A stretch of 40,197 bases of DNA, from assembly GCA_029242935.1 (NCBI GenBank), contig JAQWSX010000194.1, positions 1 to 40,197 on the forward strand. The letters run 5' to 3'. Positions 1 through 40,197 of the stretch are shown here, piece by piece (position 1 is the first letter of the stretch; each line of letters starts with the position of its first letter). Under the pieces are notes generated by a model that did no database searches, was not told the DNA's origin, and was given only the letters and a program-made list of their open reading frames with translations. The position numbers and the translations under genes are program-made. This DNA comes from Akkermansiaceae bacterium. GTDB lineage: Bacteria; Verrucomicrobiota; Verrucomicrobiia; Verrucomicrobiales; Akkermansiaceae.

Positions 1-1
1 T

Positions 2-883
2 GATGAGGTCCTCCGCAAAGAGGATCCGGCTAAGTTTATTCCTAAGGCCTATGAGGGACGCCCATACAATGTTTTTGAGACGGGCGGAACCACCGGAATG
101 CCAAAGCAGCGGATCGGTTGGGAAGACTACAAAACCGACTACACTGAGTTTTCTGAGCACTATGGCCCGGATTTTTTCCCGCAGGGTGCCAACTGGTTGA
201 TGGTGGGACCGACTGGCCCGCGTCGTTTGCGCATGGCGATCGAGCACCTTGCCAACATCCGTGGTGGAGCGTGTTACTTTATCGATCTCGATCCCCGTTG
301 GGTAAAGCGGCTGATCGGGATGGGCGAAATGCAGATGGCCCAGGCTTATCAGGAACATGTCATTGATCAGGCTGTGACAATCATCCGCCACCGCGACATC
401 AAATGTCTCTTCACTACGCCCCGTTTGCTCGAGAGCCTCTCGTTGCGGATGTCGCTCGCTGATGCAGGGATCCGCGGTGTTTTTGCTGGTGGGACAACGA
501 TGACTCCGCAGTATGTGAAGTTCATTCAGGAAGAGGTTCTTGAGGGCAAAATCAACTACGCGCCGACTTACGGGAACACCTTGATGGGTCTCGCAATTTC
601 AAAGAAGAGGGAGCCTGGTGAGTATTCCCTGACCTACTACGCGCCACAACCACGGGCGATCTTACGAGTGGTTGATCCAGAAGATTCCACCAAGATTGTC
701 GACTATGGCGACTATGGCCGAGTTGAGCTCACGACGATGACGAAAGAGTTTTTCGTGCCAAGATTCCTAGAGCGTGACGAAGCGATTCGCCGTCCCGAGT
801 GTGACGAATTCCCGTGGGATGGAGTCGGCGACGTCCGGCCTTTCCAGAGTGGGACCAAAGCTGTGATTGAAGGTGTTTACTAA
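2..883 (+). CDS. Adenylate-forming (ANL superfamily) ligase, 5' end cut off by the window
   Basis: The frame is open from the first bases, so the gene starts outside the window; 293 residues are visible. Visible residues 27-35 (TGGTTGMPK) match the phosphate-binding loop of ANL adenylating enzymes. A segment reading APTYGNT lies where these enzymes have their Y-G-x-T-E motif, and DGVGDVRPF lies where they have the (T)GD motif. The protein ends about 20 residues after that, so the usual C-terminal lysine-bearing subdomain is missing or very short, as in LuxE acyl-protein synthetases and the atypical phenazine enzyme EhpF. It probably activates a carboxylic acid as an acyl-adenylate. The aldehyde-dehydrogenase-fold gene starts 11 bases downstream, which suggests that the activated acid is passed on for reduction. 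Membership of the ANL superfamily is fairly secure; the subfamily and substrate are inferred. Confidence 0.75.
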   Translation, partial: DEVLRKEDPAKFIPKAYEGRPYNVFETGGTTGMPKQRIGWEDYKTDYTEFSEHYGPDFFPQGANWLMVGPTGPRRLRMAIEHLANIRGGACYFIDLDPRWVKRLIGMGEMQMAQAYQEHVIDQAVTIIRHRDIKCLFTTPRLLESLSLRMSLADAGIRGVFAGGTTMTPQYVKFIQEEVLEGKINYAPTYGNTLMGLAISKKREPGEYSLTYYAPQPRAILRVVDPEDSTKIVDYGDYGRVELTTMTKEFFVPRFLERDEAIRRPECDEFPWDGVGDVRPFQSGTKAVIEGVY

Positions 884-894
884 GACTTAAAGCC

Positions 895-2307
895 ATGCAA
901 ATTCCCATCCTACGCCTCGGCGAATCTTACGAGTCTGCCGACCATGTCGAACTCAACGAGAATCTGACGACGCACACTGCGAACCCGGGATTGATCCGGC
1001 GTGATCTTTTGCGTATCAGCGAATCGAAAGCTGCCCTCGATGCCATTCCGGCTGAGACACTTGCGGATTATTGCGAGAAGGCAGCGGAACTTTTCATAAA
1101 TGCCGAATTGCCTTGCGGCGATTCGATGCAGGGCCCTGACGATTACATTGAATCGCTTTCTGCACTGACCCGGCTTCCGCATACTTTGGTGAAGATGAAC
1201 ATGGGTAAAATCCATGCAGCGATGTCGCAAATTCGCACTGTTATTGGAGGGCTGACCCGAGGGATGCCTTTGGAGATTTTTGATAAGGGGATCACTTCAG
1301 TGGGTGGCTTGGAGGTCAATTACTATCCGACGACCAGTTCGCTGGGAGTGTCCCTTCCGAGTAACGCTCCGGCGGTGAATTCACTCTGGCTTCCCGCTTT
1401 GGTGATGAAGATTCCTGTTCTTTTGAAGCCGGGTCGCGAGGATCCTTTTACGCCTCTTCGAATCGTGCAGGCCATGATTCAGGCGGGGTTCCCAAAAGAG
1501 GCTTTTGGTTATTATCCTACCACCCACGAGGGGGGTGACACATTGCTCACTTCTTGTGGTGCTGGGATCTCCTTCGGTTCGGATGTCACGGTTCGGAAAT
1601 ACGCTCCGTTTAAGAACATTCAGGTTCATGGAACCGGTCGTTCTAAGATTTTGATCGGCGAAGACTACATCGATCGTTGGGAAGAATTTCTTGATGTGCT
1701 TGTGACTTCAATTTCGGCTAATGGAGGTCGAAGCTGTATCAATACTTCAGCGATTTTGGTCCCATCCCATCGTGATGAAATTGCGGAGGCATTGGCGGCC
1801 AAGTTAGCCGACATCAAGCCTCTGGCCCGCGATGATTCTGATGCTCTCCTTTGCGGTTTTGCGAATACTGCCTTGGCAGAGGGAATCGACGGGATGATCG
1901 ATGACCTTCTCAAGGAAGAAGGGGCCCGTGATGCCACGGCAGGCCATCGTGGCGGTAGTCGAAGGGTGGAGGCTTTCGACCAGACCTATCTTTGCCCAAC
2001 CTTGGTTGCCTGTGATGATAAAGATCATCAGCTGGCGAATACCGAGTTCATGTTTCCCTACGCAAGTATTGTCGAGATGCCCCAGTCAGAGATGTTGGCC
2101 AATATTGGTGAGACTCTCGTGGTCAGCGCTTTCACCGAGAACAAGGAATGGATCCAGGAGCTCATGTTGAGCCCGGATATCGAGCGTCTAAACATTGGAC
2201 CATTTCCGACAAATCGCGTCCAGTGGGAGCAGCCGCACGAGGGGAATCTTTTCGAGTTTCTCTACCGTCGGCGTGCGATCCAAGGGGACTTGTCTGTGGC
2301 CGGTTAG
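895..2307 (+). CDS. Aldehyde-dehydrogenase-fold protein, probable acyl reductase
   Basis: This 470-residue protein has the aldehyde dehydrogenase fold: the SLPSNAP segment (about 153-159) matches the oxyanion/Asn region, LKPGRE (about 177-182) the cofactor-lysine region, and NGGRSC places the nucleophile at Cys281. Where hydrolytic aldehyde dehydrogenases have E-L-G-G-K with the general-base glutamate, this protein reads HGTGRSK. Loss of that glutamate is known from acylating (CoA- or acyl-enzyme-forming) members. I therefore infer that it reduces an activated acyl group to an aldehyde, like LuxC or EhpG, rather than oxidising an aldehyde. The adjacent adenylating enzyme and the downstream alcohol dehydrogenase fit this reading. 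No obvious Shine-Dalgarno sequence precedes the ATG, so translation may be coupled to the gene 11 bases upstream. The fold is confident; the direction and substrate are not. Confidence 0.8.
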   Translation: MQIPILRLGESYESADHVELNENLTTHTANPGLIRRDLLRISESKAALDAIPAETLADYCEKAAELFINAELPCGDSMQGPDDYIESLSALTRLPHTLVKMNMGKIHAAMSQIRTVIGGLTRGMPLEIFDKGITSVGGLEVNYYPTTSSLGVSLPSNAPAVNSLWLPALVMKIPVLLKPGREDPFTPLRIVQAMIQAGFPKEAFGYYPTTHEGGDTLLTSCGAGISFGSDVTVRKYAPFKNIQVHGTGRSKILIGEDYIDRWEEFLDVLVTSISANGGRSCINTSAILVPSHRDEIAEALAAKLADIKPLARDDSDALLCGFANTALAEGIDGMIDDLLKEEGARDATAGHRGGSRRVEAFDQTYLCPTLVACDDKDHQLANTEFMFPYASIVEMPQSEMLANIGETLVVSAFTENKEWIQELMLSPDIERLNIGPFPTNRVQWEQPHEGNLFEFLYRRRAIQGDLSVAG

Positions 2308-2352
2308 TTTCCAACCAAAAGAGGGCGATTTTTCTGCCTGCTGTATGGGTCT

Positions 2353-3558
2353 TTAGGGAGAGTTTTCTCCAAGCTTCAAACACGTGGCGGCGCCGTCGGC
2401 ATCGCGGATGAAAAGCTTGCTCTTGTGGAGAAGCGGAGGCGTCCAAGTTCGTTTGCCGAGACCTTCGTGACGAGCAATTTCCTTGAAGCCCTTCGGGCTG
2501 GCTTTGGCGACGATCAAGGTGCCGTTTTGGGTAAGGATGATGAGCTTGCCATTCGAGATGATAAGTGATCCGCGGAGGTTGGGGTGGGACCAGACTGTTT
2601 TGCCGGTTTTGATATCGAGGCAGCGGAGGAACGATTTGATTTTCTTTTTATGAACGGGGCCGTCGAAGCCATAAAGGTGGCTTTCGTGCAGGACGGGAGA
2701 GTTGATGTGGTTTTGGAATTCTTCGTTGGTCCAGATGGGTTCGGTTGAATCAAGGTTGGGATCGAAGAGGGCTGCCCCTTCACCCCACCACGAGGAGAGG
2801 TAAAGCTTGTTTCCGATGAGGAGTGGGTCGGCAGAGTTTTCGCCCAAGCGGGTGGGCCAGTCGACCTTCCAGAGAACCTCGCCATCAGCTTGGGAAACAA
2901 CATGCATGATTTTGTTTCCAAAAATGGCAACGGCCGCTTGATCTCGGCAGTTGAGGGGGACAGGGGCGGCATACCCTCCGGAGAACGGAGGAGAATTCCA
3001 AAGGATCGCGCCCGTATTTTTATCGAGCGCGATGCCGAATGTGTTGGCGTTGAGGAAGAGACGGTCGCCAACGATGACGGGAGCGGAGGAGAAGCCCCAG
3101 GTTGGCATCGGTGCTTTGGCGGCAGTTGCAATATCGGTAGTCCAGCGGGCTTTGCCGGTGGCTTTATCGCGGGAGGAAACGAGGCCTTGTTTGCTGAACG
3201 TGTAAAGCCACTTGTCCTCGATGACGGGTGGGGCGTTGGGGCCACCGGGATTGTATTTTGGGATCAAATCCTGTGGATATTTTTCGCTCCAGATTAATTT
3301 TCCGGAAGTGACATCGAGGCACTGGATAAGGTCGTCACCCTCAAAATTACCGAGCGTGTAGGCTCGATCCTCGCTAACTGCGATGCCTGAATAGCCAGTG
3401 TGGACTTTGGCCGACCACAGCGTATCGGGGCCTGACGCAGGCCATTGATGGGACCAGCGGGTTTCGTGATCGAAGTTTCCGTTACCCTTGGGGCCGCGCC
3501 ATTGGGACCAATCGGACCAAGCTGAGAGGGTGCTGAGAATAAGGAGAAGAAGCTTCAT
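2353..3558 (-). CDS. Secreted PQQ-like beta-propeller protein
   Basis: This 401-residue protein begins with a signal peptide (MKLLLLILSTLSAWS) followed by WSQWRGPKGNG, the opening typical of the outer-membrane-biogenesis/PQQ-like propellers that are expanded in Planctomycetes and Verrucomicrobia. Propeller blades recur as 'x-LD-x-x-TGKx-x-W' (for example LDVTSGKLIW, ALDKNTGAILW, LDIKTGKTVW). Such proteins are predicted to act in the periplasm, but the repeats alone do not prove PQQ binding or any enzymatic activity. It converges on the aldehyde-dehydrogenase-fold gene and is divergent from the iron-type alcohol dehydrogenase, whose ATG is 34 bases away, so the two starts must share a very short promoter region. 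A redox role next to these enzymes is possible but unproven. Confidence 0.8.
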   Translation of the reverse strand: MKLLLLILSTLSAWSDWSQWRGPKGNGNFDHETRWSHQWPASGPDTLWSAKVHTGYSGIAVSEDRAYTLGNFEGDDLIQCLDVTSGKLIWSEKYPQDLIPKYNPGGPNAPPVIEDKWLYTFSKQGLVSSRDKATGKARWTTDIATAAKAPMPTWGFSSAPVIVGDRLFLNANTFGIALDKNTGAILWNSPPFSGGYAAPVPLNCRDQAAVAIFGNKIMHVVSQADGEVLWKVDWPTRLGENSADPLLIGNKLYLSSWWGEGAALFDPNLDSTEPIWTNEEFQNHINSPVLHESHLYGFDGPVHKKKIKSFLRCLDIKTGKTVWSHPNLRGSLIISNGKLIILTQNGTLIVAKASPKGFKEIARHEGLGKRTWTPPLLHKSKLFIRDADGAATCLKLGENSP

Positions 3559-3592
3559 TTTAGCCGGGTGACGATGCCATGAGAACGAGTGA

Positions 3593-4723
3593 ATGGAAAA
3601 TTTAAAAGCTCGCGTTGAAAAGCGGCGGGGAGCCGTTAGTGTCCGGCCTAGAAAATTCGTGACGTCATCTTCTCAAATCACCATTCATCGCCCGGGCTCC
3701 TTGGTAGAACTCCCCAAGCACGTTTCGGGGAAAGTTTTGATCGTGACTGATCCGGGGATCGTCAAAGCGGGGCATGTCGACCGAGCAGCTGCGCTCTTGG
3801 AGGATGTCGTGGTTTTTGATGAGGTTAGGGAAAACCCAACGGAGTCTGATGTGGCACGATGCGCGGAATTTGCACGAGCGGTGAGTCCGGATTTTATTGT
3901 GGGTTTGGGAGGTGGGAGTTCGATGGATACCGCGAAAGGTGCTTTGTTTTTATTGAGTGGTGGTGGAGTGATGTCGGACTACCAGGGCCATGGGAAAGCG
4001 AAGGGTCCGATGTTGCCGTTCATTGCGATCCCGACGACTTCCGGAACGGGTAGTGAATGCCAGAGTTATGCTGTTTTGTGTCGGGACGGCTCCCATGAGA
4101 AGATGGCGTGCGGTGATCCTCGGGCGTTGGCCAAGGTGGTGATTTTGGATCCTGAGCTGACCGGGTCAATGCCATTGCAGGTGGCAAGGTTGACGGCGCT
4201 CGATGCCCTTTCCCATTCTCTCGAAAGTGCGGTTTGTAATAAAGGAACCGACAAATCAAGGGAGCTTTCATTTCAGGCCTTTTGGAGCATCGAGCCGGTC
4301 ATCGAAGCGATCTTAAAAGGCGAGGATTCGCTAGAGGATCGTAATAGAATGTTGGTTGGTTCGGCATTGGCGGGGAGTGCCATTGAGGCGAGTATGTTGG
4401 GGGCAGCTCATGCAACAGCGAATCCCTTGACAGCTCATTTTGATGTCGTTCACGGGCGCGCTGTAATCACAATGCTCCCTGTCGTGATGCGCTGGAATGC
4501 CGAGGTAGTGGGCAGTGTTTATGACGAATTAAAGCCTAGGCTTATCGAGTGGGTCGAGCATTTGCACGAGCTCGCTGAGTTGCCTCCGGTTATGGTGCCC
4601 TCAGAAATGATTGGTCAGCTGGCAGCAGAGGCGGCACAGCAATGGACGGGGCAATTTAATCCGCGGCCGTTGACCGTGAGGGATTTTGAGACGCTTTATC
4701 GTCGCGCGTTTGGGGAAAGCTGA
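3593..4723 (+). CDS. Iron-containing (group III) alcohol dehydrogenase
   Basis: This 376-residue protein belongs to the iron-type alcohol dehydrogenases. GGGSSMDTAKG (about 106-116) is the NAD(P)-binding glycine motif, PTTSGTGSE (147-155) is the family signature, and the four metal ligands are visible as Asp204, His208, His273 and His287. In FucO-like enzymes the second histidine of the HAMAH segment is conserved near the active site; here that position is Asn277 (HATAN), which could alter substrate handling. It probably interconverts an aldehyde and an alcohol in the cytoplasm. With the upstream adenylating enzyme and acyl-reductase-like protein it would complete an acid-to-alcohol route. 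The first 25 residues are an N-terminal extension with several basic residues. The ATG at the given start was chosen because the reading frame and alignment both begin there. Confidence 0.88.
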   Translation: MENLKARVEKRRGAVSVRPRKFVTSSSQITIHRPGSLVELPKHVSGKVLIVTDPGIVKAGHVDRAAALLEDVVVFDEVRENPTESDVARCAEFARAVSPDFIVGLGGGSSMDTAKGALFLLSGGGVMSDYQGHGKAKGPMLPFIAIPTTSGTGSECQSYAVLCRDGSHEKMACGDPRALAKVVILDPELTGSMPLQVARLTALDALSHSLESAVCNKGTDKSRELSFQAFWSIEPVIEAILKGEDSLEDRNRMLVGSALAGSAIEASMLGAAHATANPLTAHFDVVHGRAVITMLPVVMRWNAEVVGSVYDELKPRLIEWVEHLHELAELPPVMVPSEMIGQLAAEAAQQWTGQFNPRPLTVRDFETLYRRAFGES

Positions 4724-4758
4724 ATTGATCGTGGCGGGATTTGTGTCAGCATGGGGGC

Positions 4759-5895
4759 ATGAAGAAGATGATCTTGGGAATGATGTCGCTGGTAGTGACA
4801 GCGTGTCATGCTGACGAAAAAGGAGAGCAGAAGAAGGATCGTGATGATTGGACGGTGGCGCGTGGAGGTGCAGGGTTGTCGGGGCAAGTTGGGGTCGCCT
4901 TACCTCCAAAGCCGAATATTATGTGGATGTTTCAGACCGAAGGGGCGATCGTGGGAGAGACCGTGATTGCCAAGGATATCGTGGTCTTTGGAAACAGCGC
5001 GGGGCTTTTGACGGCGGTAGATTTAAAATCGGGGAAAAAGAAATGGCAGCGGGAATTCGAGCAGAGTTTTGAGGCGGCCCCAGCAATTTTGGACGATACG
5101 ATCTTCATTGGTTGTGAAGATATGAAGCTTTACGCGCTCGAGTTGGAGACAGGCAAGGACAAGTGGGCAATCGAGACTGATGATAAGATTACGGCAGGAG
5201 TGAATCTTACGAAAAGTCCGGATGGGAAGGCACACTGGATTGTCATGAATGGTTACGACGGGGTTTGTCGTGCGCTGGATGCGAAATCAGGGAAAGAAAT
5301 TTGGAAACATGAGACCGAACAGCCGATTAATGGCACTCCGGCTGTCGTTAATGGGAAGTGGGTCGTTTTTGGAGGGTGTGATCACTTTCTCTACACCCTG
5401 AATTTGGCGGATGGAAAACCGTTGACTAAAGTTGAAGGCGAAGCGCCGATTGTTTCAACCGTGGGGACGGAAGGGAGCTTTGTGGCATGGGGGGATCATT
5501 CGAATAAAGTGATGGGAGCTGATTTGGCTTCAGGTGAATTAGAATGGAAATACAGTGATCGTAAGTTTCCCTTTATGGCAGCGCCGGCAGTGGACAAAAA
5601 AAATGTTTACATCGGCGGGCGGGATAAAAAAATTCACGCAATCTCGCGTGAGAGTGGAGATCCGGTCTGGAGATTCAAGACGGGTGGGCGTGTTGAGAGT
5701 TCGCCAATTCTCTTTACTGATGGTGTGGTATGTGGCTCAAGCGATGGGCGCTTGTATGCCATCGACTTAAAGAGCGGAGACGAAGTCTGGAAGATAGACC
5801 TCGGGGAATCATTGGTGGCGGCTGCAAGCTATGCCAAGGGAACAATTCTAATTGGAAGCGAAGATGGAACCCTTTTTGCGCTGGGGAAGAAATAA
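4759..5895 (+). CDS. PQQ-like beta-propeller lipoprotein
   Basis: The chosen ATG gives a 378-residue protein with a lipoprotein signal (MKKMILGMMSLVVTAC, lipobox V-T-A-C); the frame is open six codons further upstream to a TTG, but those residues would spoil the signal. The body is a chain of PQQ-like blades (for example LKSGKKKWQ, LETGKDKWAI, DAKSGKEIWKH, SRESGDPVWRF, DLKSGDEVWKI). It resembles BamB-type and related periplasmic scaffolds, but the genome context does not support a BamB call. It starts 35 bases after the alcohol dehydrogenase and may be co-transcribed with it. Its stop codon is two bases from the end of the convergent MATE gene, leaving no room for a private terminator. Confidence 0.8.
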   Translation: MKKMILGMMSLVVTACHADEKGEQKKDRDDWTVARGGAGLSGQVGVALPPKPNIMWMFQTEGAIVGETVIAKDIVVFGNSAGLLTAVDLKSGKKKWQREFEQSFEAAPAILDDTIFIGCEDMKLYALELETGKDKWAIETDDKITAGVNLTKSPDGKAHWIVMNGYDGVCRALDAKSGKEIWKHETEQPINGTPAVVNGKWVVFGGCDHFLYTLNLADGKPLTKVEGEAPIVSTVGTEGSFVAWGDHSNKVMGADLASGELEWKYSDRKFPFMAAPAVDKKNVYIGGRDKKIHAISRESGDPVWRFKTGGRVESSPILFTDGVVCGSSDGRLYAIDLKSGDEVWKIDLGESLVAAASYAKGTILIGSEDGTLFALGKK

Positions 5896-5897
5896 GG

Positions 5898-7376
5898 TCA
5901 GATTTTTGTCTCAAGCCATTTGCCGCGAAATGCGATGGTGATGAATAGGCCCGCTTGGATGAAAAGATCGATGCTCATAAAAGTCCATATTTTGATGAGG
6001 GTGAGGTCGAAGTAGGCATCGTAAACGGTAATCCCGATGACGCGAATGAGGATCAGGCAGGTAAAGGAGCATCTCATGACGATGCGTGTCGCTCCGGCGC
6101 CGCGCAGGCAGGTTTTTAAGACGATGGTGGTAGCGAGTGCGGGTTGAAAAATCCCGCAGATGAAGACGAGCGGTCCGGCGACCGCGATGAGTTGAGTGGC
6201 TTGGGCGTCGGTTTCGGGGAGGATGAGACGCACGATGACTTCTGGGGCAAGGAGGAAGAAGACGCCAATCGCACTCATGAAAGCGAGAGCGAAGAGCCAA
6301 GCGGTACGGAGAGCTTTCAGAGCCATCTTTGGATTATTGGCTCCGAGATACTGTCCGACCAAGGTGGCTGTGGCAGTGCCGATGGCAAAGCCGGGGAGGA
6401 AGGAGAGAGATTCGACTCGGATTGCGATGAAGTGAGCGCCGAGGGCGCCATCGAAGGCGAGTCCGGTGATAAAGCGGAGGACGTAGGCGTGGATCATCCA
6501 CATGCCGAGCATTTCGATACCCTGAGGCAATCCGACCCGGCCGATACGCGCCATCATCTCACGTTGCGGGGTCCAATTTGCTTGTCGCAGGGTTAGGGTG
6601 ATTTCCTCTGATTCGGGTTTGTATTTTCGGCTGAGTAAGACGACGACCACAAGGGTGCCAAGAAGCCAGGCAAGGAGACTTCCCCAGGCGAGACCGGCGA
6701 TACCCATGCCGCCGAGAGGAGGATCTAGAAATACGAAACCGGCGCTCAAGATCATGTTGCACATATTGATGAAGAGCATGATGAAGAAGGGGGTGCGAGT
6801 GTCCCCGATGGCACGCAGCGCATTGGTGCAGGCGTAGAATATTCCCAGGAAAGGGCAGGACCAGGCGAGGATCGAAAGGTAGGTGAAGGCGTATCCGGAG
6901 GCGGCGTCCGAGAGTCCGAAAACTTTGATGATCTGCGGAAGACTGAGTCGGATGATGAGCCCGGAAAGGATTCCCATGAAGAGCCCGGCGAGGATACCTT
7001 GGACAAGCCCTTGCCGTGCTTCCTCCGGTTTCCGTGCTCCGGCGGCGCGCGAGACGATGGCGAGGACTCCAGTGGCAACGGCCCCTTGCAGAATCATCAT
7101 GAGCCACATCGCATAGCCGCCAAGGCCGAGGGCGTCCATAACGGCAACGCGGGCGTCGCCATCGGCCATACGAGTGGCGAGGATAAGGTCCACGGTATTG
7201 ACCATGAAGCTTAGGATTTGTTCTAAGAGCGGCCAGATGGCGAGAGTGATAACTTGTTGCCCCAGCGACATTCGACCGAGCCGTCCGGCGAGGGTGCCGT
7301 CGACTTCTTGAATGCTGGAGCGTTGCTCGGCTTCGATGATTTTCCCAGGGCGAGCCATATTGACGCGCAGGGACAT
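5898..7376 (-). CDS. MATE-family multidrug/metabolite exporter
   Basis: This 492-residue integral membrane protein has about 12 hydrophobic segments in two similar halves, typical of MATE antiporters. Recognisable family stretches include QGAVATGVLAIVSRAAGA and the second-half counterpart GFAIGTATATLVGQYLGA. These proteins use a sodium or proton gradient to export organic cations, drugs or secondary metabolites across the inner membrane. An internal ATG six codons in (MARPGK) is an equally good start. The gene is convergent with the propeller lipoprotein and divergent from the alkyltransferase gene. Nothing in the sequence shows its substrate; linking it to the acid-reduction cluster would be speculative. 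Confidence 0.9.
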   Translation of the reverse strand: MSLRVNMARPGKIIEAEQRSSIQEVDGTLAGRLGRMSLGQQVITLAIWPLLEQILSFMVNTVDLILATRMADGDARVAVMDALGLGGYAMWLMMILQGAVATGVLAIVSRAAGARKPEEARQGLVQGILAGLFMGILSGLIIRLSLPQIIKVFGLSDAASGYAFTYLSILAWSCPFLGIFYACTNALRAIGDTRTPFFIMLFINMCNMILSAGFVFLDPPLGGMGIAGLAWGSLLAWLLGTLVVVVLLSRKYKPESEEITLTLRQANWTPQREMMARIGRVGLPQGIEMLGMWMIHAYVLRFITGLAFDGALGAHFIAIRVESLSFLPGFAIGTATATLVGQYLGANNPKMALKALRTAWLFALAFMSAIGVFFLLAPEVIVRLILPETDAQATQLIAVAGPLVFICGIFQPALATTIVLKTCLRGAGATRIVMRCSFTCLILIRVIGITVYDAYFDLTLIKIWTFMSIDLFIQAGLFITIAFRGKWLETKI

Positions 7377-7492
7377 ACCTGACAGTTGGCCAGGGGAACA
7401 TTTAATAAAAAGTAAAACCGCAGGGACCTCGGGTGGGTTTCAGCATTTTCTCCGGGTTTCTCTAGGCGCGAGGCCGAGGCAAATGAATTTCA

Positions 7493-7528
7493 GGACGGCT
7501 AATCGTCCGGAAGTTTTTGATCTTTTTT
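7493..7528. promoter_or_regulatory. Hairpin followed by T-rich tract ahead of the alkyltransferase gene
   Basis: A perfect 5-bp stem (GGACG at 7493-7497 and CGTCC at 7504-7508) with a 6-base loop is followed by two T runs that end about 25 bases before the ATG at 7551. It could be a weak leader terminator or attenuator. The stem is short, so chance is quite possible. Confidence 0.25.
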
Positions 7529-7550
7529 TCGGGTAGGGTCGATTTACCTT

Positions 7551-8321
7551 ATGGCGATGAACGTGCGGGGGGAATTGATCAAAGAAGCGAGCCTCTTGAT
7601 TCGTGAGGCGCGCAGGCGGTGGAATGCGCATGAGAAGAACCAATCGTGTCGTCAGGCTAGGGATCGCGCACTCGCGGTCTATGAAAAGTTGAGTAAAGAG
7701 GAGCGCAATGAGCTTCCGGAGGTCTTGCGGGTTTGGTTGCGTTACCGTAGCGAAAAGTATTTTGGGAGAGGGAGAAGAGGGAATGGCATGAGCTCAAAAT
7801 CATCAAAAGATAAGAAGAAGGAAACGGCTCCGGAACATGCCGTGGCGGCCCGGAAGGTCATGAGCGGGGTGGGTCCGTTGTATGTCCTGAGTTCCAAGAA
7901 AGGGATTTGTGGGCTCTTTTTCGGCCATCGCATCGAGCCATCGACCCTGCCAAAAGATAATTCGCGGGACCGTTTTTTAAATCAGGCTGAGAAGGAACTC
8001 ACCGAGTATTTCGAAGGTGACCGTGAAATTTTTGAGGTAGCGATCGACGCTCGCGGGAGCCAATTTCAGCGATTGGTTTGGCGTCAATTGAGTGCCATTC
8101 CATTTGGTGAAACCCGTGGGTATGGAGAAATAGCGGAGAAGGTGGAAAATCCAAAAGCGGTTCGCGCGGTCGGTACTGCAAATGGAGCAAACCCGGTTTC
8201 AATTATCGTTCCATGCCATAGAGTGATCGGGAAAGACGGCTCGTTGACTGGTTTTGGAGGAGGTTTGGAGATCAAGAAGAAGCTCCTGCAGCACGAGGGG
8301 GTTCTATTGGAGTCGATTTAA
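7551..8321 (+). CDS. Methylated-DNA-protein-cysteine methyltransferase with an extra N-terminal region
   Basis: Residues about 105-256 are an O6-alkylguanine-DNA alkyltransferase. The C-terminal catalytic domain shows the helix-turn-helix segment ending in PKAVRAVGTANGANP and the active-site motif VPCHRV with acceptor Cys222, followed by LTGFGGGLEIKKKLL. It would repair O6-methylguanine in DNA by one-way transfer of the alkyl group to the cysteine. Residues 1-100 are not part of the normal enzyme: 1-72 form a charged, probably helical segment (rich in R, K and E, with a W-x-R-Y motif), followed by a lysine/serine linker. An internal ATG at codon 80 (position 7788) could start a near-standard protein. 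Whether the long or short form is made cannot be decided from the sequence. Confidence 0.88.
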   Translation: MAMNVRGELIKEASLLIREARRRWNAHEKNQSCRQARDRALAVYEKLSKEERNELPEVLRVWLRYRSEKYFGRGRRGNGMSSKSSKDKKKETAPEHAVAARKVMSGVGPLYVLSSKKGICGLFFGHRIEPSTLPKDNSRDRFLNQAEKELTEYFEGDREIFEVAIDARGSQFQRLVWRQLSAIPFGETRGYGEIAEKVENPKAVRAVGTANGANPVSIIVPCHRVIGKDGSLTGFGGGLEIKKKLLQHEGVLLESI

Positions 8322-8443
8322 TTAAGAATGTGCCTTTAGCGGTGCTCGTTTGAGCGCTGACTTCCATTTTTCGGCTGTGGAATTCCCGTAAGTAAATATG
8401 TTCATTACCTCAGATTCGACTTTTCCGAGGGATTTTGGGGGAT

Positions 8444-8481
8444 AGTTCCGCGTTCTTAAATAAGGAGCGGAAAAGTTCCGC
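8444..8481. promoter_or_regulatory. Triple TTCCGC operator-like array
   Basis: AGTTCCGC occurs at 8444-8451 and again at 8474-8481, exactly 30 bp apart (about three helical turns). The inverted copy GCGGAA at 8467-8472 forms a palindrome with the second repeat, GCGGAA-AAG-TTCCGC. This looks like a binding site for a dimeric regulator with an accessory half-site. The regulator is unknown. Confidence 0.4.
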
Positions 8482-8505
8482 AGTTTAGGAAATTTGCGCA
8501 GAAAT

Positions 8506-8529
8506 ATCTTAACCTATTAATGTTAAGAT
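8506..8529. promoter_or_regulatory. Perfect 8-bp inverted repeat (ATCTTAAC / GTTAAGAT)
   Basis: The arms at 8506-8513 and 8522-8529 are exact reverse complements separated by 8 A/T-rich bases. No T tract follows, so an operator or A/T-rich upstream element is more likely than a terminator. It lies about 100 bp before the start of the pilin-like gene. Confidence 0.4.
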
Positions 8530-8592
8530 GGTTGTGGGGGATTTGCTGCATGTCACCCCCCGTTTTTTTCGAGAACTGGGTCCATTTCATGG

Positions 8593-8621
8593 TTGTCACG
8601 AGTTCACAATGTGTTTACATA
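8593..8621 (+). promoter_or_regulatory. Possible promoter of the pilin-like gene
   Basis: TTGTCA at 8593-8598 (5 of 6 matches to the sigma-70 -35 box) and TACATA at 8616-8621 (3 of 6 to the -10 box) are 17 bp apart. Transcription would begin near 8628, only two or three bases before the ATG at 8631, implying a leaderless or nearly leaderless mRNA. The -10 match is poor, so this is tentative. Confidence 0.3.
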
Positions 8622-8630
8622 GTGTTCATC

Positions 8631-11600
8631 ATGAAAGCACACAATGTTCGACATGCGATCAAGGGATTCGCCCTGATTGCCACGATATCTGTTCTTCTCC
8701 TGCTCACGATGGTGGCCGTCGCATTTCTTTCGCTCTCGGCTCTTACGGTAAAAACAAGCCGATTTGAATGGGCACAAGAGGAAGCGCGGGCAAACGCCCG
8801 GCTGGGGCTGATGATCGCCATTGGCGAGTTGCAGCGGGATTTGGGTCCTGACCAGCGGATAGCAGTTAGCGCCTCACTTCTTGATAGTAATCCAGACACT
8901 CTTGCAATCGAGGGTGTCAATAATGAGCAGTGGATGGGGGTGGTCAGTTCACGATTTGAGCAAAACCAGAATGGCAGTCCCTTCACGAGGGACATGGACG
9001 ACGGAGGGTTACACGATGCGCGGAATGGCACGAATTTCCAGGTGCGGGATCAGGTTACTAATTACCTCGTCAGCGGTAACGAGGGCGGCCGGGACAAGAT
9101 GCGAGGGGCCCGCCAGTATCAAGATGCGCTGACTGAGAATCTGCCCCTTGGGAAAGATGTTGTCGAAATTGTGTCGCGAGGGTCGGTTCGTAACCCCCGT
9201 GACTTTGTGCGTGTTCGTAAGGTGGTAACTGAGAAGCCTAGATTGACTCCTGACGGACGAACCGAGATTCGTCCAAACGGCGGTTATGCGTGGTGGGTTC
9301 AGTCCAACAACCAGAAGGCCCACGTCGGACGCCCTGACACCCACAGAAATAGCCCTATTGATCACAACAATGGGACGGGAATGCAGCGAATGCTCCATCC
9401 ACAGGATACCGAACCTTTTGTCATTGAAGGAATTGCGCAGGGTCAGGAAAATCGTGATACACGGGTGCTTACACCTAAAACCTTCACCATTATCAGTGAG
9501 TCCAACCGTATCGGAGTGCTGAATAATTTCCATGCGATGACGAGCTTCTCCAGTAGCGTGATCTGTAACGTTCGCGATGGTGGATTAAAAAAGAACCTCT
9601 CTGCTTTCCTTCACAACTCGGACAATGGACAAGCCCCGGAGATCCGTGATTTAAATGATCCCAGCCGACCTTGCTACATCGGAGTTTCTCCCGATGACTT
9701 CCTGATTGGACCTCCGAACGAGCGCTATGCGGCCATCCGCGATGTAGATTTCAATGACACCCAGTTGCAGGATATTGCTCCGACTTTCGAGCTGCTCTGG
9801 AACTGGGCGAACCTCGCAAACGAATTTAGTTTTGGTTATGCCTCCACCGGAATTCGTGAGCAGAAAATCTGGCGGGGAGCGCCCTCCCGTAATGGTGGTG
9901 CCAATGTCTATGACGTGGAAAATCTTCGTCCAGCGGACCCCCGGAACCTTTCCACGATTAAGATCACGCCTGTGATCGTTGAAGCCTGTGCTTATTACAA
10001 TCTGGCAACCTACCCGAGAGGGACTGGTTCCGAGCAAGAGCATGCTCTTCGTCTCTGTATTTACCCGCGGATTGGACTCTGGAATCCTTACAACGTCGAG
10101 ATGCGTCTCGATAAGCCGATGCTTCTTCAACTCTTCCTGAATGGTAAGAAAACAGTGGAGTTTGACGGCAAAGTGAACTTCACCCGTGAAATTTACTTCG
10201 GGGGACGCCGCAATACCTTTGACGGCCAGTATGGCGGGCAGGTTTACTTTAAGCTTCCTGCGGTGACTATTCCTCCTGGTGAGACTTTTATTTTCTCGAT
10301 GGGTGGTGCCCCTCGTGAACTCAATATCAACCAGTTTGGAGCTAATATTCTTCAAGCCCGCGAGGCGCCTTCATCGGACAGCTATCTTTTCAAGGACTAT
10401 CTCATCCCTAATCTTAGCGGCAGTCGCGCATCATACGCCCGGGACGAGGATAATAAGGCATCCGAGTTGATGCCAACTCCTCCAACTTCATATCGGGAGC
10501 GCCCACTGAGCTACAAGGAACACGGTGCAGATAACTACATGTTCATGCTCAAGTATCTGCAGAATAATCCTAATCCCACGATTTCAAGTTGGCGGAATGA
10601 GCCAGCTCTTGTGTATGCTAGTGTGTCGTTGCAGGCTGGAGGCGGAGATGAATTTCCACTCGAGTGGCCTACTGGAACCGAAGGTGTCGTTCACCAGTTG
10701 ACCGGCCCCGGTGATCATGTCGATGCAGGAAATCCTCCTCACCCATACTCGCGGGATGGATTCCGGGTTCGCTGGCTTGATGAGACCGCCTCAAACAAAG
10801 GCGTTAACAATGAATTATTCCTCCAAGAAGCTCCGCTTGGAAATTGGAACCTCCGTGCTTCTTATATTTGTCGTAATCCTTACGATAATCTAACCAACCG
10901 AGCGCCGTACTTCCACGGGATATACACCCGCGATAATCCGAGTGACGAACTCAGTTGGGATAACCTGAACCCGGTTCTGCGTAACGGATTCCAAACCGGG
11001 TTCCCTTTCGGGAAAGCCAACTTCGGGGTTGATACGGTGGTTGCCTTTGAAGTCCCTACTCGGGAAGTCGGGATTCCTTCATTGGGTTACCTCCGTCACC
11101 TCCAGTTATCCGAGTATGTCTGGCACCCGAGTTACACGATCGGAACCTCAGTTGCTGACCCCAAAGTGCCAACCACGGGAACCATCCCAACTGAGATTCC
11201 CGGGAATAATCGAGGGTGGTCTGCAGCGGGACTGGGAACCGGCTACTGGGCCCAGCTCTTTAGCGACATTGTATTCTACCTACCGGAAAAAAATCACTTA
11301 ATCTTCGATATGAGCTATGAGGTGAACCATAATCTTTGGTCTGACTTCTTCCTTACTGGAGCAACTCAAAACCAGGTCGCCAACTTTGCCCAAGATCCGG
11401 TTCGAAGCCCCCTCAATAACGGCAACCTAAGACTTTGGGATCGCAACGGAGACCCGACCAATGATTTGAATGATCTGTTCCGCGCTGCGGGACGTCTCAT
11501 GATCGATGGTGGATTCGATGTGCACTCTACCAACAAGGAGGCCTGGAAGGCTTTGCTCGCGACGACTCGTGATACCGGTTATGGCTCACCAAACCGGACT

Positions 11601-12272
11601 CCGTTCCCCCGCACTCTCTTCCCGCAGGGTCAGGAGAACGACAAGGCTGAGTATTCCACCAAGGTGTTCACTGGTTTTCGTAGTCTGGGTGATCAAGAGA
11701 TTGACTCGCTAGCTGAGGCCATCGTCCGCGAGGTCAAGGTGCGCGCTCCATTCTTCGGGCTTTCCGATTTTGTGAATCGTCGTCTTACTGAAGATCCGAC
11801 TGGTCGCAACGGTGCCATTGAGGCTGCCCTCGAGCAGTCACTCCCCAACCGTGGTCAGAATCAGCAGTTCCCAATCGCTAAGCAGAGCCTTCCCAATCAG
11901 GGTGCTTTGGTTGCTGAGGGTAATCCCCGGCAGTCCGATCTCACTCGCAGTGATCAGCTTCTCAAGCCAGCCTCCACTGGTTACGGAACTCCTGGATATA
12001 TTACTCAAGGTGACATTCTCCAAGTGATCGGTTCGGGACTCTCCGCTCGCTCGGACACCTTTACGGTGCGTTCCTATGGCGAGTCCCGTGATATTAATGG
12101 TAAGATCCTCGCGAAAGCTTGGTGTGAGGCTATTGTTCAGCGCACCCCAGAGCCCGTTAGGCCTGATCAGGTCACCGGATTAAACCCACGTGTCCCCGAG
12201 GACGGTGAGGTTAATTTTGGACGTCGCTTCCAGATTGTTTCCTTCCGCTGGCTCCATGCCGACGAGGTTTAG
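8631..12272 (+). CDS. Very large pilin-like secreted protein (Verru_Chthon cassette protein A-like)
   Basis: With the ATG at 8631 the product is 1,213 residues. It opens with a short basic segment and then KGFALIATISVLLLLTMV, a prepilin-type N terminus (small residue, Phe, then a roughly 20-residue hydrophobic helix), followed by a conserved-looking helical region (RLGLMIAIGELQRDLGPDQR). The remainder is a long extracytoplasmic domain rich in Asn, Gly, Pro and aromatic residues with no motif I recognise. Size and N terminus resemble the Verrucomicrobia-specific 'Verru_Chthon cassette protein A' family, but its usual small pilin-like partners are not seen next to it. It may be assembled or secreted by a type II/IV pilus-like machine. 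The frame is open 37 codons further upstream, but those residues would place a second hydrophobic stretch before the prepilin motif. A strong terminator follows. Confidence 0.75.
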   Translation: MKAHNVRHAIKGFALIATISVLLLLTMVAVAFLSLSALTVKTSRFEWAQEEARANARLGLMIAIGELQRDLGPDQRIAVSASLLDSNPDTLAIEGVNNEQWMGVVSSRFEQNQNGSPFTRDMDDGGLHDARNGTNFQVRDQVTNYLVSGNEGGRDKMRGARQYQDALTENLPLGKDVVEIVSRGSVRNPRDFVRVRKVVTEKPRLTPDGRTEIRPNGGYAWWVQSNNQKAHVGRPDTHRNSPIDHNNGTGMQRMLHPQDTEPFVIEGIAQGQENRDTRVLTPKTFTIISESNRIGVLNNFHAMTSFSSSVICNVRDGGLKKNLSAFLHNSDNGQAPEIRDLNDPSRPCYIGVSPDDFLIGPPNERYAAIRDVDFNDTQLQDIAPTFELLWNWANLANEFSFGYASTGIREQKIWRGAPSRNGGANVYDVENLRPADPRNLSTIKITPVIVEACAYYNLATYPRGTGSEQEHALRLCIYPRIGLWNPYNVEMRLDKPMLLQLFLNGKKTVEFDGKVNFTREIYFGGRRNTFDGQYGGQVYFKLPAVTIPPGETFIFSMGGAPRELNINQFGANILQAREAPSSDSYLFKDYLIPNLSGSRASYARDEDNKASELMPTPPTSYRERPLSYKEHGADNYMFMLKYLQNNPNPTISSWRNEPALVYASVSLQAGGGDEFPLEWPTGTEGVVHQLTGPGDHVDAGNPPHPYSRDGFRVRWLDETASNKGVNNELFLQEAPLGNWNLRASYICRNPYDNLTNRAPYFHGIYTRDNPSDELSWDNLNPVLRNGFQTGFPFGKANFGVDTVVAFEVPTREVGIPSLGYLRHLQLSEYVWHPSYTIGTSVADPKVPTTGTIPTEIPGNNRGWSAAGLGTGYWAQLFSDIVFYLPEKNHLIFDMSYEVNHNLWSDFFLTGATQNQVANFAQDPVRSPLNNGNLRLWDRNGDPTNDLNDLFRAAGRLMIDGGFDVHSTNKEAWKALLATTRDTGYGSPNRTPFPRTLFPQGQENDKAEYSTKVFTGFRSLGDQEIDSLAEAIVREVKVRAPFFGLSDFVNRRLTEDPTGRNGAIEAALEQSLPNRGQNQQFPIAKQSLPNQGALVAEGNPRQSDLTRSDQLLKPASTGYGTPGYITQGDILQVIGSGLSARSDTFTVRSYGESRDINGKILAKAWCEAIVQRTPEPVRPDQVTGLNPRVPEDGEVNFGRRFQIVSFRWLHADEV

Positions 12273-12305
12273 TCCTTGCTGTAGTAAGAGAATTTTTTGC
12301 CCCCA

Positions 12306-12338
12306 AAGGCTTCGGTGTCCCGGAGCCTTTTTATTTTT
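12306..12338 (+). terminator. Rho-independent terminator after the pilin-like gene
   Basis: A 10-bp stem (12306-12315 with 12320-12329, including one T-G wobble) closes a 4-base loop and runs directly into a nine-base tract of T with a single A. It begins 33 bases after the stop codon and separates this gene from the thioredoxin-like pair. Confidence 0.85.
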
Positions 12339-12397
12339 CCACTCGACGGCTCGCCGTGGCTGGGTGAATTTGCTGAGAGATATTTATTTAAATTGTT

Positions 12398-13726
12398 ATG
12401 AAACCATTTCCCTTTTTTGCATCTGCGTTGATTGCCATCCCATTCTTGCTCCATGCCAAAGCCCCCAAGGAACTTTTAAAAGAGGCTCAGGCTAACGCGA
12501 CCCAGTCCAAGAAGGATGTTCTCATGATCTTTTCAGGCTCGGGTTGGCACCCCCAAAGCAAGGCTTTCGAAGAGAAGGTTCTTAAGACCGATCCATTTAA
12601 AAAAGCGATGGATAAAGACTTCGTGCAAGTGCTGTTCGAAGTGCCCCGGACACGGGAAGAAGCTCACAAACATATTCTCGAGCTCGAACAGGATTACCAT
12701 TTTAAAACCATCCCATCGGTGGTTCTAACCGATCTTAAGGGCAGACCTTATGCTTATTCGAGCGAGACCCGCGAAAATGCTGCCGAGTATTTGAAGCACC
12801 TTGGGGAGATGCATCAGGTCCGAGTGGATCGTGATAAGGCATTCGCTGCTGCCTTTAAAGAGAAGGATCTCAAGCGTGCGGAGCTTTACGTTAAGGCGCT
12901 GAAGGCTCTCCCTCAGAATTTCATTCGCGATTATTACGCTCCAGAGTTAACGCTTATTGCTGAGGCCGATAAAGAAGGGAAGACCGGTTACGTGGCTGAA
13001 ATCAAAAAAGCAGAAGCGCTCAAACAGGAGAAAGCACGCTATAACCTGATGTTCCGTGATAAGAAATATGACGACATTGTGAAAGCGTCCCAGAAGGATG
13101 GGGAAAATCTTAAAGGAGAGGATGCCCAGCGGATCAAGATGTATGAAGTTCAGGCTCTTTACTCTTTAAAGAAGTATGACGAAGCCGTAACGGCGGTTGT
13201 GGCAATGAAGAAACTTGCACCTGAGTCAGACCTTGGCAAGCAGGCCGACAAGTTCGGTGATCAGATCAAAGGGGCAAAAACCCGTGCTGCAAAAATAAAG
13301 GAAATGGCCAAGAATCCCAAGCCGCGTAAACCAATTGTCTCTAAGCCAGTTGCGATTGTCACTGATATCAATGAGCTGAAAAAAGATGCTAAAAAAGCAG
13401 AGGAAGATTTGGTCAAAGCAATCGCCAGCGAGAAGGATTTGCAGAAAGCCAAAGCTGAAGCAGATCAGAAAATAACCACGGCTGAGGCGGCTTTAAACAC
13501 GCTTCGTGATGCCGCAAAAAAAGCTGAGGTGGTCCTGAAGAATGCCGCAACGGAGCGTGAGAAACTAGCCCGTAAAGCTCAGGCCATGAAAGACGTGGTG
13601 GAAAATCACGAAGCGATGGAAAAGCGAAAGCGCGACATCAGCGAGCTGGAGAAGCGTGCTGCTGGTCTGCAAAAGCAGGCAGATGATCTCCGGAAGCAAG
13701 CCGACAAGATTAAGAAAGGAAAATAG
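12398..13726 (+). CDS. Secreted thioredoxin-fold protein with coiled-coil tail, no CxxC
   Basis: The 442-residue product has a signal peptide (MKPFPFFASALIAIPFLLHA) and a thioredoxin-like domain (about 25-140) of the kind found in secreted DUF255/thioredoxin_7 proteins, with FKTIPSVVLTDLKG matching the cis-proline strand. The redox motif is degenerate: the position that normally reads W-C-x-x-C-K is WHPQSK (50-55), so disulfide chemistry is not expected. Residues about 200-290 look like TPR-type helices (the YDEAVTAVVAMKKLAPESD repeat), and about 320-442 form a long Lys/Glu/Ala coiled coil. It probably acts as a periplasmic binding or scaffold protein. The next gene, a shorter paralogue, starts four bases after the stop. 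Confidence 0.7.
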   Translation: MKPFPFFASALIAIPFLLHAKAPKELLKEAQANATQSKKDVLMIFSGSGWHPQSKAFEEKVLKTDPFKKAMDKDFVQVLFEVPRTREEAHKHILELEQDYHFKTIPSVVLTDLKGRPYAYSSETRENAAEYLKHLGEMHQVRVDRDKAFAAAFKEKDLKRAELYVKALKALPQNFIRDYYAPELTLIAEADKEGKTGYVAEIKKAEALKQEKARYNLMFRDKKYDDIVKASQKDGENLKGEDAQRIKMYEVQALYSLKKYDEAVTAVVAMKKLAPESDLGKQADKFGDQIKGAKTRAAKIKEMAKNPKPRKPIVSKPVAIVTDINELKKDAKKAEEDLVKAIASEKDLQKAKAEADQKITTAEAALNTLRDAAKKAEVVLKNAATEREKLARKAQAMKDVVENHEAMEKRKRDISELEKRAAGLQKQADDLRKQADKIKKGK

Positions 13727-13730
13727 TTCC

Positions 13731-14618
13731 GTGTTTCGATCGGCCCTTGCCTTAGTGCTCATTCTCCCTCTTCAAGGAGGATGGCTCAGTGATCTTAAAG
13801 AAGCCAAGAAGCAGGCTTCTGAAGAAAAGAAGGACGTCTATGTGGTCTTCCTATCTACTGAGATTTCCGGGGCATGCGTTCAATTCAAGAAACGCGTGCT
13901 TTCCCAAGATTTGTTTCAAGCGGCCATTGCGGACCGTTTCGTGCCTGTTCTTTTGGATGTTCCTCTGAAGCAGACCCCCGGGATGGTTTCCCCTCTTGCT
14001 GCCAACCGAGTGGTGGCAGAGAATTTTGGAGTTGAGCGCTATCCGACGGCCTTTTTTCTCAATTCCAAAGGCCTCGTTTATGCGCGGGAAACCGGCGCCG
14101 CCATGAATGGGCCATTAAAGCACGCTGCCAAAGTCATTCGCCGTTCCAAGGATCAGGTGGCGAGATTGAAATCGATCGAAGAAGCTTATCAGAAGAATGG
14201 TCTCGAGAGGGCCAAGAGTCTGATGGCTCTAGTTAAGAGCACTCCTCGGGGTGCGGACCCTTCCCTCAACGCTGAACATCTTGAAGAGCTGGCGAAACTT
14301 GATCCCGATGATTCATTGGGCTTCCGAAAGGATCATCTTGCGGAGATGGGATTTGCGGATCTGGATCGTGCCATCAAGGAGGTTTTTCACAAGGATTCCT
14401 ATGATGAGGTGGTCAAATTGGTCGACGATTACGTTACCAGATTTGAACCTAAAGGAGCTCTGTTTCAAAAAGCTCTTTTTCCTAAGCTTGCTGCTTTAAA
14501 TCATGGTAAGCAAACGGCGGAAGCCATCAAGGCTGCTGAGGCAGTCATCGCGGTCGATGCTAATTCTTCGCACGGTAAACTGGCCACCCAAATTCTGAAG
14601 CGGCTTAAGTCGAAGTAG
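13731..14618 (+). CDS. Secreted thioredoxin-fold protein, paralogue of the upstream gene
   Basis: I chose a GTG start because it yields a signal peptide (FRSALALVLILPLQGGWL) and is preceded at 10 bases by an AAAGGA ribosome-binding site (13715-13720) lying in the end of the previous gene; the frame is open further upstream but overlaps that gene. The 295-residue product shares its neighbour's plan: a thioredoxin-like domain containing KKDVYVVFLSTEISGAC, a cis-proline segment (VERYPTAFFLNSKG), then helical repeats (YDEVVKLVDDYV). Only one cysteine sits at the redox position (SGAC), so at most it could form mixed disulfides. The pair is clearly an operon produced by duplication. The substrate and partner are unknown. 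Confidence 0.7.
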   Translation: MFRSALALVLILPLQGGWLSDLKEAKKQASEEKKDVYVVFLSTEISGACVQFKKRVLSQDLFQAAIADRFVPVLLDVPLKQTPGMVSPLAANRVVAENFGVERYPTAFFLNSKGLVYARETGAAMNGPLKHAAKVIRRSKDQVARLKSIEEAYQKNGLERAKSLMALVKSTPRGADPSLNAEHLEELAKLDPDDSLGFRKDHLAEMGFADLDRAIKEVFHKDSYDEVVKLVDDYVTRFEPKGALFQKALFPKLAALNHGKQTAEAIKAAEAVIAVDANSSHGKLATQILKRLKSK

Positions 14619-14630
14619 CGGGGCTGATTC

Positions 14631-15485
14631 TTAAAGCGCCCGGCCGTAGGAATCGCAGCGGTTGTGCCAACCCGGTCTCCAACGCGATTCACCGCGTTCT
14701 TGAGGAGAATTGGCAATTCGCAGATCGAGTCGTCTCTTGGCAGCTGCGCCAAATTCGCGTGCGGCGGCTTGTCCTGCCGGGACATTCTTCATCTCCATGA
14801 GCACCCATATTAGCCCCCAGCCTTGATTGTTATAGCGCTCGGTTGGGTTTGTTCCGTCGCCCTTAAAGTTGACGTAGTCAACTAAGGCATAAACGCCATT
14901 TGCGCTTGAGGCTACTTTGTCGTAATTCGCTTTGATGCGCGAGCGCTCGTGGGCCGGTGCGGCATGCATGATCCTGGGAAGAGCCGCCTGCGATTTGTAA
15001 GCAATGAATTCGGTTTGGATCGTAATGTTCGCCCCCAACCATTTGCGAAGGCCGGCCAACTGTGGGCCGTTGAAATCACGCATGAAGGGAGGTTTGTTAG
15101 GCCAAGGGCAATTGGGGTTTCGGCCAACTGCGGGGACCTGCAGACCTCGCTGCGTTGCGTAGTTGACGAACTCCGTCCAAGTCTCGGTCCAACGTCCGTT
15201 GAAACCTTTGGGATACCAGATGAAATGCCCGATTCCGAGTGATGGGAATTCCTCCCCGTCATTCCAATGAGTTAATCCGGTGACCTTGCCAGCTGATTCG
15301 TTTTGCCAAATTTTTTGACCAATCGATGATTTTTGTGCTGCGGTGAGCTTCAGCGCCCCGTCCTTCGGAGTAGTCGTAGGCTCAAGCGTTCGAGGTCCGG
15401 CCGGCCGAGGTTGACCAACTGGCGGGTCCGCCGAGCAGGCAGACATGAGGCAAAGGATAGGCAGAACGAATCGAGCAACTTGCAT
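14631..15485 (-). CDS. Lipoprotein with a lysozyme-like motif
   Basis: With the ATG at 15485 the 284-residue protein has a lipoprotein signal (MQVARFVLPILCLMSAC, lipobox M-S-A-C) and a proline-rich linker. The N-terminal half contains IWQNE, followed 22 residues later by LGIGHFIWYP. A catalytic Glu followed by a G-I-G-H segment is the pattern of GH24 (T4-type) lysozymes, so peptidoglycan cleavage is plausible, but the rest of the sequence does not let me assign the family. Conserved-looking blocks further on include ALVDYVNFKGDGTNPTERYNNQGWGLIWVL. A TTG 12 codons upstream also opens the frame but would disrupt the signal. It is divergent from the DUF3147-like gene, with 35 bases between the starts. 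Confidence 0.65.
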   Translation of the reverse strand: MQVARFVLPILCLMSACSADPPVGQPRPAGPRTLEPTTTPKDGALKLTAAQKSSIGQKIWQNESAGKVTGLTHWNDGEEFPSLGIGHFIWYPKGFNGRWTETWTEFVNYATQRGLQVPAVGRNPNCPWPNKPPFMRDFNGPQLAGLRKWLGANITIQTEFIAYKSQAALPRIMHAAPAHERSRIKANYDKVASSANGVYALVDYVNFKGDGTNPTERYNNQGWGLIWVLMEMKNVPAGQAAAREFGAAAKRRLDLRIANSPQERGESRWRPGWHNRCDSYGRAL

Positions 15486-15520
15486 AACTGGTAGAATGCG
15501 ATCAATGTCGACACATCGCA

Positions 15521-15931
15521 ATGGACAAAAACGAACTTCTTAAAGTCCTCACGCCCAGCTCTCAGGATGTGGTGAAGATTTTTCTCACAGCGGTCATTAT
15601 TCTTATCGTGACCAAGCTTCAGCTATTGAGCGACCGGCTTTCAGCTCTCCTCATCGCCCTTCCGCTCACCTCTATCCTCGCGATGATCTGGATGAGGCAT
15701 GAAAGCAAGGTTCCCGATCAGGCCACTCGGATTGAAAGCATTGCTAATCATGCCTACTATACCTTTTGGTTTGTCCTGCCGACTCTTCCGATGTTTCTTG
15801 TCATTCCATGGATGCTCCGTAAAGGCCACGGCTTTTATTTTACCCTTTTTGTAAACGCTACACTCACAACTGCTCTCTTTTGGCTGTTGGTGGTGACTCT
15901 TAAAAAGTTTACCAATATCGAGCTGATGTAA
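15521..15931 (+). CDS. DUF3147-like small membrane protein
   Basis: This 136-residue protein has four hydrophobic segments; LSALLIALPLTSILAMIW and YYTFWFVLPTLPMFLVIPW match the conserved helices of DUF3147 proteins. The biochemical function of that family is unknown to me. It is the first gene of a tightly coupled operon: its TAA overlaps the next ATG by one base, so translation of the DUF2891 protein is probably coupled to it. The start lies only 35 bases from that of the divergent lipoprotein gene, so the two promoters must overlap. Confidence 0.75.
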   Translation: MDKNELLKVLTPSSQDVVKIFLTAVIILIVTKLQLLSDRLSALLIALPLTSILAMIWMRHESKVPDQATRIESIANHAYYTFWFVLPTLPMFLVIPWMLRKGHGFYFTLFVNATLTTALFWLLVVTLKKFTNIELM

Positions 15932-16992
15932 TGAAGTTTGCCTGCCTCCTTTTTTTAACCGCAATGTCACTCCCTGCGCAAAATCGTCTCTCCGAAGCTG
16001 ATGCCAGTCGCTTCGTTGACCTCGCTCTTGCCGGGCTTAATCGGGAATTTCCCAATAAGCCGGGAAACGTTTTACGTTCTCCAGAGGATGCTAAGGCTCC
16101 TAGCCAACTCACGCCTGTCTTTTTTGGCCACTTCGATTGGCATTCGTCGGTGCACGGGCACTGGACTTTGGTTCGTCTCGTCCGGCTTTTCCCAAAGGCG
16201 GAATGGAATCAATCCGTGCGAGCGGAACTAGCCAAAAAGCTGACCCGCGATGGCTTGGCAAAGGAGGCGGCTTACTTGCAAAAGAATCCTTCCTTTGAAC
16301 GCATGTATGGTTGGGCGTGGGCTTTGCGCTTGGGGATCGAACTTCGCTCCCTTGATGATGCTCAAGGGAGGGAATGGGCTTCCTTTTATCGCCCTGTCGA
16401 AGAGGCGATCGTAGCGAATGCTAAGAGCTATCTCCCCAAACTCGATTGGCCAATCCGATGTGGCTTCCACCCTGAATCATCCTTCGCTCTCGGTCACTTT
16501 TTGGACTGGGCTCGTGCGACTGGAGATCAGGTCTTCGTGGATCTCTTGGTCAAAAAGGCGAAAATGTTCTACCTTGGAGATGTGGATTATCCGGTCCGTT
16601 ACGAACCCAGTGGAAATGATTTCTTTTCGCCCGGGCTGAATGAAGCGGACCTCATGCGGCGGGTTCTCCCCGCTTCTGCTTATCGCGCTTGGCTGGAAAA
16701 ATTCTTTCCGGGTTTTGAGCTGGGGAATCTCACCACGCCGGTCACCGTGAGTGATTTTAAAGATGGCCATTTGGTTCATCTTGTTGGTTTGAATTTGAAT
16801 CGGGCATGGAACTTGCGCGGAATTGCAAGTGCATTGGAAGGGGACCCAAATCCTGTGCTTTTGAAGATCGCTGAGGCTCACGAAAAGGTGGGACTACGCG
16901 ATGCTATTAGCGGTCATTATGAAGGCGATCACTGGTTGGGAACCTTTGCGGTTTATCTTGTAACCGGAGCCGGAGAAACTGGAAATAAATGA
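15931..16992 (+). CDS. DUF2891 family secreted protein
   Basis: The 353-residue product has a short signal peptide (MKFACLLFLTAMSLPAQ) and then the hallmark FFGHFDWHSSVHGHW (about 68-82) of DUF2891. Further family-like segments are YGWAWALRL, HPESSFALGHFLDWA and HYEGDHWLGTFAVYLVTG. The alternating aromatic and histidine helices suggest an alpha/alpha-barrel-type fold, possibly a glycan-active enzyme, but no activity is established to my knowledge. It overlaps the upstream gene by one base and the downstream PaaK-like gene by four (ATGA), which indicates translational coupling of all three. Cellular location, inferred from the signal, is the periplasm or outside. Confidence 0.85.
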   Translation: MKFACLLFLTAMSLPAQNRLSEADASRFVDLALAGLNREFPNKPGNVLRSPEDAKAPSQLTPVFFGHFDWHSSVHGHWTLVRLVRLFPKAEWNQSVRAELAKKLTRDGLAKEAAYLQKNPSFERMYGWAWALRLGIELRSLDDAQGREWASFYRPVEEAIVANAKSYLPKLDWPIRCGFHPESSFALGHFLDWARATGDQVFVDLLVKKAKMFYLGDVDYPVRYEPSGNDFFSPGLNEADLMRRVLPASAYRAWLEKFFPGFELGNLTTPVTVSDFKDGHLVHLVGLNLNRAWNLRGIASALEGDPNPVLLKIAEAHEKVGLRDAISGHYEGDHWLGTFAVYLVTGAGETGNK

Positions 16993-18146
16993 TGAGTTTG
17001 GAGAAAATTAACAGCCTGCTTTCGGCGCTTTCGACTAATCCATTTTACCAGAAAAAGCTGGGAGGACTAAGTTCGGCATCTTCACTTGAGGAATATTCGG
17101 CTAAGATACCTCTTACCACCAAGGCGGAGTTGGCGGCGGATCAAAAACTCCATCCACCATACGGAAGCAATCTGACCTACCCACTGGAAAGTTATCATCG
17201 TTTCCATCAGACCAGCGGGACCAGCGGGCAGCCGATGATTTGGCTTGATGATAAAGCAGGCTGGGAGTGGCTGTGCGAAAATTGGGCGTGGGTCTGGGAA
17301 AAGGCTGGCGTGACTCCCGGGCAGGCCGCCTTTTTTCCTTTTTCTTTTGGGCCGTTTTTAGGATTTTGGGCGGGTTTCGAATCGGCTGTCGGACTTGGAA
17401 TTCGTGCTATTCCAGCGGGTGGGCTTTCCAGCGAAAATCGCCTTAAGATGATGGAGCGATTGCGTCCTGAAATCCTTTGTTGCACGCCAACTTACGGACT
17501 TCGCTTGGCCGAAGTTGCGGACGATGCTCGAAGCCTTGGCGTTGAAAAAATCATTGTGGCAGGTGAGCCCGGCGGAAGCTTACCTAAGGTTCGTAATCGG
17601 CTTTCCAAAGCGTGGAATGCCGAGGTGATCGATCACCATGGTATGACTGAAATTGGGCCGGTGACAGTGGGGGATACTGCAGATCCCAGTCGATTGCTGG
17701 TGCGACATGAAGCTTACTTTTGTGAAGTCATTAACCAGGATGATCAAGGGATTGGCGAATTGGTCCTTACCACGCTGGGGCGCTATGGTTCGCCGCTCTT
17801 ACGTTATCGCACGGGTGATTTGGTGCAGCCGGACAATGATTTTGCGCTCAAGGGAGGCATCATCGGGCGAGTTGATGATATGGTGGTAGTTCGTGGAGTG
17901 AATCTCTATCCAGGTGCCGTTGAGGAGGTGGTGCGTTCGGTGGAAGGAATCGCGGAATACGAAGTTTTAATCGAGGAGGCAAATTCTATGGCGGAAGTTC
18001 TCATTCGCGTGGAGGGTTCGGGAGCGAAGGAGTTGGAAGGTCGCCTGCAGGAGGTCTTCAGTCTCAGGATTCCCGTTGAAGAAGTTCCGGAGGGAACGCT
18101 CGAGCGGTTCGAGATGAAGTCGAAACGCTGGAAGCGGAGGACTTGA
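16989..18146 (+). CDS. PaaK-like (phenylacetate-CoA ligase family) adenylating enzyme
   Basis: This 385-residue member of the ANL superfamily shows the phosphate loop TSGTSGQP (75-82), HGMTE (217-221), YRTGD (273-277), the hinge-like GRVDDMVVVRGVNLYP (293-308) and a C-terminal ERFEMKSKRWKRR stretch that aligns with the lysine-containing end of PaaK. It should activate a carboxylic acid as an adenylate and, like PaaK, probably transfer it to CoA. None of the other phenylacetate-pathway genes are nearby, so phenylacetate itself is an unlikely substrate. It is the last gene of an overlapping three-gene operon; the ATG overlaps the previous stop by four bases, and a second in-frame ATG follows directly. 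It ends ten bases from the convergent PHP gene. Confidence 0.88.
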   Translation: MMSLEKINSLLSALSTNPFYQKKLGGLSSASSLEEYSAKIPLTTKAELAADQKLHPPYGSNLTYPLESYHRFHQTSGTSGQPMIWLDDKAGWEWLCENWAWVWEKAGVTPGQAAFFPFSFGPFLGFWAGFESAVGLGIRAIPAGGLSSENRLKMMERLRPEILCCTPTYGLRLAEVADDARSLGVEKIIVAGEPGGSLPKVRNRLSKAWNAEVIDHHGMTEIGPVTVGDTADPSRLLVRHEAYFCEVINQDDQGIGELVLTTLGRYGSPLLRYRTGDLVQPDNDFALKGGIIGRVDDMVVVRGVNLYPGAVEEVVRSVEGIAEYEVLIEEANSMAEVLIRVEGSGAKELEGRLQEVFSLRIPVEEVPEGTLERFEMKSKRWKRRT

Positions 18147-18156
18147 AATTTTGCGT

Positions 18157-19410
18157 TTACTTCCGCCAACCGATTGGTTGGGTCCACGCTTGTTCCTTTT
18201 GATCGGAGTAAGATGGGTTTGGGTGCTCGCGAGTGGAGGTGATGACTGCACGAACATAAAGTTCATCTCCGCTGAGTTGATACTCCGCAGTGGTGCCGGA
18301 GACGGTTGCAAAAACCTCACCGGTCGTGTCCGGAGTGCTGCGACGGGTTCCGATAAATTGGGTTTCAAAATCCACCCCTTCCGCGGGAGTGACCTCGATG
18401 AGATGTTTTCGGGATCCCTGGTCGTATTTCACCTCCTTTAGCACGACGCCGGTCGAGGCATAAAATTCTCCCCGCTCCATTGATTTCACCAATTGATTGG
18501 CGTCCAATTCCTCAGCCCAAACCATGACCCAACCCCGACCCGGGGATACGTTTCCACCGTGGTAATAGTGGGAGTCGTCGGTGGCCACTCCGAAGAGCGG
18601 GGGAGCATCGTGCACGAGCATGCGCAGAGTGTTTGCGATGTCCCAGATTGCTTCGTCACTTGGGTGATCTGTGTCGCCAAGGTGATTGATTCCTGGGTGG
18701 CCGTTGTAAACTTCGAAGAATTGTTCTTCCACCACTTCGGCCAGCTGCTGCGGAGTGACAGACCAATGGAAGTTAGGGTGATTGAGGTGGGTGAGAATGG
18801 GACGGCCCAGCCGTTCCGACTGCTCTTTGACCGCTCGCAAATTATTCCGCATTGTCTCGACCACGGAGTCGCCTCTCTGCGGTTTTATGACCTCGCCCAA
18901 ATTAATGGCGTTGATGTGAATGTGATATTGCCGAAATTTATCGGTGATCTCTTCGGCTTCGATGAGAAGAAAATCGCCATCGTCCTCAAAGTGGGGGCGA
19001 ATTTCCTCAAGAGTTTTTAAGCGGACCTCTTCGCTTCCGGGCTCGCCTCGAAGTTCCACCCAGTCTTTGCCGAAGCGCTCGAGGTATTTGGCCAACGTTC
19101 CGCTATCTCCTTTCTGGCGGCGTTTCTCGACTTGGTTTACGGGCATCCACTTCTGGCCGCGGCTAAGTGTATTATGATCGGAGAGAGCGAGGAAATCGTA
19201 GCCTTCCTTTTTATACCAATCGACGATCATTTCCGGAAGGTCATTGCCATCGCTCCACAAGGAATGGGTGTGCGTGTTCCCCTTGAACCAACGACCCTTT
19301 TCGACCCACTCGACGTTTTGTTCCTCCGGCTCGCTCCACTCCCGGTAAACGATCACGAAAACTACGGCCAGCAGGAGAAGGAGAGGGATGTATATTTTTG
19401 ATTTCATCAT
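18157..19410 (-). CDS. Membrane-anchored PHP-domain metal-dependent hydrolase
   Basis: The 417-residue protein has an N-terminal membrane anchor (residues about 5-22) and then a PHP domain: NTHTHSLWSDGN gives the metal-binding H-x-H (His47, His49), LSDHNT the next conserved pair, HINAINL and LTHLNHPN further metal-binding histidines, and ATDDSHYYHGG the terminal D-x-H. PHP enzymes are metal-dependent phosphoesterases; secreted or anchored members are often annotated as phosphotransferases or histidinol-phosphatase-like without known substrate. The C-terminal 120 residues form a beta-rich accessory region. The extracytoplasmic location predicted from the anchor suggests action on a cell-surface or environmental phosphoester. 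The second Met is an equally plausible start. Confidence 0.85.
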   Translation of the reverse strand: MMKSKIYIPLLLLLAVVFVIVYREWSEPEEQNVEWVEKGRWFKGNTHTHSLWSDGNDLPEMIVDWYKKEGYDFLALSDHNTLSRGQKWMPVNQVEKRRQKGDSGTLAKYLERFGKDWVELRGEPGSEEVRLKTLEEIRPHFEDDGDFLLIEAEEITDKFRQYHIHINAINLGEVIKPQRGDSVVETMRNNLRAVKEQSERLGRPILTHLNHPNFHWSVTPQQLAEVVEEQFFEVYNGHPGINHLGDTDHPSDEAIWDIANTLRMLVHDAPPLFGVATDDSHYYHGGNVSPGRGWVMVWAEELDANQLVKSMERGEFYASTGVVLKEVKYDQGSRKHLIEVTPAEGVDFETQFIGTRRSTPDTTGEVFATVSGTTAEYQLSGDELYVRAVITSTREHPNPSYSDQKEQAWTQPIGWRK

Positions 19411-19555
19411 CGATTCCCTTAGTTTCTTACAAGATAGGAGGCTTGGTTACGAATGAATTCGTTAAGCCGTGCGGCTACGATCAGAATTTGTGCCTAGGGG
19501 TTCGGCCTGATTTCAGGGTCAACCTATTCTTCGCCCTGATGGCAACTTAGGCTGT

Positions 19556-20212
19556 CTAGCCTTTCTTGGATTTCGTGATGTGTGGTGGGCGAAGGTAAAA
19601 GGCTTCGACTGGCAGGTTTAGGAGATTTTCTTGCTCTTCCGGCGAGCGGGCGAGCCAGGACTTGAGTAGCCCTTCGGCGGTTGAATGACTTTCGAGGCAA
19701 TCGACATTTTCCGGAAGGCGCTCGGGTGATTCAAATGTTACTTTGGGCCCTTCGCACTGAGCTAGTAGTCTAGAAAATTCTTCTTCCTCTAGGAGCTTGG
19801 GCGGGATTTGAGCCCGACCATTCTGGATCGGCATGAGAAAATAGGAATCCCGTCTCGCATCTCCCAAGGCCCAGATCGTTTCGTTAACGAACGCCTCGGG
19901 GACTCCCTCGAATGAGCAGAGACCAGCGACCCGGCACCCGTGGACTTGTGCAATGGCCTGAGCCGCTGCGATACCAACGCGCGCCCCGTTGTAAGATCCT
20001 GGGCCGATACCGACGACCACGGCGGAGAGTTTTTCATCGGAGGGTAGTTCGCTTAGCAGATTTTGCAGAGGAGTGAAGAGATCACATTCCTGAGAGCGTT
20101 CGCTTCGAAACGATTTCTGGGAAAGAATGCCGCTTGCATTGGCCAGAATCATGGTAGCTTGGGCGACACTCGTTTCTAGGGCGAGGATCGTGTGTTTTTT
20201 TGTCATCGGCAT
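19556..20212 (-). CDS. tsaB: tRNA threonylcarbamoyladenosine biosynthesis protein TsaB
   Basis: This 218-residue cytoplasmic protein begins with ILALETSVAQATMIL, the ASKHA ATPase-fold strand of the TsaB/TsaD family, and contains GIGPGSYNGARVGIAAAQA, the TsaB signature. The C-terminal FYLRPPHITKSKK matches the family's closing motif. TsaB is the partner of TsaD, which transfers the threonylcarbamoyl group to A37 of tRNAs reading ANN codons; TsaB is catalytically inactive and acts as a scaffold. It is divergent from citrate synthase, with 123 bases between starts. The second Met (codon 3) is an alternative start. Confidence 0.93.
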   Translation of the reverse strand: MPMTKKHTILALETSVAQATMILANASGILSQKSFRSERSQECDLFTPLQNLLSELPSDEKLSAVVVGIGPGSYNGARVGIAAAQAIAQVHGCRVAGLCSFEGVPEAFVNETIWALGDARRDSYFLMPIQNGRAQIPPKLLEEEEFSRLLAQCEGPKVTFESPERLPENVDCLESHSTAEGLLKSWLARSPEEQENLLNLPVEAFYLRPPHITKSKKG

Positions 20213-20272
20213 CTTGGGAAGACAGTTAATTTTCTCTAACTAAAAAACTCAAACAATCTTTGCGGGAAACCC

Positions 20273-20301
20273 TTGCGAACTATTGGTGGTGGCACTATTG
20301 C
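20273..20301 (+). promoter_or_regulatory. Possible promoter of the citrate synthase gene
   Basis: TTGCGA at 20273-20278 and TATTGC at 20296-20301 are spaced 17 bp apart and lie 35 bases ahead of the ATG. Both hexamers match the sigma-70 consensus only partly, so this is a weak call. Confidence 0.3.
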
Positions 20302-20335
20302 TCTGTATCCCTAACTTTCACCATTTCTATTTTTT

Positions 20336-21466
20336 ATGTCTGATTACGCCAAAGGTCTCGAAGGAGTTATTGCCAATGAATCCGCACTTTCAAACGTCGA
20401 AGGTCTCGATGGCCGTCTTTCTTACCTAGGTTATTCCATCGATGAGTTGGTTGAGAACTGCAGTTTCGAGGAGACCACTTATCTTCTTCACTTCGGTAAA
20501 TTACCGAACACCAGTGAGCTAGCCGATTTTGAGAAGTCTCTCCGGGAAAATCGCGAGATTCCCCAAGGCGTCATTGATTTCCTGAAAGCCGCGCCGAAAG
20601 ACGCGAACCCAATGGACGTGCTCCGGACTGGAGTTTCCATGTTGGGACTTTTTGATAAGCGTGCCGGAATTGGTGAACCGGACCAGGCTGCCAACCGCGA
20701 AGTGGCCATTTCCCTTTGCGCCCAAACTCCAGTTATTGTGGCCTATTACCACCGTGCTCGTCAGGGATTGGACCTTCTGCCTGTGCGCGATGATCTTTCC
20801 GAAGCCGGGCACTTCCTCTATCTCATCAACGGTGAAGAGCCTTCCGAGGCCGCTACGAAGACTCTCGATATCGCTTACATTCTTCACGCCGATCACGGCA
20901 TGAACGCTTCGACCTTCTCGGCTCGCGTGACTGTAGCAACCCTATCCGACTTCTACTCTGCGATGACCTCCGCCGTTGGAACGCTTAAAGGACCTCTCCA
21001 CGGAGGCGCGAACGAAGGCGTAATCAAGATGCTGCAGGAAATCGGAAGCCTCGATAAGGTCGATGCCTATGTGGAAGATTGCCTAGAGAATAAGAAAAAG
21101 ATCATGGGGATCGGCCACCGTGTCTACAAGGTTCTCGACCCGCGCGCTCCCCATCTCCAGAGGATGGCGATCAAGCTTACCGAGGAATTGGGTGAGACCA
21201 AGTGGATCGACATGTCCGAGCGGATTGCAACTATGATGCGTGAGCGCAAGGGGTTGAATGCGAACGTCGATTTCTACTCTGCGACCGTTTATTACTCTCT
21301 TGATATTCCGACCGATCTCTTCACACCGATCTTTGCGATTTCCCGTATGGCCGGTTGGACCGCACAGGTTCTTGAGCAACTCGAAGATAACCGCCTCTAC
21401 CGCCCGCTCACTAAGTATGTTGGGCCGACCGAGCTTTCCAAAGTCGTTCCGATTGAGGAACGCTAG
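20336..21466 (+). CDS. gltA: Citrate synthase
   Basis: The 376-residue length fits the short bacterial/archaeal type of citrate synthase. The catalytic triad is visible: His222 (PLHGGANE), His261 (GIGHRVYKVLDPRAP) and Asp312 (NVDFYSATVYY). It condenses acetyl-CoA and oxaloacetate to citrate in the first step of the TCA cycle, in the cytoplasm. The segment FTPIFAISRMAGWTAQVLEQ is also diagnostic. A 2-methylcitrate synthase cannot be excluded from sequence alone, but no propionate-pathway genes are nearby. It is preceded by a possible promoter and followed by a terminator-like hairpin, so it is probably transcribed on its own. Confidence 0.94.
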   Translation: MSDYAKGLEGVIANESALSNVEGLDGRLSYLGYSIDELVENCSFEETTYLLHFGKLPNTSELADFEKSLRENREIPQGVIDFLKAAPKDANPMDVLRTGVSMLGLFDKRAGIGEPDQAANREVAISLCAQTPVIVAYYHRARQGLDLLPVRDDLSEAGHFLYLINGEEPSEAATKTLDIAYILHADHGMNASTFSARVTVATLSDFYSAMTSAVGTLKGPLHGGANEGVIKMLQEIGSLDKVDAYVEDCLENKKKIMGIGHRVYKVLDPRAPHLQRMAIKLTEELGETKWIDMSERIATMMRERKGLNANVDFYSATVYYSLDIPTDLFTPIFAISRMAGWTAQVLEQLEDNRLYRPLTKYVGPTELSKVVPIEER

Positions 21467-21495
21467 AAACGATTTGCTAGTTCTTTAAAAGAAAA

Positions 21496-21535
21496 CCCCC
21501 GAAGTGGGAACTCGTTCCGGGATTTTCATTTTACA
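21496..21535 (+). terminator. Terminator-like hairpin after citrate synthase
   Basis: A C-rich arm (21496-21503) can pair with TTCCGGG (21515-21521) with one bulged base, enclosing a smaller GGAAC/GTTCC hairpin, and T-rich sequence follows. The geometry is imperfect, but the position, about 30 bases after the stop, is right. Confidence 0.45.
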
Positions 21536-21558
21536 ATTTATGAGGGCTTCTTACGGGC

Positions 21559-22428
21559 CTATTCACCGCTCGTAAGATTGAGCGTCCAGGCTCCAACTTC
21601 GCCTTCTTTGGTGTAGGATTTATCGCTGACTTTGATTGTTTCCTTTTTGAGAGGGCCGGTGGTTTCGCTGTGTCCTTGAAACTTTGCTTCGTTGTGGTGG
21701 AGCGCGATTGATTCGGTGGCGGTCGGACTGCCACTGCTGGCTTCGATCCGAAGGAGGGAATCACCATCTTTTTTCACCTCCGAGAAAATTCTGGTCATGA
21801 ACTCAACCTTGGGGTTCGCCGCCAAAGCAATCGCGGATGAGTAGGAAAGTTCTTTGGTGTCGAGTGGGTCGGCCGAATACCAAGAGACACTTTCTTTCGC
21901 TTCGCCAGCGTCGAATTCGATTTGCCGCATGTTCTTAAGGGAAACGGTGGCAGTGGGTGAATCGGTATCACGTTCTAAAACAAGGAGAGTGAGATTACCT
22001 TTGCGGTGGGCGAAGGTGGGAGTCCAGGCCCGTGGAAGAAATCCGTAAGTGCTCAGTTCGAGGTTTCGCTTGGTGGGAACGTCAGTAATTTTAATTTTCC
22101 GAAAATCCGGTTTTTGTCCGCTGATTGAGTAATAACGTGCTCCGGCTTTGAAGATGCGTCCGCCATCGTTAATTTCCCGCTTTTGATTAATTTTTCCTCC
22201 CTCGGCGTTCCATTTGATTAAGTCGACTTCGCGGATTTGTTTCTTTGTGACAAGACCGGGTAGTTTCTCGATGATTCCAGCGACGGTGTCATGCTCTTCT
22301 TCGACTGATTTCTTGATGAGGTAGTCACTGTATTTGTTGGGCATTTCGAGGATCCAAGCCTCTTGTGCGGTAAGCGTGGCGCCGGTTGCCATCAACGATA
22401 ATAATAATCTTGGAAGGAATTTCTTCAT
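21559..22428 (-). CDS. Secreted protein of unknown function
   Basis: The 289-residue product has a clear signal peptide (MKKFLPRLLLSLMATGATLTAQ). The rest is a soluble protein of alternating beta strands and charged turns, with no catalytic motif or family I recognise. Two stretches look structured: the AWILEMPNKYSDYLIKKSVE segment just after cleavage and LLRIEASSGSPTATESIALHH near the end. There are no membrane segments or cysteines in the mature part. It converges on citrate synthase and is divergent from the YcxB-like gene (70 bases between starts). It probably works in the periplasm or outer envelope; function cannot be assigned. Confidence 0.7.
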   Translation of the reverse strand: MKKFLPRLLLSLMATGATLTAQEAWILEMPNKYSDYLIKKSVEEEHDTVAGIIEKLPGLVTKKQIREVDLIKWNAEGGKINQKREINDGGRIFKAGARYYSISGQKPDFRKIKITDVPTKRNLELSTYGFLPRAWTPTFAHRKGNLTLLVLERDTDSPTATVSLKNMRQIEFDAGEAKESVSWYSADPLDTKELSYSSAIALAANPKVEFMTRIFSEVKKDGDSLLRIEASSGSPTATESIALHHNEAKFQGHSETTGPLKKETIKVSDKSYTKEGEVGAWTLNLTSGE

Positions 22429-22498
22429 CTCCTTTACAAAGTCATGGAGATCGCAGTCTTGTCCAGCGCAAAGGAAGGCGCTATGGCTGGCGGAGTAG

Positions 22499-22990
22499 AT
22501 GAGCCAGTATCAAGCGACGAGCCGATTTGACGTCAAGACCCTAAAGTTGGGTTCGGCGATGCATATGCGAAACCGACATCCAATTTTCCTGATGTTCCGA
22601 TATTTTTATCTCATTTTGGTTCCGATCGGAGCGCTTCTTCTCTCCCTTGGTGAGCGGACTTTTGGCTTTCTCTGCATTCTTGTTGGACCTTTGCTCTTTA
22701 TGCGGAAAACCTTCTGGCAATACCGCCTTATTCATAGCGCCAAGTCGTCCCCGGAGGCCGGGCAGATGCTCAATTGGACCTTTTCCGATAAGAAGGTCCA
22801 TCAGGAATCGAAGGGACATGAGAAGACCCTGAAGTGGCGCGAATTTGAAGATCGCTATTTGTCTCCAAAGGGAATTTTACTTTATCTGCAGAAGGACCAG
22901 TATTTCATTTTACCGAAGTCGGCTTTTTTGTCGCAGGAGGATTTTGAAGCTGTGAGTAAGATGTGTGAGACTAAGATTGCCGCTTTATGA
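22499..22990 (+). CDS. YcxB-like membrane protein
   Basis: This 163-residue protein has two adjacent hydrophobic helices (about 29-66: FLMFRYFYLILVPIGALLLS and FGFLCILVGPLLFM) followed by a cytoplasmic beta-rich domain containing the pattern KTLKWREFEDRYLSPKGILLY and YFILPKSAFLSQEDFEAV, which matches the YcxB-like family. The function of that family is not known. A GGAG sequence lies at 22492-22495, unusually close (3 bases) to the ATG. The end overlaps rnhA by four bases (ATGA), so rnhA is probably translated by coupling. Confidence 0.8.
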   Translation: MSQYQATSRFDVKTLKLGSAMHMRNRHPIFLMFRYFYLILVPIGALLLSLGERTFGFLCILVGPLLFMRKTFWQYRLIHSAKSSPEAGQMLNWTFSDKKVHQESKGHEKTLKWREFEDRYLSPKGILLYLQKDQYFILPKSAFLSQEDFEAVSKMCETKIAAL

Positions 22991-23481
22991 AAAGGGTTGA
23001 AATTTACACCGACGGCGGGGCCCGTGGAAATCCGGGGCCGGGAGGATTTGGGGCGATCGTCATTTTTGGTCAGCATTGTAAGGAGTTAAAAGGGGCATTT
23101 GATCATACCACTAATAATCGCATGGAGCTTATGGCGGCAATCGCGGCGCTAGGAATTCTTAAGGAGCCGTGCGCGATCACTTTGTTCTCGGATTCTAAGT
23201 ATCTCGTCGACGCCATGACGAAAGGATGGCTGGGCGGTTGGAAGAAACGCGGGTGGATTAAATCGGATAAGAAGCCGGTGCTGAATCGTGATCTTTGGAA
23301 AAAGCTAGATCAAGATGTTGGGGGGCACAGCATAGCTTGGAAGTGGGTTAAGGGACACGCCGGCAACGCACTCAATGAACGTTGTGATGCGTTGGTACAT
23401 GAGGCAATTGATGCTGGGGAATTTAGCGAAGATTCGGGTTATCTTGCCCAACAAACTCAGGATCCGGAGTTATTTGGCTAG
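22987..23481 (+). CDS. rnhA: Ribonuclease HI
   Basis: The 164-residue enzyme carries the full RNase HI active site: Asp9 (IYTDGGARGNPGPGG), Glu47 (TTNNRMELMAA), Asp69 (FSDSKYLVDAM) and Asp134 (NERCDAL), with the conserved His124 in WKWVKGHAGN. It degrades the RNA strand of RNA-DNA hybrids (R-loops, Okazaki primers). The C terminus includes the SEDSGY tail also seen in the Escherichia coli enzyme. The ATG lies inside the end of the YcxB-like gene and has no ribosome-binding site of its own, pointing to translational coupling. Confidence 0.96.
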   Translation: MKRVEIYTDGGARGNPGPGGFGAIVIFGQHCKELKGAFDHTTNNRMELMAAIAALGILKEPCAITLFSDSKYLVDAMTKGWLGGWKKRGWIKSDKKPVLNRDLWKKLDQDVGGHSIAWKWVKGHAGNALNERCDALVHEAIDAGEFSEDSGYLAQQTQDPELFG

Positions 23482-23539
23482 GGTGTATTATTTAATTTTA
23501 GGGCGACAAAAAAGTGAATTAGGGCTATCTTATTTTACA

Positions 23540-24844
23540 GTGAGATACATTTTGCTATGGGCTCTTGCCGGACTTCCGGCAAGTGGGTTGATATTCCGAG
23601 ATGGTTTAAGTCCTGCTGCGAATACACGCACCGCGCCGGCTGGCGATTATGCGGGGAGTGGTTGGCAGCATCAGCTGAGATATTTAACCTCGCATGCCAC
23701 CATTATTTCTCCCAAGCATTTTATTACCGCCAACCATCTGGGCGCTAGTCAGGAGCAGGTGACACAGCAGGCCTTTTTTAATGGGGTTGAACTCAAGACG
23801 TTTGCGGTGAAAGGAACTCCGGTGAGAATTGGGGATTCTGATCTACGGGTTTTTGAAATTTGGGAAACTTTCGATGACTATGCGTTGCTCTACACAAAGT
23901 CCGATGAGGTCGGCAAAGAGATGGTCGTTCACGGGCGGGGCATTGATCGCGACGAAGAAGTGGTAGGAAGGGGGTGGAAGTGGGGGCCTTATGCGACTCA
24001 AAAATCTCGATGGGGTCGTAATGAGGTGGGCGGTTCTGTAGATGTCGAAGGTAATGAACTTCTACATTTCGATTTTTCAGATGTCTTGGGCCAAGATGAG
24101 GCGATTGTCTCTCCCCGCGATTCGGGTGGTGGGTGGTTCATCAAAGATGGCCCAATCTGGAAGTTGGCTGCAGTTACCTTTTCGGTGGATGCCTCCTATT
24201 CGTCCGCCGCGATTCCCTCAAATGAAAATCGCTTCAACGGGGTTTTTTATGATGCCGGAGGCCTCTCCATCGGTAGCGACGATTCTGGTTGGAATTTGAT
24301 CCCGGTTGTTGGTGAATCGGAGAATCCATCTGATATCCGCTTCTACCGCCAGACCAATGGTTACGGTTCGAGGATCAGTGATCGTGCCACGGAAATTCAG
24401 GCCATCATCGACCCTGCCATCGACTGGAAAGATCTGAGTCCGGCTGAAAAGTTTGACGATTGGCTTGAGGGTGCAGGGATCTCACTTTCGGGATTTTCTG
24501 ATGATCCGGACAACGATGGACTTTCCAATCTCGAAGAATATTTTGCTGGTTCTGACCCGAGTGATGCGAGCACGGGACCAGGACCGATGACGATTGATTA
24601 TCTCCCGGACGGTTCTCACTCCTTTGTCTTGGTCGAGTCGTTGGATTTGGAAGGCCGGCACCTTACCGCGGTGGTGGAGGCTTCGATCGACCTGAACAAC
24701 TGGGTTCCTGTTGGCGATCTTACGCAGACCTCGAATGTTCGGGATAACCCAGCTGGGCTACAAACTCGCTCCCTGACCCGAATGCCCGAACAAAATGGCC
24801 CCCTTTTTTACCGCCTGAAAATAATAATGGACCCTTCGGATTAG
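23540..24844 (+). CDS. Secreted trypsin-like serine protease with TSP3-type calcium repeat
   Basis: A GTG start at 23540 gives a signal peptide (RYILLWALAGLPASG) and a 434-residue product; a GTG at 23483, just after the rnhA stop, is the alternative. The chymotrypsin-fold triad is visible as His66 (FITANHLG), Asp113 or 112 (FDDYALLYT) and Ser195 (SPRDSGGGW), so it is probably an active secreted peptidase. Residues about 320-345 hold DDPDNDGLSNLEEYFAGSD, a thrombospondin type 3-like calcium-binding repeat common in secreted proteins of this group, followed by a C-terminal beta domain. The gene lies 58 bases after rnhA; co-transcription would be an accident of gene order rather than shared function. 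Confidence 0.75.
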   Translation: MRYILLWALAGLPASGLIFRDGLSPAANTRTAPAGDYAGSGWQHQLRYLTSHATIISPKHFITANHLGASQEQVTQQAFFNGVELKTFAVKGTPVRIGDSDLRVFEIWETFDDYALLYTKSDEVGKEMVVHGRGIDRDEEVVGRGWKWGPYATQKSRWGRNEVGGSVDVEGNELLHFDFSDVLGQDEAIVSPRDSGGGWFIKDGPIWKLAAVTFSVDASYSSAAIPSNENRFNGVFYDAGGLSIGSDDSGWNLIPVVGESENPSDIRFYRQTNGYGSRISDRATEIQAIIDPAIDWKDLSPAEKFDDWLEGAGISLSGFSDDPDNDGLSNLEEYFAGSDPSDASTGPGPMTIDYLPDGSHSFVLVESLDLEGRHLTAVVEASIDLNNWVPVGDLTQTSNVRDNPAGLQTRSLTRMPEQNGPLFYRLKIIMDPSD

Positions 24845-24965
24845 CTGAAGAAGCGATATGGACTTGGTTCAAAATCGCCGAAGTTAACATTGGCGGCGGA
24901 GCACGATCAGAGGCGGTCTAGCGTAAATACCCGCCGCAATTTTCTGCCCCAAAGGGGGAAGATCT

Positions 24966-27404
24966 TCATCGCTTCGGAGTAAAGTCCCAAGGTTTCGTTT
25001 TCTCGCCGAGCTTTTCGAGAAAGGCGCCAGATGAGAAGGCTAGGAAGAGTGCGGCGTCGCCTTTCTTGTGGCGGTTTAGGGAGTAGATTTTTTTCATTGT
25101 GGGCACAGCTTCCTTGGCTTGCAAACCAAGGAGTTCGATCGCGCGGCAGGCACGGAGTGCGACAGGCCAGCTTGGGTTTTCTAGTTCATTGATGAGCACC
25201 TCGATGGCTTTCTTCGAGTAGCGACTTTCTGCGGCCAACCAACCCGCAGCTTCGATACTGGCGTCGACCTTACTTTTCTGCCCGACGTAGCGGGAGGCAT
25301 CATCTTTATGTTTATCATTTGGCCGAGAGGCTTTGAGGGCGGTGATAACCCAAAAATTGATTGAGGGATCGTCATCCCTGAGAAATTTGAGGGCGGATTC
25401 GGCGTCTCTTCCAACGGTATCGGCGACATTCCAGATTCGATCAAGATTGAGCTTTCCGTTCCGAGCAAGGTCGGCAATGGCTTCTCCATTCTTCTTAACC
25501 AAATCAGCCATGACCCCTTCAGGTAGGCACCCTACGTCCCGAGTTTGCTTGCGAATTCTTTGGAAAGCTCGCTGGGCTTTTTCGAGCGAAACCCGCTGAG
25601 TGTTGCTCATTTCTTCTAGAGCAAGATTACGGGTGTTCTTAGGATCAGCGACGCAATCATAAAACTCAATCGGGGCCCGCCGTGGTGAGAGATAGTGAGC
25701 TTGTTCGCTTGAAAGGCGCATCCCAGTCTTGAGCGAATAATTGGTAATTTCATTCCGAATTTCACCCAAGTCTGAGAAAACTGAAGGCTGGTTCCAACCG
25801 AGAGATGGGTGGTAGTTTCGGATGTAAAGCCAGCGTTCGTTACGGACCGAGCGGGAGCAGTCGAAGACTTCGTCGACCCGGTCACGGGCCCCATAAACCC
25901 ACCCACGTTTGTTTTTTTGATCGAGGAAGTTGTGTCCCTGCATGTAGGTCGGTGCATCGATCCCACAAAGCGCGAGCACGGTGGGCGCGAAGTCGACAAA
26001 GGAAACCAACTTATCAGTTTTGCTGCCGGGATCTCCCGACCCGGGAACGAGGTGCTGCCATTTTTTTGGCACTCTAACCATGAGGGGAACCCGCATTCCA
26101 GAGTCGGTAAGAAGTCGCTTGTGACGTGGCATCCCGGAGCCGTGGTCAGAATAAAAGAAAACGATGGTGTCTTCAGTTAGCTTGTCTTTTTCCAGCTCAG
26201 CGAGAATACTTCCGGCATTGCGGTCCATTAGAGTGACACAGTCATGGAAACGGGCGAGTTCTCGTCGGATTAAGGAAGTATTGGGATAATAAGAGGGGAC
26301 TCGAACTTTGTTCGGGTTGTGTATTTCGTCGGGAGAAAGCTCCGCTTGGATCTCCTTTTTGAATACCGGGTGAGGCCAGACCATGGTGCGCGATTGGTGG
26401 GTGGTCATGTCGTTAAATACCGCAAAGAAAGGCTGACCCTTTTTGCGAGTCCGCCAGTGAGCCGTCGAGTTTGATTCAACCCACGAATTTTTGGTGAGTC
26501 GTCCTGCATTTGCGGAGTTGTAGTCAGTTTTGACGTTGTTCGTCGTGTGGTAACCAGCTTCGCGAAGATATTGCGGGAAACCTATTACTCCGCGGGGGAG
26601 CGGGAAGGCAGAGCGCATTTGCCCGGTTCCAGTCGTGGAAGGATACATTCCGGTGATGAGGCAGGAACGTGAGGGAGAGCAAACCGGGTAGGCTGCAAAG
26701 GCGTGGGTGAAAAGAACACTCTCCTTGGCGAAGGCATCAAGATTTGGAGTGCTTGCATTGGGGTGTCCGTAGCAACCGAGAGCGGGACTGAGATCCTCGG
26801 CGACGATCCAGAGGATGTTGGGGCGCTCAAGAGATGAGGTTTTAGTGTCGAGCTTACGGACGCGAATTTTACGAAATTTCACAACGCCACCTTTGCCGTG
26901 ATGCTGAATTCCAAAGTAGCCCTTGAGTTGCTTTTCCTCACGAATGTCGGCGATGGGGTTGCCATTCACGAAGGTCTCAATACGATTGCCTTGAGCGATG
27001 ACGCGAAAGTGATTCCACTGGCCTTCTTTAAGCGTTCCTTTCTTCTTTGTGAGCCAGCCACCAAGCCCAATTCCATAAATTCCGCCGGGAGCTTTACGAT
27101 CAATCTCGATTTGATAACCTTTCGGTTTTCCTTTTGCTCCCGAGCACCGAAATGCGAGGCCGGAATTGAACCCTGGTTCCTTGGGAAGAAAAACCTCGAG
27201 TTCGGCTTCGAAATCACTCATTTCAATCTTGGAGGTGACCCATACATTGGTCCTCGAGAGAAGGTGGAGTTCGCCGTTAATGGCTTCGAATTGCTCGACT
27301 TCGGCGCGTGGAGTCCAATCTTTGGTTGATTTTCCGTCGAAGAGTTCAATCCACTCGGCATGGAGTGGCAAAATGGCGAATGCAGTGAGCAGGAACGATC
27401 GCAT
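24966..27404 (-). CDS. Fusion of DUF1080, sulfatase and HEAT-like repeats
   Basis: This 812-residue protein has a signal peptide (MRSFLLTAFAILPLHA) and three parts. Residues 18-185 are a DUF1080 domain (WIELFDGKSTKDW, NSGLAFR, WNHFRVIAQGN), a jelly-roll fold linked to hydrolysis of 3-keto-glycosides or to glycan binding. Residues about 194-640 are a type I sulfatase with the formylglycine site CSPSR (Cys242), metal-binding ED (203-204) and SDHGSGMPRHKR. Residues about 690-800 are HEAT-like helical repeats (NPSWPVALRACRAIELLG). It would remove sulfate esters or N-sulfates outside the cytoplasm, resembling heparan N-sulfatase-type enzymes. The single-chain combination suggests attack on a sulfated glycan. 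The gene is co-directional with the next sulfatase, 247 bases away. Confidence 0.85.
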   Translation of the reverse strand: MRSFLLTAFAILPLHAEWIELFDGKSTKDWTPRAEVEQFEAINGELHLLSRTNVWVTSKIEMSDFEAELEVFLPKEPGFNSGLAFRCSGAKGKPKGYQIEIDRKAPGGIYGIGLGGWLTKKKGTLKEGQWNHFRVIAQGNRIETFVNGNPIADIREEKQLKGYFGIQHHGKGGVVKFRKIRVRKLDTKTSSLERPNILWIVAEDLSPALGCYGHPNASTPNLDAFAKESVLFTHAFAAYPVCSPSRSCLITGMYPSTTGTGQMRSAFPLPRGVIGFPQYLREAGYHTTNNVKTDYNSANAGRLTKNSWVESNSTAHWRTRKKGQPFFAVFNDMTTHQSRTMVWPHPVFKKEIQAELSPDEIHNPNKVRVPSYYPNTSLIRRELARFHDCVTLMDRNAGSILAELEKDKLTEDTIVFFYSDHGSGMPRHKRLLTDSGMRVPLMVRVPKKWQHLVPGSGDPGSKTDKLVSFVDFAPTVLALCGIDAPTYMQGHNFLDQKNKRGWVYGARDRVDEVFDCSRSVRNERWLYIRNYHPSLGWNQPSVFSDLGEIRNEITNYSLKTGMRLSSEQAHYLSPRRAPIEFYDCVADPKNTRNLALEEMSNTQRVSLEKAQRAFQRIRKQTRDVGCLPEGVMADLVKKNGEAIADLARNGKLNLDRIWNVADTVGRDAESALKFLRDDDPSINFWVITALKASRPNDKHKDDASRYVGQKSKVDASIEAAGWLAAESRYSKKAIEVLINELENPSWPVALRACRAIELLGLQAKEAVPTMKKIYSLNRHKKGDAALFLAFSSGAFLEKLGEKTKPWDFTPKR

Positions 27405-27651
27405 CTTGCAATCTCACCTGATTTTTCGCGGAAGTTCCATCGATAAAACGCTCCTTTTACTCATTCCACGTTCGACCCCGCTCGGAAGGTCCAAAATTTT
27501 TAGGATCTAACGGAATAGAGCCAATCCCAGGGCTTCATTACTCAAAACCGTATCATCAACGGGGCGCTCTGAGCACAGATAGAAAAGAGGAGACAAGTGG
27601 ATAAGCTTGAATTTTGAGTGAGCGCGAAGGTTTGAGCTTTAAAACGAAAAT

Positions 27652-29259
27652 CTACTTTCTTTTTATCATTGCCCGCATTTTCTTTCCGAGTCGGAGGGTG
27701 ATGCTGGGACTCTCGGCGGAAATATTCTTAGTTTCCTTCGGATCGTTTTTGTGGTCGTAGAGCTCAGTGAAAATGGGCTCTGACTTAGGGTCACGATAAT
27801 CGCGCCATTCAATATAGCGGTAGCAGTTGGTGCGGAGCGCGTAGGCCATGAGGTGGTGTTCGAAGAGGTCGCGGTTCCATTTTTCGCCCATCTGATTTTT
27901 GATGCGCCCTTCGACTTCTTTTATAAGAGGGCCGAAGAAGGTTTCACGCATCTCTTTTGAAAGTGGATTAGCGGCCCACTCGCGGAGGGCGGGGTTGGGG
28001 TATTGGGTGAGGGCGACTTCATCCCAGACGGCCCTAGGATTCTTCAGGAGAGGAACAATGGACTTCCCTTCGAGACCTTTTGGTTTGGGAAGACTGGTTA
28101 ATTCACAAAGAGTGGGGAAGATATCGAGAAGTTCTACGATGCCTTTTGATTTTGTCCCGGGCTTGGCCATATCCGGCGTGTGAATGATGAAGGGAACACG
28201 GGTGGCGATTTCGTAGTTGGTAGCCTTTCCCCAAACACCCATGTCGCCAAGATGCCAGCCATGGTCGCCCCAGAAAACGACGATGGTATTCTTGTCGAGG
28301 CCGGTCTCTTTCAGGGCGTCAAGCGTCAGGCCAACCTGGGCATCGATGTAGGAGGTGCAGGCGAGATAGGCGTGGAAGAGAGTGCGGGAAAGGTCTTCAT
28401 CGATCTCGCCAGATTTGGGAATACCTTGTCGGACACGGAGTTCGAAAGAGGCGTGGAGTCCCATGGAAGCACCATTTTTTGGGCGTGGAGTGTAGGTGCC
28501 GGCCGGGAGTTTCTTCGGGTCGTAGAGGTCCCAATATTTTTTGGGAGCCACGAAGTTCAGGTGCGGCTTGTAAAGTCCAAGGGCGAGGAAGAAAGGTTTG
28601 TTTGGTGTCTTTCCAAATTCCTTGAGGTGGGCGATTGCTCCAGCGGTATTATGACCGTCACGGTAAGCAGTGTCCGGGACATCGGCTGATTCGTAGGCCG
28701 GTCCGGAGGAAAGGCCGCGTTTCGCCGCTTCGCCGTATTTCGCGAACATCGCGTTAAATTGTTCATTGCGTCGTTTGATGTTTTCGGGGAGGGCAAAGCC
28801 CACGGGTTGGGGAAGCTTGAGACGGCTAAGTTTGGGCTTTCCGGACCATGATTGTTCGATGTCGGCGTTGGGGCGATGGAAGATTTTACCGTAGTTGTAG
28901 CACTGGTATCCATGGTCGCGGAAGTGCCGGGGTAGGGTGAGTCGATCTGGATTGAGGTCGCGGAACTCAACGCGGTTGTGGGTGATGCCGTTAGTGTCGG
29001 GGCGGGTTCCGGTCAGGAGAGAAGTGCGTGAGGGGTGGCAAATGGGTTGTTGGCAGTAGGCGCGTTCGAAGAGACGGCCTCGCGAGGCTAGCTTGTCGAT
29101 GTTTGGAGTGATGGCGTATTTGGAACCGTAGCAACCGAGCTCGGGGCGAAGGTCGTCAATAGCAATAAAAAGGATATTGGGCTTTTTTGAACGTTGCTTA
29201 GCGAGCAGTGAACACGAACTCTGAACGAGGAATAGGAAGAAAAGGAAGCGAGTGAACAT
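27652..29259 (-). CDS. Secreted sulfatase, iduronate-2-sulfatase-like
   Basis: The 535-residue protein has a signal peptide ending near residue 20 (FLFFLFLVQSSCSLLA), then NILFIAIDDLRPELGCYG with the two metal-binding aspartates, the formylglycine site CHPSRTSLLTG (Cys74), and FWGDHGWHLGDMGVWGK with the second metal-binding D-H pair. Overall layout and the IDDLRPELGCYG opening fit the iduronate-2-sulfatase-like branch of type I sulfatases. It should hydrolyse sulfate esters of polysaccharides in the periplasm or outside after maturation of Cys74 by a formylglycine-generating enzyme, which is not in this window. It is divergent from the stand-alone DUF1080 gene, with 162 bases between the starts. 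Confidence 0.88.
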   Translation of the reverse strand: MFTRFLFFLFLVQSSCSLLAKQRSKKPNILFIAIDDLRPELGCYGSKYAITPNIDKLASRGRLFERAYCQQPICHPSRTSLLTGTRPDTNGITHNRVEFRDLNPDRLTLPRHFRDHGYQCYNYGKIFHRPNADIEQSWSGKPKLSRLKLPQPVGFALPENIKRRNEQFNAMFAKYGEAAKRGLSSGPAYESADVPDTAYRDGHNTAGAIAHLKEFGKTPNKPFFLALGLYKPHLNFVAPKKYWDLYDPKKLPAGTYTPRPKNGASMGLHASFELRVRQGIPKSGEIDEDLSRTLFHAYLACTSYIDAQVGLTLDALKETGLDKNTIVVFWGDHGWHLGDMGVWGKATNYEIATRVPFIIHTPDMAKPGTKSKGIVELLDIFPTLCELTSLPKPKGLEGKSIVPLLKNPRAVWDEVALTQYPNPALREWAANPLSKEMRETFFGPLIKEVEGRIKNQMGEKWNRDLFEHHLMAYALRTNCYRYIEWRDYRDPKSEPIFTELYDHKNDPKETKNISAESPSITLRLGKKMRAMIKRK

Positions 29260-29389
29260 GGCGATGATTTATTTCGATTCGATGAGTTTGGAATAGTTAA
29301 TCGTAATTAAGACGACTTTAGGGGAAGTCGGTAATCCCAAAAGTGATCTTGAAAGCATGAGCTGAATTGGGCGTAGTTATGAATGGTCA

Positions 29390-29401
29390 AAATGATCATT
29401 T
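29390..29401. promoter_or_regulatory. 12-bp perfect palindrome AAATGATCATTT
   Basis: The palindrome lies 20 bases before the ATG of the DUF1080 gene, in the short region between two divergent genes for glycan breakdown. An imperfect half-site (AATGGTCA) precedes it. It could be the operator of a regulator shared by both genes; chance cannot be excluded for an A/T-rich 12-mer. Confidence 0.35.
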
Positions 29402-29421
29402 CTATTTAAATCCATTGTTCC

Positions 29422-30195
29422 ATGAAATACCGCCTTTTCGCTTTGACTCCTTTTTTTGTTAACCTGTCCCCCCTCCAAGCTCAAGTTGCTGTCTCCGACG
29501 CTGGGCGTTGGAACAAGGAACAGGTCAAAAATGAACGCCCGGCAGTTGTGACACCTCCAGGTCACACTACCGATGCCAAACCCGGTGCAGTACCATCCGA
29601 CGCTATCGTCTTTTTTGATGGGAGTGATCTTTTGAAATGGAAGGGCCAGGGAAAGGACGGAAATGCTGGCGCGCAGTGGCAGGTGAAAGATGGCTTTATG
29701 GAGGTGGCGCGAGGAACTGGAGCGATCCAAACCCGCAATCAGATCGAGGGAGACTGCCAGTGGCACATTGAATGGTGTACTCCGGCAGAGGTGAAGGGGA
29801 ATAGTCAGGGGCGGGGCAACAGCGGAGTTTTCATTGGAGGATATCCCGAAGTGCAGGTGCTCGATTCCTTCCAAAATGATACCTATCCCGATGGCCAGGC
29901 TTCCTCGCTTTATCAAAAAAGTGTTACCTTGGTGAACGCCAGTCGTGGGCCGGGCAAGTGGCAGACTTACGATGTCATTTGCATTCGGGAGAAGAAGAGC
30001 GCCGACGGCAAAATGATTCAACCAGGATCGATTACTGTATTACACAATGGCATCGTGACGCAGTTCGCAGTGCAAGAAGGTGGTAAGGCGAAGGCAGGGG
30101 GCCTCTCGCTTCAAGATCATGGCAACCCGGTTCGCTTTCGGAATATCTGGGCGCGGAAGTTGGTGGTGCCGGCGGTAAAGCCTTCCGGTAAGTAA
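29422..30195 (+). CDS. Secreted DUF1080 (3-keto-disaccharide hydrolase-like) protein
   Basis: The 257-residue protein has a signal peptide (MKYRLFALTPFFVNLSPLQAQ) and a single DUF1080 jelly-roll domain: AIVFFDGSDLLKWKG near the start, the NSGVFIGGYPEVQVLDSF core motif, PGKWQTYDVICI, and a closing VRFRNIWARKL. Proteins of this family hydrolyse 3-keto-glycosides or bind glycans outside the cytoplasm; many genomes of this group carry dozens of copies. The family is clear; activity and substrate are inferred. Its proximity to two sulfatases supports a role in breaking down sulfated polysaccharide. Confidence 0.9.
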   Translation: MKYRLFALTPFFVNLSPLQAQVAVSDAGRWNKEQVKNERPAVVTPPGHTTDAKPGAVPSDAIVFFDGSDLLKWKGQGKDGNAGAQWQVKDGFMEVARGTGAIQTRNQIEGDCQWHIEWCTPAEVKGNSQGRGNSGVFIGGYPEVQVLDSFQNDTYPDGQASSLYQKSVTLVNASRGPGKWQTYDVICIREKKSADGKMIQPGSITVLHNGIVTQFAVQEGGKAKAGGLSLQDHGNPVRFRNIWARKLVVPAVKPSGK

Positions 30196-30271
30196 GGCCT
30201 GGAGATGACGCGATTTCTGGGCGGAGATTGTCGACAGACTTAGAGAATTGCGAGCCCGTGAAGTGTGGTGC

Positions 30272-31585
30272 CTAAGGTCGTGGTTGCTGCGAACAATTTT
30301 GGATTTTCATCTGGATTTTGCTGATCAAGTTTCCGCATTGAAGGAGGAAGATTGAGAATGACTGATCGCTTCGGAGTTCTTCGTGGGTGAAGCGAGTGAG
30401 GGCTTCCAATTTAATCTCGGTGACCCGATCCAGATAGTTTTTAAGCGTATCAATATCAGTGGTTTCCATTTGAGCACGCTCCACCTCAAGGGTGTTATTG
30501 AGGAAGATGTCCAACTTGTCTTTTTGCTTCTGGATCATTTTCGCTTGTTGGTCTTCCCGTTTCTTCTTTCTGCGGGTCCAGAGGAGATAAAATCCAGCGG
30601 CTACGGCTACTGATAGTTCTTTGAATGCTACTAAGGTTTCGATCATATTAGCAATTTGACTGATGTGATCAGGCGGATTGAAAAAGGTCCGAGATTCGAG
30701 GTTGAGGGCTAGAGGCGACTTTTTAAGGGCGTCTCCTTTCGAAATCATGGTTGGAAATTTGAGCGCTAATCCCCCGTCGTAAACCGCTTCAAGGGTCTTT
30801 TCGATGAGGAGTTCGTTCTCGCCCTCTTGGACGACAAGCAAAGCTGTTGTGGCCACCGATGGAATGCTCTCGGGTGGGATCGAAGGTCCCTCGCGGTAGA
30901 GTCCGCGAGGAATCTCGCTGAGATGGAAAACGGGATCCTTGGTCACGATGGCTTCTGAACTCTCAACTGAGAGTAACTGGAAGTGGCCACTCGCGAGCAT
31001 GCTCTGGAGGTCGCGGTTCATTAAGCCGGTGGTGACGATGGCCGCTTCAATTGTTTCGTGCTTTAGGAGGTCCTTAAAATAGACATCATTAGTGGTGATG
31101 ATGTCCTTTGCGATGCCATAATGCTTCAAAATTCTCAGCGCGCTGGATTGCATTCCGGATCCTTCAGGACCGATAATAACCCGGTGGGATTTGAGGCCAT
31201 AAATAGACTGAATGGAGGAATCGGTACGGGCTACGACATGCACCACTTCAGGGTAAAGTGGAGCAATCACCGAGAAATTATCAATCTTTCGGGAGCCGCT
31301 TTGGATGATGGCAAGATCTACTTTGCCCTCACTTAAAAGCTTGGCATTTTCCCCTGAACCTTCTGTTTCGATGATGATGACATCGCACCCAGTATTTTTT
31401 TCAAGTGCCCTTTCAAGTGCCTTGCCAAATTCGTGATAGAGGCCCCCTTTGTTTGCGGTGGCAATCCGGATTGTTTTGGGGAGAGTTTCTCGCGTGGCGA
31501 ACCAAACAGCGATCGAAATTAAAATGATCGCGACTGGAATAAGGGCAAGCCAGCGGCGCCCGGTTTTGAGATAGTCTATCGGCAT
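30272..31585 (-). CDS. TAXI-type solute-binding protein anchored to the membrane with cytoplasmic coiled coil
   Basis: This 437-residue protein begins with a membrane segment (about 13-30) and then a TAXI (TRAP-associated extracytoplasmic immunogenic) solute-binding domain: TIRIATANKGGLYHEFGKAL, TEGSGENAKLLSEGKVDLAI and VIIGPEGSGMQSSALRIL are typical. A second membrane segment at about 315-338 is followed by a basic stop-transfer (RRKKKRE) and about 95 cytoplasmic residues forming a coiled coil and helices. No TRAP permease gene is adjacent. Instead of a transporter subunit it may be a ligand sensor that signals across the membrane, or the receptor of a distant TRAP permease. It is convergent with the DUF1080 gene. 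Confidence 0.75.
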   Translation of the reverse strand: MPIDYLKTGRRWLALIPVAIILISIAVWFATRETLPKTIRIATANKGGLYHEFGKALERALEKNTGCDVIIIETEGSGENAKLLSEGKVDLAIIQSGSRKIDNFSVIAPLYPEVVHVVARTDSSIQSIYGLKSHRVIIGPEGSGMQSSALRILKHYGIAKDIITTNDVYFKDLLKHETIEAAIVTTGLMNRDLQSMLASGHFQLLSVESSEAIVTKDPVFHLSEIPRGLYREGPSIPPESIPSVATTALLVVQEGENELLIEKTLEAVYDGGLALKFPTMISKGDALKKSPLALNLESRTFFNPPDHISQIANMIETLVAFKELSVAVAAGFYLLWTRRKKKREDQQAKMIQKQKDKLDIFLNNTLEVERAQMETTDIDTLKNYLDRVTEIKLEALTRFTHEELRSDQSFSIFLLQCGNLISKIQMKIQNCSQQPRP

Positions 31586-31662
31586 TGAGTCACAGACTAC
31601 GCCGAAGAGCGCTCGTATCCAAACAACGATTTATTGCTTTCTATTTGCGGCCTATTCCGGGT

Positions 31663-31675
31663 GATTGACTCAATC
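31663..31675. promoter_or_regulatory. 13-bp inverted repeat GATTGA-C-TCAATC
   Basis: A perfect 6-bp inverted repeat with a one-base centre lies about 70 bp before the DUF5916 gene and overlaps a TTGACT hexamer that could be a -35 box. No good -10 element is visible at the right spacing. It is an operator candidate only. Confidence 0.3.
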
Positions 31676-31744
31676 TGGTTTCTTTTGCGGGTGAGTTTAA
31701 GTGATAGGTTGATATTATTGACTAATATGTCCGTAAGACTGCGG

Positions 31745-33889
31745 ATGAAACGGGCAATCGCTGTGGTCTTTATGGTGTTGATGAGCTGTTCGAAGAATGC
31801 CTGGGCCGGAGAGCCGCAACCTTCGGTGGCGGTTCAGCAGGTTGACGGAAAGCCGGTGATTGACGGAGTTTTGAATGAGGAGGAATGGGCGCTGGCGAAG
31901 AAGATCAGGAATTTTGGGCAGGTGGAGCCCCGCGAAGGGAAAGAAGCATCGGAGCGGACGGAAGTTTTGGTGATGCGCACGGATGAAGCTTTATACCTGG
32001 GAGTGAGGTGTTTTGATCGAACACCGGCGGGGGTTTTGGCAAGGGACCGGCGGAGAGATTCCACGGGTTCGGGTGACGATCGACTTAGAATCGTGATCGA
32101 TCCGTTTGCGCGGGGAACTGAGGGATATTTTTTTGGGATTGCAGCGGGGGGGTCGAGAGGGGATGGAATTGTTCGTGCGGGAAATCGTCCGGAGATGGAG
32201 TGGGATTGTATTTGGGATGCCAGGACGCGGGTGACTGCGGAGGGCTGGGTGGCGGAGGTTGAGCTTCCGTTTCGAAGTATTGCCTTCGAGCCGAATCAGG
32301 AGAGCTGGGGATTTAATGTTGAGCGCGTGATTCGGCGGAAGGAAGAGAAGTTACGCTGGGCTTCGCCTACGCGGAAAAAATCACTTTATGCATTGGAGGG
32401 GGCCGGGCGTATCACTGGGATGCGGGATTTGAAGACTGGGCTGGGATTGGATGTCCGGCCTGCAATGGTAGCGCGTTGGAGGGAGGAAACGGGTGGTTCG
32501 AATTCGTTTGAAATTGAACCGTCGATTGATGCCTTTTTTCGGGTTACGCCATCATTGACGACGACCCTGAGTTGGCAGACGGATTTTGCCGACACGGAGG
32601 TGGATAAGCGGGTGGTGAACACCACGAGATTTCCTCTTTTCTTCCCTGAAAAGCGCGCCTTTTTCCTAGAGGACGCGCGTTACTTTCGCTTTGGTGGTAT
32701 CCGGAAAAGCCCGCTTCCTTTTCATTCACGGACGATTGGACTATCGGAAAACGGGGAGCGCGTTCCAATTGAAATGGGTGGGAAGTTGACCGGAAAAGTG
32801 GGGAAGTGGAATCTCGGTTTGCTCGGAGTGGGATTGGAAGGAAAGGGGGTGTTGGAAGCTGATGAAGTATTTGCGGGCCGGGTGACCTATGATTTGTTCG
32901 GGGAGTCTCAGGTGGGAGCGATTGTGACGGATGGTGATCCTCGGGGCAATGGATCGGCACGCACCTATGGTTTGGATTTTCATCTGAAGGATAGTAGCTA
33001 TCTGGGGAGAGAGGAAAAAACGGGAGAGTTGATGGGCTGGTTGATGCAGACGGACAGCGACGGTGTGGATGATTACGGGTGGGGGTTGACGGCGATCTAT
33101 CCGAATAACCCTCTTTATATGCGGGTTGGACTGCAGAGAGTGGGTGAGGAGTTGGATCCCGCGATGGGATTTGTGAGGAGGCCGGGGATCTACGAGGGCA
33201 CTTCGTTTTTCTCGTATGAATTTGAGCCGGATGGGGGCGATTGGAACGAGATCGATTTTGATTTTTCGGCGGGCTTTGATGCTGATTTGGAGTGGCAGGT
33301 TTTATCGGAGGAGTTTGAATTTGACGTGACTTTTGAGAGGAAGGGCGGAGGCAAGTATAATTTGGGTATCGTTCATGAGCGCGAGCGCTTCCTCGAAGAT
33401 TTTGAGATCTCAGATGAAGTGATTATTCCGGTGGACGATTATCGTCACACGCGTGTGTTTGGTGGGTTTCGCACGCCTTCGTCTTGGAGGTGGGGGTCCG
33501 CGTTCAAAGTGAGCGCAGGGGAATATCTGGGAGGGCAGAGGCAGGGGGTTGATCTGGAGATGTTTTGGAAGCCGAACCCGCAATGGGCTGCCCGCGTTTC
33601 GGCGAGCAATGACTGGCATCAGCTGCCTGGAGGGGATTTTGAAACCTTCGTGGTGAATGGTGCGGTGCAGTGGACACCGACAACGGAACTGCTTCTGACG
33701 ACCGATTTACAGTATGACAATTTATCGGAGAAAATCGGAATCAATGGGCGGCTGAGGTGGACGGTGAAACCGGGAAGTAATGTTTACTTTGTGGTGAATC
33801 AAAGCCTGACTAAAGTGGGCCCGGAGCGGCGCTATGAAAGCTCGGGGAGGGAGGCGGTGGCCAAGGTGGGTTGGACGTGGAGGTTTTAG
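31745..33889 (+). CDS. CBM9-like/DUF5916 outer-membrane barrel protein
   Basis: From the ATG at 31745 the product is 714 residues with a signal peptide (MKRAIAVVFMVLMSCSKNAWA); an in-frame ATG at 31727 is equally possible. Residues about 25-220 match the carbohydrate-binding family 9-like domain (KPVIDGVLNEEEWALA, DDRLRIVIDPF, EGWVAEVELPFRSIAF), and the remainder resembles the DUF5916 beta-barrel, with many alternating strands and a C-terminal WTWRF ending in the phenylalanine typical of BAM-inserted outer-membrane proteins. It is probably a surface or periplasm-facing glycan-binding porin-like protein. The neighbourhood of sulfatases and DUF1080 genes fits a role in polysaccharide uptake. 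Base composition is noticeably G-rich compared with flanking genes. Confidence 0.82.
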   Translation: MKRAIAVVFMVLMSCSKNAWAGEPQPSVAVQQVDGKPVIDGVLNEEEWALAKKIRNFGQVEPREGKEASERTEVLVMRTDEALYLGVRCFDRTPAGVLARDRRRDSTGSGDDRLRIVIDPFARGTEGYFFGIAAGGSRGDGIVRAGNRPEMEWDCIWDARTRVTAEGWVAEVELPFRSIAFEPNQESWGFNVERVIRRKEEKLRWASPTRKKSLYALEGAGRITGMRDLKTGLGLDVRPAMVARWREETGGSNSFEIEPSIDAFFRVTPSLTTTLSWQTDFADTEVDKRVVNTTRFPLFFPEKRAFFLEDARYFRFGGIRKSPLPFHSRTIGLSENGERVPIEMGGKLTGKVGKWNLGLLGVGLEGKGVLEADEVFAGRVTYDLFGESQVGAIVTDGDPRGNGSARTYGLDFHLKDSSYLGREEKTGELMGWLMQTDSDGVDDYGWGLTAIYPNNPLYMRVGLQRVGEELDPAMGFVRRPGIYEGTSFFSYEFEPDGGDWNEIDFDFSAGFDADLEWQVLSEEFEFDVTFERKGGGKYNLGIVHERERFLEDFEISDEVIIPVDDYRHTRVFGGFRTPSSWRWGSAFKVSAGEYLGGQRQGVDLEMFWKPNPQWAARVSASNDWHQLPGGDFETFVVNGAVQWTPTTELLLTTDLQYDNLSEKIGINGRLRWTVKPGSNVYFVVNQSLTKVGPERRYESSGREAVAKVGWTWRF

Positions 33890-33999
33890 CTCTTTTCTGC
33901 CTTTGCGATTGGCAACTCGAAATTCATCAGAGTGCTCCCGGGCATTCGTTGATTGTGTCCACTTCACGATCGGGGAATAATCGTTTTAAGCTGACGATT

Positions 34000-35406
34000 T
34001 CACATCGGAGCAATTCTCCGGCTGCCGACATCAGTGGTCTTCATGACATGGTCATTGAAGCTTTCCAGGATGAGCCGGTTTTTGATTTCGGCAGAGACTG
34101 GATCGTCCCAGAGGTTTTCGAATTCATTGGGATCGGTTTCCAGATTAAAGAGCTCGCCCAGACCGTTGCGATGATAGACGACCAGCTTGTATTTTTTGGT
34201 GCGATACATCGTGGCGAAGGATGCGTTGCCATTACAGAATTCTTTCGCGAGGGCGTCGAAGTATTCGGAACGAATGCTATCGCGATGGTAATCGGTCGGC
34301 GCATCACCACTCAAGATAGGCCGTAGGCTCATGCCTTGAAAATACTCGGGAAGTTCTATGCCAGCAAAATCCAAAATGGTCGCGCTCATATCGAGAAGTT
34401 CGACAAGGGCATCACTTTGCACGTTGGCGGCGATCGAGTCCGGGCAGTTGAAAATGAGCGGTACGCGGACTAGGCCGTCGTAGAATCGGCATCCTTTGAG
34501 CAGGAGACCATGATCACCGAGTGATTCTCCGTGGTCACTGGTGAATATGATGATGGTGTTTTCGCGTTCGCCGGTTTCGTCGAGTCGCTGAATGATGCGT
34601 GCTAATTGATCGTCGATGAGGGCGATCATGGCGTAGTAAAGAGCCTGGAGTTTCTTTGCTCCTCGCTCCTTTGGAGTCAGCGCTTCGGTCTGAAAATCGA
34701 CGGGTGCAAGCTTGGCCTGTGCAGCAAGATCAGACTCGCGAAAATGCGGGCCGGGCATATTTTTGGGGTCGAATTTATCGGCGTATTCCTTCGGCGGAAT
34801 GAAAGGAGGGTGTGGATCGTAGGGATTGATGTTGAGCATCCATGGTTTGTCGATGGCCTGGGCTTCATCGAGAAATTCCAGCGCACGCTCGGTGGCCCAA
34901 GTAGTCTGGTGAAATTCGGCGGAAACACGTTCTTCACTCTCACGCATAGCATCGAGATCGCCTCCCTTTGCTTTGACCCAATTGGCATAGTCATGTCCTT
35001 CTTTCCAATCATCGCGGGGAGCGTGGCTGAATTTCCAGAAAGTGAAACCGTCATCGAGTCTTGGCTCGGTGCGTTTGCCGGAGCTTTGCAGGTGAAATTT
35101 TCCGATGAGTCCACAATGGTAGCCGGCTTCGGCGACCAGCTTGCTGATGAGGGGCGGGTGGCCTTTGAATGACTCGTTGCCATTGCGCGTGTTGTGCGCG
35201 CGAGTGGGGTAGAGGCCGGTCATAAAACTCGTTCGGCTGGGGGTGCAAATGGGGCTTTGGCAGTAGGTGTGAGTGAAAGCAGTGCCGCCTTTGACAAGGG
35301 CGTCAATGGTCGGAGTCTGTGCATGCGAATTACCGAGTGCCCCGATTGTGTCAAAGCGCTGTTGGTCAGTACAATACCAGAGGATATTCGGTTTTTGAGT
35401 CGTCAT
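34000..35406 (-). CDS. Sulfatase without signal peptide (predicted cytoplasmic)
   Basis: This 468-residue type I sulfatase starts directly with MTTQKPNILWYCTDQQRFDT, so the first metal-binding strand is at the N terminus and no export signal is present. The formylglycine motif is CTPSR (Cys54) and the second metal site is FTSDHGESLGDHG. Cytoplasmic members of the family, such as choline sulfatase, act on small imported sulfate esters. The ATG is three bases after the stop of tctA, so it belongs to the tripartite-transporter operon and very probably desulfates the imported compound. The substrate cannot be read from the sequence. Cys54 would have to be matured in the cytoplasm, by an anSME-type or other enzyme not in the window. 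Confidence 0.87.
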   Translation of the reverse strand: MTTQKPNILWYCTDQQRFDTIGALGNSHAQTPTIDALVKGGTAFTHTYCQSPICTPSRTSFMTGLYPTRAHNTRNGNESFKGHPPLISKLVAEAGYHCGLIGKFHLQSSGKRTEPRLDDGFTFWKFSHAPRDDWKEGHDYANWVKAKGGDLDAMRESEERVSAEFHQTTWATERALEFLDEAQAIDKPWMLNINPYDPHPPFIPPKEYADKFDPKNMPGPHFRESDLAAQAKLAPVDFQTEALTPKERGAKKLQALYYAMIALIDDQLARIIQRLDETGERENTIIIFTSDHGESLGDHGLLLKGCRFYDGLVRVPLIFNCPDSIAANVQSDALVELLDMSATILDFAGIELPEYFQGMSLRPILSGDAPTDYHRDSIRSEYFDALAKEFCNGNASFATMYRTKKYKLVVYHRNGLGELFNLETDPNEFENLWDDPVSAEIKNRLILESFNDHVMKTTDVGSRRIAPM

Positions 35407-35409
35407 AGA

Positions 35410-36891
35410 TTAGGCGGAGGAATTTGAATCTTTGGTGGGTGAATTGGCACGTCGCTGACGTAGGGACCAGAATAAAAGAAGGCCAGCAATGATCAAAAAG
35501 GAAAGCGAGCCTAGACGGGTTAGGAGTGGCAACCAACTTCCGCCGGAGCTCATGAGGCCAGTGGCTATCGATTCCTCGCCAAGGGGTGCGAGCACGAATC
35601 CAATTACGAGTGGTGCGAGCGGGATACGCCAGCGTTCGAGTAAAAACCCAGCGACTCCGAATGAGATCATTACCCAAACATCAAAGTAACGGTTTGCTAG
35701 GGCGAACGAACCGAGGACACAAAACGTGGCGACGATGGGAATCAAGGTGTGATGTTGGATACGGGCTAATTTGGCAATCCATCGGGCGCTGAGAAGCATC
35801 AAAAAGAGCATTGCAACATTTGCCCAAAGGTAGGATGAAATGATGGTGCCCACGATCTTTGGATCGTTTGCGAAGAGCATGGGTCCCGGTTGCAGGCCAT
35901 GGATCACAAAGGCTCCTAGTAAGATGGCATCAATGACACTACCTGGAATTCCGAGCGCGACCAGTGGGACTAACGCGCCTCCAACAGTGGCGTTGTTGGC
36001 GGATTCGGAGGCGATGATACCATCATCGCACCCGGTGCCAAATTTCTCAGGATGCTTTGAGGTGGCGCGGGAAGTCGAGTAGGCAATTAAAGAACCAATG
36101 TTAGCACCAATACCGGGCAGGATACCAATTCCGGTTCCGATGGCGCTTGAGCGTAGGAGGTTGAGCCAATGTGTTTTCCATTCTTTTAGCTTGAGAGTGA
36201 TGGGGCCGTTAATCTCGGTGCTGATGACTTGACTGGTTTCACAAGGGGGCGGTGAAAAGACGCGACTGAGAGCAAAGAGCCCGATAAGGACAGGTAGGAG
36301 TTTTAGGCCGTCATCCATCGCGCTAAAGCCAAAGGTAAGTCGTAGTTCGCCGGTTCCGGGCGCCGTGCCCGGAAGGGCGCAGAGGATTCCCAAGAAGCAT
36401 GAGAGAAGTCCCTTTGGAAGCGAGTTTCCGCTCACGCCGACTACCAGCACCAAGGACATCACGACCAGCGCAAAGAATTCCCACGGGCCGAGCACGGTTG
36501 AGAATTCCGCGATTGGTTTGGCGACCAAAGCAAGAACCGCCCAAGAGATGAGGCCGCCGATAAATGACGCTCCGATGCCGAGACCAAGTGCTCGGCTGGC
36601 CCGCCCCGAACTGGCCATGGGGTAGCCGTCGAGGGTTGTGATGATCGAGGCTGGTGTGCCCGGCATTCTCAGTAGGGTTGCGGTGATCAAACCCCCGCTT
36701 ACTGATCCGACATACATCGCAACGAGCAAGGCTAGTGCGCTTTGGCCATCCATGCTGAAGGTCAGCGGCAAGGTGAGTGAGATCAGCATGGCCCCGGTAA
36801 GGCCGGGGATCGAACCCACGGTGATCCCTAGAGCGGTGCCCAACATGACAAGCATGATGAGTGAGGGTTGTGAGAGGACTTCGAGAATCAT
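35410..36891 (-). CDS. tctA: Tripartite tricarboxylate transporter large permease TctA
   Basis: This 493-residue protein has about 11-12 membrane helices and the TctA hallmarks: GSIPGLTGAMLISLTLPLTF near the N terminus, MYVGSVSGGLITATLLRMPG, its inverted-repeat counterpart GILPGIGANIGSLIAYSTSR, and the conserved GVPGS-like segment LGIPGSVIDAILLGAF. TctA is the transport channel of sodium-coupled uptake systems for carboxylates. It lies between the TctC-TctB fusion (7 bases upstream) and the sulfatase (3 bases downstream), so the three form one operon. Confidence 0.93.
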   Translation of the reverse strand: MILEVLSQPSLIMLVMLGTALGITVGSIPGLTGAMLISLTLPLTFSMDGQSALALLVAMYVGSVSGGLITATLLRMPGTPASIITTLDGYPMASSGRASRALGLGIGASFIGGLISWAVLALVAKPIAEFSTVLGPWEFFALVVMSLVLVVGVSGNSLPKGLLSCFLGILCALPGTAPGTGELRLTFGFSAMDDGLKLLPVLIGLFALSRVFSPPPCETSQVISTEINGPITLKLKEWKTHWLNLLRSSAIGTGIGILPGIGANIGSLIAYSTSRATSKHPEKFGTGCDDGIIASESANNATVGGALVPLVALGIPGSVIDAILLGAFVIHGLQPGPMLFANDPKIVGTIISSYLWANVAMLFLMLLSARWIAKLARIQHHTLIPIVATFCVLGSFALANRYFDVWVMISFGVAGFLLERWRIPLAPLVIGFVLAPLGEESIATGLMSSGGSWLPLLTRLGSLSFLIIAGLLLFWSLRQRRANSPTKDSNSSA

Positions 36892-36898
36892 CGTGTGA

Positions 36899-38200
36899 TC
36901 AGGGGAGGTCGACGACTAGGAATTTGGTGAAAATGAAGAAGGAGCCCCATGCGATGGCGATACCGGCCCCCGTGACTTTTAAAATGGCGCGAGGGCTGCG
37001 TGCTCCGATGGCCGCCGCCAACACTGGGATGAAGATCATGGTGGCGATTGGATAAGGGAGATCAATCACCTGCATCGAGAGAAGATAGCCAGACAGAATC
37101 GCGAGAGTGAGGGCGCCATGGCGCCAATCAAATGGGAGATCACTATTTTCTTCTTTATTGGTGGAAGCTTGGAACAGGACCCAGATGCCGATGCCAAGAA
37201 TCGAGACAAGCATTGGAACTACTGGGTCGGGCAAACCTCGGTATTGAACCAAGGCGATGTCCTGAAATTCTCCTTCTCTTGCGGCGAGGTGGGCATCGAG
37301 TTCATTACCACGAAGAAAGAGCGGCGCTGTTTTAGTCTCAGCAAGTTTTTCGCGAACGTAGTCGGTTGTCATGGCTGCTTCCAACATGTCGGCGATCCGT
37401 TCAACCGCCGCGGTGGGGGTTGATTTGGGGGCCCACCAATAATGAACGTGGGGCATGACGACATTGTAGCCGAGCTCACGGCCTGTCGGAACGTTTGGCA
37501 GGGCCGGATGACGTTCCGGCCCGAGGTAACCGATGGCTCGCACGCCACTCCCTTCGAATCCAATGAATTCGGAGAGTGAAAAAGGAGTTACGTCGATATG
37601 TTTCCCGATCAGATCGTGTCGACGTTTCGATCCGCCGCCACTTGGGACCATGCGGAATTTTGTTTCTCCACCCGCGCTTTCTAGCCGGCGTCCCGCAAAG
37701 TGAGTTGGCGTTCCCGGAGCCATGCCGAATAAGATCGAGTCGGGGTTTTCAGCTGCTGCTTTGAGCAAGCCGTTCAGTTGCTGGAAGGGAGAATCGTCGC
37801 GCACACAGATGACGAGGTTGGACTCTGCAGTGGCAGCAATCGGCTGGAAGGCCTCCGGACCATAGGTGACTCGCCCGGCATATTTCGAAGTAAAAATGCC
37901 TTCATGTAAATTGAGAATCGTGTGACCGTCCGGCGCAGCATTTCGCACGCGACGACTTCCAATCGTTCCGCCTGCTCCCGGAACATTTACGACCACCAGT
38001 GGTTCGGGAAGCAGGTCGTGATCTTCGACCGACTTCTGAATGATGCGGGTGAAGGTATCGCTATCGCCACCGGGTCCGAAAGGGACGACAATTTTGAGAG
38101 GCTTGCGAGGGAACTCGGCGCTTCCGGAGTTGACCTCGTCATCGTGGCACGAGGTCGTTACAAAACCGAAGAGAGCGCCAAGAAGGATCGTGCGAAACAT
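36899..38200 (-). CDS. tctC-tctB: TctC-TctB fusion: solute-binding protein joined to small permease subunit
   Basis: One 433-residue chain covers two subunits normally made separately. Residues about 30-310 are TctC: PLKIVVPFGPGGDSDTFTRI, VNVPGAGGTIGSRRVRNAAPDGHTIL and ALPNVPTGRELGYNV are family signatures. Residues about 322-433 contain four hydrophobic helices (starting at PVVPMLVSILGIGIWVLF) as in TctB, though shorter than the usual subunit of about 140-160 residues. The N terminus (MFRTILLGALFGFVTTSC) is a signal peptide with a weak lipobox. The binding protein would thus be tied to the inner membrane next to TctA instead of diffusing in the periplasm. It is the first gene of the operon. 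Both domain assignments are strong; whether the fusion is common in this group is not known to me. Confidence 0.88.
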   Translation of the reverse strand: MFRTILLGALFGFVTTSCHDDEVNSGSAEFPRKPLKIVVPFGPGGDSDTFTRIIQKSVEDHDLLPEPLVVVNVPGAGGTIGSRRVRNAAPDGHTILNLHEGIFTSKYAGRVTYGPEAFQPIAATAESNLVICVRDDSPFQQLNGLLKAAAENPDSILFGMAPGTPTHFAGRRLESAGGETKFRMVPSGGGSKRRHDLIGKHIDVTPFSLSEFIGFEGSGVRAIGYLGPERHPALPNVPTGRELGYNVVMPHVHYWWAPKSTPTAAVERIADMLEAAMTTDYVREKLAETKTAPLFLRGNELDAHLAAREGEFQDIALVQYRGLPDPVVPMLVSILGIGIWVLFQASTNKEENSDLPFDWRHGALTLAILSGYLLSMQVIDLPYPIATMIFIPVLAAAIGARSPRAILKVTGAGIAIAWGSFFIFTKFLVVDLP

Positions 38201-38249
38201 TGTTTAATTACTGATTTCCCAGTTTCTCGGGGTTACGTGCCGTCATGAG

Positions 38250-38262
38250 ACACTTTAAGTGT
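38250..38262. promoter_or_regulatory. 13-bp inverted repeat ahead of the tct operon
   Basis: ACACTT-T-AAGTGT is a perfect inverted repeat with a one-base centre, 50-62 bp upstream of the tctC-tctB start. This is where an operator of a dimeric regulator, for example a GntR- or LysR-type protein, would be expected. No regulator gene is adjacent. Confidence 0.4.
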
Positions 38263-38391
38263 AAGTGAACAAAGGAGGAAACTCCGGGAATTCTTAAATC
38301 GAAGATCTTTCTTCGCAAGCTTCTCTACCGAGATATCTAGAGCGAAGGAGGCATCTGATAAGGGAATTGTTTGCGTAAAGAGAAAGGACAA

Positions 38392-38425
38392 TCCCTGTTT
38401 CATATTCCAAGAGACTAAACAGGGA
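38392..38425. repeat. Hairpin with perfect 9-bp stem
   Basis: TCCCTGTTT at 38392-38400 and AAACAGGGA at 38417-38425 are exact reverse complements with a 16-base loop. A short GTTTTG run follows on the plus strand, so it might be a weak terminator or part of a small RNA. Nothing upstream on the plus strand needs terminating. Confidence 0.4.
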
Positions 38426-38559
38426 GTTTTGTGGGACCAATCTCTAACTCTCCGGGAGATGGTTTTAGAAGAGTGTCCGGGACCGGAAAGGTCTGCCTGA
38501 ATATCGCGCTTTGTCTTCGGTCGCAATTATAGATTAATTGGAGCTTATCCTCTTGCTCG

Positions 38560-38676
38560 ATGAGCCGCCGCTTCAGTGGAGCCCATCGTGATTTGGTTGA
38601 AGGCTGTTCGGCCTATGCTGAGGCCTACTTGCGTTGGGAAGTGGAAGAAGCGAATCAGATTTCCGTTCTTCGGTAA
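38560..38676 (+). CDS. Short open frame of 38 codons, doubtful
   Basis: An ATG frame encodes a 38-residue charged peptide (starting MSRRFSGAHRDL). A GGAG sequence lies 17 bases upstream, too far for a normal ribosome-binding site. It has no motif or recognisable relative. It may be a gene remnant or chance; it is recorded because nothing else occupies this stretch. Confidence 0.15.
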   Translation: MSRRFSGAHRDLVEGCSAYAEAYLRWEVEEANQISVLR

Positions 38677-38751
38677 ATTATTGTTCGCATTTCCCAGTTG
38701 TTGGCGATGTATTTAGGGATAGGTCGTGGAAGAAATACTAAGCAACGGGGG

Positions 38752-38763
38752 AAAAGGCCTTTT
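38752..38763. promoter_or_regulatory. 12-bp perfect palindrome AAAAGGCCTTTT
   Basis: The palindrome ends 16 bases before the first possible ATG of the propeller gene, within the probable promoter or leader. It could be an operator. As a 12-mer it might also occur by chance. Confidence 0.35.
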
Positions 38764-38779
38764 GGTCTTCAAAATAACC

Positions 38780-40197
38780 ATGATCATACAAAAGATGCAG
38801 GTATTTTTTAAGTTGCTCGGTCTCATTCCTTTTCTAATTTCCTCTGTTAAGGCGGATCCGAAAGGTGTTTGGAATCGTTTTAGGGGTCCTCACGGTTCTG
38901 GGGTTGCAGTTGGCTGTCAACCACCCGTCCAAGTTGGTAAGGATTGCGAGGCTTGGCGGGTCCCAGTCCCGCAGGGGCTGTCCTCTCCAGTTTTATCGCA
39001 AAGCCGAATCTTCCTCACGGCCGTTAGTAATGGCGAGTTGATGACACTTGCTCTCGATAAAAAGGGCGGAAAAGAACTCTGGCGAAGATTCTCTCCAGTG
39101 AAGGCGACGGAGAAGGTCCACCGTGCCGCGAGTCAGGCTTCTTCAACTGTTCTGGTCGATGAACAATATGTCATCGTCTATTTCGGGTCGTATGGATTGC
39201 TTTGCTACGACCACGATGGCAACGAAGTTTGGAAGAAGCCGATTCCAACCCCCCAGACCTTGTATGGAATGGCAAGCTCGCCAATCGGTTTCGGCAAGAT
39301 GGTGATTATGGTGCTTGATGACGACCGAAATCTACCTGGCAGCAAGTTGAGCCGTTCTAAGGTCATCGCATACGAAAAAGCGACCGGAAAGGAACTTTGG
39401 AAGACGGCGCGGCCATTTTCTCGCAGCGGGTGGTCGACGCCCATCATCTGGAATCACAAGGCTGGCTCGGATCTTGTCGTTCTGGGAGACGGGCGGCTCA
39501 ATGCTTATGATCCGGAGACAGGCGAGGGCAAGTGGCATACCACTGGTTTTTCTCGCGAGACGATCGCGGTTCCGGTGGCGAACCGTGATCATGTCTTCGC
39601 ATCTTCGTCACGACGGGGTGGTGATGGCGACGCAGAGACCAACCCAAAGCCCTTCTGGGATGCAATTTTGCCCTTTGATGAGAACAAGAATGGTAAGATT
39701 GAAAGATCGGAGATGAAGCCACCCTTCACCTTTCCTTTCCGCCCGGAACTTCCGGTCGATCATCCCGGTTTTGGCTTCCCCATGCCTCATAATTTGAAGA
39801 AGCGTGAGGAACGTGTGGACTGGATCTTGAGTTGGTTTGATAAAGATAAGGATCGTGCGTGGAGTGAGGAGGAGTTTATGAAAGGATTCAAAGACAAGCC
39901 CGGGAAACCACTTCTCGTGGCAGTTCGTCCGGGTGGTTCAGGGGACGTTACTGAGACTCATGCAAGTTGGTCAGTAAATCGTAATATCCCAGAAATCCCT
40001 TCTCCGCTTCTTCACGATGGGATGATCTACCTGATCCGGGCAGGAGGAGTTCTCGCGGCGACTGACGCCCAGAATGGCGAGATCATTTACCGCAACAGAA
40101 TTTCGAGCCTTGGAGGTCAGTGCACCGCTTCTCCGGTCTATGCCAACGGGCACCTTTATCTTGTTGCCAGTCATGGGGTGATCTCGGTTGTTGCGAC
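38780..40197 (+). CDS. PQQ-like beta-propeller protein with inserted EF-hand pair, 3' end cut off
   Basis: The frame stays open to the window end (472 residues visible). A signal peptide follows either of two in-frame ATGs (38780 or 38795: MQVFFKLLGLIPFLISSVKA), then NRFRGPHGSGV, the opening typical of these secreted propellers. Blades include YEKATGKELWK, YDPETGEGKWH and TDAQNGEIIYR. Between blades, at about residues 300-365, sit two EF-hand loops: DENKNGKIERSE (canonical) and DKDKDRAWSEEE, so calcium probably stabilises or regulates the protein. Its role is unknown; families of this design are numerous in Planctomycetes and Verrucomicrobia. It is divergent from the tct operon. Confidence 0.82.
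   Translation, partial: MIIQKMQVFFKLLGLIPFLISSVKADPKGVWNRFRGPHGSGVAVGCQPPVQVGKDCEAWRVPVPQGLSSPVLSQSRIFLTAVSNGELMTLALDKKGGKELWRRFSPVKATEKVHRAASQASSTVLVDEQYVIVYFGSYGLLCYDHDGNEVWKKPIPTPQTLYGMASSPIGFGKMVIMVLDDDRNLPGSKLSRSKVIAYEKATGKELWKTARPFSRSGWSTPIIWNHKAGSDLVVLGDGRLNAYDPETGEGKWHTTGFSRETIAVPVANRDHVFASSSRRGGDGDAETNPKPFWDAILPFDENKNGKIERSEMKPPFTFPFRPELPVDHPGFGFPMPHNLKKREERVDWILSWFDKDKDRAWSEEEFMKGFKDKPGKPLLVAVRPGGSGDVTETHASWSVNRNIPEIPSPLLHDGMIYLIRAGGVLAATDAQNGEIIYRNRISSLGGQCTASPVYANGHLYLVASHGVISVVA

Follow-up and report, generated by a model that had tools for sequence, protein, structure and literature searches.

Organization of the tctCB-tctA-sulfatase locus

The window, namely the whole stretch of 40,197 nucleotides of Akkermansiaceae DNA analysed here, carries a set of three minus-strand open reading frames (ORFs) at 36899-38200 (433 aa), 35410-36891 (493 aa) and 34000-35406 (468 aa), with 7 bases between tctCB and tctA and 3 bases between tctA and the sulfatase gene. 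The preliminary description had read them as a TctC-TctB fusion, TctA and a sulfatase devoid of a signal peptide, and the ORFs, Pfam matches and hydropathy confirm this arrangement, spacing included. The features are as follows.

36899..38200, minus strand: tctCB, TctC-TctB fusion (Pfam TctC at residues 62-295, TctB at residues 327-433)
37205..37222, minus strand: approximate start of the TctB part of tctCB, codons 327-332 (from the Pfam boundaries; match from profile position 31)
35410..36891, minus strand: tctA, large membrane permease of a tripartite tricarboxylate transporter (TTT) (Pfam TctA)
34000..35406, minus strand: S1-type sulfatase of 468 aa without signal peptide (Pfam Sulfatase and SGSH_C)
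35245..35247, minus strand: Cys54, predicted formylglycine nucleophile in CTPSR (sequence; invariance in alignments)
35092..35100, minus strand: Lys103-Phe104-His105, GKxH as in SpAS1/SpAS2 (alignments with 4upi, 4upl and 2vqr)

In tctCB, the TctC domain, a solute-binding domain of periplasmic type (PF03401, residues 62-295), scores 105.5 bits against a cut-off of 27, while the TctB part (PF07331) scores 34.9 bits against 29.1 and covers only profile positions 31-137 of 137. Among PDB sequences, the TctC domain matched BugD and other solved TctC proteins (E 1e-33), and solved terephthalate-binding proteins as well. Residues 327-424 show overlapping hydrophobic peaks corresponding to about four segments. 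The N terminus of tctCB, which presents a lipobox-like TTSC, is likely an export signal; its hydropathy falls below the threshold in the window and above it in the relative L041_6. The tctA product matches PF01970 over the entire profile (1-423 of 423; E 4e-137, 457.7 bits). The window genes thus comprise the TctA permease, the TctC-type binding protein and the TctB subunit of a TTT, not as three separate subunits, since TctC and TctB form one ORF. Of 85 TctC-type ORFs at the fetched loci, 60 have the long fused form and 15 a short one. Fusions of TctA with TctB are already known in the TTT family, according to the available text of PMC5812351, and we read the TctC-TctB fusion as a variant of this family.

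Predicted localization and active site of the sulfatase

The sulfatase starts with MTTQKPNILW, contains no hydrophobic segment and matches Pfam Sulfatase (E 9e-50) together with SGSH_C. In each of the relatives examined (78 of 78), the nearest start codon lies 2-7 codons ahead of the first motif (PN), a stretch too short to accommodate a signal peptide. The earlier statement that this group of sulfatases is mostly exported does not apply to the nearest solved relatives seen here: the Asp14 and Cys54 of choline sulfatase are numbered as in the window enzyme, and choline sulfatase therefore has no N-terminal extension (available portion of PMC5870055).

The C-x-P-S-R motif occurs as CTPSR at residues 54-58, and Cys54 is invariant in both alignments, one of 15 rows (A1) and one of 50 (A2). 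Furthermore, D14, Q15, N75, K103, H105, H199, D291, H292 and K304 are invariant among the 50 aligned sulfatases. By position and motif, these residues and C54 are the counterparts of the choline sulfatase active-site set, given as D14, Q15, C54, N75, K102, H104, H201, D296, H297 and K309 in the available portion of PMC5870055. In particular, the alignments with 4upi, 4upl and 2vqr place Lys103/His105 where SpAS1/SpAS2 have Lys/His and the phosphonate monoester hydrolase 2vqr has Tyr/Thr, a pair absent from the window sulfatase; judged by its residues, the enzyme is thus predicted to be of the arylsulfatase and not of the phosphonate-hydrolase type. The C-terminal RIAPM is invariant or nearly so among relatives. 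The AF2 model, with a mean pLDDT of 84 that drops to low values over residues 461-468, has phosphonate monoester hydrolases and SpAS1/SpAS2 as its best folds, with a TM score of about 0.8. In NCBIfam, the sulfatase reaches 189.7 bits for the choline-sulfatase equivalog, below the cut-off of 433.45.

The organism's own genome (85.5% complete) contains 95 stretches matched by the window sulfatase and five matches to the formylglycine-generating enzyme (FGE) family, the best of which (240.6 bits) has Pro at the site where a second Cys is expected; no anaerobic sulfatase maturase scored above its cut-off in the same genome.

Conservation of the neighborhood

Among the best 80 of 546 GTDB relatives, TctA lies directly upstream of the sulfatase, on the same strand and within 400 bp, in 46 cases, in 42 of which TctCB is also on the locus (for the relative L195, the sulfatase coordinates come from the genome scan). 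The linked relatives span Verrucomicrobiota, Planctomycetota and Lentisphaera, with adjacency observed at 64-95% identity; Lentisphaera marina IMCC 11369 and Rhodopirellula sp. SM50 are among them. In the other 34 of these 80, the sulfatase does not adjoin tct genes; a close TctA (at least 53% identity; two partial, two with an internal stop) occurs elsewhere in 29 of these 34 genomes, while of the remaining five, three have no TctA at E<=1e-20 and two have mainly a 38-40% TctA. Within the window's order, the type A sulfatase is adjacent to tct in 10 of 31 cases and apart in 21 (G170 left out). The checks proposed in the preliminary description thus had mostly favorable outcomes. The neighborhood is conserved in 46 of 80 relatives, with the sulfatase apart from tct in 34 of 80 and in 21 of 31 in the order; the proposal of a dedicated import and cytoplasmic desulfation route gains support from this linkage, from the 78 of 78 relatives without signal peptide and from the TctA found elsewhere in 29 of 34 genomes.

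Across 239 genomes of the order, a sample overlapping the best 80 of 546 relatives, 30 contain both genes, 2 the sulfatase only, 2 TctA only and 205 neither (Fisher p 2e-33, relatedness ignored), with cut-offs of at least 61% identity for the sulfatase (32 genomes, one match partial) and E<=1e-120 for TctA (32 genomes). Each of the two genes is confined to the same 8 of 48 genera. TctA and sulfatase distances correlate as well (r 0.87, 34 loci), and both this correlation and the co-occurrence reflect shared ancestry in part. The trees of the two proteins, obtained by a quick method with long-branch warnings, were used for coarse grouping only.

Adjacency was evaluated at 40 of 45 matched places, window excluded, 39 of which have a recognized TctC/TctCB or TctA gene. 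A sulfatase gene follows immediately, in the same orientation and within 300 bp, in 16 of the 39 tct loci vs 7 of 228 control genes (neither tct nor sulfatase, taken from these loci at a distance of more than 3 genes), and chance adjacency was accordingly rejected. No tct gene was present in the examined stretches of 12 PVC relatives at about 44-52% identity (L150-L154, L156, L161 and L163-L167; in L151, the sulfatase itself was missed by the gene caller). Of the nine phylum-sample genomes having only such a distant sulfatase relative, one (G535) has a close TctA.

Other sulfatases beside importers and flanking genes

A second cytoplasmic sulfatase clade, type B (~31% identity), adjoins tct genes on one strand in 4 of 39 loci. 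Cytoplasmic sulfatases also lie beside unfused TTT genes in Alphaproteobacteria. In Falsirhodobacter algicola, a type A-like and a type B sulfatase share one operon with unfused tctB-tctA-tctC, and a type B sulfatase again lies beside TTT genes in Paracoccus seriniphilus. Other sulfatases occur with tctCBA in Chelativorans (two loci) and Salipiger abyssi, the latter with only 23% identity to that of the window. The S. abyssi locus includes an IlvD/Edd dehydratase with 897 bits to 7m3k (galactonate dehydratase), which NCBIfam assigns to dihydroxy-acid dehydratase (978 bits, cut-off 684), and a KDG-kinase-like gene with 236 bits, below the KDG-kinase cut-off of 400. Moreover, Alphaproteobacterial relatives of the sulfatase (41-48% identity, no signal peptide) are often beside, or one gene from, sugar ABC importers, so that the wider sulfatase family need not be tied to a carboxylate.

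No catabolic gene is conserved beside the triad. Flanking genes were considered as a guide to the substrate in the PVC group and were discarded, as Pfam on 30 + 10 selected proteins returned no consistent pathway; the matches included DUF1552/planctomycete cytochrome proteins, PQQ, NfeD, TatD, shikimate dehydrogenase and other sulfatases. Among the flanking genes given to Pfam, which are part of all neighbors, neither aromatic nor sulfolactate catabolic genes were recognized. An amidohydrolase resembling L-fucono-1,5-lactonase recurs, with 100 bits at a sulfatase-free operon and 78-89 bits near sulfatase-linked operons (cut-off 400); the best such gene of the own genome reaches 216 bits, and no fucose cluster was seen by eye around it. 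Convergent to another sulfatase-free branch is a TIM barrel whose first PDB match is 2zds, called a putative DNA-binding protein, and whose second is a 2-hydroxy-3-keto-glucal hydratase (E 9e-39). Of the plasmid TctA genes, the third closest adjoins a mandelate-racemase-family enzyme, an alpha-hydroxy acid oxidase and a TPP enzyme, and the fourth a 2-hydroxyacid dehydrogenase.

The tct-sulfatase operon of two relatives from the same genus begins with a sulfatase whose N terminus resembles an export signal, and at three tct loci this is the only type of neighboring sulfatase.

A possible route for sulfated organic acids

An importer and a sulfatase free of an export signal, often kept together in relatives, point to an undescribed route for sulfated acids. 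Given the gene order and domains observed, the catalytic residues, the missing signal peptide, and the way in which the genes are conserved and co-occur, we regard it as probable that tctCB, tctA and the sulfatase form one uptake-and-desulfation unit for a sulfated organic acid. Anchored in the periplasm through the fused TctB helices, the TctC domain would capture a small sulfated organic acid, which TctA and the TctB helices would carry across the inner membrane. Cys54 of the cytoplasmic S1 sulfatase would be converted to formylglycine, the enzyme would hydrolyse the sulfate ester of the imported acid, and the freed acid would enter catabolism. The direction of uptake and the energy coupling are presumed by analogy with the TTT family, sulfate-ester hydrolysis is suggested by the catalytic residues, and the genetic linkage suggests that the imported molecule is the one cleaved by the sulfatase.

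As for the substrate, a sulfated sugar acid (aldonate or uronate) seems most likely, with a sulfated aromatic or hydroxy acid in second place. The latter, for instance zosteric acid or another phenolic acid sulfate, or else a sulfated mandelate, is a possibility of secondary weight: TTT transporters import aromatic acids such as terephthalate (available text of PMC5812351), the TctC domain matches solved terephthalate-binding proteins, and the third and fourth closest plasmid TctA genes adjoin the enzymes named above, but the Pfam-tested flanking genes include no recognized aromatic catabolic gene, and the enzymes that recur, the lactonase-like amidohydrolase and the TIM barrel, are of sugar type. 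It is rather improbable that the sulfatase is a phosphonate monoester hydrolase or a phosphodiesterase and that the transporter imports a phosphorus-containing acid. Even though 2vqr and 2w8s are, alongside SpAS1/SpAS2, the best folds, and the branch is catalytically promiscuous (excerpted text of PMC12421950), the invariant Lys103/His105 in place of Tyr/Thr lowers this reading, as do the counterparts of the choline sulfatase active-site residues.

The linkage itself could have other origins. Transporter and sulfatase might belong to one regulon and handle different molecules, e.g., different pieces of one sulfated polysaccharide, as the sulfatase-rich genomes (95 matched stretches in the own genome) and the export-signal-like sulfatases at tct loci would allow; we consider this unlikely, since a cytoplasmic sulfatase requires an intracellular substrate and the association involves particular cytoplasmic sulfatase clades and persists at the genome level where the two genes are unlinked. 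It appears very improbable that the neighborhood simply follows from common descent among genomes rich in sulfatases. The samples are dominated by related genomes, and distances would correlate in any co-inherited pair; against this stand the excess of adjacency over control genes, its persistence at 64-95% identity across Verrucomicrobiota, Planctomycetota and Lentisphaera, its repetition in Alphaproteobacteria with different sulfatases and an unfused transporter, and co-occurrence in genomes with unlinked genes.

Relation to known systems and significance

Sulfolactate is a sulfonate and not a sulfate ester. The slcHFG system is a TTT for 3-sulfolactate, so that a TTT can import a sulfur-bearing acid (available text of PMC5812351). 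TctA, TctB and a TctC-type binding domain are common to the window system, tctCBA and slcHFG; different from the window, where TctC and TctB are one protein, the latter two have no sulfatase partner described in the available text of PMC5812351. The choline sulfatase BetC of Sinorhizobium meliloti shares with the window enzyme the superfamily, the active-site set and the absence of an N-terminal extension (available portion of PMC5870055), but the window sulfatase reaches 190 bits against the NCBIfam cut-off of 433 and has a TTT importer as partner. The dimeric arylsulfatases SpAS1/SpAS2 (4upi, 4upl) are the closest solved arylsulfatases by sequence and fold and have the same Lys/His, at about 26-28% identity; we know of no natural substrate for them. 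The phosphonate monoester hydrolases 2vqr and 2w8s are the top-ranking folds, with 2vqr differing by Tyr/Thr. The Alphaproteobacterial clusters likewise have a signal-peptide-free sulfatase near an importer, of the ABC and not the TTT type. Among the open-licence PMC papers listed, we found neither a description of TctCBA paired with a sulfatase nor the phrase "cytoplasmic sulfatase", and the text examined of two papers naming both TTT and sulfatase draws no link between them.

It is possible to hypothesize, tentatively and at somewhat less than even chances, that import before desulfation represents a general and so far undescribed way of using sulfated sugar acids. TTT systems, partly with fused TctC-TctB, would have been paired with at least four cytoplasmic sulfatase lineages across PVC bacteria and Alphaproteobacteria, and the aldonate or uronate released would feed ketodeoxy-sugar-acid pathways. 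A large store of carbon lies in sulfated marine polymers, and the PVC group has very many sulfatases, most without a known substrate. Desulfation is usually pictured outside the inner membrane; a conserved importer with a sulfatase acting inside would add a second desulfation route. Orphan sulfatases and orphan TctC receptors would thereby gain a shared substrate, as the ligand of the receptor should be the substrate of the enzyme.

Organization of the operon and of its receptor gene

The window belongs to a draft genome of 219 contigs (completeness, 85.5%). The preliminary description had placed a TctC-TctB fusion, TctA and a sulfatase in a minus-strand triad with 3- and 7-base spacing; ORFs and Pfam matches agree, the gaps between consecutive genes being 7 and 3 bases. 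The triad is real, with support exceeding what the window alone could give.

Genes of the window recognized by Pfam
36899-38200, minus strand, TctC plus TctB (tctCB)
35410-36891, minus strand, TctA
34000-35406, minus strand, sulfatase
30272-31585, minus strand, TAXI-type TRAP binding domain protein
24966-27404, minus strand, single protein joining a 3-keto-disaccharide hydrolase domain to a following sulfatase domain, plus a weak HEAT-like match

The stretch 38201-38725 contains no ORF above 110 aa; at this place a second sulfatase heads the tctCB-tctA-sulfatase operon in the loci L041 (10025-11404) and L042 (7386-8765) of same-genus relatives, with an export-signal-like N terminus in both, and in L046 (3-1670), from another genome. 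The 30272-31585 product has two membrane segments, one at its N terminus and another at 317-335, as well as a tail of about 100 residues; no TRAP permease for it occurs among the window neighbors given to Pfam, and a 61% relative lies near the operon in L041 (2590-3942).

In the tctCB product, the TctB Pfam match begins at profile position 31 of 137, and the hydropathy scan gives overlapping peaks, corresponding to about four segments, at residues 327-424. It follows that the binding domain replaces the N-terminal stretch of TctB, which we take to be the site of the first TctB helix; this layout would fit a periplasmic domain leading into the next helix. Of the 85 TctC-type ORFs in the fetched loci, 60 are long, measuring 429-554 aa as called, and a single C-terminal hydrophobic segment marks 15 short ones (347-368 aa); contig ends truncate 6, and 4 are of other kinds. 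The short proteins (L060-L064, L186, L189, L191, L193, L195, L196, L198, L207, L215, and L219) adjoin a normal TctA, and their TctB part appears nearly lost. A TctA-TctB fusion is possible but rare according to a review of tripartite tricarboxylate transporters (TTT) (PMC5812351), whose matching passages, as listed, name no TctC-TctB fusion.

Features of the sulfatase

Relatives of the window sulfatase are encoded in 546 GTDB stretches, of which the best 80 were kept; the closest named one among these belongs to an Akkermansiaceae metagenome-assembled genome (95% identity), from which a verrucomicrobial source organism is most likely. The window enzyme carries a CTPSR motif, with the Cys at C54, and the hydropathy scan found no hydrophobic segment in it. 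It had been described as free of a signal peptide, with a check on its orthologues proposed, and this is borne out: a start codon lies 2 to 7 codons ahead of the PN motif in 78/78 relatives (L175 and L195, with no usable frame, were left out of the 80 fetched). An upstream start would take in a hydrophobic window in 5 of the 78, all with a nearer start 3 to 6 codons away. Five exported sulfatases, of which one is encoded in the window and four in related loci, carry 21 to 28 residues ahead of the PN motif, and their hydrophobic windows are stronger.

For the AF2 model, built from 50 sequences with a mean pLDDT of 84, the nearest structures are phosphonate monoester hydrolases together with the arylsulfatases SpAS1 and SpAS2. 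In the alignment, Lys103 and His105 match the residues of SpAS1 and SpAS2, whereas the phosphonate monoester hydrolase 2vqr has Tyr and Thr at these positions. The genome is sulfatase rich; as to the maturation of Cys54, no anaerobic maturase above the cutoff was found in it (85.5% complete). Its best protein resembling the formylglycine-generating enzyme (FGE) (L248, contig C99, 1411-2484) reads SYCLRYRPGAR, with a Pro where the second Cys would presumably be expected.

Linkage and co-occurrence

The TctC-TctB protein matched 45 places in 35 of 239 genomes of the order; 40 places were fetched with flanks, and 39 hold a recognized tct gene. A same-strand sulfatase neighbor occurs at 16/39 tct loci versus 7/228 other genes; these neighbors comprise eight enzymes of type A, to which the window sulfatase belongs, one type A truncated by the contig end (L050), four of type B (a second cytoplasmic clade), and three with an export-signal-like N terminus. 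The expectation of a conserved neighborhood held for the most part: 46 of the best 80 of 546 relatives have a same-strand TctA no more than 400 bp away, but a large minority of orthologues is unlinked. TctCB is present at 42 of the 46 linked loci, 3 of the other 4 being near a contig end. Linked relatives among the best 80 are named Verrucomicrobiota, Planctomycetota, and Lentisphaera, the Lentisphaera-like genomes being assigned to the window's own phylum by the taxonomy used; this set overlaps the order sample, with several loci on identical contigs. Type A adjoins tct genes in 10 of 31 order genomes examined and lies apart in 21 (G170 being outside the count), and no tct gene occurs in the stretch examined around 12/12 PVC relatives of 44 to 52% identity.

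The evidence carrying most weight is co-occurrence. Whole-genome search of the 34 unlinked loci found TctA in 31: 29 genomes have a match of at least 53% identity (2 partial, 2 with an internal stop), 2 have mainly 38 to 40% matches, and 3 have none. In the order sample, the sulfatase (at least 61% identity; one match partial; G007, with only a 47% relative, left out) and TctA (E ≤ 1e-120) each occur in 32/239 genomes, both in 30 and neither in 205 (Fisher P = 2e-33, relatedness ignored), confined to the same 8 of 48 genera. The sulfatase occurs without TctA in G196 and G208 (69% and 63% complete), and TctA without the sulfatase in G081 and in G214, where the sulfatase is truncated by the contig end. 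In the phylum sample (n = 387), TctA is found in 6/6 genomes with type A, in 1/9 whose only sulfatase relative is at 40 to 52%, and in 8 overall.

Furthermore, on a TctA tree (77 rows, quick method, midpoint root), the label "beside type A sulfatase" requires 5 changes, compared with 23.3 when labels are shuffled. Linked branches surround the main branches that lack the sulfatase, one distant sulfatase-free row lies at the root, and 18 of 20 sulfatase-free rows come from genomes with type A elsewhere (2 fetched for that sulfatase). One sulfatase-free branch (L051, L055, L056, L058, L065, L067, L068, and L069) lies by a convergent TIM-barrel gene. In the PDB this gene matches first 2zds, described as a putative DNA-binding protein, and second 8ro4 (E = 9e-39), a 2-hydroxy-3-keto-glucal hydratase; the second match may point to a connection with 3-keto sugars.

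Plasmid loci in Alphaproteobacteria

Among 11 plasmid records inspected of the first 14 sulfatase matches, one has a TTT operon, that of Falsirhodobacter algicola (from the red alga Grateloupia), in which tctB-tctA-tctC precede two sulfatases, one type A-like (46%) and one of type B (53% to PVC type B). Sugar ABC genes directly adjoin the sulfatase in Salipiger and Chelativorans and are separated from it by one aminotransferase gene in Rhizobium and Phyllobacterium; no directly adjacent importer was seen at the other six. At four further relatives inspected, a sugar ABC importer directly follows three and a second sulfatase one. The first four plasmid TctA matches were all inspected: the top two (51.5% identity) adjoin sulfatases in Paracoccus seriniphilus (two, one of type B at 57%) and Chelativorans, and the third and fourth adjoin hydroxy-acid genes.

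Salipiger abyssi has a sulfatase-tctC-tctB-tctA operon with a sulfatase of a further family, another member of which lies ahead of tctCBA in Chelativorans. The vicinity of the Salipiger operon includes an IlvD/Edd dehydratase, which scores 897 bits against the galactonate dehydratase 7m3k and has the NCBIfam name dihydroxy-acid dehydratase, a KDG-kinase-like gene (236 bits; cutoff, 400), an FGE-family gene, and another TctC gene accompanied by a sulfatase. On the plasmid island as a whole (NZ_CP015091.1, 185254-208349), a complete TTT and a sugar ABC importer occur together with several sulfatases, two TctC genes, the FGE-family gene, and sugar-acid-type enzymes. In a sulfatase tree (quick method, long branches), types A and B fall into distinct starred clades, and both PVC bacteria and Alphaproteobacteria contribute TTT-linked members to each; two more clades have such members (Paracoccus/Chelativorans and Salipiger/Chelativorans).

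Proposed function

Most likely, the triad works by capture, import, and intracellular desulfation, as originally proposed: the receptor would bind a sulfated acid, TctA would carry it inward, and the sulfatase would cleave off the sulfate inside the cell. The data establish the anatomy of the triad, the lack of a signal peptide, the catalytic residues, the linkage, and the co-occurrence; we infer the direction of transport, the enzyme reaction, and a substrate common to transporter and sulfatase. The weakest step is the nature of this substrate, which might be a sugar acid by analogy with the Salipiger locus and the sugar-type enzymes by sulfatase-free transporter branches.

Counting against this reading are the unlinked orthologues, which outnumber the linked ones in the window's order, the 12 PVC relatives that are tct-free over the stretch examined, and the alphaproteobacterial homologues, often found by ABC importers; therefore, the sulfatase family is not tied to carboxylates as such. 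Both parts of the triad are known; we found no TTT-cytoplasmic sulfatase pairing in the open-licence literature. The Salipiger abyssi island is a good model locus, and the recurring theme is an inside-acting sulfatase adjoining an importer.
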